Shown: positions 1-64,000 of the stretch, in pieces | Position numbering within the stretch: position 1 is the first letter of the stretch | Layout: every line of letters starts with the position of its first letter | DNA from: Armatimonadota bacterium | GTDB taxonomy: Bacteria; Armatimonadota; Zipacnadia; Zipacnadales; JABUFB01 | DNA length: 64,000 nucleotides | Assembly (NCBI GenBank): GCA_013314775.1 | Contig: JABUFB010000010.1 | Location: forward strand, 124,001-188,000 | Direction: 5' to 3' | Position numbers and translations under genes: made by a program | The notes under the pieces: generated by a model | Told to the model about the DNA's origin: nothing | The model's database searches: none | What the model saw: the letters and a program-made list of their open reading frames with translations, nothing else

Positions 1-1721
1 GCTTCGATGGCGTTGGCCAGAATGTTGCTCACGACCTGGGTAAGCTGAGACCCATCAGCTGTGATGGTCGGGATATTCTCGGGGATGTGCACCGAAAGCT
101 GAACATTGGCGGCGGCAAGTTCGGGCTCGAGCTCCTTCAGGGCCGACTGGACGAAGTCGGCGACCCGGGTGTCCTCCCACACCGGCTCGCGCTGGCGCGC
201 AAAGCCCTGCAGGCCAGACACAACGTGACGTACCTGGCGGGCCTCGGCGATTACGGTCTCCAGATCGTCCCGCCGCACGTCGTCCTCGGGCAGACTGTTC
301 CGCAGGAGCTGGGCGAAGGCCACGATCTTTGCAAGTGGGCTGCTTATCTCCTGGGCCACATCCGCGGCAAGCTCGCCCATGGATGCCAGTTGCTGGGAGC
401 GGGTGGCCAGATCGCGGGCACGCTCGATCTCGCCCTTGCTGGAGCTGAGCTTCTGAATGTTCACCTCAAGCTGGTCGATGAGATAGGGCAGGCACATCTC
501 CGGCTCTGCAATTCCCTGGTACACCGCGATCGCTTTTTCGCGGCAAGTTGGGTATCCGCATGCGCCGCAGTTCAGCTCGTCCTGCCGGCCATGCTTGTTG
601 GTGCGCGCGAGAATGTCCCGGATCTCCGTCTCGTTGGGCACATTCAGCTCAATCGCCCGCGGCGAGAATCCCCGGCTGAGGTCGATGGCCGCGAGCTTCT
701 CCAATACGCACTCCGGCGCTTCCTCCCCGGATACCAGGGAGCGCACGTGCTCGGTGACCCGGGACTTACGCGACAGGGGCGATACATTGTCGGCGAACCC
801 TGGTCCCGCAATACAGCCCTCGCAGAAGAGCATGTCCAGGAATTGAGCAGGGAACTCGCCCCGCGCCAAAGCCTGCAGGGCCGACCGGCAGCTATCGGGG
901 CCCTCGATGATTTCGATGCGATCGTCCATGAGGTCGGCATCGACGCTGGCGGCCCTCAACAGCCCGCCGGCCACCGGGAACAGAGCCCCAAAACCGGGCA
1001 GCGGCGGGTCCGCTCGTGACGGTTCCACGGCCGACGGATCCACCCCGCGCGCTTGGAACAGGTCCTGGAGCTCGCGGAAAGTCAACACCGCATCCACGGA
1101 GCCGGCCACGTCGGGATCGCGCACCTCTTCCTTCTTCGCGATGCACGGCCCGATGAAGACCACGGATGCGTCCGGGTAGAACTCTTCGCGCACCGCCCGT
1201 CCAAGCGCGATCATGGGCGAGACAATGGGCGCCATCCAGGGCACCAGGTCTGGCATGTGCTTGGAGATATAACTGACCAGCGCCGGGCACGGGGTGGTGA
1301 TGACGGGATGATCGGGGGGATCGGCAATAAGCTTCGCATACTCGGCGGCGACCATGTCGGCGCCGAAGCCCACCTCCAGCACGCGGTCGAAGCCCAGCGC
1401 GCGCACGGCGCCCACAACCTGGTCAGCCGAGAGCTCACTGTAGGCCGCGGCATAGGAGGGCGCGAGTATGGCCACGGTCGGCCGCTCCTCGTTGAGGAGC
1501 TGTTCCACCGTCGGCCCCCCGGGCTGTACCTGCTTGGCGTTCTGAGCGCAGACACGCACGCAATTGCCGCAGCCGATGCAGCGTTCGGCAATGACGGTTG
1601 CCTGTCCGTCCTGCACCCGGATCGCCTTCGCCGGACAACTGCGCACACAGTTATAGCACCGGCGGCACTTGTCCGCGATGGTGGTGACGACGCTGTCGAT
1701 GTGGCCGGCTGATGAGTCCAA
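1..1721 (-). CDS. Iron-sulfur/hydrogenase-C-terminal-domain sensor with degenerate histidine kinase (3' end outside window)
   Basis: The reading frame runs off the left edge; about 573 codons are visible. The only sensible start after an in-frame TGA is a TTG at 1721, preceded by GGGAGAG. Visible modules in order: two ferredoxin-type CxxCxxCxxxC motifs (Cys19-29 and 48-58); a domain like the C-terminal part of [FeFe] hydrogenase, with degenerate H-cluster loops (TTPCPALVSY, GPCIAKKEE, FCEGCIAG); an FeS motif CGACGYPTC near residue 385; then a kinase dimerisation helix and the start of an HATPase domain (N-box NILANAIEA at the edge). The H-box reads ADVAQEISSPL, so the phosphoacceptor His is Gln (codon 351-353, residue 457). 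Such proteins accompany trimeric hydrogenases in Thermotoga and Firmicutes, as I recall. It is probably a redox or H2 sensor. The domain calls are firm; signalling activity is uncertain. Confidence 0.85.
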   Translation of the reverse strand, partial: MDSSAGHIDSVVTTIADKCRRCYNCVRSCPAKAIRVQDGQATVIAERCIGCGNCVRVCAQNAKQVQPGGPTVEQLLNEERPTVAILAPSYAAAYSELSADQVVGAVRALGFDRVLEVGFGADMVAAEYAKLIADPPDHPVITTPCPALVSYISKHMPDLVPWMAPIVSPMIALGRAVREEFYPDASVVFIGPCIAKKEEVRDPDVAGSVDAVLTFRELQDLFQARGVDPSAVEPSRADPPLPGFGALFPVAGGLLRAASVDADLMDDRIEIIEGPDSCRSALQALARGEFPAQFLDMLFCEGCIAGPGFADNVSPLSRKSRVTEHVRSLVSGEEAPECVLEKLAAIDLSRGFSPRAIELNVPNETEIRDILARTNKHGRQDELNCGACGYPTCREKAIAVYQGIAEPEMCLPYLIDQLEVNIQKLSSSKGEIERARDLATRSQQLASMGELAADVAQEISSPLAKIVAFAQLLRNSLPEDDVRRDDLETVIAEARQVRHVVSGLQGFARQREPVWEDTRVADFVQSALKELEPELAAANVQLSVHIPENIPTITADGSQLTQVVSNILANAIE

Positions 1722-1769
1722 TTCACTCTCCCGGTCAGATCAACGCTGGGGGTAGAGGCCCCGATCTTG

Positions 1770-3209
1770 TCAGAACATCTGTCCGCGCAGGCCGGCTTCC
1801 GCTTCCTCCATGAGCTTCAGAGTCATATCGCGCAGGTCCGCCGGCAGCCGGACGAGTTCGCGCTGGATGATTGCCTCCCCGATGCGTACGGTGTCCGGCG
1901 ATGCGTAGTCCATCAAGTACTCGCGCAGGGCCAGCAGAGAGTTGGCGGATCGGCGCTCCGGCGTTGTCAGCTCCTCGCCGGGCGGGCGCGGGAGCGTCAC
2001 TCGGTATCGCTTCTGAGAGTCCGCAGCGCCTATGTAGGGCACGAACCCGGCGTCGCACAGACGGTAGATCAGCACTTCGAGCGCTCTCGGCCTGCCGATG
2101 GTCAGCCTGCCTGCTGCATCCGGGTCACCATCCGCAGTGTACGCACCGGGATAACTGAGGGAGCCGACACTCACTTCAGAGATTCCCAGCGCATACAGAT
2201 GGCGCCGGGTCTCACGCTCCGCCGGAGTACACATGACGATGGCCACGTGAGGCATCGCAAGTCGAGCCACCGCCACGATCAGCTTGAGATCCTCGTCGGT
2301 CACCTGGTAAGTCGTGTCCTGCGAGGCAGGCGCTTCCTTCGCCGGGACCATCCGGGGGAGTGTGATGGACGCAGGCCCGCTGCCGCATTCTTGCTCCAGG
2401 TAGGCGGAGTGCGCGATGAGGGCCACCACGTCGTAGCGGAAGTCATACGCGCCCAGGAGAACCCCTAACCCAAGCTTCCTCGCGTTGCCTTCGATGGCTC
2501 GGTCGTGGCCTGTTATTCTCCAGTCATAGTCCGCTTTCGGACCGTCCACATGCAGGCGCTCGTACGTTTCGCGATGGTAGGTCTCCTGGTGACAATGGTA
2601 CGTCCCCAGGTAGCCTTCCTGGGTAAGCAGCCGGAAATCAACGGGCTGCATGGGGTTCACGTTCAGATCTACCCGACAGGCCTCCTCAACGCCTGAGCGT
2701 GTCCCGTAGGCGGCAACCAGCATGTCGTGGATATGGTGCGCACCGCTGCGGTCCTCTGCGAAGACCAGGTTGAAGTGCCGATGCCCCTCGCGCAGCAGAC
2801 CGGTGATCTCGCGCTGCAGATCGCGAATCGTGGAAGAGGTCCGGCGCAGGCGCACATCCGAACGTCGCAGGGGGCAGTACAGGCAGTCATTGATGCAGCG
2901 GTTGGTGGGACAGATCGGGGTGGACAGTGCAACGCGGCGGTTGAAAGTCTCCTCGTGCACGCGCCGGGCAGTTGCCAAGACCTCCTCGCGGAGATTTCCT
3001 TCGCGCACCTGAATGAGAATGCCCACGTCTTCAGGTGTCAGGCCTTCCAGCGCCTGCGCGCGGTGGAGCACATCCCGGACGGTCTCGGAATCAGCCTCCT
3101 GTCCAGCCTCGAGGATCGACTGGATCTGCTCACGCGGGCAGATACGGGCGGCGACCTCGGCCACCCTCTCCGGCGTCCAGTCTGCCGGGACAGCCTGAAC
3201 TGACGTCAT
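1770..3209 (-). CDS. HydG-like radical SAM protein lacking the C-terminal auxiliary-cluster motif
   Basis: A 479-residue protein starting at the ATG at 3209 behind AAAGGTGG; a longer upstream frame has no ribosome binding site. The radical SAM motif CINDCLYC (Cys105, 109, 112) and the overall length match HydG, the tyrosine lyase that supplies CO and CN to the H-cluster of [FeFe] hydrogenase. In canonical HydG a CxxC plus a distal Cys near the C-terminus binds the auxiliary [5Fe] cluster. Here the corresponding stretch is GFVPYIGAADSQKRYRV with no cysteine, followed by the familiar LLALREYLMDYAS segment. It lies 98 bases downstream of hydA on the same strand. No hydE, hydF or canonical hydG is in the window. 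It could be a maturase variant, or a ThiH/HydG-family enzyme making something else. Confidence 0.8.
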   Translation of the reverse strand: MTSVQAVPADWTPERVAEVAARICPREQIQSILEAGQEADSETVRDVLHRAQALEGLTPEDVGILIQVREGNLREEVLATARRVHEETFNRRVALSTPICPTNRCINDCLYCPLRRSDVRLRRTSSTIRDLQREITGLLREGHRHFNLVFAEDRSGAHHIHDMLVAAYGTRSGVEEACRVDLNVNPMQPVDFRLLTQEGYLGTYHCHQETYHRETYERLHVDGPKADYDWRITGHDRAIEGNARKLGLGVLLGAYDFRYDVVALIAHSAYLEQECGSGPASITLPRMVPAKEAPASQDTTYQVTDEDLKLIVAVARLAMPHVAIVMCTPAERETRRHLYALGISEVSVGSLSYPGAYTADGDPDAAGRLTIGRPRALEVLIYRLCDAGFVPYIGAADSQKRYRVTLPRPPGEELTTPERRSANSLLALREYLMDYASPDTVRIGEAIIQRELVRLPADLRDMTLKLMEEAEAGLRGQMF

Positions 3210-3307
3210 CGTGGCCCACCTTTCGAGCGCAGCGAGCCGAACTGGGCGCCATGTGGGAGAGGGGCTCTCACCAGGAGCCCCTCTCCGCACAGTCATCGCA
3301 ACTGCCC

Positions 3308-5050
3308 CTACTGGGGGCCCTGAATCGCCGACTTGGTGCGCGGCGTATATTCAGTGTGCAACAGATGGTGTGACTTGTGGCTCAAAGGTTCACCCAGGAA
3401 CTTCTCGTAAATGCGGGCGATAGACGGGTTCTCGTGTGACCTGCGGATGGGCAGGTCTGCGTCAGCGGTATAGATAGCGTCCATACGCTTCTGGCGGATC
3501 TCAGGCGACGTCGGAATCGGCTGGCCACCACCGCCGAGACAGCCGCCGGGGCAGGCCATAATCTCGATGAAGTGGTAGTCAGCCTCACCCGCCGCCACCT
3601 TGTCCAGCAGCTTCGCGGCGTTGCTCAGGCCGTGGGCGACAGCGGCCTTGAACTCGATGTCACCCACCTTCACCACCGCTTCGCGAACGCCGGCCATCCC
3701 GCGCACGGCCTGGATGTCCACGTTTTCCAGCTTCTCGCCGGTGATGACCTCGTACGCCGTGCGCAACGCAGCTTCCATGACCCCACCGGTAGCGCCGAAG
3801 ATCACTGCGGCTCCTGTGGATTCACCCAGCGGATCGTCATAGTCGCTGTCCGGCAGATTGGCGAAGTCGATGCCCTGTTCTTTGATCATCTGGGCAAGCT
3901 CGCGAGTCGTCAGCACGTAGTCAACGTCCCTGTAACCCGAGTCGCACATCTCGGGGCGGGCCGCCTCATACTTCTTGGCGGTGCAGGGCATGATCGATAC
4001 CACGACCATCTTCGCCGGATCGATGCCCGCCTCCTCTGCATAATACGTCTTCGCCACAGCGCCGAACATCTGCTGCGGCGACTTGCAGGAGGAGACGTTC
4101 GGGAGCAATTGCGGGTAGAAATGCTCAACGAACTTGATCCAACCCGGGCTGCATGAGGTGATCTGGGGCAGAACGCCGCCCTCGGTAATGCGTTTGATCA
4201 GCTCGTAGCCCTCTTCCATGATGGTCAGGTCGGCGGTGAAGTCGGTGTCGAAGACTCGATCGAAGCCCAGCTCGCGCAGTGCGCTGGTGAGCTTGCCGGT
4301 CACCACCTGGCCCGCAGCCAGTCCGAGACTCTCGCCCAGGGCCACACGGACGGCGGGTGCGGTCTGGACCACCACGAACTTGTCTGGATCCGAGAGTGCT
4401 TCCCAGACTTCGTTGATGTAGCTCTTTTCAGTGAGGGCGCCGGTGGGGCAGCGGTTGATGCATTGGCCGCAGTTGACGCAGAGCGCGTGCCCGAGTGGCT
4501 GCCCGAATGGCGCGCCGATGATGCTCTCATATCCGCGCCCCAGAACTCGCAGCCCGGATACCCCCTGGATAATGTCACAGGTCTGAAGGCACCGGCGGCA
4601 CAGGATGCACTTGTCCGGGTCGCGGACCACCGCGAGACTGACGTCGTCGATGGGGTGGCCAGGGCAGTCCGCACGCACGCGCACCTCGCGGATGCCTAGC
4701 TCCTCGGCCAGCTGCTGCAATTCGCACGAGCCATTCCGAGCGCAACTGGTGCAGTCCGAAGGATGATCGGACAGCAGCAGCTCAACCACCGTGCGGCGCG
4801 CCTTGCGAACCTTGGGCGAATGGGTCTTGATGTTCATGCCCTCGCGTACAGGGAAGGAGCAAGAGGGCTGCAGGCCCCTTTCGCCCTCGATCTCCACGAG
4901 GCAGACACGGCAGGCGCCGAGGGGGGGCAGATCAGGGTGGTAGCATAGCGTCGGGATATGGATTCCCGCCTGCTGGGCTACATTGAGCACCGTCATGCCG
5001 GGCCTTGCCGGAACCTCGCGGCCGTTGATTGTTACCATGAACTCCGACAT
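3308..5050 (-). CDS. hydA: [FeFe] hydrogenase catalytic subunit HydA (NAD-linked trimeric type)
   Basis: A 580-residue protein in the length range of the catalytic subunit of trimeric, NAD(P)-linked [FeFe] hydrogenases. It makes or oxidises H2 at the H-cluster in the cytoplasm. Domains in order: plant-type [2Fe-2S] (Cys36, 47, 50, 64); His-ligated [4Fe-4S] (HPSDCTSCARNGSC); two [4Fe-4S] sites (CILCRRCLQTC and CVNCGQCINRC); the H domain with L1 TSCSPGW (Cys300), L2 MPCTAKKYE (Cys356) and L3 EIMACPGGCLGGGGQP (Cys500, 504); and a C-terminal small-subunit-like tail with LLHTEY. L1 is usually TSCCPxW; here the second Cys is Ser301. The start follows AGGAGG at 10 nt. It lies directly downstream of hydB, 57 nt away. 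Confidence 0.95.
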   Translation of the reverse strand: MSEFMVTINGREVPARPGMTVLNVAQQAGIHIPTLCYHPDLPPLGACRVCLVEIEGERGLQPSCSFPVREGMNIKTHSPKVRKARRTVVELLLSDHPSDCTSCARNGSCELQQLAEELGIREVRVRADCPGHPIDDVSLAVVRDPDKCILCRRCLQTCDIIQGVSGLRVLGRGYESIIGAPFGQPLGHALCVNCGQCINRCPTGALTEKSYINEVWEALSDPDKFVVVQTAPAVRVALGESLGLAAGQVVTGKLTSALRELGFDRVFDTDFTADLTIMEEGYELIKRITEGGVLPQITSCSPGWIKFVEHFYPQLLPNVSSCKSPQQMFGAVAKTYYAEEAGIDPAKMVVVSIMPCTAKKYEAARPEMCDSGYRDVDYVLTTRELAQMIKEQGIDFANLPDSDYDDPLGESTGAAVIFGATGGVMEAALRTAYEVITGEKLENVDIQAVRGMAGVREAVVKVGDIEFKAAVAHGLSNAAKLLDKVAAGEADYHFIEIMACPGGCLGGGGQPIPTSPEIRQKRMDAIYTADADLPIRRSHENPSIARIYEKFLGEPLSHKSHHLLHTEYTPRTKSAIQGPQ

Positions 5051-5107
5051 TGGTTACTGTCCTCCTGGTGAGTTGGGGCAGTACAGGTTTAGGCGTGCTG
5101 TCCGCGC

Positions 5108-8100
5108 CTAGTCTTCCTCGATCGCGATGTAATCGCAGTGCAGACAACGCGCCGCTTCCCGGCAGGCCACGGGTACTGAGTAACCCGTTTCGACCTCGGC
5201 GAAACCAGTCCGCCGGTAGCTGTCCGGAATGCAGGGAACGGGTGTGGGCGGGCGCTCCTCCTCGCCGGTCTCCAAGGCTGCGAGGACCTGCTGTGACACC
5301 CGGGTGCGCGAGCGGATCTTCGGCTCGGGTATTGGCTCGCCCGACAGATAGCTGTGGATCGACCGGGCGACTCTGTGGCCATCGGCAATGGCGTCGACGA
5401 CCGTCATCGGCCCCTCGGTGGCGTCTCCACCTGCGAACACGTTCTCTTTCGCGGTGGCAAGGGTCACCGGATCGGCGCACAGCTTGCCGCGGCTGGTCTC
5501 CAGGCACGCGCACTCCGGGTCGATCCGCTGGCCGATAGCTGCGATGATCGTATCCACGTCGAATTTGACCTCGCTGCCTTCAACCGGGACCGGCCGTCGA
5601 CGACCGGAGCTGTCGAAGTCGCCAAGCTCCATCTGCTGGCAGACCATCCCGGCCACCTTGCCGTTCTCGACTTTGATCTCGCTCGGGGCCATGAGGAAGT
5701 GAAGCTGCACGCCCTCATGGGCCGCGGCCTCGATCTCCTCAGCATGGGCGGGCATCTCGTCTCGAGTGCGGCGGTAGACGAGGTGCACCTCGTCCGCACC
5801 CAGACGCAGGGCGGAACGAGCCGAGTCAATCGCGGTGTCACCGCCGCCAATGACTGCCACGCGCTTGCCGATCTCGGGCTGGTGGCCCAGCGCCAGCTCC
5901 TTCAGGAACTTGATGGCGTCCAGGACGCCGTCAGCATCGGAGCCCGGGCAGTCCAGCGGAATGCCCTGTTGGCAGCCGATGGCCAGGAAAATCGCCTCAT
6001 AGCCCTGGGCTTCCAGATCCGTAATGGTGACGTCTTTGCCGAAGGTCACGCCGGTCTTCAGTTCCACCCCAAGGTCCACGATGTCCTGGATTTCCTTCTG
6101 CAGAACATCCTGGGGAAGGCGGTAGTCAGGAATGCCGAGTGCCATCATGCCGCCCGGCAATTGCTCCTTCTCGAAAACCGTCACATCGTAACCCATGCGG
6201 TTCAGATCGTCCGCGGCGGTGAGACCGGCGGGCCCGGAACCGATGACCGCAACCTTCTTGTGGCGGCGCGGAGCAAGCTCAGGCTTCCACGCCTTGGTGC
6301 GATAATCCGAGGCCGTCCGTTTCAGGAGCCGGATTGAGACAGGGCCGTCCAGCTGGCTGCGGCGGCAGTGGGCCTCGCAGTAGGCGGTGCAGACCCGTCC
6401 GCAGACAGACGGGAACGGATTGGCGTCGCGGATGACCGCGTACGCTTCGTCGATCTGCCCTTCGGCCATGAAGCTGACGTAGGCGGGCACGTCGATCCCA
6501 GCAGGGCAGGCATGCTCGCACGGCGCCTTCATCATTTCCTGGCAGGTTCCAGCACGACAGTGTTTGTCACGAATGTGCTCCTCGTACTCATCCCGGAAGT
6601 ACGCAATGGTGCTCAGGACCGGGTTGGGAGCAGTCTGTCCCAGGCCGCACAGACTGGTGACCTTGATCTGCTCGCCCAGGTCCAGGAGCAGGTCGATGTC
6701 GCCGGGCCGACCCTCGCCACGGCAGATGCGCTCCAGGATTTCCAGCATACGCCGGGTCCCGATGCGGCACGGCGGGCACTTCCCGCAGGACTCGTCCTGC
6801 ACGAAGTCGATGAAGAACCGCGCAAGGTCCACCATGCAGGTGGTGTCGTCCATCACGATGAGACCACCGGAACCCATGATGGAGCCAAGTTCCTTGAGAC
6901 TCTCATAGTCCACCGGAGTATTCAGGAACTGGGGCGGAATGCAGCCGCCGGAGGGACCGCCACTTTGGGCTGCCTTGAACTTGCGCTTGTTGCGTACGCC
7001 GCCACCGATTTCGTAGATAATTGTGCCCAGCGGGGTGCCCATCGGGACTTCAACGAGACCGGTGTTGTTGACATGCCCGGCCAATGCAAAGACCTTGGTG
7101 CCTTTGCTGGTCTCGGTGCCGATGGAAGCGAACCACTCCGGCCCGTTCAGAATGATCGGGGCGATGTTCGCGAAGGTCTCTACGTTGTTCAGCACCGTCG
7201 GGCGCTGCCAAAGGCCTTTCTGTGCGGGGAAGGGCGGTCGCGGGCGGGGTTCGCCGCGCTTGCCCTCGATGGACGCCATGAGCGCGGTCTCTTCGCCGCA
7301 GACGAATGCGCCTGCTCCCATGCGCAGTTCGATGTCGAAGGAGTGGTCAGAGCCGAAGATATTCTCTCCGAGCAGACCGTATTCCCTGGCCTGGGTGAGC
7401 GCGATAGACAGGCGCTCGATGGCCAGCGGGTACTCGGCTCGCACGTAGATATAGCCCTTCTTAGCACCGATGGCGTATCCCGCGATGGCCATGGCTTCGA
7501 TGACACTGTGCGGGTCACCCTCGAGCACGCTGCGGTCCATGAACGCGCCGGGGTCGCCCTCGTCCGCATTGCACACCACATACTTGATGTCGCCCTCGGC
7601 TTTGGCGGTGAACTCCCACTTCAGGCCGGTGGGGAAGCCCCCGCCGCCACGTCCGCGCAGGCCGGAGTCCTTGATGATCTGGATGACTTGCTCCGGAGTC
7701 ATTTCCGTGAGAACCTTGGCCAGCGCCTCATATCCGTCGCGAGCGATGTATTCGTCGATATTTGTGGGATCTATCTCACCGCAGTTGCGCAGAACAATCT
7801 TCTGCTGCAGCGCGAAGAAGGGGATGCTGTCCATGTCCAGCGCTGGGGTCTCGCCATCCGCTGAGACATACATGAGGCGCGCCACAGGCCGCCCCTTCAG
7901 CAGATGCTCAGAGGCGATTATCTCGGCATCCTCGGGCGTGAGCTTCTGGTAGAAGACGCCCTCGGGGTACACCACGGCAACGGGTCCGAGATCGCACGAG
8001 CCCATGCATCCGGTTCGTACGACCTTCACTTCATTGCTCAGTCCGTGCCGGCTGATGGCGTCTTCCAGGGCTTCGGATACGCTATGGCTACCCGAGGAGA

Positions 8101-8149
8101 CGCAGCTTGCCCCGGCGCAGACCAGCACGTGTGACCGGTAGGTTGGCAT
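5108..8149 (-). CDS. hydB: HydB (NuoF-like) fused to GltD/NfnB-like FAD-NAD(P) oxidoreductase
   Basis: A 1013-residue fusion. Residues 1-110 are a thioredoxin-like [2Fe-2S] domain (Cys11, 16, 48, 52). Residues 125-520 are the NuoF core with the FMN/NADH glycine-rich stretch GRGGGGFPTG (166-175) and a [4Fe-4S] site (SCGKCPPC, then Cys501). From about 540 the usual C-terminal ferredoxin domain is replaced by a glutamate-synthase-small-subunit/NfnB-type module: N-terminal Fe-S cysteines (544, 548, 583, 587, 591, 595), an FAD site GSGPAG (637-642) and an NAD(P) site GGGDTA (768-773), with GGDATEGPMTV near the end. The NuoF half is the NADH- and flavin-containing subunit of bifurcating hydrogenases. 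The GltD half should add a second flavin and nucleotide site. No internal stop or frame break is seen at the join. The closest analogue I recall is the Stn/Nfn type of acetogen transhydrogenase. Confidence 0.93.
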   Translation of the reverse strand: MPTYRSHVLVCAGASCVSSGSHSVSEALEDAISRHGLSNEVKVVRTGCMGSCDLGPVAVVYPEGVFYQKLTPEDAEIIASEHLLKGRPVARLMYVSADGETPALDMDSIPFFALQQKIVLRNCGEIDPTNIDEYIARDGYEALAKVLTEMTPEQVIQIIKDSGLRGRGGGGFPTGLKWEFTAKAEGDIKYVVCNADEGDPGAFMDRSVLEGDPHSVIEAMAIAGYAIGAKKGYIYVRAEYPLAIERLSIALTQAREYGLLGENIFGSDHSFDIELRMGAGAFVCGEETALMASIEGKRGEPRPRPPFPAQKGLWQRPTVLNNVETFANIAPIILNGPEWFASIGTETSKGTKVFALAGHVNNTGLVEVPMGTPLGTIIYEIGGGVRNKRKFKAAQSGGPSGGCIPPQFLNTPVDYESLKELGSIMGSGGLIVMDDTTCMVDLARFFIDFVQDESCGKCPPCRIGTRRMLEILERICRGEGRPGDIDLLLDLGEQIKVTSLCGLGQTAPNPVLSTIAYFRDEYEEHIRDKHCRAGTCQEMMKAPCEHACPAGIDVPAYVSFMAEGQIDEAYAVIRDANPFPSVCGRVCTAYCEAHCRRSQLDGPVSIRLLKRTASDYRTKAWKPELAPRRHKKVAVIGSGPAGLTAADDLNRMGYDVTVFEKEQLPGGMMALGIPDYRLPQDVLQKEIQDIVDLGVELKTGVTFGKDVTITDLEAQGYEAIFLAIGCQQGIPLDCPGSDADGVLDAIKFLKELALGHQPEIGKRVAVIGGGDTAIDSARSALRLGADEVHLVYRRTRDEMPAHAEEIEAAAHEGVQLHFLMAPSEIKVENGKVAGMVCQQMELGDFDSSGRRRPVPVEGSEVKFDVDTIIAAIGQRIDPECACLETSRGKLCADPVTLATAKENVFAGGDATEGPMTVVDAIADGHRVARSIHSYLSGEPIPEPKIRSRTRVSQQVLAALETGEEERPPTPVPCIPDSYRRTGFAEVETGYSVPVACREAARCLHCDYIAIEED

Positions 8150-8229
8150 CGAGTTGTTACGCTCCCTTCAGGGAAGAAGTCGAACAGTTGCACCCGGTCT
8201 GGGCGCATCCTGGCAAGACACTGCGAACG

Positions 8230-8709
8230 CTACTCATAGCGTGCGAGCAGGTCGGCAACCTGCGATGGCTTCACCCGCTCGTAGATGTCCTCGTCGATGG
8301 TCATGACTGGCGATAGGCCACAGGCACCCACGCAGCGCACAACGTCCACGCTGAAACGCATGTCTTCGCTGGTCTCGCCCACTCCACAGCCGGCGCGCTT
8401 TATAACTTCATCCAGCACGCGCTTGCCGCCGCGCACGTAGCACGCGGTTCCCTGGCAGACCTTGATGATATGGCGCCCACGCGGAACGGTGGTGAAGAAG
8501 CTGTAGAAGCTGATGACACTCTCGACCTGTCCTGGAGGCATGGACAAGCGGTCCGCAATGTACTCCTGCACCTGCTGGGGCAGGTATCCGACCTCTTCCT
8601 GAACCTCATGGAGTATTTCTATGAGGGCATCGGGATCAGCGCCGTGCTTTTCCACGATGGCATCGATCTTGGGGAAAACGTCTTCGGCGATAGGTGCAGC
8701 CGTGAGCAT
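8230..8709 (-). CDS. hydC: NuoE/HydC-like [2Fe-2S] subunit of the hydrogenase
   Basis: A 159-residue NuoE-family protein, the small thioredoxin-fold [2Fe-2S] subunit that passes electrons within NADH-linked complexes. The ligands are visible as VCQGTACYVRGG and, further on, VRCVGACGLSP. The N-terminal helical region typical of NuoE (ILHEVQEEVGYLP) is present. The ATG at 8709 follows GGAGGG by 9 nt; this site overlaps the end of the preceding gene, so the two are tightly coupled. It forms the HydABC core with the downstream HydB fusion and HydA. Confidence 0.94.
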   Translation of the reverse strand: MLTAAPIAEDVFPKIDAIVEKHGADPDALIEILHEVQEEVGYLPQQVQEYIADRLSMPPGQVESVISFYSFFTTVPRGRHIIKVCQGTACYVRGGKRVLDEVIKRAGCGVGETSEDMRFSVDVVRCVGACGLSPVMTIDEDIYERVKPSQVADLLARYE

Positions 8710-8711
8710 GT

Positions 8712-9086
8712 TCAGTTGCCCTCCGATCCGATGGCGATGGCGTACTCGGAGACGACCTGGCCCTTGATGATGTGGTCATCCACGATCTGCTTGACCACGT
8801 CGGGCGTCACTGAACCATAGGTGACCGGGGCGCTGCCGGGAATCAGCACCTCGATCATCGGCTCCCGTTCGCAAAGACCCTTGCATCCGGTCTGGGTAAT
8901 GGTGACGTCATCACGGCCCTGCCGTTCCAGCTCCTCCAGCAGGGATCGGAGCACATCGCGGGCGCCGGCGGCAATGCCGCAGGTTCCCATGCAGACCACA
9001 ATGCGTGGCCCGCCCTCCCTGTCCCGTACAGCCAGAGCAGCTTTCGTGCGTTCTCGCAGCTCTCGCAGTTCCTGTACGCTCTTCAA
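8712..9086 (-). CDS. Small thioredoxin-like [2Fe-2S] ferredoxin
   Basis: A 124-residue protein with the (2Fe-2S) thioredoxin-like ferredoxin signature: VCMGTCGIAAGAR, then TGCKGLCEREP. The fold resembles the N-terminal domain of HydB. Such a stand-alone protein commonly sits beside hydC and hydB. The start must be a TTG at 9086: an in-frame TAA lies just upstream, and GGAAGGGAG lies 10 nt before the TTG. Only two bases separate its stop from the start of the NuoE gene. A role as an electron carrier or stabilising subunit of the hydrogenase is inferred from context. Confidence 0.88.
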   Translation of the reverse strand: MKSVQELRELRERTKAALAVRDREGGPRIVVCMGTCGIAAGARDVLRSLLEELERQGRDDVTITQTGCKGLCEREPMIEVLIPGSAPVTYGSVTPDVVKQIVDDHIIKGQVVSEYAIAIGSEGN

Positions 9087-9257
9087 GTTCGTACTGCTCC
9101 CTTCCTGTTACTGTCTGGGCGTGTCTCAAGCACGCTGCCTGTCACTTACGCCGGCGGCCTTCCGGCTTCGTTCAGGTTCATTGGCGCCGCGCGGGTCCCG
9201 TCGGTTACGTCGTCGGTCCATTGCGTCTCCTTGGTCACAGCCAGTTCCTGTTCCAGG

Positions 9258-9815
9258 TCAGGCTCTGCTCCCCAGGTCGTGCAATCCTTCGCGCACATGG
9301 CGCCCCAGCCATTGCAGGATCGGCGGGGCACAAAGGCAGTCTGCCTCGAGTTCTCGTTTCACCTCCATCGTATCGAGCCGGAACTCGCTATCCCCCACAA
9401 TGTGGCGATAGACAAGCTCCGTGTGTTCCGTTTCGCACGCCAGAGACTGTATCACCGCGGCCAGATCCCCCAGCGGCGGTCGGTCAAAGTTCGATAACCC
9501 CATGACACATCGCACCAGCGTCCCCTTGCCCGGCGTGGAAGTCAGTTCCATCACGCCACCCGCCTGCTCGCATGTGGCCTTGAGCAGTGACAGCCCCAAG
9601 CCTACATGACGGGTGGTGCGAGTCGTGTAGAACGGGTCAGTGACCCGCGCCAGGGTTTCCGCATCCATCCCCCGCCCGTCATCCTGCAGCGTGATCTCCA
9701 ACCGGTCCCGCTCCGGGTCTTCGACCACCGTCAGCGCCACGTTCCGCGCCCCTGCCTCCACGCTGTTGCGGGCGATATCCAGAATATGCAGCGACAGCTC
9801 ACGCACCTCCACCAC
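9258..9815 (-). CDS. HATPase-domain protein (kinase-like ATP-binding protein)
   Basis: A 185-residue protein that is essentially a GHKL ATP-binding domain: N-box region LHILDIARNSVEAGA, G1 box DDGRGM, F-box DPFYTT and G2 box GLGLSLLK. It has no phosphoacceptor domain. A C-terminal extension (about 110-185) contains the cysteines of ADCLCAPP. It probably starts at a GTG and overlaps the end of the PHP gene by 17 nt. Proteins of this kind occur beside [FeFe]-hydrogenase genes; the target is unknown. A 171-nt gap follows before the ferredoxin gene. I saw no gene in that gap. Confidence 0.8.
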   Translation of the reverse strand: MVEVRELSLHILDIARNSVEAGARNVALTVVEDPERDRLEITLQDDGRGMDAETLARVTDPFYTTRTTRHVGLGLSLLKATCEQAGGVMELTSTPGKGTLVRCVMGLSNFDRPPLGDLAAVIQSLACETEHTELVYRHIVGDSEFRLDTMEVKRELEADCLCAPPILQWLGRHVREGLHDLGSRA

Positions 9816-10617
9816 CCCCGGGGCACAACTCTTTCTTCAGTTCCTCGCCCCAGTCGCAGGCATCCAGTTCCGCCCTGGCGAGGTCCGGGCTGATGAAGGT
9901 CATTGCCCGGCCTATATCCTCGGGCACGTGGGCATCCGAGCTTGTCAGCAGGCAGACCTCAGCCAGCTGCGGCCACCGCGCCCGAGCCCTGTCCGGAGCC
10001 ATGCTCGCCGAGACCTCGAACGCCGGCACGCGCAGGTCAGGTGGCACCATGCCAAGCACGCGGAACAAACCGTTCAAAGAACGGTCCACGTGGGCCGGGA
10101 TGCTCAGTCCACGGCGGTCTGTGGTGTGACGGGCGATCTGCTCGATGGTCAGGTCCGTGGCGGTCACCAGGAGGCGATCGTCGGTCCCGATCACGTGACC
10201 CCACGCGTCCAGAAGCAGCTGTTCTCCCAACACGTCGGGGCGGTTACGAAGGTCGGGCAGATGGTCCGCGACAAGGCGGTCCATATCCATGGCCGCATCA
10301 AGACTGTCAAAGAGCGCAAGGATGTGCACACCCTCCGCGCTTTCAACCTCCAGCCCAACGAGCACTCGTACATCAAAGGCTGCTGAAGCATCCAGGAACG
10401 CTTTCGCATTGCCCGCGGTGCAGTGATCGACGATGCCCACCACTGCAATGCGCCGGCGCTCGGCGCTCAGAAGCACCTCCCCGGGCCGCATCGATCCATC
10501 GCCGCACGGGGACAGCGCTGAGTGAATATGCAGGTCCACTGCGACAAGTCCGGCTTTGGCGACCTGATCTTGCTTCCGATCTGCAGTGGGATCTGCAGGG
10601 CATGCTTGCTCTGCCAC
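9799..10617 (-). CDS. PHP-domain phosphoesterase-like protein
   Basis: A 272-residue PHP (polymerase and histidinol phosphatase) domain protein. The N-terminal DLHIHSALSPCGDGSM, the GIVDHCTAGN segment and the late SSDAHVPEDIG segment supply the His/Asp metal ligands of the family, so a metal-dependent phosphoesterase fold is well supported. The start is a GTG that shares one base with the TAG stop of the preceding DRTGG gene (TAGTG). A substrate cannot be read from sequence. Its place between DRTGG and HATPase genes in a hydrogenase operon suggests a regulatory nucleotide or signalling role, which is an inference. Confidence 0.85.
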   Translation of the reverse strand: MAEQACPADPTADRKQDQVAKAGLVAVDLHIHSALSPCGDGSMRPGEVLLSAERRRIAVVGIVDHCTAGNAKAFLDASAAFDVRVLVGLEVESAEGVHILALFDSLDAAMDMDRLVADHLPDLRNRPDVLGEQLLLDAWGHVIGTDDRLLVTATDLTIEQIARHTTDRRGLSIPAHVDRSLNGLFRVLGMVPPDLRVPAFEVSASMAPDRARARWPQLAEVCLLTSSDAHVPEDIGRAMTFISPDLARAELDACDWGEELKKELCPGGGGGA

Positions 10618-10970
10618 TACCGCACTCCCAACTGGTACAGCATCCCGGCAATCTCATAGGCCGGCGCGTCGCAGGTGAGAATCGGGATGTCCTCTTCCTC
10701 AGCACGGCCGGTGGTGTCTTCGTCCGGGTGGAAGCCGCTGGCGATGACGATGCCCGCCAATCCCCCGAGCACCGCTACTGCCACGATATTGGAGTGGGTC
10801 TGAATCGTCACCCACAGCTGCCCGGGCTTGCCGTTTGCCATCACGTAACTCAGCAGGTCGCTGACGAGCGCGCCGACCACCTCGCTGTCCAGCTTGTGCC
10901 CGCCTGCGCAGACTTTCAGCCCGAGGCTCTCGGCAACCTGGGCCACGGTGAGGGTATTGGCTTCAGTCAT
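10617..10970 (-). CDS. DRTGG-domain protein (first downstream copy)
   Basis: A 117-residue protein of the DRTGG family. The pattern is an N-terminal helix, a central stretch of small hydrophobic residues (GLAGIVIASGFHPD) and a C-terminal YEIAGMLYQLG. DRTGG domains occur in nucleotide-sensing and phosphotransacetylase-associated proteins, but the ligand is not established. I chose the ATG at 10970 over a GTG 12 nt upstream because GAGGTGA sits 8 nt before it; the ATG overlaps the stop of the RsbW-like gene. It is one of two DRTGG proteins in the operon. Confidence 0.82.
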   Translation of the reverse strand: MTEANTLTVAQVAESLGLKVCAGGHKLDSEVVGALVSDLLSYVMANGKPGQLWVTIQTHSNIVAVAVLGGLAGIVIASGFHPDEDTTGRAEEEDIPILTCDAPAYEIAGMLYQLGVR

Positions 10971-11409
10971 CGCCCCGGTCACCTCGCCTGAACACCAGCT
11001 TCATGCGCACGCCCTCCCCGGGTGGGCTCTCAATCTCCATCTCGTCCGCCTGGCCCTTGATGTTGGGCAGACCCATCCCGGCGCCAAAGCCCAGGGCCCG
11101 CGCCTCCTCTGTCGCCGAAGACCAGCCGGGGGTCATGGCGAGCTCAATATCCTCGATGCCCGGCCCGCGGTCCTTCACGCTGACCTCCACTCTGTCCGCG
11201 AACACATCGAGGGCGATGTAGCCGGAGATGGCGTGCAGGACCACGTTCATCTCCGCCTCGTAGCAGGCCACACTCACCCGCTGGATCGTCTCCCCGTCCA
11301 CGCCGGCTTCCGACAGGACCCGCTTGACTGACGTGGATGCACGGCCGCCGAGAAAGTAGGCGCTGCCCAGGATCGGGAACTCATGATGGCACAGGGGCTG
11401 ATCATCCAT
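10963..11409 (-). CDS. RsbW-like anti-sigma/serine kinase ATP-binding protein
   Basis: A 148-residue single-domain GHKL ATPase of the anti-sigma-factor (RsbW/SpoIIAB) type: N-box ACYEAEMNVVLHA, G1 box DRGPGIEDIELA and G2 region GFGAGMGLPNIKGQAD. RsbW-like kinases bind sigma factors or phosphorylate STAS anti-anti-sigma factors. No STAS protein, sigma factor or PP2C phosphatase is in the window, so any partner is encoded elsewhere. It lies between the two DRTGG genes and overlaps the next start. Confidence 0.85.
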   Translation of the reverse strand: MDDQPLCHHEFPILGSAYFLGGRASTSVKRVLSEAGVDGETIQRVSVACYEAEMNVVLHAISGYIALDVFADRVEVSVKDRGPGIEDIELAMTPGWSSATEEARALGFGAGMGLPNIKGQADEMEIESPPGEGVRMKLVFRRGDRGDD

Positions 11410-11433
11410 GGTTCGCGGTGCGCCTGCCCTGCC

Positions 11434-11799
11434 TCATTCCTGGGCCCCCGAATTCGCGCGATATGGCCGCAGACCGGCCTGCATAAGCAGTCCGCACGCC
11501 TCGTACTTGGACAGAGGCGTGCGGTATACAGGGATGTTCTCTTCGGTTGCGGCGTCGATCATATCGCTCCCGATCTGCTTGCCCTCAACGACAACGACCG
11601 CGACCAAGTGCCTGATCGCGGCCGTTCGGATAGTCTGATCGGTTGTGAGTCCCGTGAGAAGGAGTGACCCCTGTCTGGCGAACGCAAGGACGTCACTCAT
11701 CAGGTCCGCGGCGAAGCACCCGGTTACAGGGACATCCGGGTCAACCGCGGGTACGATGGGGTCGGCTTGCAGTGCATGAGTAGCATCGGCGAGCTTCAG
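11434..11799 (-). CDS. DRTGG-domain protein, promoter-proximal, probable CTG start
   Basis: The frame has an ATG at 11700, but starting there would delete the N-terminal half of the DRTGG domain. The frame stays open upstream and encodes matching family sequence (MKLADATHALQ, then VTGCFAADLMSDVLAFAR) back to a CTG at 11799. No ATG, GTG or TTG lies between this point and the upstream in-frame TGA. AGGAG at 11808-11812 lies 8 nt before the CTG. The resulting 121-residue protein is close in length to the other DRTGG protein. It is the first gene after the operon promoter. The ligand is unknown. Confidence 0.78.
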   Translation of the reverse strand: MKLADATHALQADPIVPAVDPDVPVTGCFAADLMSDVLAFARQGSLLLTGLTTDQTIRTAAIRHLVAVVVVEGKQIGSDMIDAATEENIPVYRTPLSKYEACGLLMQAGLRPYRANSGAQE

Positions 11800-11860
11800 A
11801 GGGATCGCTCCTGGCTGTGCCGCGAATCTACTGCGTGCAGTGCCTAGTCAATGAATCAAC

Positions 11861-11888
11861 ATTCTACGGTGATTCCTGAAGGTGTCAA
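11861..11888 (-). promoter_or_regulatory. sigma70-type promoter of the hydrogenase operon
   Basis: On the minus strand a perfect -35 TTGACA (11883-11888) and a -10 TAGAAT (11861-11866) are separated by 16 nt. Transcription would start about 60 nt before the CTG start of the first DRTGG gene and run through the hydrogenase genes. No separate strong promoter was seen in the 171-nt gap before the ferredoxin gene. Confidence 0.75.
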
Positions 11889-12067
11889 GCTGTTTGTGCA
11901 TCTTTTCTCAATCAACCCCGCGATGCGCGGCAAAACATCCTGCAGGCCCGCACTGCAGGAGGGCGCGGACGAACCGGCGGCGAAGTTTATGGTTCACAGA
12001 CCATACAAAGCAGCGCCCTCGGACCTACTTCCCCCCGCATCTGGGGGATCCGCCAGAGGCCCACCCA

Positions 12068-13870
12068 ATGCTCTGCAGTCACGGCGTCCGCGCCGCACTG
12101 GCCGTCACCTTTGCGCTCCTCAACACCGCCCACGCCCAGGAGGCGTCAGTTGTGATTCAATCCGCCGAAAACGGGCAGGAAGTGTCAGCAACCACCTATC
12201 GGGCCGCCGTTACGAAAGAAGGCTACGTCTCGAAGCTCACCATCGCCGACAAGGAGTTCTTTCGCGGCCCGCAGGGAGCCTACTTCTACCAGGACGGCGT
12301 CTTGCCGCTGCCTGAGATCACCCGCCCCGACGCAAACACCATATCGGCGCGCGGCGAGAAGGCCGAACAAGTGTCCGTGTTCGGGCCGGATACCATCACC
12401 TGGAAGCTCACCAACAGAACTGAGAGAAACATGGTCTACGTGATCGTCTTCACCCCGGCGGTGCAGGCGGCGCGGGACAACGCGGGAGAGTACTGGAAAG
12501 CGCCCCTTGAAGCGAACTGGACGGATTCCACGTGGTTCATCGGGCCCGCGAAGCTCGAGATCAAGGGCGGCACCCGGGTCTGGGGACCATTCGCGACCAA
12601 TCATCAGGTCTGGCAGGTGGACATCCCGGCGAAGTCCACCCGCGAAGTGACGCTGACTGCCGGCACCGCAACTGAAGATGAAATGGAGCGGGCGGCGAAA
12701 GAAGCGGCACGGGTCATTGAGCCCCCCACCGACCCCGAGGGCCCCATGTGGGACCTCAACAGGCTCTCAAAGCCGCCCGCTTACGAACTCGCCGAAGGCT
12801 ATGACGAACCAGGACTGCAAGCTATCTTCTATGAGGGCGAGCCCTTCCGCGGCAGACCCACGAAAGTCTTCGCGTGGTTGGGTATTCCCAATGTTCCCGA
12901 AGGCGAGAAGGTCCCGGCGATGGTCCTGGTTCATGGCGGCGGAGGCACCGCATTCGCCGGCTGGGTGAGGATGTGGAATGATCGGGGCTATGCGGCGATT
13001 TCCATGGACACCTGCGGCTGCACCTCCGGCGGCGAGCACGGTGCCCGCCCTCGACATCCCGACGGCGGCCCGCCGGGCTGGGGAGGCTTCGGCCAGATCG
13101 ACTGGCCCCGCGAGGATCAATGGACCTACCACGCGGTATCAGCCGCGATCCTTGGTCACTCTCTGCTGCGCTCACTGCCCCAGGTTGACCCCGACCGCAT
13201 CGGCCTGACGGGCATCTCGTGGGGCGGCTACCTCACTTGCATCATCGCAGGCATAGACAACCGGTTCAGATTCGCGGTGCCCGTCTACGGTTGCGGGTAC
13301 TACCTGGAGACCAGCTTCGGCTCCGCTGTCCGAAGCCTCGGTGGAGAGCGTACCGAACGATGGATGCGCTGGTGGGACCCGTCGAACTACCTGAAGTTCA
13401 GCGCTACGCCCATGCTCTGGGTCACCGGCAGCAATGACTTTGCGTACTGGTTCCCGGCGCTGCAGAAATCGTACCGAGAGACCCAGGGAACCCGGGACCT
13501 GTGCATCCGCCTGCGCATGCCCCACGGTCACGGCCCGGCAGGCGAGGCCCCGGCGGAAATCCACGCGTTCGCTGACTACTTCCTCAAAGGCGGCCCGGGT
13601 CTGGCGAAGGTCACCGGCTGGGGACGTAACGGGAACAAGGTCTGGGCCACGTTCCGAAGCCCCGTGCCGATCATCAAAGCCGAACTGAACTTCACAAGGG
13701 ACCTGGGCAACTGGCCGGACCGTCATTGGGAAGCAGTCCCTGCCGAGATCGGCGAGGGCGGTCTCGTGACCGCCGAACTTCCCGACGGCGCGACGGTCTA
13801 CTACCTGAACCTGTTCGACGAACGCGACCTCGTGGTCAGCACGGAGCACGAGGTGTTGAGGGAAGAGTAG
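12068..13870 (+). CDS. Secreted alpha/beta-hydrolase (acetylxylan-esterase-like)
   Basis: A 600-residue protein from the ATG at 12068; the frame extends upstream but without family-like sequence, and here a signal peptide begins at once (cleavage after THAQ). Residues 25-210 form a beta-rich N-terminal region. From about 240 an alpha/beta-hydrolase fold follows, with the oxyanion strand LVHGGGGTAF, nucleophile elbow GISWGGY (Ser384), a likely acid in VTGSNDFAYW and a likely His in MPHGHGPAG. This resembles carbohydrate esterases and dienelactone-hydrolase-like enzymes of glycan loci. The substrate is unknown; removal of acyl groups from a polysaccharide is the likely job. GH16 follows 37 nt downstream on the same strand. 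Confidence 0.82.
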   Translation: MLCSHGVRAALAVTFALLNTAHAQEASVVIQSAENGQEVSATTYRAAVTKEGYVSKLTIADKEFFRGPQGAYFYQDGVLPLPEITRPDANTISARGEKAEQVSVFGPDTITWKLTNRTERNMVYVIVFTPAVQAARDNAGEYWKAPLEANWTDSTWFIGPAKLEIKGGTRVWGPFATNHQVWQVDIPAKSTREVTLTAGTATEDEMERAAKEAARVIEPPTDPEGPMWDLNRLSKPPAYELAEGYDEPGLQAIFYEGEPFRGRPTKVFAWLGIPNVPEGEKVPAMVLVHGGGGTAFAGWVRMWNDRGYAAISMDTCGCTSGGEHGARPRHPDGGPPGWGGFGQIDWPREDQWTYHAVSAAILGHSLLRSLPQVDPDRIGLTGISWGGYLTCIIAGIDNRFRFAVPVYGCGYYLETSFGSAVRSLGGERTERWMRWWDPSNYLKFSATPMLWVTGSNDFAYWFPALQKSYRETQGTRDLCIRLRMPHGHGPAGEAPAEIHAFADYFLKGGPGLAKVTGWGRNGNKVWATFRSPVPIIKAELNFTRDLGNWPDRHWEAVPAEIGEGGLVTAELPDGATVYYLNLFDERDLVVSTEHEVLREE

Positions 13871-13907
13871 TCGCTGCGGATCCCATTCCCTGGCAGGAGG
13901 CCCAACC

Positions 13908-14798
13908 ATGTCTTTCGCCCTCGCTATTCCGGCCGCAGCAGCGTTCTGTTCGCTGCTGGCGGTCTGCGCATCGGGCGCTCCGGAGCGTCCCGATCCGTCG
14001 GAATTCACCAACTACCGACCGGACCTGCCGGCGGCGGCGCCTCAACGAGTGACCGACGCCCTCCCGCTGTCCGACCAACAGAACGCCGGCAACTGGGTGC
14101 CCTACCTGCCCATGACCGACGAATTCGAGGGCAATACCCTGGACCCGGAGAAGTGGTGGCCGACCAATCCCGAATGGCTTGGTCGGCAGCCGGCGTTCTT
14201 CTCGCGGGACAACGTGCGCGTTAGCGATGGAAAGCTGCAACTGACTATGTCGAGGCAGGAGCCGCCGGATGAACTGAGGGCGAAGGGTTACCACACGTGG
14301 GCTTCGGCGGCAGTGAAGAGCAAGGGGACCGTATTGTACGGGTACTTCGAGGTCTGCGCGAAGCCCATGAAGTCCCACGGTTCCAGCGCGTTCTGGTTCT
14401 ATAACCATGACAGCGAGCGCTGGACGGAGATCGACATGTTCGAAATGGGTGCCGGCGCGCCCGAGCACAAACGCAAGGTGCACATGAACGTACACGTGTT
14501 CTTCACCCCGGAGGACAAAGAACACTGGTGCCGGGCGGGTATCTACGAAGCGCCCTTTGACCTCGCCGACGATTACCATGTCTACGGGCTGGAGTGGGAC
14601 GAGAAGGAGATCAAATTCTTCGTGGACGGCGCGCTGGTGCGCAGAGGGCCGAATACCCACTGGCACCAGCCACTAACCCTCAACTTCGACAGCGAGACCA
14701 TGCCCGACTGGTTCGGCCTGCCGAAGGATGAGGACCTGCCCTCGACTTTCAGCATCGAGTACGTGCGCGCCTGGAAACACGTCGAAGGCGGGCAGTAA
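13908..14798 (+). CDS. Secreted GH16 family glycoside hydrolase (agarase/carrageenase-like)
   Basis: A 296-residue protein with a signal peptide (cleavage near ASGA, residue 24) and a GH16 catalytic domain. The active-site strand reads WTEIDMFEMG, giving the family motif ExDxxE as Glu174 (nucleophile), Asp176 and Glu179 (acid/base). The surrounding pattern (FEGNTLDPEKWWPTNPEW at the N-terminal side, YHVYGLEWDEKEIKFFVDG later) is most like agarase, porphyranase and carrageenase-type GH16 enzymes acting on beta-linked galactans. The exact substrate is not readable. AGGAGG lies 7 nt before the ATG. It is probably co-transcribed with the upstream esterase. Confidence 0.9.
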   Translation: MSFALAIPAAAAFCSLLAVCASGAPERPDPSEFTNYRPDLPAAAPQRVTDALPLSDQQNAGNWVPYLPMTDEFEGNTLDPEKWWPTNPEWLGRQPAFFSRDNVRVSDGKLQLTMSRQEPPDELRAKGYHTWASAAVKSKGTVLYGYFEVCAKPMKSHGSSAFWFYNHDSERWTEIDMFEMGAGAPEHKRKVHMNVHVFFTPEDKEHWCRAGIYEAPFDLADDYHVYGLEWDEKEIKFFVDGALVRRGPNTHWHQPLTLNFDSETMPDWFGLPKDEDLPSTFSIEYVRAWKHVEGGQ

Positions 14799-14818
14799 AG
14801 AGCAATCGGGGTGTCCGC

Positions 14819-15643
14819 CTACTCGCCCCAGAACGCCTCGCAGGCGCCGAAAAAGAACATGTCCATCTGCTCCTGTGACAGCCCCAGCACATTGCGCAGA
14901 ATGTCGTGATCCTTGCGCGCATGCACCGGGGCATTCTGCGCCAGGCCATCGGGGCTGGAATCCACCCCGAACATGAGCCGCTCCACGCCACAGAAGGGCA
15001 CCGCTTTGCGCAGAGCCTCCTCGCGCCAGGCATCAGGCGTCCCCCGGCAGGTATCGATCCACATCTGGCAGTTCTCGAGCTTGTAGCCCGAGGCCGCCCG
15101 AAATCGCCCGAACACCGCGATGCACTCGTCCACCCAGGGCCAGCTGATGTGCGCGAGCGAGAACCGCAGACCGGGGAAGTTCAGCAGCGCCTCGTACAGC
15201 ACCGGCCGGCAGAAGCGGGAACTGTCGCCAAAACCGTACAGGATGCCGGAATGGAACTGGATCGGCTTGCCCAGCTCCTGCACTTTCTCGAACACGGGGA
15301 CAGGCAGATCGTCACAGGGCGACCAATGGTCCGGGATCATCTTCACCCCCCGCAGGCCCAGGTCCACAATGCCGCGTTCGATCTCCTCTACCATGCCTTC
15401 AGCTCGCGGGTTCGCCCAGATCAGCCCGTAGATGCGGCCCGGGTCGGCGCTCTGGACTTCGGCGACGTGGTCGATGACCCGGCGCACTTCGGCGTGGGTG
15501 GCCGTCTCATGGGGCGCGAGCCCCCGCCCTGGGTAGGCGGAGAACAGGTTGATGCGCTCAATCCCCGCGGCATTCATCTGGTCGATGACATACTGCCCGG
15601 TCTCCGTACCCTTCAGGTGGCAATGACAATCCCAGACGCGCAT
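14819..15643 (-). CDS. Amidohydrolase-family TIM-barrel protein
   Basis: A 274-residue cytoplasmic protein of the amidohydrolase-2 family. Metal-ligand motifs are visible: DCHCH near the N-terminus, GVKMIPDHW, QFHSG, LAHISWP and FGVDSSPDG near the C-terminus. Members are metal-dependent hydrolases or decarboxylases; some act on sugar lactones. GGAGGG lies 9 nt before the ATG. It converges with the GH16 gene (20-nt gap) and lies downstream of the sialidase gene on the minus strand. The substrate is unknown. Confidence 0.85.
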   Translation of the reverse strand: MRVWDCHCHLKGTETGQYVIDQMNAAGIERINLFSAYPGRGLAPHETATHAEVRRVIDHVAEVQSADPGRIYGLIWANPRAEGMVEEIERGIVDLGLRGVKMIPDHWSPCDDLPVPVFEKVQELGKPIQFHSGILYGFGDSSRFCRPVLYEALLNFPGLRFSLAHISWPWVDECIAVFGRFRAASGYKLENCQMWIDTCRGTPDAWREEALRKAVPFCGVERLMFGVDSSPDGLAQNAPVHARKDHDILRNVLGLSQEQMDMFFFGACEAFWGE

Positions 15644-15679
15644 GCTTTGGGTCCCTCCAGTGTCCCACCCGCATTAGTC

Positions 15680-17356
15680 TCACTTCGCCGGCAGAACCAC
15701 AACTCCCCACTTGCCCAGCTCGATCTTCTCACCCGCGTCGCACTCCTTCTGGAACAACGTCACCGCATTGGCCGGCGAACCGCCGAAGAAGACAAACTCC
15801 GGCAAGTTGGACTTCGCGAACCCGGCGCGGTAGAGGGCAAGCTCCACACTGTCTTTGTTGCGTTCCGGTGTGGGCGTCAGCACCCAGACGACGCCGGGCT
15901 TGTCCACCGTGGCCCGGATGCGGTCGATGTTGCCCCGCAGGAACCGCGCGCCCTTGAGCGGATCGGGGATCGCCTCGACCTTGTGGGTGGTGCGGTTCAG
16001 AAAGAGTTGCGCGCCGATCTCCAGCGGCGCCCACTCGCCTTCCTGCTCAGCGAAAGTCGCCGCCGAACCCTTCATGAGCGGCGCGCCGTCTGCATTGTCC
16101 GACAGTTGCAGCGGCTTGTGCTCCAGCGTGCCGGTGGCGCGGTTGACTTCCACCCTCAGTCGCAGCTTGCCCGAAGCATTTTCCCCAGCGAGCACATCCG
16201 CCTCGGTGAAGGTCGCCATAAGCACCAGCTTCTCGGCGTAACGGGAGTAGTCATAGATAAGGTAGATGGTGCCGTCTTCCGCCTGCGTGGCATCCGGATA
16301 CGAAACGCCCACTCGGTCGTCAATGTGCAGCTCGCCCTGCCAGGTCCTCCCGTCGTCCTCGGACAGATACGCGGTCAAGTGGGAGCGCGTGCGGCCGTCT
16401 GGAGGCGAGTGTTTCACCAGAAGCAGGTTCCCGGAATCCAGTCGGCGCAGGAAAAATCGAGCCGTGGGCACGTGGGGTATCCACGAAGGTCTTCCGGGCG
16501 CCCATGTGCGGCCTTTGTCGGTGGAGAAGCTCTCGCCGATCCCGTAGGATGCCCTGGCCAGTAGCCACAGAGATCCATCGAGGCGCTCGATGATATGATG
16601 CTCGTCGCAGGAGCGCCCCGGAATATCCGCCCCGCCCCGATACGCCCAGGTCTCGCCCTGGTCTGTAGAGACCACCATGTTCGAGCCGGTAGGGTCTTCG
16701 GCCTTGCGCAGATGCCCCGGCTGGACGGAAGGCGCATTGGCCCAGACCGCCGCCGGCAGCACCCATTCGCCGCTGCTCAGCACCACGGGCTTGTTCATCA
16801 TGACCCCATCGCACAGGCGGCGCGGCGTGCTCCAGTTCGGGGACTCATCTCCCGGGTTCTCACTGACAATCGCCCAAACGCCGCCCCGTCCGTCCCACAG
16901 ATCCCAGGCCTGCGCCCAGAAGAGCCACATGCGACCCAGCGGGTCGATCCACAGGCAGGGGTCGAAAGCACGAACCGGGTCAGGCGGGTTTACGACCAGC
17001 ACCAGATCGGACCAAGTCTGCCCGTCGTCAGCACTGGTATTGAGCATCACGTAGTTCCACGGACCCTCCGTTGGGCCTCCGCCGTACCACGTGGCCCACA
17101 GACGACCGTTCGCGGCCCTCTCGATGCCCGGGATGCCCTGGAAAGAGCGGGTCTCCGGCCCATACTCCGGCCCCGGATTCAAGATCACCGGCGGCGGAGT
17201 GAGCGCGGCGTCGGAAATGTCGGGGCGGTCAGGCATTACGGCTCCTTCCTGTGCCGGTGCAGGGACTGCAACGCAGAGCGCGAACACAAGCCCAAGCAGC
17301 AACCACTGCATCCCTCGTCTGCTTTCACCGGCTTTCTGCCGCATCATCCAGGTCAT
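15680..17356 (-). CDS. Secreted sialidase-like BNR-repeat protein
   Basis: A 558-residue protein. The start at 17356 overlaps the stop of the fucosidase gene as ATGA; a slightly later ATG (17311) begins directly at the hydrophobic signal peptide and is possible. Four Asp-box motifs of the sialidase beta-propeller are visible (SADDGQTW, STDQGETW, STDKGRTW, SEDDGRTW). Family members hydrolyse terminal sialic acids or related sugars, but many BNR proteins of uncultured bacteria have other specificities. The FRIP motif is replaced by FQGIPGIER, so sialidase activity is not certain. The coupling to GH29 and the nearby sialate esterase homologue favour host-type or mucin-like glycans. Confidence 0.82.
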   Translation of the reverse strand: MTWMMRQKAGESRRGMQWLLLGLVFALCVAVPAPAQEGAVMPDRPDISDAALTPPPVILNPGPEYGPETRSFQGIPGIERAANGRLWATWYGGGPTEGPWNYVMLNTSADDGQTWSDLVLVVNPPDPVRAFDPCLWIDPLGRMWLFWAQAWDLWDGRGGVWAIVSENPGDESPNWSTPRRLCDGVMMNKPVVLSSGEWVLPAAVWANAPSVQPGHLRKAEDPTGSNMVVSTDQGETWAYRGGADIPGRSCDEHHIIERLDGSLWLLARASYGIGESFSTDKGRTWAPGRPSWIPHVPTARFFLRRLDSGNLLLVKHSPPDGRTRSHLTAYLSEDDGRTWQGELHIDDRVGVSYPDATQAEDGTIYLIYDYSRYAEKLVLMATFTEADVLAGENASGKLRLRVEVNRATGTLEHKPLQLSDNADGAPLMKGSAATFAEQEGEWAPLEIGAQLFLNRTTHKVEAIPDPLKGARFLRGNIDRIRATVDKPGVVWVLTPTPERNKDSVELALYRAGFAKSNLPEFVFFGGSPANAVTLFQKECDAGEKIELGKWGVVVLPAK

Positions 17357-18765
17357 GCCATATCCGGCGTGATCGCCAGCGTCACCGCGTGTTCCAGGGC
17401 AGCGTCGCCGGGCAGCGTCACATGCAGACCAGCGGCATCGCGGCTCCATTCCACTGTGCCGCTGTAACCCAGCAGAGACACGTCGGCGATCCCACTCGTA
17501 TACAGCTTCAGGCTGGAGCTCAACGACTGGATAGTGAGCTTGCGGTCGTCAGGTACTCCGAGGACGATTGCGTACAGCTTCGAGGCGCTGGTGGTGAAGC
17601 GCACATCCCGAACGGTGTAAGGCTGCTGCTCGTGCTCCCGGAAACCAGCCGGAACGGGAGTCTCGCCCTCACCATACACTACCCACGGGCGAGTGCCGTA
17701 TATGGCCTCACCGTTGACTGCCAGCCACTTGCCCACCCCGCGCAGGCAGTTGGCGGCTTCGTCCGGAATCGTGCCGTCCGCGCGCGGCCCCACGTTGAGG
17801 AGCAGGCATCCGTTCTTGCTCACGATGTCCGCCAGATCGTGCACGACCGAGGCAACGGTGCGGAACTCGTCATTCTCGATGTATCCCCAGGAGCGGAAGC
17901 TCAATGAGGTATCCGTCTGCCAGAAATAGTCTCGCTTGTTCTCCAGCTTTCCGCGCTCGATGTCGAAAACAGCGGCCGATGGGGGGTAGGCGTCATTCTT
18001 GTAGTTGATCACCACACCTGTGCCCCACTCCGCCGCGCGGTTGTAGTAGTAGGCCGCGAAACGCTTGAGATAGGGCCGGAAAGCAGGCTCCTCAATCCAC
18101 CAGTCGAACCAGAAGACCTGGGGCCGGTACTTGTCAACCAATTCGCAGCATCGAGCGAGCCAGTCCTCGAGGTACTCCTGGTCGGGCTGGGTCTCCTTGG
18201 GCTGCGCAGGCCCGTACAGAGAGGCGAATTGCGGGTCCTGGACGTCTGAGTCGAACTCCTTGCCGCCGTTCATGAACCACCAGTGTTCGGCCCGGTGTGA
18301 GGACACCCCGAAGACCATGCCCTCGTCGCGCGTCGCCTGGGCCAACTCGCCGATTATGTCGCGCTTCGGGCCCATCTTCATGGAGTTCCAGTCAGAGAGC
18401 GCGGACTCATAGAGCTGGTAACCGTCATGATGTTCGGCCACCGGCACCACGTAGCGCGCGCCAGCGTCTCTGAAGAGCCTGGCCCACTCTTTCGGGTCAA
18501 ACCTGGCGGCGGTGAACTTCGGGATGAAGTCCTTGTAGCCGAACTCGGTCTGCGGGCCGTAGGTCGCGATGTGGTGCTCGAACTCCCGCGAGCCTCGGCA
18601 GTACATGTTTCGCGGATACCATTCATTGCCGAAAGCTGGGACCGCGTAGACGCCCCAGTGGATGAAGATGCCGAACTTGGCATCCATGTACCAGTCGGGA
18701 ACGCGGTAACCGGTAAGGGAGTCCCAGGTGGGCTTGAACGGCCCGGGAGGAGTGATGATGCCCAT
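17353..18765 (-). CDS. GH29 alpha-L-fucosidase
   Basis: A 470-residue GH29 protein without a signal peptide. The family fingerprint KFGIFIHWG (30-38), HHDGY (112-116) and the nucleophile strand VFWFDWW (Asp221) are present, followed by the conserved LLLNVGPRADGTIP segment. The reaction is release of alpha-L-fucose from oligosaccharides. The missing signal suggests it acts in the cytoplasm on imported oligosaccharides, or uses another route out. Its stop overlaps the start of the sialidase-like gene (ATGA), so the pair is translationally coupled. Confidence 0.92.
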   Translation of the reverse strand: MGIITPPGPFKPTWDSLTGYRVPDWYMDAKFGIFIHWGVYAVPAFGNEWYPRNMYCRGSREFEHHIATYGPQTEFGYKDFIPKFTAARFDPKEWARLFRDAGARYVVPVAEHHDGYQLYESALSDWNSMKMGPKRDIIGELAQATRDEGMVFGVSSHRAEHWWFMNGGKEFDSDVQDPQFASLYGPAQPKETQPDQEYLEDWLARCCELVDKYRPQVFWFDWWIEEPAFRPYLKRFAAYYYNRAAEWGTGVVINYKNDAYPPSAAVFDIERGKLENKRDYFWQTDTSLSFRSWGYIENDEFRTVASVVHDLADIVSKNGCLLLNVGPRADGTIPDEAANCLRGVGKWLAVNGEAIYGTRPWVVYGEGETPVPAGFREHEQQPYTVRDVRFTTSASKLYAIVLGVPDDRKLTIQSLSSSLKLYTSGIADVSLLGYSGTVEWSRDAAGLHVTLPGDAALEHAVTLAITPDMA

Positions 18766-18819
18766 GATCCGCCCTCTTCTCGTAATGTGCCCGAAACACG
18801 GGCGCCAAAGTGTGTGTCC

Positions 18820-20703
18820 CTACTCCGCAGGCACGAAGCGAACGGTGATCTCCCCGCGGGCCTCATTGGACACCACCCGCAGATTGATACGGATGAGTCG
18901 CTCGCCCCAGATCCCCTGCAGGCGGCCATCTGTGAGTGGAACCACATCCAATTCCATTCGCAGCAGGTCCGAGTCATATTCCAGAAAGCCGACGCCCGTC
19001 TCACGACCCTCCGGCAACTGGGCGCGGTTGAGCACCAGACGCCCCGGACCTGCCCGCTCCACCTCGCACGGAGTTATGAGATGCAGCACGGTCTCCCCTG
19101 ACGCCTCCTCAAGCTCGTACCGGTCTTCGATAGCGACCTCCATCTGGCGCACAAGACGCACCGCGCGCTCCCACCGCTTCACCTTCGCCTCGGCCGGATA
19201 CGCCCCAGCGATGTCCAGGCTCAATGTGGATGCGAGGTCGTCTGCGTAACACCGGGCATCCCGGGCCGCGAACTGCTTCCCTGGGGCCTGCTGGACGCCG
19301 TTGATGGTGGGCAGATTGTGATAGGCTGACTGCATGGTCCAGATCTCGTAGCGCCGGCCGCTGAATGTCTTCGCGGTGTATGCTTCGACCCCCGCATCCA
19401 CCAGAACCGGCTTGCCGCCCTGGAAGACAATGAAGCTCCCCACGTCATTGTGATTGTGGCTTTCAGCATTGTGACCGCCCTTGGCCGCAACGAACAGGCC
19501 CTCAATCTTCCCGGTGCGGTCGCGGGTAGTCATGACCTCGATCACAGGCAACCAGGAGTCCCGCGGCAGCGGCTGCACTGCCGGACAGCTCTGCATCTCA
19601 GCCAGTGAAAAGACGGTGCGCAGGCGGCGGCCAAGGCTCGAGGTGGGCCCCTTCGTCAGGGTCTCTTGATCCTTCGCAAGCCAGGCCCCCATCTGCATCA
19701 TCTCGGGGTCGTCGATGGCTTTGCCATAGCCGTAGGTTACTCCGGGATCGACCTGCTGGATCGCAGCGGCATCGGCGAAGTTCACATAGTACCGGCCTGC
19801 AATCTGCACCCGGTATATGAATCGGCCGATCTCCTGGATCAGGGGCTCGTCGAAAACATCCACCGCACCCCTCGTTGCGCTGTGCAGCAGGTCCAGGCAG
19901 TCATACAGCGAGGCGCCGGCGCGTCCCCAGTAACCCGGGCCCTCATCGCAGCCCCCATCCGCCGGATAGGGGTCAATGAACTTGTCCACCACCTGCATCG
20001 CCTTGACCACGTGGGCAGCGCGCCGCGTCTCGTCCTCTTCCAGCAGCAGAGCGCAGGTGAGCCAGTTGGAGCAAATCCACGGGGTCCAGTTGTTGACATT
20101 CTGCCCATGCAGGCCCATCCAGCCGAAGTCGTCGCGTTCCATCACCGGAGCCAGAATCCGGTTCTCGATCTCCATCCGGATGCGAGGCACTATGAGCGGC
20201 GACACCGTGTCCAGCCCGGGGGCCAGCAAGTACAGCGTCCAGGCCAGCAGCGCGCCAGTCTCGGCCGCGAACAGGTCAACGACGGGCTCGGTCACATCCG
20301 GCAGTCCTCTGCCCGCTTTCTGGACGCCAATGTGTGCCGGAATGCACCAGGATGATTCCTCGCACACCCCCCAGACGCCGTTGGTGATCTCGTCCAGGAA
20401 CGCGCCCTGCCCCTCGGTGCACTCGGCGATCACCAGATCGCACAGGGCAGTCCGGCGCCTGTGGCAGAGGGTCTCGTACCGGGAGCGGTTGCCGTCGCGG
20501 GCGTAATCCAGGTACCGCGCCGCGGGAAGGAAGGGCCAGTCGAAGCCCAGCTTTTCCCGGCCTCGCGCGATCTGTGCCTCTCGCAGTGGCTCCGGCAGGT
20601 CATCCCAGGCTTCACGTTCCGACGCGGTGGCGAAAGGCCTCCATTCGTCTCGCGGCACAAGCAGTTTCTCGATCTCGGCTTGCGACCATCTCTGTGACAG
20701 CAT
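18820..20703 (-). CDS. Heparinase II/III-family protein (polysaccharide-lyase-like)
   Basis: A 627-residue protein with an (alpha/alpha) toroid N-terminal half (about 80-370, including NVNNWTPWICSNWLTCALL) and the heparinase II/III beta-sandwich half. The family motif SHNHNDVGSF sits near residue 416, followed by the usual PVLVDAGVEAYTAKTFS segment. Members are lyases cleaving uronic-acid-containing polysaccharides. No signal peptide is evident at the N-terminus (MLSQRWSQAEI). GAGGG precedes the ATG. The specific polysaccharide cannot be assigned. It lies 54 nt upstream of GH29 on the same strand. Confidence 0.88.
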   Translation of the reverse strand: MLSQRWSQAEIEKLLVPRDEWRPFATASEREAWDDLPEPLREAQIARGREKLGFDWPFLPAARYLDYARDGNRSRYETLCHRRRTALCDLVIAECTEGQGAFLDEITNGVWGVCEESSWCIPAHIGVQKAGRGLPDVTEPVVDLFAAETGALLAWTLYLLAPGLDTVSPLIVPRIRMEIENRILAPVMERDDFGWMGLHGQNVNNWTPWICSNWLTCALLLEEDETRRAAHVVKAMQVVDKFIDPYPADGGCDEGPGYWGRAGASLYDCLDLLHSATRGAVDVFDEPLIQEIGRFIYRVQIAGRYYVNFADAAAIQQVDPGVTYGYGKAIDDPEMMQMGAWLAKDQETLTKGPTSSLGRRLRTVFSLAEMQSCPAVQPLPRDSWLPVIEVMTTRDRTGKIEGLFVAAKGGHNAESHNHNDVGSFIVFQGGKPVLVDAGVEAYTAKTFSGRRYEIWTMQSAYHNLPTINGVQQAPGKQFAARDARCYADDLASTLSLDIAGAYPAEAKVKRWERAVRLVRQMEVAIEDRYELEEASGETVLHLITPCEVERAGPGRLVLNRAQLPEGRETGVGFLEYDSDLLRMELDVVPLTDGRLQGIWGERLIRINLRVVSNEARGEITVRFVPAE

Positions 20704-20769
20704 AAGTGATCCCTCGAAGACTCAGGGCGCGCGGATTGCCACGCGCCCGTTCTCTTGCCATAGCCGCCT

Positions 20770-22950
20770 CTAGTTGGGCTTCACGAGCACCCGCAGGCGC
20801 TTGAGCGAATACGACGACGCGTTGTGCTTGAAGGTCCAGTCGCGGGTGTCGCCGTCGCTGTTGCCGATGCCGATATCCGCGTTCCCGCCGGCCTTCCAGT
20901 TATTGATGGCGAAGATGGTCTGCTTCGCCTCATGGTTGTGGACCTGCATCGAGCCATAGCCATCCTCCGGCGGACCATACTGGTCGCCGAAGTCCCACAC
21001 ACTCGCCGAGGCATTGGGGATGCCGATGGCATTGGGCTGGCCGTAGTTGTGTGGCCAGAACTCGATGTTCCCGCCGGTGAGGCTGTTTCCCGTGACGATC
21101 CCCGGCACGTTGGACAGCACATTCATGTTCTTCACTCGGGTCTGGAACACAGCCTTGCTGGCAAGGGTCGGGACCCCGATCTTACCCGGGTCCTGGGTGA
21201 AAGGATCCATCGACACGTAGACCCACTGCGTGCCCTGCCCGGCCGTCTCCAGTTCCAGGAAGTACGCCACGCGGCTGAACCCGCCTGTGATGCTGCTGTG
21301 GTTATCCACCGTGTAGGCGACGTCTTTCCCCAGTTTGGAGAGGTCCAGGTCATACACCAGTACGAAGTCCCGGGCCTCTCCGACTTTGAGCTTCAGCCAG
21401 TCTCGCGTCGGCACTTCGCCCGCGCGGAAGGGAACGGCGGGCAGGCCCTCGCGGTTGGACAGGTTCGGCTCAGCGTTCTTGTGCCAGGCGAATCGCACGG
21501 CCACCGGGTCCGGCACCTGCGGAGAGGACAGGACCACGCTGTCACCCTCGATTACCGCGTCAGCCGGGGTGAAGTCGGTCTCGGCGCCCACGATCTCAAA
21601 CCAGTTGAGGGGCTTGCCGTCCCGGGATACCAGGCCGCTGCCCACGTTGTCGAACCGCACCCTGAGCTTGCCAGCCTCGATCTCCAGGGCTTTGAAGGTC
21701 GGGCCGGAGGCCACAGTCTCGGGCCGCCCATAATCGTTCTTCAGGGCAAGCAACGCCAGGCGCTTGCCCACATCCTGTTTGTTGCGGGGATGGATATCGT
21801 TCAGGTCGGAAATGTCATTGGCCACCGCCATTCCGGTCCCGGGAATACTCAGCGCCGCGGCTTGTGCTTCCCAGAAAGTCGGAAGAACGTAGGGGTCTTC
21901 CGTGCCGTAGCTGTAAGGCGCGATCTGCACGTAGTAGAAGGGGAAGTCGCCCTGTCCCCAGAGCTTGCGCCATCCCTGGATCAACGCCCGCATCTTCTCG
22001 GTATAGAGCATGCCCTCGCCGTGGTTCGACTCGCCCTGGTACCAGATGGCCCCCCTGATCGCGTACGGGATCAGCGCGTGGATCATCCCGTTGTAAAGGC
22101 TCGTGGGCTGCTGGGGCCCGGTGAGCGGGAGCAGTTCACTGGGATATGCTGGAGAGGGTTCCAGGATCTTCTCCTGCGCCATGCTCTCGCGAGCGGTGCC
22201 CATCCAGGCCTCAAGTGCGCCAAGATAGCTCTTGAGCGTGTCCTTGTAAGCATCGGTGCGCGGGTCGGCGAGAGCGACCTGCTTCGCGATGCTTTCAAGC
22301 GCCGGGACTTCCTGGAATCCCACCGGGGGAATCCAGGGCTCGATGCGCGTCCCGCCCCATGAGCTGTTGATCAGGCCGATAGGCACGTTGAGTTCCTTGT
22401 GCAGGTGCCGGGCCATGAAGTACCCGACTGCCGTGAAATTGCCCACGGTTTCGGGCGAGCAGACTTCCCACGGGGCGCTGATGTCGTCCTGCGGCAGTCC
22501 CTGGGGTATCTTTGGGATCTTGATGTGGCGAATCTTGGGGTATTGGGCGGACGCGATCTCAGTGTCCCGGTCGTTGCTGTTGGAGACGACCCACTCCATG
22601 TTCGACTGTCCCGAGCAGAGCCATACCTCGCCCACGAGGACGTCATCGAGGGTCAGCGTGTTCTTGCCGGTGACGGTTAGGCTGAAGGGGCCGCCTGCGG
22701 GCATTTCCGGCAGCCAGACCTTCCATTTGCCGTCGGCACCGGCTGTGGTTGTCACGGCGGGCATGTCCCCGAGCTTCACCGAAACGGATTCACCCGCATC
22801 TGCCCAGCCCCAGATCGGTACGGGCATGTCTCTCTGCAGTACCATATGGCTGCCAAAGAAGCCGGGCAGCCGCACATCAGACCAGCCTGCCGTGGCTGCG
22901 CCGACCATGACCAGCGCGACGACGAGAAGCTTGAGCGATCTATACTGCAT
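20770..22950 (-). CDS. Secreted sialate O-acetylesterase-like SGNH hydrolase with extra C-terminal domain
   Basis: A 726-residue protein. The frame continues about 225 nt further upstream, but a GGAGG sits 8 nt before the ATG at 22950, which opens directly into a signal peptide (LKLLVVALVMVG). The SASA-type SGNH domain shows GQSNMEW (Ser116) and the DIHPRNK block (Asp385, His387). The early LPGFFGSHMVLQRDMPVPIWGWA is the usual N-terminal beta domain. Residues beyond about 520 form an additional beta-rich domain (DNHSSITGGFSRVAYFLEL), perhaps carbohydrate-binding. The family removes 9-O-acetyl groups from sialic acids or acetyl groups from other glycans. It fits with the nearby sialidase and fucosidase genes. 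Confidence 0.88.
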   Translation of the reverse strand: MQYRSLKLLVVALVMVGAATAGWSDVRLPGFFGSHMVLQRDMPVPIWGWADAGESVSVKLGDMPAVTTTAGADGKWKVWLPEMPAGGPFSLTVTGKNTLTLDDVLVGEVWLCSGQSNMEWVVSNSNDRDTEIASAQYPKIRHIKIPKIPQGLPQDDISAPWEVCSPETVGNFTAVGYFMARHLHKELNVPIGLINSSWGGTRIEPWIPPVGFQEVPALESIAKQVALADPRTDAYKDTLKSYLGALEAWMGTARESMAQEKILEPSPAYPSELLPLTGPQQPTSLYNGMIHALIPYAIRGAIWYQGESNHGEGMLYTEKMRALIQGWRKLWGQGDFPFYYVQIAPYSYGTEDPYVLPTFWEAQAAALSIPGTGMAVANDISDLNDIHPRNKQDVGKRLALLALKNDYGRPETVASGPTFKALEIEAGKLRVRFDNVGSGLVSRDGKPLNWFEIVGAETDFTPADAVIEGDSVVLSSPQVPDPVAVRFAWHKNAEPNLSNREGLPAVPFRAGEVPTRDWLKLKVGEARDFVLVYDLDLSKLGKDVAYTVDNHSSITGGFSRVAYFLELETAGQGTQWVYVSMDPFTQDPGKIGVPTLASKAVFQTRVKNMNVLSNVPGIVTGNSLTGGNIEFWPHNYGQPNAIGIPNASASVWDFGDQYGPPEDGYGSMQVHNHEAKQTIFAINNWKAGGNADIGIGNSDGDTRDWTFKHNASSYSLKRLRVLVKPN

Positions 22951-23063
22951 CTGCATTGCCTCCATGGGCCCGCCTGAGGAGCCCCTAGTGGTACGTGAGT
23001 CTGAACGGCAAGTTCGACAGTGGTGCGGCGAAACCTGCGGCAATGAGACATTCCAGCACCGGA

Positions 23064-24029
23064 TCATCTTAGCGCGCGGTGCAGGGCCTGAAGCTGCCGG
23101 AGTGTCGCCCCGGCGATGTGGCCCTCCTGGTAGATACCCACATTGAGCGTCACCACGCCTTGTACTTCCCGGCAACAGGACAGGAAGCGCAGGAGAACGT
23201 CATCGTCATACTTCGGCGGATCCATGGGTCCAGGTGTATGGTGCCCCCAGAAGCAGTCGATGGGGACGAGCGCGTGCCACTGACAGCGGGTGCCCTCAGC
23301 AAATCGGGAGTCCGGCAGGTAGAGGCGAGCGTTGTCCTCACGGCCGAGACGGATACGCCCGTCCACCAGTTCTTCCACCTCGCCCGACAGGTAGTCCTGC
23401 TCATCCGATAGCGGCCGGGTGATCCCGATACAGAAAGACCCGTCATTGAACGCCAGCGCGGCATTGAGGTTACCGGCCCGCGACGCCGATCCCCACAGTG
23501 GCCAGTCATACAGGCTGTTGTGGAATACCGGCCAGGTATAGCAGCCGTCATACCACCAGCCATCCAGCAGCTCGCCAAACCGCTCGGCATACTCTCGGAT
23601 GAATGCGGTGTACCGCCGCTGGAACTCGCTCTGGTCTTCCGGGTTCCACGCGAAGGGCTCGTGCAGGACCGTGGGCGCATTCACCTCCGCCGGCAGGTAG
23701 GCGATGAAGCGCTTGCCAAGGGCCTTGACCCCTTGCGCAAGCTCAAGCACCAGGTCGCGCCTCGAGCAATGCCCCGGGCCGGCGAGGGCATCCAGCGTGG
23801 CACTGGGACTGGCGTAAAAGCCGGAGTTCTGGCCGATGGTGAAGATCAACCAGCCCGCTCCGCTCTCCTCGAACTGCTGCAGAAAGCGTTCCAGATTGAA
23901 CGCGTCCACGGCTCGATCCAGGTCGGTGATGCGTTCCCCACGCTCCGGAGCAGGTCCGGGGGCGATCCAGTGCACCATCATCCCGAAGGGCGCTTCATCA
24001 ACCATCCAGTCGCAGCGATGCCTGTCCAT
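23064..24029 (-). CDS. Alpha-L-fucosidase-like TIM-barrel protein
   Basis: A 321-residue protein without signal peptide, starting behind GGAGG at 5 nt. It resembles the catalytic barrel of GH29-type proteins: a short FGMMVHWIAPG in place of FGIFIHWG, the IGQNSGFYASPS segment, and GWWYDGCY as the likely nucleophile strand. It is much shorter than GH29 enzymes (about 450-500) and lacks the C-terminal beta-sandwich. It is likely a divergent glycosidase; activity is not established. It heads the minus-strand run of glycan genes ending at the amidohydrolase. Confidence 0.7.
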   Translation of the reverse strand: MDRHRCDWMVDEAPFGMMVHWIAPGPAPERGERITDLDRAVDAFNLERFLQQFEESGAGWLIFTIGQNSGFYASPSATLDALAGPGHCSRRDLVLELAQGVKALGKRFIAYLPAEVNAPTVLHEPFAWNPEDQSEFQRRYTAFIREYAERFGELLDGWWYDGCYTWPVFHNSLYDWPLWGSASRAGNLNAALAFNDGSFCIGITRPLSDEQDYLSGEVEELVDGRIRLGREDNARLYLPDSRFAEGTRCQWHALVPIDCFWGHHTPGPMDPPKYDDDVLLRFLSCCREVQGVVTLNVGIYQEGHIAGATLRQLQALHRALR

Positions 24030-24459
24030 GCCGGCCTCCGCCGTCTTTCAGTTAGCCGTGATCAGGGCTCGTGGCAAGTTCACCGCTCCTGCCTTTCAGA
24101 CCTGCCTGAGTCTTGTCGCAGCGGGACCTGCCGCCTCGGCGGTGATGGGCTCGGTCACGTCAACCCTGTCTTCACTTTGCATCGGGGGAGGTAGGGTGCG
24201 TGGGTTACAGGGGCAGGAAGGATGCCGATGCCCCCACAACGACGGTGGGGCTAGATGACCCGGTCCGCGGCTTCAGCTGAGACGGGCACCGCCGGGATGC
24301 GCCTGGGTCAGGATGAACCGCCCTCCTCATGGCACGGCATTGGATGTGCCACCAGCAGTGGACAGGAGCCAACGCATCCCGATCTCACCGGAATGGATCC
24401 CGAACCTCCTGTCTGGCCGACTTGTTTTGCCGGCGCACATTGTCGGAGGCGCCACGTCG
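24030..24459. other. 430-nt intergenic region
   Basis: No coding frame here looks real. It lies between the end of the beta-helix gene and the start of the fucosidase-like gene, both on the minus strand. One short inverted repeat (CCCCAC at 24232-24237 with GTGGGG at 24245-24250) could be part of a terminator for the beta-helix gene, but no T-tract follows. I found no convincing -35/-10 pair upstream of 24029. Confidence 0.6.
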
Positions 24460-26283
24460 TCAATCCACCGCCGGCTTCCCATATTCCGCGGGATTCTTGT
24501 AGTACCAGTCCACCAGACTAGGCGCGAGCAGGCGCCCCTTCGGGTCGCGATTGTTCCGGTACACGACATTGCGCGAGTTGTTGTCGGCGTCCCACCGGGC
24601 CAATGGGAAAAAGCGCATGGACAGGCTCCCGGCCTCCTTCGGTATGGTGACGGAATCCGTGGGGAAGTCCGGCACGTCGATCACGTTGTCCTCCATCACG
24701 ATGTTGGCGTAGTTCGCGTGGAGCACCTGGAAACTGATGCCGATGGGGTAGGACATCTCGCCCTTCGCGTTTTCGAAGGCCCGTCCGGTGATGTGGTTTC
24801 CCCGGATGACAATGTTGCGCATGCGGATGCCCTCACCCAGCGACTGACCGTACAGATGGATCCCCGAGGCGCCCCACGGGTTCTTGCGTGGGGCGCCAAG
24901 GATGATTTGGTTGCGCTCCACCAGTGTGTGCTCCCGGCGCGGATGCTGGATCGGCAGGTTGTTCTCACCCTTGATCTGCAGCGACACGCCGTACGCCACA
25001 TTCTCGAACAGGTTGTCGGTAATGGTGGTGTACCGGTCCCACCAGCTCATCACGAACACGCCGGCGCCGTCGAAGTTGGTCACGCGATTGCCCCGGATGG
25101 TCAACCCAATGCAGTTGCTGTAGGTTATGCCGTTCAGCGGGCTTTTCTGGGTCTCGGGGTCATACCGCACGTCGTGGATGTGGCAGTTTTCTACCAGCCC
25201 GCCGTATGAGGGCCACCAGTTGTTCTCGTTCTCGCCGCCATCGGCGGGGTCAAAGTCCGGGTCCTTGCCCTGCGGGGTGATCCAGCTGAGATCGTCGAAG
25301 TTGTTCGCCCCTCCGATCCCGATGTGGGTGATCTCCGCCACGTGCCCGGCCACGTCACCATTGTGCCCGGCGTCAGTGAAGTCCAGATCGCGCAGAACCG
25401 CGGCCATGCGGCAGGCCTCATGCTTGTAAACGAGGGTCTGTGCAACCACGAAACACTCCCGCGAGTTGCCCGAAGCCGGGTCCCAGCCCGTCCCGTAACC
25501 TCGCAGGTTCACGCGCTCTACGAGTGCGCCGCCGCCCCGAATATGAATAGCGTGGATTGTGCAGTGCTTATCCTGTCCATCGAAGTTGCAGTCGACAGTG
25601 AGGTCGCGGACCGTACAGTAATCGGCGCTCTCGTAGAAGTTGCGGTTTGCGATAACGATGAAGTAGTTGTCGCCGCGCCGGTTCCCGGCCGGGTTCGTGC
25701 CGTCCAGCAGGCGGATGATAGTCCTGTCTCGACCGGATCCTTCGATCCGGTACCACGGGCCAAGGTCGATGGAGTGGTAAGTGATGCTTGGGTCGTAGTG
25801 CGCCGGCTTGCCCCGGACACCATAGGTCTTCGCCAGCAGCTTCACCCGGTTGAACCGTTTCAGGCAGGCGTTGATGGCCGCCTGGTCGTCGTGGGCATCC
25901 GGTCCGTCGCCGTCACCATATGCCCCGAACCACTCGGCGTACACATCCGCGTATGGGTCAAAGACCCGCAGGTATCGTCCCGCGCCCGCGACCGGCTTGA
26001 GCACGGTGCCGCCGTCGGGTTCCGCCCCAGAATCCGCGACGAATCGAAACACCCCGCCACCGTCATCGCCGGGTGCATGGTAGCCCTCGACCTGGAAGTA
26101 CGCGCCGTCCGCCGGGTCCTTGACGGCCAGCAGTTGATCGACAGTACTGACGGTCGTGACCTGTACGCCCCTGGGGATCAGCGTCTCTCCCGGCTGCCCG
26201 AGTGCAAGCGCCGGGGTGAGCCACAGCGCGAGGAGCACAAGTGCGACGGTGTGTCGGGCGTCCCGCCTGCACGCAGTCGCCAT
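24460..26283 (-). CDS. Secreted right-handed beta-helix protein (pectate-lyase-3-like)
   Basis: A 607-residue protein. The second ATG (26283) is chosen because GGAGG lies 9 nt before it; it opens into a signal peptide ending near ALALGQ. The N-terminal part (AYFQVEGYHAPGDDGGGVFRF, read in two pieces) is the cap region typical of pectate-lyase-3 and tailspike-like beta-helices. From about 170 to 560 there are repeated short strands with Asn ladders (CTVRDLTVDCNFD, GLVENCHIHDV, LTIRGNRVTNF, NIVIRGNHITG). This fold serves polysaccharide lyases, hydrolases and epimerases; no catalytic set is obvious. Confidence 0.83.
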   Translation of the reverse strand: MATACRRDARHTVALVLLALWLTPALALGQPGETLIPRGVQVTTVSTVDQLLAVKDPADGAYFQVEGYHAPGDDGGGVFRFVADSGAEPDGGTVLKPVAGAGRYLRVFDPYADVYAEWFGAYGDGDGPDAHDDQAAINACLKRFNRVKLLAKTYGVRGKPAHYDPSITYHSIDLGPWYRIEGSGRDRTIIRLLDGTNPAGNRRGDNYFIVIANRNFYESADYCTVRDLTVDCNFDGQDKHCTIHAIHIRGGGALVERVNLRGYGTGWDPASGNSRECFVVAQTLVYKHEACRMAAVLRDLDFTDAGHNGDVAGHVAEITHIGIGGANNFDDLSWITPQGKDPDFDPADGGENENNWWPSYGGLVENCHIHDVRYDPETQKSPLNGITYSNCIGLTIRGNRVTNFDGAGVFVMSWWDRYTTITDNLFENVAYGVSLQIKGENNLPIQHPRREHTLVERNQIILGAPRKNPWGASGIHLYGQSLGEGIRMRNIVIRGNHITGRAFENAKGEMSYPIGISFQVLHANYANIVMEDNVIDVPDFPTDSVTIPKEAGSLSMRFFPLARWDADNNSRNVVYRNNRDPKGRLLAPSLVDWYYKNPAEYGKPAVD

Positions 26284-26306
26284 GTCAGTCATCCTCCGTG
26301 TGAAAG

Positions 26307-28523
26307 CTACTCATCGCGGTTGTTCCCCACCCGCACCGCGGAAATCCAGATCTGTGAATCCCCTCCGCCCAGACCGATGCGCTGGAAGGGCTTCCCGGGC
26401 GCCAGTGCCTCGGGCGGTGCGAGGAAAACGAGAGTATCCCATTGCTCCTCGCCCGACAGCGGCTGCTGCGGCCTGACCGGAGTCCAGATGCCGCCCTGTG
26501 CGTAGCTCTTGTTCTCGCCGTCCGTATTGACGACGATGGACGTCAGTTGAGACTTGCCCCACACGTCCATCTCGATGCGCAGCGGCTTGTCGGTCACGGG
26601 GCTAGGGGCGATGAGCGTCGCCCAGCCTGCGACACCGTCCCCCACGCCGGTCTCGTCGGTGTTCCAGCACTGCCGCCCACCGAGCTGCATGGGTGCGCCC
26701 AGCCCAGACGCGATCACGCCAAGCTCGTCGCTGAGCTTCATCCCGTCGATGAGCTCGGCCGCTTCGCGCACGCGGATGAACGAGAGCGCCTTGCGCCCGT
26801 GGTCCAGCGTCTCTTTCAGGGCTTCCCGGGTGTAGGTCTGCTCGAACTTCGCCCGAGCCTCCAGGCAGCGGATCATGTGGTAGCCATACTGGAACACAGC
26901 GGCCACTTTCGCCACACGCCCCTTGTAGGGCTCCGCATCTGCCAGCTTCGCGGCCTTATCCAGATGGGTCATGGCGCGGTCGAGATCGGCAAAGCTGAAC
27001 AACCCGGGCACCTGGTGGATCGGGTTGTCGCTGAAGGACTGCCCCGACTCCTTGATCGAGTCTGCCACCGCCGCATAGTAAGCGGCCATCTCCTGCGCCG
27101 CCGGGCCGAACATGTGGCTCGTCCAGTCCGCCGCGAGCGCATCCGCATCCGCCGAGGGGTCCCACAGCTTCCGGGCGATCACGTAGTACAGGGGTCCATC
27201 CAGCGCCCAGTCACTGAGGCTGCTCTGGCAGTAGTACCGACGGATGCCCAGGCTGTACAGGTGGTCAATGTCCGCCGCGAAGGTCTGCGTCACCGGCCTC
27301 GGCAGCCGCCACCACATGCTCTTGCTCACGTACGAGTAGAACAGCAGGTCCGGCCGAAGCTTGGCCCAGCGCTGTAGGAGAGCATTGAACTGCGCGTTCG
27401 GTTCGGAAGTGGGGTCGGCGATGGGCCGGGAGTAATCCGCGGGGGCGTAGTGACACAGCCATGGGATCACATTGGGCTCGGGGACAATGGTGTCCGGCGG
27501 CTCTGCATAGTTCACATACGCCAGCACGAGGAGCAGCTTGTCGGGATGCACTTCCGCCACTTTCCGCGCCACCTGGTTCGCGAACCAGAACACCCGGTCG
27601 CCCATGAAGGGCCGCTCCATTGCCAGCCCCTGCTTCGTGGTGCGCCCACCGCAGAGTTCTTTGTCCAACGCCAGGCACTCGTCACATTCGCACCAACCGT
27701 AGCCGTCATTGGGCGAGATCGAAATCACCTGCAGGGCCGGGTCCTCATCGAAGACACGAATGACGCGCCTTGCGAACTCTTCCGCGAGACCCGGCGCGGT
27801 GACGCAGAGCTGCTTGCTGTGCAATGAGGTAGGCACGCGCTGGCCGTTGATGAGCGGAGACCACTCGGGGTGTTCTGCGAAGTACGTCTCCGGTGGCATG
27901 ATCTGGTGATACGCGTGGCAACCGGTGACAGAGCTGGGAAGATAGTACGCGCCGCCATTAGTCTTCGCGGATTCGGCCGTGTAGAAGCCGTTCAAGCCCA
28001 TTTTCGGGCCCCAAACGCGCCCCTGTTCGCCGGTGCCGACGAATGTCCGCATGTCGAACTCCGGGGCCGAAGTCACCTGAATTGGCTTCAACCTCACCGT
28101 CGTCGCCGCAGGCACAAAATCCACATCTTGCGACAGCCAGCGGCATCCCAGCGCTTCCTCCAGGAACCGGTACACGCCGTAGAGCGTCCCGCGATCTGAT
28201 CCGCCACAGATGATCACACCGCCCTCGCTGGCGCGCAACGTGAATCCTTCCACCTCATCGGGGGCGACTGCTTTGCCCTGGGACGTCGGGCCCACGTGGA
28301 CCGGGATCCCGGCCACATCGCCGCCTTCACCAACCACAGACAGCCTCGCGCCGCTGATCTGCTCCAGGTACTTCGCCAGCTCATCGGCGGCGAAGCGCAC
28401 CGTGTCGCTTGCATGAGCCGGGATCACAATGGTCGCTTCAGGAACGGAATCGCGCACGAGCACGATGTCGGGCTGGCACCACACAGTGACGGGGAAGAGC
28501 GCAAGGAGCAGAAGGTCTCGCAT
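26307..28523 (-). CDS. Secreted DUF4838-domain protein (GH-like), first of two
   Basis: A 738-residue protein with a short signal peptide (MRDLLLLALFPVTVWC). The N-terminal 130 residues resemble the alpha/beta domain preceding GH20- and GH67-type barrels (HASDTVRFAADELAKYLEQ, GTLYGVYRFLEEALGCRW). The DUF4838 barrel follows, with SISPNDGYGWCECDECLALD as its hallmark. The C-terminal 150 residues form a beta-sandwich. DUF4838 proteins are presumed glycoside hydrolases in polysaccharide loci, without settled specificity. GGAGG lies 8 nt before the ATG. A second member lies at 46488-49238. Confidence 0.85.
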   Translation of the reverse strand: MRDLLLLALFPVTVWCQPDIVLVRDSVPEATIVIPAHASDTVRFAADELAKYLEQISGARLSVVGEGGDVAGIPVHVGPTSQGKAVAPDEVEGFTLRASEGGVIICGGSDRGTLYGVYRFLEEALGCRWLSQDVDFVPAATTVRLKPIQVTSAPEFDMRTFVGTGEQGRVWGPKMGLNGFYTAESAKTNGGAYYLPSSVTGCHAYHQIMPPETYFAEHPEWSPLINGQRVPTSLHSKQLCVTAPGLAEEFARRVIRVFDEDPALQVISISPNDGYGWCECDECLALDKELCGGRTTKQGLAMERPFMGDRVFWFANQVARKVAEVHPDKLLLVLAYVNYAEPPDTIVPEPNVIPWLCHYAPADYSRPIADPTSEPNAQFNALLQRWAKLRPDLLFYSYVSKSMWWRLPRPVTQTFAADIDHLYSLGIRRYYCQSSLSDWALDGPLYYVIARKLWDPSADADALAADWTSHMFGPAAQEMAAYYAAVADSIKESGQSFSDNPIHQVPGLFSFADLDRAMTHLDKAAKLADAEPYKGRVAKVAAVFQYGYHMIRCLEARAKFEQTYTREALKETLDHGRKALSFIRVREAAELIDGMKLSDELGVIASGLGAPMQLGGRQCWNTDETGVGDGVAGWATLIAPSPVTDKPLRIEMDVWGKSQLTSIVVNTDGENKSYAQGGIWTPVRPQQPLSGEEQWDTLVFLAPPEALAPGKPFQRIGLGGGDSQIWISAVRVGNNRDE

Positions 28524-28691
28524 GTGGATCGCCTCCGCTGTGCGTTATCGCCTATGGCGTGCAGACCAACATTCCTTTCCCGGGGGTTCGCTACCTGCTT
28601 ACGCGGCCAACACAGGACACGGGTGCCCATTGGGCGAACTCTCCGATGCGCGCCTGAACCCGCGCTAGATCCCATCGCCGGAGGCTCTCCC

Positions 28692-30116
28692 ATGCCCGGT
28701 TACCCCGAAGTCACCTTTCCCCTCGGCGGGTTCCTGCCCGAACCCACCGGCGCCACAATCCGAGAGCCGGCGCGTGATATCCCGATCATCGCGGATTGCG
28801 ACGTGGCGGTTCTGGGAGGCGGCCCTGCGGGAGCCTGTGCGGCCGCTGCAGCCGCAACCCTCGGAGCGAGTGTGCTGCTCATTGAGCGTTTCGGCTTCCT
28901 GGGCGGCATGTCCACCGCGGGTATCGTGAACATGTGGCACCCATTCTATGGGATGGACGGAGAGACACTGATCATCGGTGGCTTGCCCCGGCAGCTTGTC
29001 CAGCGCCTGCAGGATATGGAAGCGGTCTACAACACCGCCGAAGACGGAGAGACGGGCAACTGGGTTATCTGTTCGGAGCACGCGCGGTTCGCATTCGACG
29101 ACATGGTGCTGGCCAGTGGGGCGAAGGTGCTGGTCAACGCTCATCTCGCCGGAGCGATCCGCGAGGGCAGACGGGTCACGGCGGCGTTGGTCGAGACAAA
29201 GAGCGGGCGCGGGGCGGTGTTGGCGAAGTCCTTCATCGACTGCACCGGGGACGCCGACCTGGTGCGCCGGAGCGGCGTGGAGACGGAACTCGGCGATGCC
29301 ACCGGGGCCTGCCAGGCACCCACCCTATGCTACCGTCTCGACAACCTCGGGCCCGGTGGACTGGGGGCGTTGTCGGCGGAGCTCACAAAGCACACCATGG
29401 ACTACAATGGCCAGCCCTTCCCCGCCTTCTTCTGGGGCGATCGCTGGCCGGGCACTGAGACCGAACACTTTGCCGCGGGCACCCGCGTGCTGGATGTGAA
29501 CTGCGCGGACGCCTTGAGCCTCGCCCGGGCGGAAATTGAGGCGCGTTACCAGTTGCGCTGGGTGCTGGAGCGCGCCAGGCGGATGCCGGGCTGGGAGAAC
29601 CTGCGCCTCGTGGCCGTCGCCACGGCATTGGGGCTGCGTGAGAGCCACCGAATAATCGCGGATTACCAGGTCACCGGCGATGACCTGCTGTGGGCCAGGC
29701 CGTTTGAGGATGCGGTCGCCCAGGGCACTTACCCCATAGACATTCACACTCCCGGCGCGCCGGGGATCGTGTTCAACCGCCTGGACGGCACCTTCCACCG
29801 CATCAACCCGGACCGTTCCACGGAGAGCGGGCGCTGGGACGGCGAGCCGGTGAACGCGCCGAAGCGCAACGCGCTTTGCTATCAAGTGCCCCTGCGTTCC
29901 CTGATCGTCCGGGACCTGGACAACGTGTTCGCGGCCGGACGTTGTGCGGGAATGACCCACGAGGCAGCCGGTGCTTTGCGGGTGATGGTGAACTGCATGC
30001 AACTGGGGCAGGCGGCGGGAGTCGCGGCGTCGCTCAGCCCGGATGGGAATGCGCGCGAGGCAAGCGCAGAGGCCGTGCAGGATCGCCTGCGGGAGTTGGG
30101 GATGCCCCTGCGCTAG
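28692..30116 (+). CDS. FAD-dependent oxidoreductase (FAD_oxidored family)
   Basis: A 474-residue protein. The true start is the ATG at 28692 (GGAGG 8 nt upstream); upstream in-frame sequence is non-coding. The N-terminal Rossmann motif AVLGGGPAGACAAAAAATLG, followed by an acidic residue in VLLIERFG and by FLGGMSTAGIVNMW, identifies the FAD_oxidored family. A late DLDNVFAAGRCAGMTHEAAG segment is the second FAD contact. No signal peptide is present. Such genes are common beside glycan genes in planctomycete-like genomes; the substrate is unknown. It is divergent from the DUF4838 gene. Confidence 0.87.
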   Translation: MPGYPEVTFPLGGFLPEPTGATIREPARDIPIIADCDVAVLGGGPAGACAAAAAATLGASVLLIERFGFLGGMSTAGIVNMWHPFYGMDGETLIIGGLPRQLVQRLQDMEAVYNTAEDGETGNWVICSEHARFAFDDMVLASGAKVLVNAHLAGAIREGRRVTAALVETKSGRGAVLAKSFIDCTGDADLVRRSGVETELGDATGACQAPTLCYRLDNLGPGGLGALSAELTKHTMDYNGQPFPAFFWGDRWPGTETEHFAAGTRVLDVNCADALSLARAEIEARYQLRWVLERARRMPGWENLRLVAVATALGLRESHRIIADYQVTGDDLLWARPFEDAVAQGTYPIDIHTPGAPGIVFNRLDGTFHRINPDRSTESGRWDGEPVNAPKRNALCYQVPLRSLIVRDLDNVFAAGRCAGMTHEAAGALRVMVNCMQLGQAAGVAASLSPDGNAREASAEAVQDRLRELGMPLR

Positions 30117-30163
30117 CGGTTGTCCGTGCTGTGCATTGGGGGACCGACATCCGAACGTGGCCC

Positions 30164-30180
30164 GCACCGGAGTTCGGTGC
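30164..30180 (+). terminator. Possible terminator hairpin after the FAD oxidoreductase
   Basis: GCACCG, a 5-nt loop and CGGTGC form a perfect 6-bp stem 47 nt past the stop codon. It is followed by TTGT, which is a poor U-tract, so the call is tentative. Confidence 0.35.
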
Positions 30181-30243
30181 TTGTACCCAACGCGCCGTCT
30201 GCCTTCGCCTGCCGTACTCAGGCCTTGTAAGGGCCGCCAGTAT

Positions 30244-30365
30244 ATGGCCAAGGGCGGAAGCCCCTGGCTATGGGCGGTCGCCCCCGTTGGGCGCTCACGG
30301 GACGGCGGCGCTCTGCGGGCCTGCCACGGCCCGGCACCCCCAATGAAGCGAGGAGCGGGTGCCGG
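30244..30365. repeat. Hairpin-rich intergenic repeat element
   Basis: Several stem-loops are stacked here: arms 30244-30255 and 30260-30271 around a GGAA tetraloop, a small GC hairpin at 30280-30291, and a perfect 9-bp stem CCGGCACCC (30331-30339) with GGGTGCCGG (30357-30365). The 12-mer GCCCCCGTTGGG at 30280-30291 recurs at 41568-41579, again in a non-coding GC-rich stretch. This suggests a dispersed repeat family. It sits between a plus-strand gene end and a minus-strand gene remnant. Confidence 0.55.
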
Positions 30366-30376
30366 CTCTCCAGCTG

Positions 30377-30604
30377 CTACCCTCCCGCCTTCTCCCAGTT
30401 GAACTCCACATTGTCCAGGTAGAATGTGGCCGGGCCGGTGGCTACGGACATCACCACCACGCAGTCCAGCAGCTTGAATTTCGGCGCATGGTCTATGCCC
30501 TCCAGCACCTGCGCCTCGCCACCTTCCGGGCGGATGGTCAGCGTGTACGTACCCGTATTCTGCGGTCCAAGGCCGCAGGAGATGTCGAACCGGACCCGCT
30601 GCCG
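30377..30604 (-). pseudogene. 3'-terminal remnant of a secreted-protein gene
   Basis: In a frame different from the upstream GNAT gene, the minus strand encodes about 75 residues ending at a TAG at 30377. They include RVRFDISCGLGPQNTGTYTL, LLDCVVVMSVATG and a final TFYLDNVEFNWEKAGG. This looks like the C-terminal beta-sandwich end of a secreted glycan-related protein, but there is no start and no 5' part. The acetyltransferase reading frame replaces it upstream of about 30604. A deletion or recombination joining two genes, or an assembly join, explains it best. Confidence 0.6.
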
Positions 30605-30876
30605 CGCTCGGTATGGATGATGTAGGTCAGAAAGCCGGCGATGGTGTCGCCAAGCTCCGTCACAATCGCCCAGTCAGTGTGCTTGCGGATGACCCCCTCC
30701 ACCTGCCCGCGCTTATTATCCTGCCAGTTGGGCCATTGGAGCGCAAACAGCTCATCCCCCACCATTCGGCGAAGTGACGCGTAGACGGGCTCCCATGCGG
30801 CGACGGCAATGTCCCCGCAACGCTGGGCATCCTCAAGGCGAGCGGGGCGGATCAGGGGCGATGGCTTGTCGGTCAT
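30538..30876 (-). pseudogene. Truncated GNAT-family acetyltransferase gene
   Basis: The first 92 residues follow a GNAT acetyltransferase: IRPARLEDAQRCGDIAVAAW at the N-terminus and WAIVTELGDTIAGFLTYIIH for the central strands. After HTERG, where the acetyl-CoA-binding loop (usually QxxGxG/A) should follow, the frame continues into 20 low-complexity residues and stops. Those residues are the out-of-frame reading of the neighbouring gene remnant. AGAGGA lies 10 nt before the ATG. Without the acetyl-CoA loop the product should be inactive. Confidence 0.7.
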
Positions 30877-30935
30877 GACCGGGGAGTCCTCTGTGGAATT
30901 GTCCGGGGACGGGTTCTGGAACTGGCAAGTGAACG

Positions 30936-31520
30936 CTACGACCCCCGAAGGCCCGGCGGAATCGGCACGCCCATCTGGTCGAAGAACTGCCGCAGGATCT
31001 GGTTTTGCAGCTCCGGGTTCATGGCCATATAGACTGCCCAGGCCAGGGACAGGATGAAGACGAGAGTGCCGATGATCCCCAGCACAATTCCGGCGATGGT
31101 CACACCCGTCTGCCGCTTATTCTGGGCGATGATGGACAGGATCAGGCCCACCGGGCATAGAATGGGCAGGCAGCCGCAAGATAACAGCCCCACAATGCTG
31201 AAAACCAGGCCGACGATCCCCATGGTGTCGTCATGGGGCGGCTCGGGCGGAGTGATCCGCGGCGGCTCCTGGTAGCCCGCATATTGGGGCGGGTACGGTG
31301 GCGGCACGGACGCCGGGGGTGGCGCAGGAGGCTGTTGCCGGGCAGAGCTGGGCGGAAAGCGTGTTGGCACGGAGGCGTAGGCCGGGCCACGGTATGGCGG
31401 CGGGGGTGAGGCAGGTGGGACAGTGCCGGCGGAAGGCAGCGTCCGGTTGCAGTGGGGGCAGACCACGCGTGATACGGGCACGGCGCCCCCGCAGTGCGGG
31501 CAGGTTCTCTCGTTTTCCAC
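30936..31520 (-). CDS. Zinc-ribbon, proline-rich, DUF4190-type membrane protein
   Basis: A 194-residue protein starting at GTG behind GGGAGG at 7 nt. Residues 1-28 form a zinc ribbon (CPHCGG and CPHCNRT). Residues 29-98 are a low-complexity Pro/Ala/Tyr linker. Two membrane helices follow (about 100-125 GIVGLVFSIVGLLSCGCLP and 140-168 TIAGIVLGIIGTLVFILS), as in DUF4190 proteins. The C-terminus is a short hydrophilic tail. The function of this domain combination is not known. It may be a small membrane-anchored metal- or protein-binding factor. Confidence 0.78.
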   Translation of the reverse strand: MENERTCPHCGGAVPVSRVVCPHCNRTLPSAGTVPPASPPPPYRGPAYASVPTRFPPSSARQQPPAPPPASVPPPYPPQYAGYQEPPRITPPEPPHDDTMGIVGLVFSIVGLLSCGCLPILCPVGLILSIIAQNKRQTGVTIAGIVLGIIGTLVFILSLAWAVYMAMNPELQNQILRQFFDQMGVPIPPGLRGS

Positions 31521-31567
31521 CTGACAGCCTCCCGTGGCAGATTCAGCAGACGGCCGCGCCTGGCCGC

Positions 31568-32248
31568 TCAGTTGAGTGAGAATGCGCCGGCGCTGTCCCC
31601 ATCCGATTCAGGTCTTTTCGCACGCTCCAGCGAAGCGAGCAGGAGCCGGTAGTGCCCGGTTTCCTCGAGAAGAAGCTCTCGCTCGCGGAGCAGTCGTTCC
31701 GCCGGCTGGAGCATCTCCAAGAGCCTCTGGCGCTCCTGGACAGACGCCGTGATATGGGCAGCAATCATGAAAGACAGCGGCTCTGGGTCCTCCGGGACAT
31801 GGATCTGGGCATGGGGAATGCCGATGAGCTTCATGATTGCCGCGACGTGTTCCTGGAGCATCTGCGCGAGTTCCCGGCACAATTCGGGAGATACGCGGAT
31901 ATCCTCCTCCCGGGGCCTGTACGGCTCAACCACACCACGCAGGAGATCGCCATCGATCTCGACCTCACGGATGCGAAACCGGTCCTCGCCGACGACCACG
32001 ATGTCCAGGGCCCTGTCCTGAAGCGTGTCATTCTCGGCAACATGCACGATTCGCGCCAGCGTTCCCACATTGCGTGGTGAGGCAATCCCGCCCACTTCGG
32101 GGCCACTGTCGATGAGCGCCACCCCGAAGGGGCTTTCTGCATCCAGGCATTCCTGGACCATCGCGAGGTACCTGGGCTCCATGATGAGAAGCGGCATGGG
32201 CATCCCCGGGAAAAGCACGGTATTCAGAGGCATCAGTGGCAGTCGCAT
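31568..32248 (-). CDS. Lon N-terminal (LON) domain protein
   Basis: A 226-residue protein consisting of a LON substrate-binding domain without ATPase or protease parts. The start RLPLMPLNTVLFPGMPMPLL is the family hallmark, followed by EPRYLAMVQECL and GTLARIVHVAE. The C-terminal half is helical (LLEMLQPAERLLRERELLLE). Stand-alone LON proteins are common in bacteria; they are thought to bind protein substrates, but their role is unclear. It is divergent from the RtcB-like gene. Confidence 0.9.
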   Translation of the reverse strand: MRLPLMPLNTVLFPGMPMPLLIMEPRYLAMVQECLDAESPFGVALIDSGPEVGGIASPRNVGTLARIVHVAENDTLQDRALDIVVVGEDRFRIREVEIDGDLLRGVVEPYRPREEDIRVSPELCRELAQMLQEHVAAIMKLIGIPHAQIHVPEDPEPLSFMIAAHITASVQERQRLLEMLQPAERLLRERELLLEETGHYRLLLASLERAKRPESDGDSAGAFSLN

Positions 32249-32318
32249 TACTCATCACCGCCCTCCAGGCAAGCTTTCTTGGTCGCGGCCAATCGGCATC
32301 GCGACCCCTCTTTTCTCC

Positions 32319-32327
32319 ATTATACCA
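32319..32327 (-). promoter_or_regulatory. Extended -10 promoter for the LON-domain gene
   Basis: On the minus strand TGGTATAAT gives a perfect -10 with a TG extension, 71 nt upstream of the ATG at 32248. No good -35 lies at the usual distance, as is common for extended -10 promoters. Confidence 0.55.
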
Positions 32328-32361
32328 CGCACAGGAGGAACCAGACCATGGGCAGACGAAC

Positions 32362-32376
32362 TATATGGTATAGTAG
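32362..32376 (+). promoter_or_regulatory. Near-palindrome holding an extended -10 for the RtcB-like gene
   Basis: Plus-strand TGGTATAGT (32366-32374) is an extended -10 about 45 nt before the ATG at 32419. It lies inside a symmetric element, TATA-rich arms around a central TGG, so it might also be an operator shared with the divergent LON-domain gene. Confidence 0.4.
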
Positions 32377-32418
32377 CACGGACGACACACCCAGGCTTAG
32401 CACGTGGGGGAAACAGCG

Positions 32419-33621
32419 ATGGGCGTCAGTGATGATATCAGACTTGTTCGGGCCCGCGATCTCATCTTCTCCACCGCCGAGAAGGATGCGGCGGCGGACC
32501 TGTGCATCGCGAACATGACCTATGGCCTTGCCAAGATCCACATGGTCCAGGAGTCGCTGGGGCACCCGCCGGACGCCTGCTTCGTGGGCACACCCGACAT
32601 GACCATCACCCGCAACAGCGGACGCTGGAGGGCCGGAATCGGCTACGGGGGCAAGCTGTCATGGGGCGACGGAAACCGGGATCTGCTGGTCATGGATGTG
32701 AAGCCCAACACCTGCGGAATGCTGGTGGGAGGCCTGCAAGAGCGCCCGGACGTGGTTGAACTCACGGGACGCCTGCACGACCTGCACCGCAGCGACCTCG
32801 AGCTGGACGGGGTGCCCATCAAGTGGGACTTTGGCACCGGCAACCATTTCATTGACATCTACGAGACCGCAGAGACATTCACCGCCACAGACCTGCCCCG
32901 GTACATGTTCGTCATCCACGCTTCCGGCGCCGAATTGCGCGGGGAGAGCGCCCATGGACCCGGCCTGTACTGGGACGATAGCGGTGCCTGGAAGCGCCGG
33001 TATCAGATCGTCGAGACCCCGTGGGGTCCCATGCATATCCTGCGGGGCGATGATCTCGCAGAGTACATGGAGGTCTACTGGAAAACAGACGATTTCGCCA
33101 TACGCCGGCGCGAAATGGCGGCACGTGAGCTCTTCGGCGACATTACGCTGATCGCTAACATCAATCATCAGGGGCTGGCCGACCCCAATGTGATCCTGCT
33201 CGGCTGCCAGAGCACCGTGACCGAACCCAGTACACTGCTCCCCATCATGGTGCGGGCCGATCGCCCCGCCTTCCTCATGGAGGGACTGCCGAATCTGACC
33301 CTCGACAAGGTGCGCGAACTGGGCTTCGAGGAGCGCGCGGAGAACGCTGGTGTGCTCGATCGCCTGCTGAACGCCAACGTCATGCCCCACGGCGCGGGTT
33401 ACTCCCTTCCCCACCTCAGCACCGTCAGGCGAGTCATCGAGATCGACGGCACCCGCTATTTCGAACTCGAGCGCCTCAACCAGCGCGATACCCAGATCAT
33501 CAGCGACCCCAAAGACCTCACCTGCGGCTACCGCGATGAGTCGGTGGTGCAGCGCACGGTAGAGTGCGGCATGGGACGGATCGCGGCGCGCCTGGAGCCT
33601 CTGTTTGTGCTCAAGTCCTGA
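32419..33621 (+). CDS. Divergent RtcB-like protein
   Basis: A 400-residue protein; the ATG at 32419 is preferred over a GTG 15 nt upstream because GGGGGA lies 7 nt before it. I recognised no ordinary family at once, but five motifs match the RtcB RNA ligase active site in order: NTCGM (Cys99), FGTGNHFIDI (His143), VIHASGAELRGESAH (His167), ANINHQG (His250) and MPHGAGYS (His324). In RtcB these are the Mn ligands and the guanylylated His of CHGAGR. Spacing between the last three is close to RtcB, but the region between Cys and the first His is much shorter. RtcB joins 2',3'-cyclic phosphate or 3'-phosphate to 5'-OH RNA ends. Whether this protein does so is unproven. Confidence 0.6.
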   Translation: MGVSDDIRLVRARDLIFSTAEKDAAADLCIANMTYGLAKIHMVQESLGHPPDACFVGTPDMTITRNSGRWRAGIGYGGKLSWGDGNRDLLVMDVKPNTCGMLVGGLQERPDVVELTGRLHDLHRSDLELDGVPIKWDFGTGNHFIDIYETAETFTATDLPRYMFVIHASGAELRGESAHGPGLYWDDSGAWKRRYQIVETPWGPMHILRGDDLAEYMEVYWKTDDFAIRRREMAARELFGDITLIANINHQGLADPNVILLGCQSTVTEPSTLLPIMVRADRPAFLMEGLPNLTLDKVRELGFEERAENAGVLDRLLNANVMPHGAGYSLPHLSTVRRVIEIDGTRYFELERLNQRDTQIISDPKDLTCGYRDESVVQRTVECGMGRIAARLEPLFVLKS

Positions 33622-33650
33622 ACCTGGCGGTGGGCCCTGCCTGCAGGGGG

Positions 33651-35489
33651 TTAGAGATAATAGCGGAAATTTGCGATGACAACCCCCGGCTTGTTTCGGA
33701 AGGCGATCTGCAAGAACAACGCGGTCTGGTTATGCAAGAACTGGACCAGGAAGCCCTGGATCACCACCTCGGGGATCACAATGGTCACGGTGTCGAAGCC
33801 TTCATCCTGCATCGCCTTCTCCACATACTCCAGCAGCGGCTCGGCAACGCTCCGGTAAGGAGACTGCAGCGCCACAAGGCTGATGCCCAGCCCGTAGCGT
33901 TCCCACCCACTGAGCAGACTGGGCCGCGGGCGATCGGACTCCGTCTCAACGTGCACCGCGCGCACGTCGCCATCGGGACTCGACAGGCTCTTGGCGTAAT
34001 GAACCGCTTCCAGCATTCCCCGATGGACGCTTGCAACAAGGACAAGAACCAGGTTCCTGCCGGGCGGAGGCGGCTGGGGCGTGCCCTCCAGGCTGAGACG
34101 CCGTCCGAACCACTCGTAATGCTCGTGGATCCGTAAGAACAGGAGCACGAGTGCTGGGATCACCACTACTACAATCCATGCGCCCATAGACCACTTGCTG
34201 ATGGCGATCACGAGCGTCACGCCCCCCGTAATTACCGCGCCGACGGCATTGATGGCGACCCGCTGCCGCCAGTCCACCTGCTCGTCACGCACCGATATCC
34301 AGTGCCGCACCATCCCGGCCTGCGATAGCGTGAAGCTCAGGAACACGCCCACCGCGTAAAGCGGAATGAGGCGATGGGTCTCGCCCCGGAACGCGGCGAG
34401 TAGGAACCCCGATGCAAGGCCGAGTAGGAGGATGCCGTTAGAGTACACGAGGCGGTCGCCAATGTTGCCCAGGGGACGGGGCAGGTAGCCGTCATTCGCC
34501 TGCACGCTGGCAAGGCGCGGGAATCCGTTGAAACTGGTGTTTGCGGCCAAGATCAGGATAACAGCGGTGAAGAACTGCACCGCGTAGTACGGTACGGTTC
34601 GTCCGAAGGTGCCCCGGGCGATCTGCGAAACCACGGTCTCGTCGTGCACTGGGATCACGTGGTAGAGATTGGCGATCACCGAGGTTCCGATGAAGAGCCC
34701 GCCCAGAAGCAACGCGAGCCACGTCAGGACTTTCGCGGCATTTGCACCGACCGGTTCGCGGAACGCCTGGACGCCATTGCTCACTGCCTCGATGCCCGTC
34801 AAAGCTGCGCACCCGGACGAGAAGGCGCGAAGGATGAGGAAGAGGCTGACCGCACCGACCGCGGCCTCATCCGTGTGCGCCGGGAGGGGCTCAACGGGCC
34901 CCTGCCCGGAAAGCCCGCGCCACAGGCCAGCCATAATCACCACCAGCATGCTCGCCACAAAACCGTAGGTTGGAAGCATGAAGACCCGCGCGGACTCCCG
35001 CACCCCGCGCAGATTCGCGATGGTCACGGCGGCGATGGCGGCAAGCCCCAGGGCGACTCGGTGTTCGTACCACGCGGGGAACGCCGATGTGAGGGCCGCG
35101 ATGCCGGCGGCAACCGAGACGGCGACGGTAAGCACATAATCGACCAATAGCGACGCCCCGGCCACAAGGCTGGGGATGACGCCCAGGTTCTCACGAGCTA
35201 CTGCGTAAGCGCCTCCCCCGGAGGGGTAGGCGTAGACAACCTGCCTGTAGGATGTCGCAACGATCGCGATCAGCACCGCGATGGCAAGCGAGATCGGCAG
35301 CGACAGGTGGAGCGCTCCAGTCCCCGCGTAGACGAGGATGAGCAAGATTTCCTCCGTGGCGTACGCAACCGAGGAGAGCCCGTCCGATGCGAAGACAGCA
35401 AGCGCGGCGAAGTTCCCGAGGCGCTCGTGGGCCTGTTGCACTGTGGCAAGCGGTTGCCCCACGAGCATACGACGGAGTATGCTGGGCAT
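33651..35489 (-). CDS. KimA-like APC-superfamily potassium/amino-acid permease
   Basis: A 612-residue membrane protein from the ATG at 35489 (MPSILRRMLVG); the longer frame upstream overlaps the leader. About 12 membrane helices span residues 25-470. The N-terminal SDGLSSVAYATEEILLILVY and SYRQVVYAYPSGGGAYAVA blocks are those of the KimA/YdaO group of high-affinity potassium importers rather than ordinary amino-acid permeases. Residues from about 490 form a cytoplasmic UspA-like domain (NLVLVLVASVHRGMLEAVHY). In Bacillus, KimA is controlled by c-di-AMP. No c-di-AMP enzyme is in the window. Confidence 0.8.
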   Translation of the reverse strand: MPSILRRMLVGQPLATVQQAHERLGNFAALAVFASDGLSSVAYATEEILLILVYAGTGALHLSLPISLAIAVLIAIVATSYRQVVYAYPSGGGAYAVARENLGVIPSLVAGASLLVDYVLTVAVSVAAGIAALTSAFPAWYEHRVALGLAAIAAVTIANLRGVRESARVFMLPTYGFVASMLVVIMAGLWRGLSGQGPVEPLPAHTDEAAVGAVSLFLILRAFSSGCAALTGIEAVSNGVQAFREPVGANAAKVLTWLALLLGGLFIGTSVIANLYHVIPVHDETVVSQIARGTFGRTVPYYAVQFFTAVILILAANTSFNGFPRLASVQANDGYLPRPLGNIGDRLVYSNGILLLGLASGFLLAAFRGETHRLIPLYAVGVFLSFTLSQAGMVRHWISVRDEQVDWRQRVAINAVGAVITGGVTLVIAISKWSMGAWIVVVVIPALVLLFLRIHEHYEWFGRRLSLEGTPQPPPPGRNLVLVLVASVHRGMLEAVHYAKSLSSPDGDVRAVHVETESDRPRPSLLSGWERYGLGISLVALQSPYRSVAEPLLEYVEKAMQDEGFDTVTIVIPEVVIQGFLVQFLHNQTALFLQIAFRNKPGVVIANFRYYL

Positions 35490-35851
35490 GACCAAATCAT
35501 CTCTCAAAGGATCGCGGAAGACCCACTGGCTCGCACGGCAGTACTCACGCCAAAACGGGGGTGCGGGGCCCCCAGCGCGAGAGGCTAACTGGGCAGCCCA
35601 CCACATAACCCCGTTGGAGGATGGCGGTCTTATCCGGTGAGTCTTGGCTGTGTTCCGCTGTTGGCATTGCGTCCTGCACGGGAATTATAGCCCTACAGGC
35701 GCGTGCTGTCGATGAGGATACGCCGCTTGAGGCACAGCGGTGGCCCGGAATAGCACCCGTCCGACACGGAGGCATTTCCCGGCGGGCGGCGAAGCTTTCT
35801 CCATTCCGGCCAGTGAGCGTGCCAACGCCAATCTGCCAAGGACGGTCCGAC
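35490..35851. other. 362-nt region between divergent genes, with long leader of the permease gene
   Basis: No real coding frame. On the minus strand a strong promoter at 35684-35712 would give a leader of about 190 nt for the permease gene. That leader contains GC-rich potential stems (GGGGGCCCC with GCACCCCC near 35560-35580). I did not find the conserved blocks of the ydaO (c-di-AMP) riboswitch. The plus-strand isomerase gene has its ribosome binding site just before 35852. Confidence 0.55.
35684..35712 (-). promoter_or_regulatory. sigma70-type promoter for the KimA-like permease
   Basis: Minus-strand -35 TCGACA (35707-35712), spacer of exactly 17 nt, and a perfect -10 TATAAT (35684-35689). 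The start of transcription would be near 35677, about 190 nt before the ATG. Confidence 0.72.
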
Positions 35852-36673
35852 ATGGAAGCGCCCAAGATCGGCTGTAATACCCTCTACCCCGACGGAATGC
35901 TGGGCGCCGAGGAAACCTTCACCACCGACTGCCACCTGCGCGCGCTGGACACCATTGCGGATGCCGGGTTCGATGCCGTCGAGTACTCCCATCCCGCGCC
36001 ACTGGATGACGAGGGGCTTGCGCGGGTCGCGAATCATACAGCCGAACTCGGGCTCATTTCGTGGTCCCTGCATGCGTGGATGTCCCTGCCGGGCACGAGG
36101 GACGGAATCCCGGCGGCGCTGGAAGCCTACGCCGACTCGGCAAGGCGCGCGAAAGCCCTGGGGGTGCGGGTAATCGTAGTCCACAGCAGCGGCGGCATTG
36201 CGCCCGAAACCCTTCAAGAGCGGCGCAAGGCCAACACGGAGACGCTGGTGGCGTTCTCGGAGATGGTGGGCCCGGACATCACTATCGCGGTCGAGAACAT
36301 GACCTCCCGCGCAGACTGGGAGTTCCTGGTGCCCCTGGTACGCGAGGTGGCCCTGCCCAATGTGGGACTGAACATCGACACCGGACATGCGAACCTGGGC
36401 GACATGAATGTGGTGGACTGCATCCGACTGGGCGGCGACCTGATCCGCACCACCCACCTGCAGGACAATCACGGCGCCCGAGATGACCACCTTCCGCCGG
36501 GGTTAGGCACCATCGACTGGCTTGCGGCCATAGCGGCTTTCCGCGAGGTCGGCTACAGGGGTGTCTACATGGTGGAGATCACCGACTGCCCCTACCAGCG
36601 CGAGGTCGACCCTCGCGGCGACACATTCAAAGCGGCGCGCAACCTGCGGGGATTCCTGGAGGCGACCGGGTAA
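35852..36673 (+). CDS. Sugar phosphate isomerase/epimerase-like TIM-barrel protein
   Basis: A 273-residue protein of the xylose-isomerase-like (AP_endonuc_2) family, starting at the ATG at 35852 with AAGGACGG upstream. Typical strand ends supply metal ligands: VENMTSR, NIDTGHANLGD, THLQDNHG and YMVEITD. No signal peptide. Members isomerise, epimerise or dehydrate sugars, inositols and related compounds. The specific substrate is not readable. It is divergent from the permease and lies 99 nt upstream of the large heme protein gene on the same strand. Confidence 0.87.
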   Translation: MEAPKIGCNTLYPDGMLGAEETFTTDCHLRALDTIADAGFDAVEYSHPAPLDDEGLARVANHTAELGLISWSLHAWMSLPGTRDGIPAALEAYADSARRAKALGVRVIVVHSSGGIAPETLQERRKANTETLVAFSEMVGPDITIAVENMTSRADWEFLVPLVREVALPNVGLNIDTGHANLGDMNVVDCIRLGGDLIRTTHLQDNHGARDDHLPPGLGTIDWLAAIAAFREVGYRGVYMVEITDCPYQREVDPRGDTFKAARNLRGFLEATG

Positions 36674-36772
36674 CCCAAGACGGGCGTCGGAAGACCGGGC
36701 TCCCACAGGCGCGAAGCCGCAAACGCTGCGAGAACGCGAAATCCAGCTCGACCCCACCCGGGAGGTTGCTGA

Positions 36773-39700
36773 ATGCTCTTCGGGAGAGTCGTTCTCGTCC
36801 TCGCCCTCATGGCTTTCACCGCCTGCGCCAGCGCCGAGACCTGGGCGGTGCTCACCCGCGACGGAGCGGGCAGGGAAGTCCCCCCATATCTGTCGTCACT
36901 CGGAGGCGGCGAACGCGGCACCGGCGCGGTGCGCTCGGATGTCTTCGTCCTGGACGAGGACATTGTCAGCTTCGAAATGTGCGGGGCTGATGGATGGCCG
37001 GGTCAGCGCAAGTTCCGCAACTGGTTCGCGCTCTGCGACGCCGACACCGGGCTTGCGCTGCGGCGCACTCCCCCACCCGGAACCGACCCGATGACGCCCG
37101 TCGTGTGGGATGTCCTGGAGCTTGTGGGAAGGCGGGTCTACTTCCGCGCGGTGGATGGACTGGAAGAAAACGCCTTCGCCTGGATCGGCTGGGCCAACGT
37201 GCGAGTGGGTGACCGGGCAATTATGGGGACACTCACGCCGGGCCAACCGCCGGCGGGCTGGTATGAAGAGAAGAAGCCTGAGAATCTGACCGTCGAGGAG
37301 TGGCTCAACTGCCCGGGCGCCAGCGACGAGTATGCCCTGGAGGAGATACCATCCACCCGCACGTGGGGCATTATGACCACGAACGGGGAGAACCGCGCCT
37401 GCCCGCCGTACCTGTCTTCATTGCGCGGCGGGGAGCAGGGCACGGGTGCGGTGCGGTCGCCAGCCTTCGAGCTCACGACACCCGAGTACACCTTCTTCGT
37501 CATGGGCGCCGACAGTCCGTCTGGCGACCTGGGTCTCAACAGCTTCCAGCTTGTGGAAGCGGCGACCGAGAAGATACTGCGCAGAGCCCAGCCCATCGTG
37601 GGCAACACCATGCGCCCCATCACCTGGGACGTGCGCGAATTCCTTGGCAAGCGGGTGTTTTTCCGGGCGGTGGACAACAACCCCGCCAGCGGTTGGGCCT
37701 GGATCGGCTGCGACCGGATTCCCCTGGGTGATCGCGTCATCACCTTCGACCAACCAGACGCTCTGGACGGCTGGCGTGAGGAAGGCCTGGCCGACGGAGA
37801 GTTCAGAACCGCCAATGTTCGACCACCCACCCCCGCGGAGATGCTCGAGCGTGAGTGGCGGCAACAGGACGCGGCTCTCGGACTGCGCTGGGACCTGTGG
37901 CGACAAAATCCGGCGACCGCGCCCTCGCTCATGCGGCGGGTAGTGAGGGCGATGGAGGCGGGTTTTGACCGCGCGCGCCGGTTGATGGTCGACTTCGCAA
38001 CTGCTGGAATGCCGGCGAATGAACGGGCGCAATTCGAAGAGCGGTTCAGGCTTCTGCGCCGGCGGGTTGAGAGCCTGCGGCAGACGCCCGAGGATGTTGA
38101 CGGCTGGATGGCCTTGCGACGAGATCAGCAGGTAGCCCTGCGCGAACTGGCTTTCGCAAACCCCGCACTGGATTTCGAACGCCTGCTCTTCGTGAAGCGG
38201 TTCACCCAGCAGAGCTATGCGGACATCAATGTGAATCACCACGCCTGGGGATCACGTCCGGGCGGGGACATCGTTGTGCTCCAGGGGTTCCGGCCGGGCG
38301 AGGACTGGCGCGAGACGCCGCTTCTTGCCGGAAGGCTGGGCCCGGGAAACGTACACGGAATCGACCTGGATTTCGATGCCGGGCACATTGTCTTCGCGTA
38401 CACCCGGGCTCAGAGCAACGAGCCGCCGCCAGGCTGGACGGTGCGCCAGAACACCTATGACTTCCACCGCACGCTGGACCTGCTGCACCTGTATGAAATG
38501 CGTGCAGACGGGTCCCAGCTGCGCCGGATCACGGATGGCCAATGGAGCGACCTGAACCCGTGCTATCTGCCGGACGGCGGGATCGCCTTCGAATCCGAAC
38601 GCTGCCAATTCTCCCTCCAGTGCAATGAGTACGACAAGGACGAACCTACCACCAACCTGTACACTATCCAGCGCGACGGGACCGGCCTGAAGCGTCTATC
38701 TGTCACGAAGGACGGTGACTGGTACCCGCGCGTTTTGGCCGACGGCTCCCTCGTCTACTCCCACTGGGAGTACCACGAGCGCGGGCTTATGTTCCCCCAT
38801 CCCCTGTGGCTGATCCGGCCGGACGGCACGGGTCCTGACAACTTCGCGAAGCAACACTTCAACTATCCACTGACGCTGACGGTACCGCGCCAAGTGCCGG
38901 ATTCGGACCTGGTAATGGCAATAGCAACCGGTCATCACACCCTTGCAGCCGGACCCGTGGTGCTGGTGGACCGCCGGAAGGGGATGAACGATCCGGCGTG
39001 CATTACCCGAATCAGCGGGCCGGATATCTGGCCGGAACTGGGTGGCGCCGCACCGCCGCCCGACACGGAGGGTTGGCGAATCCCACCCGGACAGGGCTGG
39101 TACATGGACCCGTACCCGCTGTCCGGTACAACCTACCTTGCGGCCTACTGCGCCGGCTCGATGCAGGACGAGACCGGGTATGCGCTCTATCTCATGGATG
39201 TCTACGGCGGCCGGGAACTGCTCTACCGCGATCCGTCGATCTCTTGCGTCATGCCCATCCCGCTGCGCCCGCGCGAGAGGCCTCCCATCGTGGCGAGTGC
39301 CCTGGCGCCCGAAATGAAGGACGCGCTCTGCGTGCTCACCGACGTGACCGACGGCGTCCCGGAACTCGCGAAGGGCACGGTCCGGTATCTGCGCATCGCC
39401 GAACCCGTGCCGTGGCCATATGACAATGAGATCGGCGGGCAACGCTACGAACCCGACGCCAAAGCAACAGGGGTGAACTGGACGCCGGTGCGGATATTCG
39501 GCACCGTCCCTGTCGAGGCCGACGGATCGGCGTATTTCCGGGTTCCCGCGGATACCGAACTGTATTTCCAGGCGCTGGACGAAAACGGCATGGAATTGCG
39601 CCGTATGCGCAGTTACGTGAGCTTCCAACCCGGCGAGACCCGGGGGTGCGCGGGTTGCCACGAGACGCGGGCAGTGGCCCCTCGCCTGCCTTCAGGGGTG

Positions 39701-40435
39701 CCGCTTGCGGTTCGCCGCGAGCCATCCACGCCTGTCCCGCCGCCGTGGGGGCACAAGCCACTCAACTTCCTGCGAGATGTCCAGCCGGTAATCGACCGCA
39801 ATTGCCTGTCATGCCACAGCGGCCTGAAACCCGCGGGGAACGTGGACCTGTCGCCCGGCCTGACTGCGAACAATAACCGGGCGTACGACACTCTCATCGG
39901 GTTGGGGATGCTCTGCCTGAGCAGCAAGAACGACGACGCACGGATCACTCCCGTGGGCGAGTTCGGGTCTCACAAGAGCCGGCTGGTGAAGATCCTGCGC
40001 ACCACCCATGCCGAGCGCTGCACACTGACGGACGACGACTGGCAGCGCCTGTACATGTGGATCGACGCCAATGGCATCTACCACGACGACTTCATCCGCA
40101 AGCGGCCTGCAGGCGCCGCGGGGTATTCGCTGGTCGAGGATCAGGAGCTTTGGGCGAAAATTGGCGAGATACACGGCAGGCGCTGTTCTTCCTGTCACGC
40201 CGAGACCAACCTCGCCCGGCCCGAATGGGTCGATCTGAAGGATCCGGCAAAGTCGCTGTTCATCGCCGCGCCTTCCGGCCAACCGACCCCATCAGGACGC
40301 AAGTGCGATCCAGCCCCGTACGCCAAAGATGACCCGGATTGCGCTGAAGTCCTGCGCTTGGTTTCCGAAGCCGTCGCCCGGGCCTGGAGCGATCCCCGCC
40401 GCGACCTGCGGGCGATGAGACCCACCAACAGGTGA
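36773..40435 (+). CDS. Large secreted c-type cytochrome related to hydrazine synthase alpha subunit (copy 1)
   Basis: A 1220-residue protein with signal peptide (cleavage near ASAE, residue 21) behind GGGAGG at 7 nt. Two tandem copies of a beta domain follow (about 22-150 and 197-322; compare PPYLSSLGGGERGTGAVRS with PPYLSSLRGGEQGTGAVRS). A helical stretch (about 360-460) leads to a TolB/WD40-like propeller with DGSQLRRITDGQWSDLNPCY. The C-terminal third matches the middle domain of the hydrazine synthase alpha subunit, a fold widespread outside anammox bacteria. It carries three heme sites: CAGCH (959-963), CLSCH (1011-1015) and CSSCH (1138-1142). A hydrazine role is not implied. It is likely a periplasmic redox protein; its substrate is unknown. 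Confidence 0.82.
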   Translation: MLFGRVVLVLALMAFTACASAETWAVLTRDGAGREVPPYLSSLGGGERGTGAVRSDVFVLDEDIVSFEMCGADGWPGQRKFRNWFALCDADTGLALRRTPPPGTDPMTPVVWDVLELVGRRVYFRAVDGLEENAFAWIGWANVRVGDRAIMGTLTPGQPPAGWYEEKKPENLTVEEWLNCPGASDEYALEEIPSTRTWGIMTTNGENRACPPYLSSLRGGEQGTGAVRSPAFELTTPEYTFFVMGADSPSGDLGLNSFQLVEAATEKILRRAQPIVGNTMRPITWDVREFLGKRVFFRAVDNNPASGWAWIGCDRIPLGDRVITFDQPDALDGWREEGLADGEFRTANVRPPTPAEMLEREWRQQDAALGLRWDLWRQNPATAPSLMRRVVRAMEAGFDRARRLMVDFATAGMPANERAQFEERFRLLRRRVESLRQTPEDVDGWMALRRDQQVALRELAFANPALDFERLLFVKRFTQQSYADINVNHHAWGSRPGGDIVVLQGFRPGEDWRETPLLAGRLGPGNVHGIDLDFDAGHIVFAYTRAQSNEPPPGWTVRQNTYDFHRTLDLLHLYEMRADGSQLRRITDGQWSDLNPCYLPDGGIAFESERCQFSLQCNEYDKDEPTTNLYTIQRDGTGLKRLSVTKDGDWYPRVLADGSLVYSHWEYHERGLMFPHPLWLIRPDGTGPDNFAKQHFNYPLTLTVPRQVPDSDLVMAIATGHHTLAAGPVVLVDRRKGMNDPACITRISGPDIWPELGGAAPPPDTEGWRIPPGQGWYMDPYPLSGTTYLAAYCAGSMQDETGYALYLMDVYGGRELLYRDPSISCVMPIPLRPRERPPIVASALAPEMKDALCVLTDVTDGVPELAKGTVRYLRIAEPVPWPYDNEIGGQRYEPDAKATGVNWTPVRIFGTVPVEADGSAYFRVPADTELYFQALDENGMELRRMRSYVSFQPGETRGCAGCHETRAVAPRLPSGVPLAVRREPSTPVPPPWGHKPLNFLRDVQPVIDRNCLSCHSGLKPAGNVDLSPGLTANNNRAYDTLIGLGMLCLSSKNDDARITPVGEFGSHKSRLVKILRTTHAERCTLTDDDWQRLYMWIDANGIYHDDFIRKRPAGAAGYSLVEDQELWAKIGEIHGRRCSSCHAETNLARPEWVDLKDPAKSLFIAAPSGQPTPSGRKCDPAPYAKDDPDCAEVLRLVSEAVARAWSDPRRDLRAMRPTNR

Positions 40436-40448
40436 ATTGGAGAAGAAC

Positions 40449-41525
40449 ATGGCCGCTCTCGTCTGCTTCCTACTGCTGCTTAGTGTCGCTGCGTCCGCCG
40501 CGCCCGCGCGGAAAACCGAGGTGAGTATCGTGGGGGAGGCCTTCCACATCAACGGCCAGCCCACGTACGCCGGGCGGGTCTGGAACGACCGGAAGGTGGA
40601 GGGTCTGCTATTCAACTCCCGTATGGTCCAGGGAATCTTCGACGACATGAACCCGGAGACAGTGGTCCGATGGGTCTATCCGGACACAGGCGAGTGGGAC
40701 CCGGAGCGCAACACCGCCGAGTTCGTCGCTGCCATGCCAACCTGGCGCGCGCATGGCCTGCTGGCCTTCACCATCAACCTGCAGGGGGGCAGCCCCCAGG
40801 GCTACAGCAAAGAGCAGCCCTGGCACAACTCCGCCCTGAACAGCGACGGCTCCCTGCGGGTCGAATACATGACGCGGCAGGAGCGCATTCTCGACCGTGC
40901 CGACGACCTGGGAATGGTGGCGATCCTGGGCATCTTCTACTTCGGCCAGGACCAGCGGCTGCGGGATGAGGCGGCGGTATGCACAGCGGTGGATAATGCG
41001 GTGGACTGGGTCTTCGATCGCGGCTATCGGAACGTCCTCATCGAGGTCAACAACGAGTGCAACGTGAAGGCGTACGACCACGCGATACTCAAGCCCGATA
41101 GAGTGCATGAGCTGATCCGACGCGTCAAAGAGCGGGAGCGGGACGGCCGGCGGCTCCTGGTAAGCACCAGTTACGGCGGCGGCACTGTCCCGAAAGAGAA
41201 CGTGGTGCGCGAAGCCGACTTCCTGCTCATCCACGGCAACGGCGTAAGCGATCCGGATCGAATCGCCCAGATGGTCCGGCAGACCAGACAGGTTCCGGGT
41301 TACCGACCAATGCCGATCCTGTTCAATGAGGATGACCACTTCGACTTCGAAAAGCCCTGGAACAATATGCTGGCGGCGCTGAGCGAATACTGCTCATGGG
41401 GGTATTTCGACCCGGGCGCCAGCAACTACGAAAACGGCTACCAGTGTCCGCCCGTGAACTGGGGGCTGAACACGGACCGCAAGCGGGCGTTCTTTGCGAA
41501 GGTGAAGGAGATCACGGGACAGTAA
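40449..41525 (+). CDS. Secreted GH-A-clan (GH5-like) glycoside hydrolase
   Basis: A 358-residue protein from the ATG at 40449 (GGAG 6 nt before it), only 13 nt after the heme protein gene and probably co-transcribed. A signal peptide (LVCFLLLLSVAASAA) is followed by a single TIM barrel. The strand-4 NVLIEVNNECN gives a likely acid/base Glu203 in an NE context, and PILFNEDDHFDF supplies a likely nucleophile Glu294. This pattern fits clan GH-A. I could not assign a family or substrate. Confidence 0.75.
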   Translation: MAALVCFLLLLSVAASAAPARKTEVSIVGEAFHINGQPTYAGRVWNDRKVEGLLFNSRMVQGIFDDMNPETVVRWVYPDTGEWDPERNTAEFVAAMPTWRAHGLLAFTINLQGGSPQGYSKEQPWHNSALNSDGSLRVEYMTRQERILDRADDLGMVAILGIFYFGQDQRLRDEAAVCTAVDNAVDWVFDRGYRNVLIEVNNECNVKAYDHAILKPDRVHELIRRVKERERDGRRLLVSTSYGGGTVPKENVVREADFLLIHGNGVSDPDRIAQMVRQTRQVPGYRPMPILFNEDDHFDFEKPWNNMLAALSEYCSWGYFDPGASNYENGYQCPPVNWGLNTDRKRAFFAKVKEITGQ

Positions 41526-41816
41526 TCGGGCAAGGCAAGACAGAGGCCGGCAGTCCCTGCTTGTGCCGCCCCCGTTGGGGCTCAAGGGGCAGAGGGCAAA
41601 CCGAATCCACGGGTTTCGTTTCGCTTCGCTTCACTCCACCCGTGGCAATATGCTGCCGCCCGTTTCGCGGGCAGTGAGGCAAAGGGCCCGGCCGAAAACC
41701 CGTGGTGCACCCGGTGCGGGGGGCGCTGCTCCACGAAGCAGTGCACTGGGAAGGAACACACCAGGCAGTGCCTTGTGTGGCACCCGAGGTCCCCGGACGC
41801 TACTCGCACCCCGGGG
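41526..41816. repeat. 291-nt non-coding region with dispersed-repeat hairpins
   Basis: Between convergent genes. It holds a second copy of the 12-mer GCCCCCGTTGGG (41568-41579). It also has an 8-bp perfect stem CCACGGGT (41607-41614) with ACCCGTGG (41638-41645) whose loop is made of TTCG/CTTCG repeats, and a small CCCG-TTTCG-CGGG hairpin near 41669-41681. Another ACCCGTGG occurs near 41699. It resembles a compound intergenic repeat and may also serve as terminator for both neighbours. No gene seen. Confidence 0.55.
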
Positions 41817-44765
41817 TCACCGAGCCGCCTTTGCGAACTTCACCGCCCATGACTTAGCCGCTTCGTCGAACTCCACCGGCACGGCCAGCACATTGCCCTC
41901 CGCCTTCCCCTCGGCCGGCACATACCCGTCCGGCACGTACACAAATACCCGGCCGGACATGCCCTTCATGCGGTGAGCGATGCCGCTGAGGCTAAGTGCT
42001 TTCCCATCCCACACCACGTCGGTGAGATCAACCCCGCCCTGAGTGAGGTGCATGTCGGTGCTGAGAACGAAAGGCCGCTCCAGCTTCGGCGCGATTCGCA
42101 GTAGCTTGCAAGACGTGCCGGACAACGGCACGCGCAGGGCCAGTCCGAGACCTTCTTCGGCGCGAATCTCGCCCATGAGCCGCTCCTCGAAGAAGTCCCA
42201 GATCACCACGGGCTGACCGTCCGCGAGGCCGATATCCGCGAGCTCGATCGTCACCCGCGCGTCTAGTTCGTCCAGGTTGAGCAGCCCCACCACATGCCAG
42301 TCGCCCCAGTCCGTTTTCACTGGAAGGTCCCAGACCTGTGCGTATTCATCCCGCGCGAAAAGGTCGACTGGCCTGGCACAGCGCTGGTATGAGGGCAAGC
42401 ACTTGGCCAGCATCTGAAGTTTCTGTTCGGGCAGGTCGGGCAGCCGGTCTCCCAGGAACGCCGGGCCGCCACCCAATGCGCAGATCACCATACGGATGCG
42501 GTTCTCGTCTTCGTCGCCCTGGCCAATCTGCAGGTAATCGGGGTCGGACCAGTAGAACTTCCCGCTCACGTGGTACCTGCAGGCGAAGTCATTGGTCCAG
42601 CCCCGCATGTGCTCCCAGTTCCCGGCGGGATTGCCCATATCGCGATGTGTCCAGGCGGCATCGCATAGCCCGGCCACCAGGTTCAGTGGTGCGTTGCAGG
42701 CCATGTACGCCATGTCTTGCCCCATGCCCTGGCGGAGAAGGCGCGTGAACTCGCGCCAGACCGGAGCGCCCAAGGTCATGTCCGCATCGTACAGCTTCAT
42801 CCGCGGATCGATGAGATGAGCCTGGAAATCATTCTTCAGGTACGTGCAGCCGTAGGAGCGAAACTTCTCGCCCGCATCGAGGTAATAAGCTGCACCTGCA
42901 GGGCTGGTTGGGTCCACGGCAAGAGTAGCCCCATGCGGCACCCAGTACCACTTATCCCAGGACACGAAAGGCTTTCCCTCGGCGTCTTTCGCCAGCATTT
43001 CCGGGTGCTCTTGATACTCGGGCGAGAACTCGGAAACGCTGGTCACTGCAGCCCACAGACCCAGTGACAGGCCCATCTCTCGAAGCCGGTCGCTCAGCCA
43101 TGGCAGCCCATGCGGGAAGCGCTCGTTGGGCACCCAATGGCCGATGATGTCCCGGTGCTGCCAGCCGTGATCGATCTGGATATTGCTCACACCCAGCGGC
43201 GCGAAACGGTCTCGGATGATTCGGGCATTGTCCAGCACGATGTCCTCCGAGACCGTCAGGCGGTACGCATACCACGAGTTCCATCCCGAGACGCAGTGTC
43301 TGGGTGGCTTCAGATCGCCCACTGCCATGACCGTGTCCGCCCAGTGCTCAAGGGCCGCATGCCCGCCGGGATGGATGGAGAACTCGAACACCTCGGAGGC
43401 CAGCGTCTCCCCCGCATCCAGCACATACCCGCCCGGGTACGAACAGACCGCCGCGACCGCATCAGGCACTCCCCCATTGTTCACGCGAACCCGGTTGCTC
43501 ACGGTGGCGGTCTGGAAGCTGGCGAAGGACATGGACGCAGCCCAGGCTGCCTCGGGATCGGTAATCACTAAAGCTCCCGCTGCACTGTGGCTGGCGCCCG
43601 GCGTCGCGAGATCACGGGAACCCGATCCGCACAGGCTGCCGTTGTCCGTGAAAATGCGCAGCCGCGGGAGGGGCTCGGGAAGCATCAAGGCCTCGGCTCC
43701 CTCGGCGCGCAGACTCATCTCGGTTACCCGCACCTTCTGGTCGTTCTGGTTCGTGACTTCCAGCCACACCAGCGCCTGCATCTTGCCGCGCTGTGCCTGG
43801 ACATGCAGAGCTGTCGCCAGTCCGGCAGCGCCGGCTTGTCCGCGGAAACGCCGGTGATCGGACTCACCCAGCGCCGCGGCAATCGGGGGAAGGTCCTCCG
43901 GGGCCGAAAGATGGTTCAGCGCTAGATCCTGCTCACCCACGCGCACATGGGCCGAGAAGGGTCCTGCCACCAGCGAGCAACCACCGGTCGCGCCGAAGGT
44001 CACCGTCCCGTTCTCGGTGTGGACCACCGTCTGCAGCCCGGGCCCGGACACGGCGACGGAATCGCGGTCGGAAAGAGAGCCGTTCATGATCTGCTGGACC
44101 TCCAGTGCGTTCGCGGCATGATCGAGTATGACAAGTTCGTCGAGTGCCCCCACAGCCGCTCGGCTCATCCGCCCGAACCCGCATCCCACCAGGAGCGCGG
44201 GGACATTGCTGGGAAGCGGCCCGGCCTCCGTGGCCATCGCTTCGCTAACGCCGTTCACGAAGAGTTCAGCGCGGCGAGCTGATATGTCCCACGCCACCGC
44301 GCAGTGGTACCACCGGCCATTCACCAGTGGCTGCTGTGAGTAGATCGACCAGCTCTTCCCGCTATCCGGCCCCCCGAGCACGATGCGCAGTTTCCCGCTG
44401 GGATGGGAGCGCTCAAAATGCAGGGCGTTCACGTCGTTGTCGCTGAATCCGAGGAAGTTGTCGTAAGTCTTGCGGCCCCAGTCATCGGGGCGGAACCACA
44501 CCGCAACGGTCCCGGCGTCATTTGGCACGTTGCCTTCTGGCTGGAACTCCAGGTACGAGTTGCCGTCCAGAAGCAGCGCTTGACCAAATCTGCCGGGACT
44601 GAGGCGCCCGCCGATGATTCGCAGAGGCTTGGACTGCCCGACAGCCTGGTCGGCCTTGAGCCAGTGGTCGAAAGACGCGCGGAAGGTGACGCCCTGCGCG
44701 TGCGCAGGAGTTATCAGCATCAGGGCTATCAAAACAGTGAGAAACAGCCCTGCCGGGCTACCCAT
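41817..44765 (-). CDS. Secreted LamG-GH36/melibiase-like protein
   Basis: A 982-residue protein; the ATG at 44765 (GGAGG 6 nt upstream) opens into a signal peptide (FLTVLIALMLITPAHAQ). Residues 25-230 form a LamG/concanavalin-A-like domain (GTVAVWFRPDDW, RWYHCAVAWD). The later part is a GH36/GH27-type alpha-galactosidase arrangement: a beta-supersandwich, then a barrel with SNIQIDHGWQ, the nucleophile strand TYLKNDF (Asp646) and the acid/base region WSDPDYLQIGQ (Asp741/743). A C-terminal beta domain ends the protein. The expected reaction is release of alpha-linked galactose or a related sugar. The LamG domain probably anchors it to polysaccharide. Confidence 0.85.
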   Translation of the reverse strand: MGSPAGLFLTVLIALMLITPAHAQGVTFRASFDHWLKADQAVGQSKPLRIIGGRLSPGRFGQALLLDGNSYLEFQPEGNVPNDAGTVAVWFRPDDWGRKTYDNFLGFSDNDVNALHFERSHPSGKLRIVLGGPDSGKSWSIYSQQPLVNGRWYHCAVAWDISARRAELFVNGVSEAMATEAGPLPSNVPALLVGCGFGRMSRAAVGALDELVILDHAANALEVQQIMNGSLSDRDSVAVSGPGLQTVVHTENGTVTFGATGGCSLVAGPFSAHVRVGEQDLALNHLSAPEDLPPIAAALGESDHRRFRGQAGAAGLATALHVQAQRGKMQALVWLEVTNQNDQKVRVTEMSLRAEGAEALMLPEPLPRLRIFTDNGSLCGSGSRDLATPGASHSAAGALVITDPEAAWAASMSFASFQTATVSNRVRVNNGGVPDAVAAVCSYPGGYVLDAGETLASEVFEFSIHPGGHAALEHWADTVMAVGDLKPPRHCVSGWNSWYAYRLTVSEDIVLDNARIIRDRFAPLGVSNIQIDHGWQHRDIIGHWVPNERFPHGLPWLSDRLREMGLSLGLWAAVTSVSEFSPEYQEHPEMLAKDAEGKPFVSWDKWYWVPHGATLAVDPTSPAGAAYYLDAGEKFRSYGCTYLKNDFQAHLIDPRMKLYDADMTLGAPVWREFTRLLRQGMGQDMAYMACNAPLNLVAGLCDAAWTHRDMGNPAGNWEHMRGWTNDFACRYHVSGKFYWSDPDYLQIGQGDEDENRIRMVICALGGGPAFLGDRLPDLPEQKLQMLAKCLPSYQRCARPVDLFARDEYAQVWDLPVKTDWGDWHVVGLLNLDELDARVTIELADIGLADGQPVVIWDFFEERLMGEIRAEEGLGLALRVPLSGTSCKLLRIAPKLERPFVLSTDMHLTQGGVDLTDVVWDGKALSLSGIAHRMKGMSGRVFVYVPDGYVPAEGKAEGNVLAVPVEFDEAAKSWAVKFAKAAR

Positions 44766-45016
44766 CGCAAGCCTCCCCAAGGCGCCGCTGGGCACGCGGC
44801 GGTCTGGTGCGCGGTTGAAACGTTCGCCGCGGATGCCACAATAGCCTGCACGGCGCGGAGAGCCGCGGTGAACGCAGGAATACGCGGGACTGGAACGAAT
44901 AGTGCACAGAGTCGGATCCCGCGCAGGCGCCGTCTCACAGCGGTAAGCGTTACGAACCTATCCCAGGACAGATTCGGGCCAACGGATAGCGTTGGCGACA
45001 GGAGGCCTCAACGACG
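44766..45016. other. Divergent intergenic region with operator-like palindrome
   Basis: The region separates the GH36-like and GH5-like genes. GTAA-GCG-TTAC (44943-44953) is a short perfect inverted repeat centred near a CG, faintly like LacI-type operators, about 65 nt before the plus-strand start. No clear -35/-10 pair was found. Evidence for function is weak. Confidence 0.3.
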
Positions 45017-46474
45017 ATGGCCATAGCCAGAGCGAGCACCTGTGTGCAGGTCAGTCTGGTCGTCCTCGTACTCACCACGATTCTCTGCGGAGGCAGTGCC
45101 ATGGGACAGGAGCAGAACGCCGCCAACGCCGACCGAATTCGCCCGTGGTCCGAGAACCCGCGCTACTGGCAGTACAAAGGCGAACCGGTGCTCCTCATCG
45201 GGGGCTCACGCGAGGATAACTTGTTCCAGATCCCGGACCTCGAGGAGCACCTCGACCTGCTGCACAGTGTGGGCGGAAACGTGATCCGCAACACCATGAG
45301 CGACAGGGACGAGGGGAATGTATACCCCTACAAGCAGATCGAAGGCGGAAAGTACGACCTCGACCAGTGGAACGAAGAGTACTGGACGCGCTTCGCCAAC
45401 ATGCTGCGCTGGACGGGAGAGCGGGACATCATTGTGCAGATCGAGGTGTGGGACCGCTTCGACCTGACCGACTCCGGGACCGGCCGCAACTGGCAGCGTC
45501 ATCCGTACCGGCCGGCGAACAATGTCAATTACACGGGGGACGAGACCGGACTCGCGGATCGCTACCCCGATCACCCGGCTGCAGACAAACAGCCTTTCTA
45601 CCACACCGTGCCGGGCATGGCGGAGTACCAGCCCAAGTATGACACGATCCGCAAGTATCAGGAGCGGTTCGTGGCGAAGATGCTGGAGTACAGCTTGCCC
45701 TGCGGGAATGTGCTCTACTGCATGAACAACGAGACATCCACCGATGTGCGTTGGGGGCAGTACTGGATGCGGTTCATCAAGGACCGCGCGGCGGCGGCGG
45801 GTGTGGACGTGTATGTCACCGACATGTTCGACAATGGGTTCATCCCCGAGAAGTCCCCTCAGATCCGCCTGGTACTCGACCACCCGGAGCTATACGACTT
45901 CATCGACATCTCGCAGGTGAACAGCCGTAACTTCGGCGAAGACCACTGGCGGCGGCTGCGATGGGTGGTTGAGCAGGCTCAGACCCACCCGCGCCCGGTG
46001 AACCACACGAAGATATATTCGGCGGGGCAGACGAGTTTCGGCTCGGGAACTCCACAGGACGGAATCGAGCGCTTCTGGCGCAATCTTTTGGGGGGCTCGG
46101 CGTCCTCGCGCTTCCACCGGCCAACATCGGGCATCGGCCTGAACGAGCAGTCCCAGGCGTGCATTCGGTCGGCGCGGAAGGTTGAGGAGCGAGTGCGGTT
46201 CTGGGACATCACCCCGTGCATGGACCTGCTCGGCGACCGCGAGCCCAATGAAGCGTATATTGCGGGAAAGCCGGGGCAGGCCTACGTCCTGTTCATCTGC
46301 AACGGCGGCTCGGTAAGCCTGGACCTGTCTGCCGCGACTGGTCTCTTCGCCGGGCGCTGGATCAACGTCAGCACGGGCGAATGGGCAGATGAATTCACGC
46401 TGCCAGGCGGCGCGAAGCACCCCGTCAGCGCGCCCGGCAACGGTCCCTGGGTAGCGGTGCTGGTGCGCAGGTAG
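45017..46474 (+). CDS. Secreted GH5/GH140-like (DUF4038-type) barrel protein
   Basis: A 485-residue protein behind AGGAGG at 12 nt, with a signal peptide (VSLVVLVLTTILCGG, cleavage near AMGQ). The opening WSENPRYWQYKGEPVLLIGGS, read as the usual 'remaining in the barrel mouth' strand of DUF4038-type enzymes, is followed by a TIM barrel. VLYCMNNETS offers a candidate acid/base Glu239, and VYVTDMFDNGF follows on the next strand. The C-terminal 90 residues are a small beta-sandwich. A glycosidase is likely; the family and substrate are not certain. Confidence 0.72.
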   Translation: MAIARASTCVQVSLVVLVLTTILCGGSAMGQEQNAANADRIRPWSENPRYWQYKGEPVLLIGGSREDNLFQIPDLEEHLDLLHSVGGNVIRNTMSDRDEGNVYPYKQIEGGKYDLDQWNEEYWTRFANMLRWTGERDIIVQIEVWDRFDLTDSGTGRNWQRHPYRPANNVNYTGDETGLADRYPDHPAADKQPFYHTVPGMAEYQPKYDTIRKYQERFVAKMLEYSLPCGNVLYCMNNETSTDVRWGQYWMRFIKDRAAAAGVDVYVTDMFDNGFIPEKSPQIRLVLDHPELYDFIDISQVNSRNFGEDHWRRLRWVVEQAQTHPRPVNHTKIYSAGQTSFGSGTPQDGIERFWRNLLGGSASSRFHRPTSGIGLNEQSQACIRSARKVEERVRFWDITPCMDLLGDREPNEAYIAGKPGQAYVLFICNGGSVSLDLSAATGLFAGRWINVSTGEWADEFTLPGGAKHPVSAPGNGPWVAVLVRR

Positions 46475-46487
46475 AGCCTCGGCAGCA

Positions 46488-49238
46488 CTACTCGCTCGCC
46501 GTAATCCAGACGGGCTTCCAGATCCCTCCCGCGTAGCCGATGTCATGAACTTTCATGGTCAACCGGTTGCGCGCGCCGGGCTTCAGCTTACCCGTGATAT
46601 CCACCGCAACGGGCTTATCCCACAGCAGCCCGGGGTCACCGTCGCTGGCGCCCACGTACTTGCCGTTGATCCAGAGCTTGAAGGTCTCGTCCACGGCCTC
46701 GCAGTAAAGCCACACCCGAGCCTCGGGAATCTCAGGCACATCGACCTCCACCGTGTACCAGGCATCGCCGTCGTAGCCCTCGTAGCCCTGACCTTCCCAG
46801 GGGCTCAGGATCGAGATGGGCTTCCAGTTGGCGTCCGGCTTTGCGGCGAACCAGCCGTCAGTTTCTCCCACCCCGTCCGGGTCAGGGCGAAACAGCCACT
46901 GCTGCGGCATCTGCAGCACCCGCCGGCCCGACATGGCCTGAACGGGCGGGCTGTACTCGCGCCCGAGTTTCCCGTAGTAGCCCACGATCGGCTCGATGCC
47001 GCGCTTTTCCACAAGCTGCCAGATGCGTTCCTGGACTGCAGCAAGCGTCGGATACAGTTCGGGCTTCTGCAGCGCGTCGGCCTCGATCTGGTCGAGTTCC
47101 GCGAACAGCAGGGAATACCGCAGGCGGTCGATCCGCGCCAGCACGGTGTCATCCTCCCCGGCAGCGGCGGCGGCAAAGTCCAGGATCGCGTGGCCCTGGC
47201 GCAGAACCTCCGGAGTGAACTTCTCCAGATTGTTCATGCTCACATGGTCGGTGGGGGACTCGAGCACCGCCTGATCCAGCAGCCGGAAGTACCGGGCGAT
47301 CTCCGGGCCGGCCTTGCCGTAGACCCGGTTCGCGAAGTCATCGGTGAAGGCTTCGAGATCGGTGTTCACATCCCACTGCAACCGCGCCCGGTAGTTGAGC
47401 AGGAGCGGCGAGGCGTTGAAGGTGGTGTCCCACTCATCCGACAGATACCGGCAACCCGCCGCGTGGGTGGTGCGCAGGATGTCCTGCTCGAACCGCTGGT
47501 ACGCGCCGGGACTCTCGAGGTGGTGGTAGTCGAGATACCGATACAGGGCAAGCGGCGCCAGGCGGCTCCACCCCCGGAACAATTCCATTCCCCGGGCATT
47601 CACTTGGCAGTCCGGGTCCTCGATGTCGTGCTTGAAGCACTGGTCCCACCAGCAAAGCTCAATCATCACGTTCCGGCGCGGCTTCACCTTGTACGGCAGT
47701 TCATGTGTGGAACCGTACGCAAAGGTGGCTACGAACTTGTCCGGGTACTTCTCTTCAACCAGTTCGGCGATGCGGTTGATGAAAGTGAGCCAGCGGTCGG
47801 TCAGGTGCATACTGCCCTCACCGTTCTTGCTCCAGTCCTGTGGCACCGGGTCCAGCGCCTTGCATTGCTCGCACTCGCACCAGTAGCTCGGCTCATCTTC
47901 AGCATTCACGCAGTACCGGATCGCCGACGGGTGGGCGGCAAAGAAGTCGCAGATGATATCGGCGAAGATCCGGGGCAAGTCGGGATTGGAGACGCAGATC
48001 TCCGAAGGTCGTCCGCTGGAGTGTGTCGCGGTGCGCTTACCCCTGACCAGGGTGTAATACTCCGGGTGGGTCGCGAACCACTTCTCAGGCGGCAGCATGG
48101 TGTACAGCGTGTGCCCGGCCACCTCGTCCACCTGGCCGCCGCGGATAGCGCCGTGCTCCCAGGTGGTGGTGTACGAGGCCTTCAGGCGGTTCATCCGGTT
48201 GCGCGCCGCCCAGTCTACCCAGTCTGTCGTGTTCACGTGTTTCGGTGTCCAGTCCGGCGGGGTGTGGTAGACCTGGATCGTGTGCCCGCCGCGGAGGTCG
48301 AAGCTGGGCCTGTGGACGATCATGCGCGGATGCAGTGCGAGTGTCTCCACCTGCGGGATCACCTCGCCGTCCTTGCCCGGCCAGCACCACCGGCAGCCGA
48401 TCTCATGAAAGAACTCATGAACCGCGTAGTATTCCCCGCGCGGGGTATTCCCCAGGCAGACGACAGCATCCGGGCCGATGTCCAGCACGATGCCCTCCTC
48501 GCCAACCAGCGCGAGCTTTGATGCATAGTCAGACCCGGGCGGTGTTACGCCGATCCAGACAAACCGTCCGGCACCATCCTTCGGTACGGCTCCGGCTGAC
48601 GTGATTCCGGGCGCCGCGCCGGTCATCGCCTTGAGAATGCGCTGGGTCTCCAGGGCAAGATAGACGTGGTGGGGCAGCGTGGTGTCCGGGGTTACGATCC
48701 CCACGATCGGCTTACCATCTGTGGAAACGGGTTCGCCGGCCCTGGAAGGAGGAGCGGAGACGAGTTCCACGGTTACGTCATCGTAGAATGCGGCTCCGGT
48801 GCCCAGGTTCTGCAGGTAAATCCCATAGCTGCCGGTGTCGGGTGCAGTGAACTCGCCATCCACGTGCGTCCAGTCCGGACTGTCTCGCACCACGCGTTCA
48901 AGTCCCCGTCCCGCGAAGGGCAGGGCGAGTTGAGCCGTGGCATCGCCCTCAGTGCGAACCCAGGCTTCGACGCGATAGGTGGCTCCCCCGAGCAGGTACA
49001 GGTCGGTGGTATACCAGCGCCCGCAGCCCGGCTCTCCCACGCAGCGCACACCGATGCAGCGCTGGCCCGAGTGCGCGTTTCCGGCAACCTCAAACTCATA
49101 CTGACCGACGGCGACGTGGTTGTTCCACCCGGTGACGGTGGTCGCACCGCCCAGTTCCATATCGGGGTTCGCCAGGAGGTTCGCAGCGTGAACAGAGGCC
49201 GTGGCAGAGAGGATCAGGACAAGAAGCGCAACGCGCAT
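46488..49238 (-). CDS. Secreted DUF4838-domain protein with N- and C-terminal sugar-binding-like domains (second copy)
   Basis: A 916-residue protein from the ATG at 49238 (GAGGA 8 nt upstream) with a signal peptide (MRVALLVLILSATASVHA). Residues 20-165 form a CBM-like beta-sandwich (LLANPDMELGGATTVTGW, GTGAAFYDDVTVEL). The DUF4838 part follows, with CVNAEDEPSYWCECEQC, matching the Cys-rich hallmark of the protein at 26307-28523. The C-terminal 180 residues resemble a GH2-type sugar-binding domain (WYTVEVDVPEIPEARVWLYC). It is longer than the first copy because of these flanking domains. It is presumed to be a glycoside hydrolase. Confidence 0.84.
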   Translation of the reverse strand: MRVALLVLILSATASVHAANLLANPDMELGGATTVTGWNNHVAVGQYEFEVAGNAHSGQRCIGVRCVGEPGCGRWYTTDLYLLGGATYRVEAWVRTEGDATAQLALPFAGRGLERVVRDSPDWTHVDGEFTAPDTGSYGIYLQNLGTGAAFYDDVTVELVSAPPSRAGEPVSTDGKPIVGIVTPDTTLPHHVYLALETQRILKAMTGAAPGITSAGAVPKDGAGRFVWIGVTPPGSDYASKLALVGEEGIVLDIGPDAVVCLGNTPRGEYYAVHEFFHEIGCRWCWPGKDGEVIPQVETLALHPRMIVHRPSFDLRGGHTIQVYHTPPDWTPKHVNTTDWVDWAARNRMNRLKASYTTTWEHGAIRGGQVDEVAGHTLYTMLPPEKWFATHPEYYTLVRGKRTATHSSGRPSEICVSNPDLPRIFADIICDFFAAHPSAIRYCVNAEDEPSYWCECEQCKALDPVPQDWSKNGEGSMHLTDRWLTFINRIAELVEEKYPDKFVATFAYGSTHELPYKVKPRRNVMIELCWWDQCFKHDIEDPDCQVNARGMELFRGWSRLAPLALYRYLDYHHLESPGAYQRFEQDILRTTHAAGCRYLSDEWDTTFNASPLLLNYRARLQWDVNTDLEAFTDDFANRVYGKAGPEIARYFRLLDQAVLESPTDHVSMNNLEKFTPEVLRQGHAILDFAAAAAGEDDTVLARIDRLRYSLLFAELDQIEADALQKPELYPTLAAVQERIWQLVEKRGIEPIVGYYGKLGREYSPPVQAMSGRRVLQMPQQWLFRPDPDGVGETDGWFAAKPDANWKPISILSPWEGQGYEGYDGDAWYTVEVDVPEIPEARVWLYCEAVDETFKLWINGKYVGASDGDPGLLWDKPVAVDITGKLKPGARNRLTMKVHDIGYAGGIWKPVWITASE

Positions 49239-49423
49239 GGAGATTCCTCGCAGATGTGCATGATTCGCTCCGGATGCTTGTAGTTTGGCCGCGCGCAGAG
49301 CAGATCCCTTCAGCCTCCCCATACCCGGGCAGGTCGCGATTGCCTCTCAAGGGAAATATCTCTGGAGGTATGGCAACAATCGGCATCGGCTGGCCGTATG
49401 TGTCGCTGTCCAGGAGGCCCAAC

Positions 49424-52237
49424 ATGGTTCAGAGGAGACGGTCCGTGCTTGACTCGGCAATCTGCCTGGCAGCAGTGGCGCTCATCACCGGCCAGGCGCC
49501 AGCCCAGAATGCTCAAAACGGGAGAACCATTGTGTTCGCGAATGACTGCCTGCGATATGTCGTCGGCGAAGACGGGAAAAACCGGGAATTCCTCGATCTC
49601 GCGTCCGGGGAGAATTACCTGCGCGGGGCGCCTGAATCATTCATCGCGCGGGCGAAGGTGGCGGGCAAGTGGCATGACGCGGCGAGTGTGGCTTCCCGGG
49701 GTGAAGCGGTCCGCGTCGGTTTCTCCGGCACCACTGCAACTGCGACTCTCAAGGTGGCGGTACATGACCGGCATCTCGTGTTCGAAGTGACTGACGTTTC
49801 CGGGGACGTCGAGGAACTCCAGCTATTGAACCTGCAGCTTACCCTTCAGGGCAGGCTGGAAGAGCCCTTCGCAGCCTGCGCGCTGGCGCTGAATCTGAAG
49901 ACCAACGTGCGCGAGATCCCAGGGCCGAACAGCCGACTTGCCGCAAGCTGCGTGAGCAAGTTCGGGCTGGTTGGAGCGGCAGTGGCCGTCATCGCCTGCC
50001 CCACGGATCAGATGCGCGACGCGCTCAAGGAAGCCATCACCGCCGCGCCGGAGATGCCGAAATCACCGCTGGGCGGGCCGTGGGCCATGGACGCGCCGAT
50101 CAACCGCGCTTCATACCTGTTCGCGGCACCGTCTGAGCAGAACGTGGATGAAATCATCCGCACCGTGAAAAGCATCGGGTTCAACCAGGTTCAGATTCAC
50201 GGAGGGCGGGGAACGTACCGATTCGGCGACTGCCTGCCCAACCCCCAGCTGTACCCGAACGGGGTCGCCAGCGTGAAAGCGGTCATTGACCGGCTCCACG
50301 AGGCCAACATCTACGTGGGCATGCACCCATACGCGTTCTTCATCGACAAGGCCACCCCGTGGGTGACGCCAGTGCCCAATCCAGGGCTCGCATCGGACGC
50401 AACATTCACCCTGACCGCTGACCTGCCGGCCGACGCCAGCTCCGTGCCCGTGGCCGAGAGTACCGAGGCCATGCACACTATCACCGGGTTTTTCGTCCGC
50501 AACAGCGTGACGCTGCGCATCGGTGAAGAGCTGATTACTTACGGTGGCGTTTCGAAGGAGCCACCATACGCATTCACTCAATGCACCCGCGGCGCACTGG
50601 GCACGAGAGCTTCGGCACACTCGGCCGGGGAGAAAGTCCACCACCTGAAAGAGTGCTTCGGGCTGTTCGTGCCTGACCCCGACTCCGACCTGTTCCTCGA
50701 AGTCGTGCAGGCGAACGCCGACTTCTTCAATGCCTGTGGGTTCGACACCATTTACCAGGACGCGCTGGACGGTGAGGACACGCTGGGCGGGAGTGCTGAG
50801 GCCTGGCACTATGGCTCGAAATACGTCTGGGAACTCTGGAAGCGCCTGGATCACCCGGCCGCAATGGAATACAGCACCTTCCACCACCACCTGTGGCCGC
50901 TACGGTCGCGCATCGGGGCGTGGGACCACCCGACTCGCTCCCACAAGCAGTTCATCGATCAGCATGTGGCGGGCAACCGGAACAACGACCGGATGTTCCT
51001 GCCCAGCCAACTCGGCTGGTGGGCTTTCAAGAACTGGCAGCCACCCCAGGGCGAACCCACCTTCCCGGACGACATCGAATACTGGTGCGCGAAGGCACTC
51101 GGCACCGGGTCCGGACTGTCGCTCATGGGATACAACCCCGCGCTGCCCGGGCACCAGCGCCTCGCGGAAATCGTGAAGCGCTATGAGGAACTGCGACACG
51201 CCGGGTACTTCCCTGAATCAGTGAAGGCGCGGCTGCGCGAACCGGGAGTGGACTTCAGCCTCGAGAAGGCCCCCGACGGCCAGTGGCAATTCCGCCCGGC
51301 GAAGGTCCAGAAGCACACGGTTCAGGGCCCCGACGGCTGGAGCGACAAGTGGACGGTCCAGAATCCCTACAGAGAACAGGCGCCCTCCCTGCGGATCGAA
51401 GCGATGATGGCCGCCGCTCCTCACGACAGCCCGGAGGGCATCAACCTGGCCGAGTTCACCTCCCCCGATGAATTCGGCTCGCGCAACTCCGCGCCCGCGG
51501 TGAAGGCGGATCTGGAATGCGTCGTGGACGGAGACGTCGCCTACGGCCGCCTGACTGCTACAAACTCCGGTAAGGAGCGCCGCGGAACCTGGGCGAGCTT
51601 CAGGAAGACCTTTGATCCGCCGCTGGACCTCGGTAACCGGCAGACGATGGGTGTCTGGGTCCTGGGCGACGGCAAGGGCGAGGTGCTCAACTTCCAGGTC
51701 GAGAGCCCTTCTCACATCAGCCACGGCAAGGGCGAGCACTATGTGACCGTGGACTTCGAGGGTTGGCGCTACATCGAACTTGTCGAGCATGATTCCGACC
51801 GCTATGCCGACTATGCGTGGCCTTACCCCGGCGGGTACTCAATCTATCGCGAACACGTGAACTACAGCGTGGTCTCGGCGCTCACTATCTGGTGCAACAA
51901 TCTGCCGCCGGAAGACTCCATCCTCGTGGACCTGCGGCCCGTACGCGCACTGCCGTTGGTGACCACGCGCGTCATCAACCCGGCCCTGAACATCAATGGG
52001 CAGACCGTCACCTTCCCGGTGGAAATCGCCAGCGGCCAATACCTTGAGGTGGACGCATCGGGCAAAGGCACGCTGTTCGGGCCGGCCGGCGAGCCGCTGG
52101 GTGAGGTGAACGCGTCCATCGCCATGCCGCTACTGCTCACCGGCAGCAACGCGCTGGCATTCAGCTCTGCTGGGCCCGCACTGCCCGCTCCACGTGCGCG
52201 GGTGACCATTTTCGCGCGCGGGGAGGCGTTCCGCTAG
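49424..52237 (+). CDS. Large secreted barrel protein of unrecognised family
   Basis: A 937-residue protein. AGGAGG 6 nt before the ATG at 49424 fixes the start; the longer upstream frame overlaps the divergent DUF4838 gene. A signal peptide ends near ITGQAPAQ. Residues 30-260 are beta-rich. From about 285 a TIM-barrel-like order appears (IIRTVKSIGFNQVQIHG, VKAVIDRLHEANIYVGMHPY, ADFFNACGFDTIYQDALDGE, FHHHLWPLRSRIGAW), interrupted near 370-460 by a small beta insert. The Asp and Glu of YQDALDGED are candidate catalytic residues. The last 250 residues look like carbohydrate-binding beta-sandwiches. It is probably a glycosidase; I do not recognise the family. Confidence 0.7.
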   Translation: MVQRRRSVLDSAICLAAVALITGQAPAQNAQNGRTIVFANDCLRYVVGEDGKNREFLDLASGENYLRGAPESFIARAKVAGKWHDAASVASRGEAVRVGFSGTTATATLKVAVHDRHLVFEVTDVSGDVEELQLLNLQLTLQGRLEEPFAACALALNLKTNVREIPGPNSRLAASCVSKFGLVGAAVAVIACPTDQMRDALKEAITAAPEMPKSPLGGPWAMDAPINRASYLFAAPSEQNVDEIIRTVKSIGFNQVQIHGGRGTYRFGDCLPNPQLYPNGVASVKAVIDRLHEANIYVGMHPYAFFIDKATPWVTPVPNPGLASDATFTLTADLPADASSVPVAESTEAMHTITGFFVRNSVTLRIGEELITYGGVSKEPPYAFTQCTRGALGTRASAHSAGEKVHHLKECFGLFVPDPDSDLFLEVVQANADFFNACGFDTIYQDALDGEDTLGGSAEAWHYGSKYVWELWKRLDHPAAMEYSTFHHHLWPLRSRIGAWDHPTRSHKQFIDQHVAGNRNNDRMFLPSQLGWWAFKNWQPPQGEPTFPDDIEYWCAKALGTGSGLSLMGYNPALPGHQRLAEIVKRYEELRHAGYFPESVKARLREPGVDFSLEKAPDGQWQFRPAKVQKHTVQGPDGWSDKWTVQNPYREQAPSLRIEAMMAAAPHDSPEGINLAEFTSPDEFGSRNSAPAVKADLECVVDGDVAYGRLTATNSGKERRGTWASFRKTFDPPLDLGNRQTMGVWVLGDGKGEVLNFQVESPSHISHGKGEHYVTVDFEGWRYIELVEHDSDRYADYAWPYPGGYSIYREHVNYSVVSALTIWCNNLPPEDSILVDLRPVRALPLVTTRVINPALNINGQTVTFPVEIASGQYLEVDASGKGTLFGPAGEPLGEVNASIAMPLLLTGSNALAFSSAGPALPAPRARVTIFARGEAFR

Positions 52238-52284
52238 TACGCGGACCGGCCCTGGACAAAGGCATTTCGCGAGGTGATCTCTGC

Positions 52285-55200
52285 ATGGCCGACAGCCGGT
52301 TGCGGCGCGTCTTAGTCACTGCAACGCCGGCCATCCTCTGGTTTGTACTTGTCGCGGCCGACAACGGCCTCGTAGTGTATTCCGACCGCGCGAACAGATT
52401 CGAGTTCCCCGAAACCGACGCGCGGTTCGTGCGTATTCTCCTGGGGCCCGGCAGCGGCAATACGCAGGCGTGCATCGATGAGCTCGAGGTGTACGGTCCC
52501 GAGAGCAAGGAAAACCTGGCGCTTGCGGCGTCTGGAGCGAAGGCGTCCGCTTCCTCGTGCATTGGCGGCTACGTCCAGCACGCCACCGCGCACCTGAACG
52601 ACGGCGAATACGGAAATGCGCGAAGCTGGATTCCCGCCGGTGTCACGGGCGAGTGGGCGCAGATCGAGTTGCCGCAAGCGGCCCGGGTGTCATCCGTCGT
52701 CCTGTCGCGCGACCGCATGCGGCAGTACGGCGACCGTATCCCCAACCTGTTCGAAATCCAACTTTCCATCGACGGTGAGAACTGGCAGACCGTGCGCAAA
52801 GTTGAGGCTCGCGCCATCAGCGGAGCATTGGCAGGCAGCAGCCAAGGCGAACCGTCGCTGCCCGCACCCCCACCGCCCCCGCACGCTGGGGGCAGCAGTG
52901 AGACGCCGATCCCAGAGGACCTGAGCGCACCGGCGAAAGACGCCCTCGGCTTCGTAAACCTTGCATTGCGTCCGCAAGCGAAGGCATCTGCAAGTTCGGT
53001 CTATGCTGACGGCGGGCTGGCCATCCATCAGATTGCGCATCTCAATGACGGCAAGCTCGGCAATAGCAACAGCTGGATATCGAAAGGAGAGCCCTCGTGG
53101 GCGGAGATCGACCTCGGCGCGGCGTACTGGGTCTGGAAGGTGGCGTTGGGGAGCGACTCCAGCGCGAAGTACCGCGACCGCGCCCCGGCGATGTTCATCA
53201 TACAGGCGACCACCGACTCCCCTGCGTCGGGCGCCGAGGCACATTGGCAGACGACCTGGCGTCAATCTGGCCCCCCTGTAACTCTGCGGCGGGAGTTCTG
53301 CTTCAGGCCGGTGCGCGCCCGGCGCATCCGGGTCGCGATCCAGTCCGCATCGGACGGAGAAGCGCGTATCGACGAGCTTGAAGTCTACGGCCAGGAAGCG
53401 CCCATTGCGGTGGAACGCCTTGGCCCCTTGCCCGAACCGGAACCGGAGGTGCCCGGCCTTGCAGGTGCGGCTTTGCTCAGGATCGCCTTCCTGGCCGAAG
53501 AACACGCATGGCTGAAGACTTACGGACGCGCTGACCTGGACCCGAATCTGGTTCCGTACAATGGCCGCGTCACCGAATATCCGCGGCACGTCGGTGATGA
53601 CCGGCTGCCCTTGCCCCCTCTTCCCTCTTCCCCGGTGCTCGACGGCAGTCTCGATGACGCCTGCTGGGACTGGGCCTCGCGCGGTGTGGTGCGGGTAGCT
53701 TCAGCGGATGACTTCGATGCCGGGCCGCTTGTGGAAACGGCCGTGCATGCCGGGCGAATTGGCGGCCACCTGGTGCTGGCGATCCACGCCGGCCGGCTGC
53801 TTAGCAGCCATCTCGCAGTGCTTTCCTCAGCCAACTGGGAAGGGTGCGGGATCGTGGTGATCACCCCCGAAGGCCTCGTTTTCAACCAGTATTCGGAAGA
53901 CGCGCCCGGGCGGTTCAGGGTCGAGAAGAGCGTGCCGCTCGAAAGCGCGCAGGATCTGGACGCAGGTCTCTTCGAATTGCGCCTGCCGCTGGCGCTGTTT
54001 CCGGATGCGGAAGCTGTTGGCCTGCGCATCGGTCTGGGCATGGGAGGGCGCCACACAAGCCCGCGCGGGCGGCCCATACATTTCGCGTTCTCATCGCTGG
54101 GCATCGCCCAGCAAGGCAACTGCGAGACCGGGGCTTTCCAGGTGCGCCTGAGCCTGCCCGAAGGCGTCGCATCCGGCAGTGCAACCCTATCGCCCTTCGG
54201 GGGTACGGTTCCGCTGGCGCCAGGGCAGACCCGGGTGCTGAACATACCGGCGCAGAGGGGGCCCATCGGCAGGCAATGCGAGCTGAAGGTGAACGAGGCC
54301 GGGGTGGGTTCGTACACCCTGCATTTATTCCGGTATGATCCCCTGGAGCGCACACTGTCTTTGATGGCCGATCTGCTGGACCGGCTCGAGCGCAAGGGTA
54401 TAGATGTCGCGCCCGAGCGAGAGCGACTTGATGCATTCCGGAAGCTTCAGTCGGCTCTCGCGGCTGCCCCGCCCAATCTGAAAGCACAGCGAACAGCGTT
54501 TCTCGAGGCCCGGCTAGCCAAGCGTAATCTTTTCTTCCGGGAGCGCGAACTGGCGCCCCTGGAAAGCCTGCTGTTCGTGAAGCGCCACGCCTTCCACCCC
54601 TCTCATATCTACACGGACTACACCGACGCGCCGTTCCGTCCCGGCGGCGGGATATACCGGCTGGACATTCCGCACACTGGCGACCGCCTTGATCCGGAAT
54701 CGGCCACGCTTACGCGCTTGTTCGACTCGGGCGGGGGAATTGCCCGCGACCCGGCCGCCACCTTCGACCTGAGCCGCATTTACTTCGGGTACCGCCCCAC
54801 CAGAGACGGTTTCTACCATATTCGAAGCATGGATGCAGATGGCGGCAATCTGCGCGAGATCACGGTCGGCCCGTACCACGATTTCTACCCCTGCCCGCTT
54901 CCAGATGGCGGTGTGGCCTTCATCTCAACGCGCTGCGCCGCGAGGGTCTTCTGCTTTCGTGGCGGATCTTCGGTCCTGTTCCGCATGGACCCCGACGGCG
55001 GCAACATGCGCCCACTCTCGTATGCCAGCCTCAGCGAGTGGGCGCCTTCGGTCATGCGCGACGGACGCATCATTTGGACCCGGTGGGAGTACATCGACAA
55101 GGGCGCGGACTTCTCCCAGACGCTCTGGTCCATTCGCCCGGACGGCAGCCACCCGGAACTGGTCTTCGGCAACACCATCATCCAGCCCAACGGTTACGCG

Positions 55201-56427
55201 TGCGGGCGCGAGGTGCCGGGGACGGCCGAGATCTGCTGCACGCTGGTTTCCCATTTCGGGGACATCAACGGTCCCATCGCGCTGATCGCCCCCCGCGAAG
55301 GGCGTTTCAACCCGAAAGCGATCAGGAGCATAACGCCGGAAGTCCCCTGGCCGGGAATGTGGCCCTCCAACGAGTGCTTCCGGGACCCGTTGCCCATCGC
55401 GCGCGATTATTTCCTGTGCGCCCACGCGCCGCGAGACCGGTTCGGGCTGGCGGTCATCGACCGCTTCGGTAACCGCGAGTTGCTCTATCTCGACCCGGCC
55501 ATCGACAGCATGGGGGCAACCCTGTTTCGCCGCGAGACTCCGCCGCCGATCATTCCTGACGCCGTGGCTCCGTCCGAGGAAGAGGGCGAGTTCGCGCTGA
55601 TGGATGTCTACCAAGGGCTGACCCCGGCTGTGGAACGCGGATCGGTGAAATGGCTGCGGGTCGTGGAGGAAGTCCGTCACGACATCGCTCTGAACCCCAA
55701 CCGTGACCATGCTGATTTCATGAAGTGGTACGCATCTCCCGTAGACCTTGTGAGCGGTCCCTGCGGGTGGCCGGCATATGTTGCGAAGACGCCGCTCGGC
55801 CTGGTGCCGGTGGCGGAGGATGGTTCGGCACGGTTCAGAGCCCCCGCGGGGAAGACACTGTACTTCCAGGTCCTGGATTCTGACTATAACGAACTGCAGC
55901 GCATGCGGAGCATCGTCCAGCTGCAGCCCGGTGAAGTGCGCAGCTGCATTGGCTGCCATGAATCGCGGGCATCAGCCCCGCAGGTGAAGCGCCCCGTGGC
56001 CGTCACGGGGACGGCATCACAGCTTGTCCCGCCGTCCTGGGGGCCCGGTCCGTTCTCGTTTGAGGCTGTGGTGCAGCCTGTGCTTGATGCCCGGTGCGTG
56101 CGGTGTCACGGACCAGACAGCGAGTCGAAAATCGACCTGACCGGCACGCTCGACGCCAACCGGGTCCCCGCATCGTACCGGACATTGATCAGCAAGGGCC
56201 TGGTGCATTACGTGGACTGCGGCTGGAACTCGGGGGGCTGTGAGAAGCGCGAGCCGCTCACCTTCGGCACGGTGAAGAGCCCGCTCTGGCAGGTGCTGGG
56301 GAATGAACACCACGGGGTGACGCTCACGCAGGAAGAGGAGCTGCGGATCAAGACCTGGACCGACCTCAACTGCCCGCTCTGGCCGGACTACCAGTTCCGC
56401 GACGACCGGGTCGCGGCCATGCAGTAG
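52285..56427 (+). CDS. Large secreted c-type cytochrome related to hydrazine synthase alpha subunit, with discoidin-like domains (copy 2)
   Basis: A 1380-residue protein starting behind GAGGTGA, with a hydrophobic N-terminus (VTATPAILWFVLVAA). Residues 70-380 hold two F5/8-type-C (discoidin)-like domains, each with an ASASS plus AHLNDG pattern and a terminal IDELEVYG. Next comes a CBM9-like domain (about 440-640, SPVLDGSLDDACW). A propeller follows with NLREITVGPYHDFYPCPLPD, then the hydrazine-synthase-alpha-type domain (DGSARFRAPAGKTLYFQ). Heme sites are CIGCH (1221-1225) and CVRCH (1271-1275); the third site of the paralogue at 36773-40435 is absent. A periplasmic redox role on or near polysaccharide is inferred. 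Confidence 0.82.
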   Translation: MADSRLRRVLVTATPAILWFVLVAADNGLVVYSDRANRFEFPETDARFVRILLGPGSGNTQACIDELEVYGPESKENLALAASGAKASASSCIGGYVQHATAHLNDGEYGNARSWIPAGVTGEWAQIELPQAARVSSVVLSRDRMRQYGDRIPNLFEIQLSIDGENWQTVRKVEARAISGALAGSSQGEPSLPAPPPPPHAGGSSETPIPEDLSAPAKDALGFVNLALRPQAKASASSVYADGGLAIHQIAHLNDGKLGNSNSWISKGEPSWAEIDLGAAYWVWKVALGSDSSAKYRDRAPAMFIIQATTDSPASGAEAHWQTTWRQSGPPVTLRREFCFRPVRARRIRVAIQSASDGEARIDELEVYGQEAPIAVERLGPLPEPEPEVPGLAGAALLRIAFLAEEHAWLKTYGRADLDPNLVPYNGRVTEYPRHVGDDRLPLPPLPSSPVLDGSLDDACWDWASRGVVRVASADDFDAGPLVETAVHAGRIGGHLVLAIHAGRLLSSHLAVLSSANWEGCGIVVITPEGLVFNQYSEDAPGRFRVEKSVPLESAQDLDAGLFELRLPLALFPDAEAVGLRIGLGMGGRHTSPRGRPIHFAFSSLGIAQQGNCETGAFQVRLSLPEGVASGSATLSPFGGTVPLAPGQTRVLNIPAQRGPIGRQCELKVNEAGVGSYTLHLFRYDPLERTLSLMADLLDRLERKGIDVAPERERLDAFRKLQSALAAAPPNLKAQRTAFLEARLAKRNLFFRERELAPLESLLFVKRHAFHPSHIYTDYTDAPFRPGGGIYRLDIPHTGDRLDPESATLTRLFDSGGGIARDPAATFDLSRIYFGYRPTRDGFYHIRSMDADGGNLREITVGPYHDFYPCPLPDGGVAFISTRCAARVFCFRGGSSVLFRMDPDGGNMRPLSYASLSEWAPSVMRDGRIIWTRWEYIDKGADFSQTLWSIRPDGSHPELVFGNTIIQPNGYACGREVPGTAEICCTLVSHFGDINGPIALIAPREGRFNPKAIRSITPEVPWPGMWPSNECFRDPLPIARDYFLCAHAPRDRFGLAVIDRFGNRELLYLDPAIDSMGATLFRRETPPPIIPDAVAPSEEEGEFALMDVYQGLTPAVERGSVKWLRVVEEVRHDIALNPNRDHADFMKWYASPVDLVSGPCGWPAYVAKTPLGLVPVAEDGSARFRAPAGKTLYFQVLDSDYNELQRMRSIVQLQPGEVRSCIGCHESRASAPQVKRPVAVTGTASQLVPPSWGPGPFSFEAVVQPVLDARCVRCHGPDSESKIDLTGTLDANRVPASYRTLISKGLVHYVDCGWNSGGCEKREPLTFGTVKSPLWQVLGNEHHGVTLTQEEELRIKTWTDLNCPLWPDYQFRDDRVAAMQ

Positions 56428-56482
56428 TACTGTGGAAGCGTCGGATCATCACGGCGCGGGGATTTTCCTCGGACCCCGTATC

Positions 56483-56528
56483 CCGCCGGAATCCCCTTGC
56501 CACCATGAACGGCCCGGGATTCCGGCGG
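56483..56528. terminator. Perfect 13-bp inverted repeat between convergent genes
   Basis: CCGCCGGAATCCC (56483-56495) and GGGATTCCGGCGG (56516-56528) pair without mismatch around a 20-nt loop. It lies between the end of the heme protein gene and the end of the minus-strand barrel gene, so it could stop transcription from both sides. No T-tract follows on either strand. Confidence 0.6.
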
Positions 56529-56541
56529 TTCACAGCATCCA

Positions 56542-57330
56542 CTACGCGCAGAGAATCGACCGAACGATACGCACGTTCTCTTCCACCATGTCGTCGCGGT
56601 CGCCCCGGTGCATGCCCACGTTCACCACATCGGTGGGCTTGATGTTCTCGAAGGCGTACTCAAAGGCCATGCTCGCGTCGATACGCCCGGCCGCCATGAT
56701 CTTGTAGGCGATGCACGGCCTGTCGATCTTGCGCACGCACTCCGCTGCGGGGGCAAGGTCGGCGAGTTTGAACTTCTCCCCCTGCCCACTGTGCAGACTG
56801 CCGCAGTTGAAGAAGCAGACCACATGAAAGTCCACGAGGTCCAGGCTGTCCACCCAGTAATGGGTCGCTGGAGAGTGCCCTGCCACACCCGCGCGGATGC
56901 CCAGGGACTTCGCGTGGGTGATCCATTCCCGGAGCCTGTCGGCGTCCTGCTCCTGGTACAGCTTGTCCACCACACCGCCGTGGATATACATGGCCTTGCA
57001 GCCAATCTCCACCGCCTGGTCGATGGCGCCCATCATGTTCGGAAACCGGTTGTTGTTGATCTGCGCGATCCACTGGAGCTTCCCGCCGCCGGACAGATAC
57101 GTCGTCACGGCCTCCAACACGTGCGGCGTCTCGTTATTCGTGATCATCGTGTTGATCCCGGCCGCCTCAGCTCGCTCCCACGTTTCCAGAATGCGGTCGA
57201 CGGTATAGTACGCCACCATCTCCTGGTCGCGTTCCCGGTTCTGGTGGCTGTAGCCGCCGAAGGGGTTTGCGCCGATGATGAGGCGGGTGGGGTTGAGCCC
57301 CAGGAAATCCACAGTCGGCAGAAGGCTCAT
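56542..57330 (-). CDS. Conserved TIM-barrel-like protein of unknown function
   Basis: A 262-residue protein without signal peptide, from the ATG at 57330 (AAGGA 11 nt upstream); the longer frame has no ribosome binding site. It starts FLGLNPTRLIIGANPFGGYSHQ (shown in part: LIIGANPFGGYSH), then runs through alternating strands and helices: GINTMITNNE, LQWIAQINNN, AMYIHGGVVD, IRAGVAGHSP, VDFHVVCFFN. This is the pattern of a TIM barrel; the opening resembles aldo-keto-reductase-like proteins, but the catalytic Tyr/Lys set is not evident. The function is unknown. It is a cytoplasmic protein amid secreted ones. Confidence 0.75.
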   Translation of the reverse strand: MSLLPTVDFLGLNPTRLIIGANPFGGYSHQNRERDQEMVAYYTVDRILETWERAEAAGINTMITNNETPHVLEAVTTYLSGGGKLQWIAQINNNRFPNMMGAIDQAVEIGCKAMYIHGGVVDKLYQEQDADRLREWITHAKSLGIRAGVAGHSPATHYWVDSLDLVDFHVVCFFNCGSLHSGQGEKFKLADLAPAAECVRKIDRPCIAYKIMAAGRIDASMAFEYAFENIKPTDVVNVGMHRGDRDDMVEENVRIVRSILCA

Positions 57331-57436
57331 CAGTCGGTGGTTCCTTTCAGTTGCGCGCGGACGCTTGAAGCGATCGCGCGCCCGGTTATCCTGCTGCACA
57401 ACAACGCGGACAGTCTACCATCGGTTCCGCGGATTG

Positions 57437-60142
57437 TCAGCGGACGAACATCACGAAGCCCGCTTGAGGAAGATACCAGGTGCAGTTGCCCGTGCCGCGC
57501 CAGAGCACCCAGGGGTCGTCGCCCTGTTTGCGGACTGACAAATTGAATGGGTACCGCACATCGGGGTTCGGCGTGAAGCCCAGGGACGCAAAGGGCACCC
57601 GCATTTCCGCCACCCAGCGCCCCGCATCAATGACCGTCGCCGCGTACTGAATATTCTGGGCAGCCTTCTTTGCCACTTCCGTGGGCGCGCCGGCCTCCTC
57701 GCTTGAGACGAAGACCCCGTTGGTGAAGCCGCGCAAGACAATAATAGGTGCTTGCGCACCCAGTTGTGGGTTGCTGATAGCCAATTCCACCGCGTCACTG
57801 CCGCCCCAGTTGTCCTCGCGAACCATGGGAATGGACTTATTCACGAAGTTCTCGAGGCCAACATACAGCGCTTCGTCATCCCACGCCAGCCAGGCCCTGG
57901 TCGGCACCGGAACCTTCTCCCCATACACACCCTCCTGGATGACCATCCCGGCTTTCCTATCGAGGCCGAACCATTCGCCGGGCGCCAGCTTGCCATCGAT
58001 CACCGGAGGCGTGCTGGTCCGCGGGATTTTGAACACCGGCGCCGGCCCCGGCTTGCGTGGAGGCTTTGGCTTGGGTGGGGGCTGCGGGTTCGGGTCCTTG
58101 CGCAGTGGTGACACCACCGGCCAGGAGGCCCGGTCTTCGCTTTCGTACAGCCCGATTCTGTGGTACGGGATGGGACGGAACCCCAGTCGGCGCGCAGGTG
58201 ACTCGCGCTTGAGCCGGAAGCTTGCTGGAGGCTCTTCCACGAAGAGCGGGTCGACATCGATCAGGTTGTCCTCGAACTTCACCCACGGTTCGGCTTTCGG
58301 CTCCGTCCATCCCCACGGTCCGCCCCAGCAGATATTGCGCGCCATCACGTTGCCTTTTGGAGCGAGGGGCTCGTCCTCGAGGATGCCCAGCAGTTCCGGA
58401 TACTTGATCGACCACGGTGGCTGAGTGTAGTTGAGGTCGTGTAGCTCCTGTGTCGCGAACACGCCGACGCCCTTGGCCCAACCCAGCCCCCGGGCGTCGA
58501 TGCTGAAGGCCCGGTTGCACTTGATAAACATATTGTTGGTCATGATATTGTCGCGGCCGCCGCCGATGAGGATCGCGGTCGCAACGTCGTAGAAGATATT
58601 GCTCGAGATGTCGGCGGACGAGAAGCAGTCGTCCAGGTATACCCCGAGACACCCCTTGCCCATGAACCCGTGGATGTTATGCAGATAGTTGAACCGGATC
58701 TTGTGACCGCGCATGGACCAGGTCTCATCCGGCGGCGACGTGTAGATGGCGCCTGCATCGTTGGACTGGTACACCGAACTGTGGATCTCGTTGTACTCGA
58801 TGGTCTGATCGTTGCCGGTGAAGCCGATGGCTATATGCGGCACGTTGTCGATCAGGTTGTGGGTCGCGCGGTTGCCCACGCCGAAGACCGTGATCGCCTG
58901 CTGGTAGACCGGGTCCCAACGCGCGGTGTGGTGGACGTGGTTGTTTTCGGCGTAATGCCCCGCCGGCACGAGCGTCTTGCGGTCTCCGCCTTCGAGATGG
59001 ATGCCGCCCTGCCCGTTTCCGTACACATCGCAGCCCACCACACCATGCCGGAACCCCCCGTAGACCTTGACCGCCCAGTTGCCCATGTTTCTAATGGTGC
59101 AGGCGATCACCCGCACGTTCTCCCCGCCGCGCACCATGAAAGCGCTCCCGCGACCGGCCTCCACCAGCAGGCCCCGGAAGGTGATGTTGGAGGCATCGTT
59201 GAGCCTGAACAAGTCGCGCACGACCGACACCATCGCTTTGCCCGATGAGAGCGGCGCAGGCGGCCAGAAGTAGAGGATCGCGGTGTCGCGGTCCAGGTAC
59301 CACTCGCCGGGGCTGTCCAGTTCCGGCATCACATTCTCCGCGTAGAACCACTGGCCGCGCCTCAGGTTGAAGCTGCGGCCCTCTTTCGGCCCCAGGCTCA
59401 GCGTATTGCCGGCCGGGTCAATGGAGACCAGTGGAATGCGCTCGTCGGCCCAGTCCCAAACCCAGAACCCGTGGAGCCAAATGCCCTTCTCGTCCACCCA
59501 CCGGCCAGGCCGTGGGTCGTTGCAGATGAATCGGCCCTCTGGAGTGTTGGCATTGGCTCCCGCCGGCGCTCCATCGGAGTTGAGCACCTCGGCCATGTGC
59601 ATGTACCCCTCGTTCGGGTAACGCGAGAGGGTCATCGGCTTGTCGCGGAAGAACAGTTCCAGGCCCGGGTCCGACTGGTAGACCCTCGCCCCATTGATGC
59701 CCTGAAGATCAGTTATGCCCAGGGCGCCGAGGTCCGCCTGAAACACCTTCCCCCGGGCCACCGCGGGCAAGCGTTTGAGTGTCGCAGGATCACGCACCGG
59801 CCGCCAACCACTCACCACGCGGCCGCCCACGATCCGCACTTCTTCGCCCTTGCGCGCCCGGTACTCAACGGGGCAGGACTCGCTGCCGGAATCGGCGGCG
59901 GTGAACTCCACCGGTGCCGCGAGTTCGTACGTGCCGCCGGCGATCTCCACTACAATCGGCTCCTGCCGCCCGACCTTGTCAAGCTCCCGCACGGCATCCC
60001 GGGCACGCTGAATCGTTGCAAACGGGTTCGCCTGCGTACCCGGGTTCGTATCATCCCCCCCGGGCGCAACGTAGAAGTCAGGCGCGGCCAGCGCAGCGCA
60101 AGCCGGCAGCAGGATGAGACAGATCATAGTTGCGACGCTCAT
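57437..60142 (-). CDS. Secreted right-handed beta-helix protein with C-terminal CBM9-like domain
   Basis: A 901-residue protein; GGAGG 6 nt before the ATG at 60142 and an immediate signal peptide (MICLILLPACAALAA) fix the start. The opening FYVAPGGDDTNPGTQANPFA is the classic entry to secreted parallel beta-helix proteins. From about 330 to 600 there are repeated Asn-ladder turns (NVRVIACTIRNMG, HNLIDNVPHIAIG, IEYNEIHSSVYQ, DISSNIFYDVA). A Pro/Lys-rich linker (PNPQPPPKPKPPRKPGPA) precedes a CBM9-like or DOMON-like beta-sandwich (about 705-901, PPVIDGKLAPGEW). It is likely a polysaccharide lyase or epimerase with a binding module; no catalytic residues can be named. Confidence 0.84.
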   Translation of the reverse strand: MSVATMICLILLPACAALAAPDFYVAPGGDDTNPGTQANPFATIQRARDAVRELDKVGRQEPIVVEIAGGTYELAAPVEFTAADSGSESCPVEYRARKGEEVRIVGGRVVSGWRPVRDPATLKRLPAVARGKVFQADLGALGITDLQGINGARVYQSDPGLELFFRDKPMTLSRYPNEGYMHMAEVLNSDGAPAGANANTPEGRFICNDPRPGRWVDEKGIWLHGFWVWDWADERIPLVSIDPAGNTLSLGPKEGRSFNLRRGQWFYAENVMPELDSPGEWYLDRDTAILYFWPPAPLSSGKAMVSVVRDLFRLNDASNITFRGLLVEAGRGSAFMVRGGENVRVIACTIRNMGNWAVKVYGGFRHGVVGCDVYGNGQGGIHLEGGDRKTLVPAGHYAENNHVHHTARWDPVYQQAITVFGVGNRATHNLIDNVPHIAIGFTGNDQTIEYNEIHSSVYQSNDAGAIYTSPPDETWSMRGHKIRFNYLHNIHGFMGKGCLGVYLDDCFSSADISSNIFYDVATAILIGGGRDNIMTNNMFIKCNRAFSIDARGLGWAKGVGVFATQELHDLNYTQPPWSIKYPELLGILEDEPLAPKGNVMARNICWGGPWGWTEPKAEPWVKFEDNLIDVDPLFVEEPPASFRLKRESPARRLGFRPIPYHRIGLYESEDRASWPVVSPLRKDPNPQPPPKPKPPRKPGPAPVFKIPRTSTPPVIDGKLAPGEWFGLDRKAGMVIQEGVYGEKVPVPTRAWLAWDDEALYVGLENFVNKSIPMVREDNWGGSDAVELAISNPQLGAQAPIIVLRGFTNGVFVSSEEAGAPTEVAKKAAQNIQYAATVIDAGRWVAEMRVPFASLGFTPNPDVRYPFNLSVRKQGDDPWVLWRGTGNCTWYLPQAGFVMFVR

Positions 60143-60222
60143 CGTGTGCCTCCAGACAACGTAGTTCGCACTCACCCGGCTACTTCGGCACAGCGCGGCG
60201 GGCATCCTCCGCCGCCCGCGGG

Positions 60223-61536
60223 TCACTGCTTCTTCCCGAACCGCTCCGGGCACGTCCCGGCCTTCCAGTGCGGGGCGAAGTCGCGAGTGAGTTGCATATA
60301 GAACTCCGGCGTGTCGCCCCAGCGGTCGATCAGCGTGCCGTCCTCACTGAGGAAATCCTTCGGTTCGCTGTACGAGATCGCGCAGCCTTCGTCGTTGTTG
60401 TTCCAGCTTTCCACCAGGATGATGCGGCGGTCGAAGTGGGCCGGATCACTCAGGACCTTGCGCCAGCATTGGATGTACCGGAACTGGTCGTCACCATAGT
60501 CGGGGCTGAAATGGAGTGTGACCGGCTTGTTCCCGGTCTGGCGCGGACACCAGTGTCCGGGTCCGAGCGCGATGGCATTGGGGTAGATCTGCGGCCCGGC
60601 CATGCCTCCCCACCAGGCCACGTCATAGTCGACCACACCGGCCTGCGAGGTGACATCCGCCCGTCCGCCGTCTGGTTGCTCACCGTTCCAGCCGCCCACG
60701 AATTGTGGCCCATGGACGTGCTGGTTCACCCCGATATACGGCTCGACGCCGAAAGTCTCGCGGCAGAGCCGGCGCAGTTCCTGGAAGGTCCAGGCGTTCC
60801 ACTTGCGCAGCCCGGCATCCACCCAGGTCGGGAACCAGTACTGCATGATCGGCCGCGCCTCACCGTTCACAATGACCCGGGCCAGGGCCCGCAGGGGCAG
60901 TTTTGGCTCATACCCTGGCTCTCCATAGAACTGGCGCAGGAAAGCCCGTGTGGGCTCCCAAATCTCACTGATACCGTCTTTGGAAGCCTCGGTTCCGTCG
61001 CCGTCCTTGGGCTGGTACCACGCGAAGGGCGTCTCCAGGAACATCCCCATGGGCAGGGGCTCCTCGCCGCGCCGGTCCATCTCCGCCCACGCGTCCATGA
61101 GCGCCTGAAAACACGGCTGCGGGCTGAGGTCCTGGCTGAACCACAGGGAATGCCAGTCGTCCACCAGCACGAAATCGAACCCGCTCCATTTCATGGCGCG
61201 CCATTCGGCCATGAGCCACAGCGGGAACTGCTCCGGGTCCTTGTACGTGGCGGGCCAGCGCGAGGGATCAGGCGTCTTCCCCTCGGGCCAGTTTCTCGGA
61301 GACTCCAGGCCAAAGATGGATGCGCGCGGGTCATCGGCCGGTGGGAAGATGGCCCTCCACGTGCCGGACATGCCAAGCTGCCCGCCGGAGGTGACATTCA
61401 CATCATCCCACGGCCCACGGGAGAAGAAGTAGACCGCGAGCATGCGCTCGTCTTCGCCGAACACACCCTCAGTATCCGCGGCCAGTATGGGGGCCAGCAC
61501 CCACCCCAGCACCAGCGTCGCGGCCACTACCCGCAT
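60223..61536 (-). CDS. Secreted GH99-like/DUF5010-type barrel protein
   Basis: A 437-residue protein behind AAGGAGG at about 8 nt, with a signal peptide (VVAATLVLGWVLAPILA). The barrel carries MLAVYFFSRGPWDD at strand 1, FDFVLVDDWHSLWF, MGMFLETPFAW and the late ILVESWNNNDEGCAI. That last segment is the position of the ESWNEFxEG motif in GH99-like and DUF5010 proteins. Related enzymes act on mannose-containing glycans, but specificity here is open. It lies 80 nt upstream of the beta-helix gene on the same strand. Confidence 0.78.
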   Translation of the reverse strand: MRVVAATLVLGWVLAPILAADTEGVFGEDERMLAVYFFSRGPWDDVNVTSGGQLGMSGTWRAIFPPADDPRASIFGLESPRNWPEGKTPDPSRWPATYKDPEQFPLWLMAEWRAMKWSGFDFVLVDDWHSLWFSQDLSPQPCFQALMDAWAEMDRRGEEPLPMGMFLETPFAWYQPKDGDGTEASKDGISEIWEPTRAFLRQFYGEPGYEPKLPLRALARVIVNGEARPIMQYWFPTWVDAGLRKWNAWTFQELRRLCRETFGVEPYIGVNQHVHGPQFVGGWNGEQPDGGRADVTSQAGVVDYDVAWWGGMAGPQIYPNAIALGPGHWCPRQTGNKPVTLHFSPDYGDDQFRYIQCWRKVLSDPAHFDRRIILVESWNNNDEGCAISYSEPKDFLSEDGTLIDRWGDTPEFYMQLTRDFAPHWKAGTCPERFGKKQ

Positions 61537-61584
61537 GACTCTGCCTCCTTCGCTCTGCTTTCGCAGTTGGTGGCGAAGGCTGTC

Positions 61585-63579
61585 CTAGTCCAGCGGCGTC
61601 AGCAGGACGTAGTCGATGCCCGCCATATAGTTCACCGGGGCGGCCTGCGGATTGGTGCCCACGCAGCGCAAGCCCACGCGCAGGCCGTCCGCGCTCGCTT
61701 CGAACTCGCCCAGTTCGAGCTTGAAAGGCTTGAACGGCGGCGGGGTATACAGGTCCACTGGTTCACCCACGTCCTTGCCGTCGATCATGATCTGGTGGAT
61801 GCCGTAGTCCCAGGACTTCGTGAGCCCCAGCGTCACGGAGTAGCGGCCCGCCTTCGCAACGGGAATGTTCACTTCGAGAACGTCACCGACTTTGGCGTTG
61901 GTCCACCACAGGTGGCTTCCGTTGCTGAAGTCCATGTTCATGCCCTGCACCTGGACCTTGCCGCCGGTGCATCGCAGGGCCTGGAGTGACTCGCCCTCCA
62001 CTGCGCCTTTCACCCGGAAGGGTTCGGGCAGCGGTCGAATGCGCCGGTCCTCGACGGGCACGGGCACGAAGAAGTCCCTGGCCCCCGCCGCCGAGTACCA
62101 GTAGGTCGTGCAGGCATACTCGCGATCCGCCGCGGCCCACTTCTCGATGTCGAACCGTATTCGCTCCCGAAACGGGATGTCGTCCAGAATGTGGAAGCGC
62201 GCTACCGCCGTGTAACCGAAATTGCCCGGCCCGGTGCAGATGCTCTGGTTGTGGTAGGCGTGCTCGAACAGTGTGGTGTTGCACCACGCATATCCGAAGT
62301 AGTCCTCGCTGCCGGTGCCGAAGAAGCTGGGGAATGTGTCGTCGTCCACCCAGACCTTCTCGTCACCCTCGCCCCACCAGGTCTGGTGGGTGTTGGTGAC
62401 CGCGAGCATCACGCCCACGAAGCGCCCCGGCCCGGTGGCGTCGAGCATCCGCCAGTCCACGAACTGCGGGTCGGCGGGCAGCCATTCGTTGCGCCACTTC
62501 GCCCGGAAGTAGAGGTCCCTTCCCGGGTCGAAATCCGCGCTCTTTGCCCAGATCTTGAACCGCAGCGTCAGCGGTTGAGACCAGTCATTGCGGACCCAGA
62601 CCCGGCCCTGTCTCGCGAAGGGCATGTACCAGTTGCTGTAGCAGACCCCGTCCTTGCGCATTCCCACGGGCAGGCTTTCATAGGCATTCAAACCCGGCGA
62701 GGAGCCGAAGAAGTCGCCCAGCGGCGCCCAGACCGAAGGCTCGGTATCATCGTCGAACTGCGCGCAGAGAACCGGCTCTCGCATGGCCTCGAACAGGGAG
62801 TCCCTGGGTGCATCCACGCGCACTTCCATGCGCACGATGGCGGCCGGGCCGGTCAGGTCGGCAAGGATCGCCTCCTCACTGGGAAGGATGGTGACCCGGC
62901 CGTCCGTACGCCTGGCGCCGTCCGTTGTGAACCGGTTAGCCGGATGCGCGAGGGTGCGCCCCACTTCCGCCATTACCGGGCGCACCTGCGGCAGCAGGCT
63001 CATCGAGAAAGGCTCCACCTCGGTGCCTTCCGGGTATGTCCGGTAGCCCACGTGGTAATAGAACCCGGGCTTGCTGGAGGTGACCTTGCACCTGCTCTGG
63101 TAGGGCATTGGGAAGTAGAGGTTCGCACCCAATGCCCGACGTCCGCTGAAGGGCGCCGGGAAGCACGCGAGCCCGGCGGAGGTGAGCTTCAGGAAATCCT
63201 CCTCCAGCGCCGGGGTCTCCAGGTCGTCGATGTAGATCCGCACCGTGCCCGCTCCATCGGGGTTCGCGGACCACAGGCGCAGGATCGCGCCCGGACCGTC
63301 CATCTCGGCCATCACGAACTCGGTGCGGCCTGCGTGCTGTTCAGTACGGATGAACTGCCCCGCGTCTCCGTTCGCGAACCAGCCGTCCCTGTCCGGCGCC
63401 ACGCTCGCCCGGTCGTAGCTGGACCACTGGTCGCTGCTTACGCTCGGCTCCGGCGCGGAGGCGAGACGCTCCATGTCCACCATCTCGCGCAGCAGACCGG
63501 CCACTGTAACCTGCGGGCCGGCCAGCGCCGGCAGAGCCCCACACAATGCGACCAGAACCAGCGGAATCAGTCGTTCCAT
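61585..63579 (-). CDS. Secreted DUF2961 (GH172-type) protein
   Basis: A 664-residue protein; the ATG at 63579 is preferred to an adjacent GTG because GGGTGG sits 6 nt before it. A signal peptide (LIPLVLVALCGALPALA) precedes a DUF2961 domain recognisable from GPGAILRLWSANPDG, LGANLYFPMPYQSRC, WGEGDEKVWVDDDTFPSFFG (in part FFGTGSEDYFGYAW) and YHNQSICTGPGNFGY. Characterised DUF2961 enzymes (GH172) cleave fructofuranose and arabinofuranose linkages. The last 130 residues are a separate beta-sandwich, probably sugar-binding. It lies 48 nt upstream of the GH99-like gene on the same strand. Confidence 0.87.
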   Translation of the reverse strand: MERLIPLVLVALCGALPALAGPQVTVAGLLREMVDMERLASAPEPSVSSDQWSSYDRASVAPDRDGWFANGDAGQFIRTEQHAGRTEFVMAEMDGPGAILRLWSANPDGAGTVRIYIDDLETPALEEDFLKLTSAGLACFPAPFSGRRALGANLYFPMPYQSRCKVTSSKPGFYYHVGYRTYPEGTEVEPFSMSLLPQVRPVMAEVGRTLAHPANRFTTDGARRTDGRVTILPSEEAILADLTGPAAIVRMEVRVDAPRDSLFEAMREPVLCAQFDDDTEPSVWAPLGDFFGSSPGLNAYESLPVGMRKDGVCYSNWYMPFARQGRVWVRNDWSQPLTLRFKIWAKSADFDPGRDLYFRAKWRNEWLPADPQFVDWRMLDATGPGRFVGVMLAVTNTHQTWWGEGDEKVWVDDDTFPSFFGTGSEDYFGYAWCNTTLFEHAYHNQSICTGPGNFGYTAVARFHILDDIPFRERIRFDIEKWAAADREYACTTYWYSAAGARDFFVPVPVEDRRIRPLPEPFRVKGAVEGESLQALRCTGGKVQVQGMNMDFSNGSHLWWTNAKVGDVLEVNIPVAKAGRYSVTLGLTKSWDYGIHQIMIDGKDVGEPVDLYTPPPFKPFKLELGEFEASADGLRVGLRCVGTNPQAAPVNYMAGIDYVLLTPLD

Positions 63580-63636
63580 CACCGACCACCCTCTCGCTGT
63601 TGTGTCGTTGGTCTTCGCGTCGAACCGGCCTCGTGG

Positions 63637-64000
63637 CTACTTGAGCAACGCCGCAAGCTCCCGCCGCGCTGAGACATACCCTTGCGGGTCCTGGTTCCAG
63701 TCCTGGAAGGACCGCACCTGAGAGTCAACGATGGCGTCGACCTCCGCCTTTCTCCCCCTATTGGCGGCGAGGGTCATTATCTCGAAGTCCTCAAGTGCCT
63801 CGCGCACCAACTTGAGGCGAATGGACGGCACCGGCCCTCGAATGCCTGCCTCAAGTCCGGGGTAGACCAACATGCCCTCTCCCCAATACTTGTCCCGGAA
63901 ATGGGGCTTGTTCCAGACATCCTCGTACGCATCCCAGTACACGCTGGACCAGTACAGGAAGCCCTTGATACCGTAGCGCCAGCTTACCCAGAACGGCGCG
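63637..64000 (-). CDS. C-terminal part of a DUF4091-type glycoside-hydrolase-like protein (5' end outside window)
   Basis: The frame is open to the right edge. About 120 residues are visible, starting APFWVSWRYGIKGFLYWSSV and continuing with YWGEGMLVYPG, PVPSIRLKLVREALEDFE. This is the conserved end of DUF4091 proteins, where the barrel finishes and a helical tail begins. These are secreted glycosidase-like proteins of unclear specificity. It lies 57 nt upstream of the DUF2961 gene on the same strand and is probably in the same transcript. Confidence 0.82.
   Translation of the reverse strand, partial: APFWVSWRYGIKGFLYWSSVYWDAYEDVWNKPHFRDKYWGEGMLVYPGLEAGIRGPVPSIRLKLVREALEDFEIMTLAANRGRKAEVDAIVDSQVRSFQDWNQDPQGYVSARRELAALLK

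Follow-up and report, generated by a model that had tools for sequence, protein, structure and literature searches.

A hydrazine synthase alpha-like protein with two heme motifs and lectin-like N-terminal domains in an Armatimonadota bacterium: a putative glycan-tethered redox protein

Three kinds of described proteins come closest to the one reported here. The alpha subunit of hydrazine synthase (HzsA; PDB 5C2V; NF052339; PF18582) shares with it a three-part fold, two CxxCH motifs, and a His near the His772 position. Non-anammox homologues of HZS-alpha fall into clades I-IV, for which PMC12758564 also records the loss of Tyr591/Ser590 and Cys303 and gives His772 as absent in clade I; PMC10732223 deals with hzs-like genes of the same homology class. 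The PSCyt/PSD cytochromes of Verrucomicrobia and Planctomycetes, fused to CBM or F5/8C domains (PMC5615132, where the F5/8C domains of comparable cytochromes are listed under protein-protein interaction), likewise join a c-type heme protein to such domains in saccharolytic bacteria. However, the heme-domain families differ, and PF07635 (PSCyt1) gives no match in our protein. No mention of lectin/CBM fusions or of the present subfamily was found in the accessible portions of PMC12758564 and PMC10732223, and the literature searched, mostly titles and abstracts, yielded no description of lectin-fused HZS-alpha-like proteins. Within that literature the subfamily is apparently undescribed; its kind (HZS-alpha homologues, CBM-fused cytochromes) is already known.

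The gene lies in a window of 64,000 nucleotides, the whole stretch of DNA that was analysed, and is read as a single ATG-start frame of 1380 aa (Table 1). A same-genus orthologue is 89% identical, with dN 0.057 and dS 0.52 (dN/dS about 0.11), and we therefore take it as a real gene, which, judged by these rates, is under purifying selection. The order of elements is a putative signal peptide, two F5/8C domains, a CBM9-like domain, the propeller, and the HZS_alpha domain, with two CxxCH motifs. The signal peptide was called from features read directly in the sequence rather than by a dedicated predictor, and no second long membrane-type segment was found beyond it.

Table 1. Coordinates of the gene, its predicted elements, and two related or neighbouring genes in the window
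Feature	Residues	Coordinates	Strand	Basis or remark
Gene of the HZS-alpha-like protein, predicted to be secreted and diheme, with a lectin-like N-terminus	1380 aa	52285..56427	+	
Putative Sec signal peptide	1-25	52285..52359	+	Basic N-terminus and hydrophobic stretch, orthologues likewise
F5/8-type-C domain 1	about 37-178	52393..52818	+	PF00754, predicted model
F5/8-type-C domain 2, CBM32 fold	about 222-370	52948..53394	+	Pfam, model
CBM9-like beta-sandwich	about 440-632	53602..54180	+	Profile-profile match; beta-rich in model
Beta-propeller	about 755-1110	54547..55614	+	Via structural match to 5c2v_A, Z 33.5; next-best TolB propellers
HZS_alpha middle domain, PF18582	1119-1226	55639..55962	+	Pfam E 9e-20
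Segment before heme I with orthologue-invariant His1142	1129-1170	55669..55794	+	
Heme I motif CIGCH, without Tyr591 equivalent	1221-1225	55945..55959	+	
Heme II motif CVRCH	1271-1275	56095..56109	+	
Invariant His, candidate distal heme II ligand	1342	56308..56310	+	Alignment
Recurrent neighbour, TIM-barrel-like, glycosidase-like	993 aa	49256..52237	+	47 bp upstream; TIM-barrel read from sequence
HZS-alpha-like paralogue in the same window, with three CxxCH, from a different deep clade		36773..40435	+	

A relationship to HZS-alpha had been proposed in a preliminary description of this DNA, and structure prediction bears it out. For the model of residues 400 to 1380 (pLDDT 83, pTM 0.80), the best structural match is the alpha chain of hydrazine synthase, 5c2v_A (Z 33.5, with 556 residues aligned at an rmsd of 3.6), with TolB propellers next; Foldseek also matches it to hydrazine synthase alpha (E 7.6e-24). 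Because an alignment of this length and score is reached with the HZS-alpha crystal structure, we take the core relationship to be real; by the predicted model, the protein has the HZS-alpha fold, with a propeller, a heme-I middle domain, and a C-terminal heme-II domain. The propeller and cytochrome parts are also common to the 36773-40435 product, as had been claimed, with about 31% identity over 788 aa.

By aligning the orthologues and paralogues with genuine HZS-alphas from Planctomycetota genomes, which served as the yardstick, we compared the heme sites; in one genuine sequence (L058) the motifs stand at 583 and 685, in agreement with the Kuenenia numbering of PMC12758564. The two CxxCH sites counted earlier were found at residues 1221 and 1271, and both are present in every orthologue covering that region. 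The His residues of both hemes are kept, with HZS H587 aligned to H1225 (heme alphaI) and H689 to H1275 (heme alphaII). Tyr591, an axial ligand of heme alphaI, is absent (CSGCHYGSY in HZS versus CIGCHESRA), and no Tyr occupies this position in any orthologue or paralogue shown in the alignment. The Zn ligand Cys303 is replaced by Thr964, a weak criterion, as this Cys is also missing in one aligned genuine HZS-alpha (L059). The segment preceding heme I is 42 to 46 residues long in the subfamily versus 22 to 32 in the host-genome paralogues. At heme II, H1342 falls one residue off the HZS His772 column, and thus a bis-His heme II may persist, with H1275 and H1342 as the probable pair. For clade I, by contrast, PMC12758564 gives His772 as absent.

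The protein lacks a residue that is key to catalysis in hydrazine synthase, and hydrazine synthase proper was excluded as an identity. Since Tyr591 is missing, Cys303 is a Thr, the NF052339 equivalog score is 24 bits against a cut-off of 800 bits (genuine full-length HZS-alphas score 1351 to 1642 bits), and the genuine HZS-alphas lie far off in the tree, the protein is not a hydrazine synthase. This tree, built from 75 rows by a quick method, sets the genuine HZS-alphas apart in a clade of their own; their long branch meets the long row pC8c and drew a warning from the tool. The lectin-type N-terminus is a further difference from HzsA, as is the lack of a detected beta-gamma partner: tblastn with the host genome's beta-gamma-like protein gave no significant match in the 64-kb window.

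The clade of the 1380-aa protein has 100% SH-aLRT support and spans five phyla, with members from Armatimonadota, Hydrogenedentota, Planctomycetota, and Lentisphaerota and from one Nitrospirota MAG; its close relatives come from named Armatimonadetes MAGs. The preliminary description had called it the second HZS-alpha-like protein, and although the paralogy stands, the count does not, as the host genome has 11 HZS_alpha proteins. Across the phylum, 31 of 291 genomes surveyed have such proteins, with up to 26 copies per genome, and 29 occur in the genome reached through L045. Among 33 other family members, LamG domains are fused in 10, F5/8C domains in 8, and FGE-sulfatase domains in 5, and F5/8C is found on 5 of the 11 host-genome copies, well over a rough chance estimate that assumes 5,300 genes. 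On these domain counts, lectin-like fusion is family-wide. Other architectures were also seen: one paralogue (L014:4103-8587, minus strand) has a single CxxCH and a match to a GH2_N-like jelly-roll, and HEAT repeats stand where the others have their heme-II domain; another (L013:3114-7430, plus strand) has LamG in front and a C-terminal Mala_s_1/arylsulfotransferase-like domain; and L038:714-4787 (plus) and L066:8263-12063 (minus) join an HZS-alpha-like core to an FGE-sulfatase domain.

That the two copies lie within 20 kb of each other had been taken to suggest a shared system, which our data do not uphold. The tree places them in different deep clades, which also rejects a recent tandem duplication; orthologues of the 1380-aa protein do not pair with the 36773-40435 type; and when 11 genes are placed at random, about 19% of placements bring some pair as close as 12 kb or closer. 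An AP_endonuc_2 (xylose isomerase-like) gene, 35621-36673, lies 99 bp upstream of the 36773-40435 gene on the same strand.

The N-terminus was read by the preliminary description as two F5/8-type-C-like domains and one CBM9-like domain, and this reading was confirmed. Pfam detects two F5_F8_type_C stretches (E 3e-15), and in the model of residues 28 to 640 (pLDDT 78) domain 2 matches CBM32 structures with Z up to 18.7. Domain 1 looks circularly permuted in its element order, with the C-terminal hairpin placed first. A phrog_10304 virion-protein match was dismissed, being confined to an F5/8C domain. The CBM9-like domain has no Pfam match even at E<=1 (the PF06452 cut-off is not reached) and is absent among the 28 CBM9 (PF06452) matches of the host genome, because it is too divergent; in profile-profile comparison with host-genome CBM9_1 domains, where pairwise E-values are uncalibrated, it reaches 96% probability over 128 columns, against 0.2 to 0.8% for three control domains. 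In the structure searches, the result lists were taken up by CBM32 and propeller matches. We regard the F5/8C and CBM9-like modules, as modelled, as putatively of the sugar-binding type. F5/8C and LamG domains nevertheless occur on many secreted proteins in these bacteria, and F5/8C folds are not specific for sugars.

The gene directly upstream encodes a protein with only a sub-threshold CBM11 match in Pfam and, as a profile, no match in PDB at E<=1. A gene of this type adjoins the orthologue in three arrangements (same order in L028, divergent in L032, downstream in L042), in Armatimonadota loci only; outside this phylum, the orthologue loci have no general conserved neighbour, and a beta-helix protein recurs beside the orthologue in two Hydrogenedentota loci. 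In the window, 57437-60253 (minus strand) encodes a beta-helix protein with a weak GH141 match, which on visual inspection ends in a CBM9-like stretch; L028, L030, and L036 each have a related beta-helix protein in the vicinity of the orthologue.

Elsewhere in the host genome, a cluster on contig 5 (L009/L010, 62 to 98 kb) carries five HZS-alpha-like proteins and a propeller-CCP/MauG protein, together with ResB and a ResC-type gene for cytochrome-c biogenesis, alpha-fucosidase, a sulfatase, an FGE-type protein, GH2, and a 3-keto-disaccharide hydrolase. This ResB is the only one of the host genome, and within the class ResB accompanies the family (11/14 versus 7/32 genomes, p 0.0006); outside the class, a clear ResB was found in only 1 of 17 HZS-alpha-positive genomes. 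The ResB and ResC-type genes of the cluster and the co-occurrence of ResB within the class support real heme attachment. A search limited to heme-copper oxidase found none in the host genome, and PSCyt1 gave no match there, with the positive control equally silent. By eye, the product of 5108-8149 (minus strand) resembles a subunit of a hydrogenase or NADH dehydrogenase, of the NuoF/HndC type.

The fusion had been presented as direct evidence for redox chemistry aimed at polysaccharides. What stands of this is circumstantial, namely the recurrent glycosidase-like neighbour and the contig 5 cluster with alpha-fucosidase, sulfatase, and GH2. Direct evidence is too strong a term, because F5/8C and LamG are so widespread on secreted proteins, because domain 2 is patchy (it is missing from five orthologues aligned there, L034, L035, L036, L037, and L043), and because the neighbourhoods show no significant enrichment. 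In three genomes, 26 family regions showed no significant excess of sulfatase, GH, CBM, 3-keto hydrolase, or Gfo/Idh genes over 53 control regions, a negative that is not firm given the low sensitivity of single seeds.

We propose, at about even chances of being right, that the product is secreted, is tethered to glycans, and serves a saccharolytic host without heme-copper oxidase as a diheme protein of electron transfer or redox chemistry. It would be a secreted, soluble diheme c-type cytochrome that does not make hydrazine. Heme I would most likely have ordinary His ligation from its own CxxCH, and its distal side may be open or face a substrate, while heme II, if bis-His through H1275 and H1342, would probably relay electrons. 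The lectin-like domains would most likely anchor the protein to cell-surface or substrate glycans. Tethered in this way, it would move electrons, or oxidise a glycan-derived substrate, beside the glycosidase-like partner from the adjacent gene; movement of electrons at carbohydrate surfaces is the probable role.

The same architecture would also fit a general envelope cytochrome outside sugar catabolism, with proteins, lipids, or polymers of the host's own envelope as the ligands of its F5/8C and CBM9-like domains. That F5/8C folds are not sugar-specific favours such a role. So do the orthologues without domain 2, the lack of significant enrichment of sugar-degrading genes nearby, and the assignment of F5/8C to protein-protein interaction in PMC5615132. 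The recurrent glycosidase-like neighbour and the CBM32-type fold match argue against it, and we consider it unlikely, though by a measure that leaves it real weight. It seems improbable that the protein is itself an enzyme whose heme I carries out the oxidation or oxidative cleavage of a carbohydrate, for instance to feed a 3-keto-glycoside type of route, and whose heme II hands on the electrons. The lectin-like fusions of the family, the 3-keto-disaccharide hydrolase domain in 2 of the 33 other members and the corresponding gene in the contig 5 cluster, and the orthologue-conserved segment with His1142 are consistent with such chemistry, but the excess of 3-keto hydrolase genes near the family is not significant (3/26 versus 2/53 regions, p 0.32), and we know of no comparable heme enzyme acting as a sugar oxidant.

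Two further readings have very little probability. Action on small nitrogen compounds (NO, hydroxylamine), in the manner of the anammox enzyme, would suit the HZS-alpha fold, and other host-genome copies have beside them a propeller-plus-CCP/MauG protein that recalls the fused beta-gamma subunit; it is nonetheless highly unlikely, as Tyr591 and Cys303 are missing, the equivalog score is 24 against 800 bits, the window yielded no beta-gamma-like gene, and the whole host genome gave one CCP/MauG match versus 11 alpha-like genes. PMC12758564 concludes likewise for other homologues. The heme sites might also be vestigial in a structural or sensory surface protein, given that paralogue L014 has lost heme II and that a propeller with lectin domains could work alone, but both motifs and H1342 are kept in all orthologues covering them, in five phyla, and the low dN/dS indicates purifying selection, so that we give this possibility hardly any credence.

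A much broader view, which we regard as speculative and quite unlikely, is that HZS-alpha-like diheme proteins are widespread, unrecognised, heme-dependent glycan-targeted oxidoreductases of anaerobic PVC bacteria, Hydrogenedentota, and Armatimonadota, from which hydrazine synthase alpha was recruited. The HZS-alpha fold occurs in up to 29 copies in one uncultured saccharolytic genome, and its members in the present subfamily, which has five phyla, conserved heme ligands, and a recurrent neighbour, offer a concrete choice for expression. If electrons are indeed moved at glycans, organisms without the usual oxidase would have a redox step in the breakdown of carbohydrates that has not been described before, and the anammox enzyme would have a plausible ancestral context.
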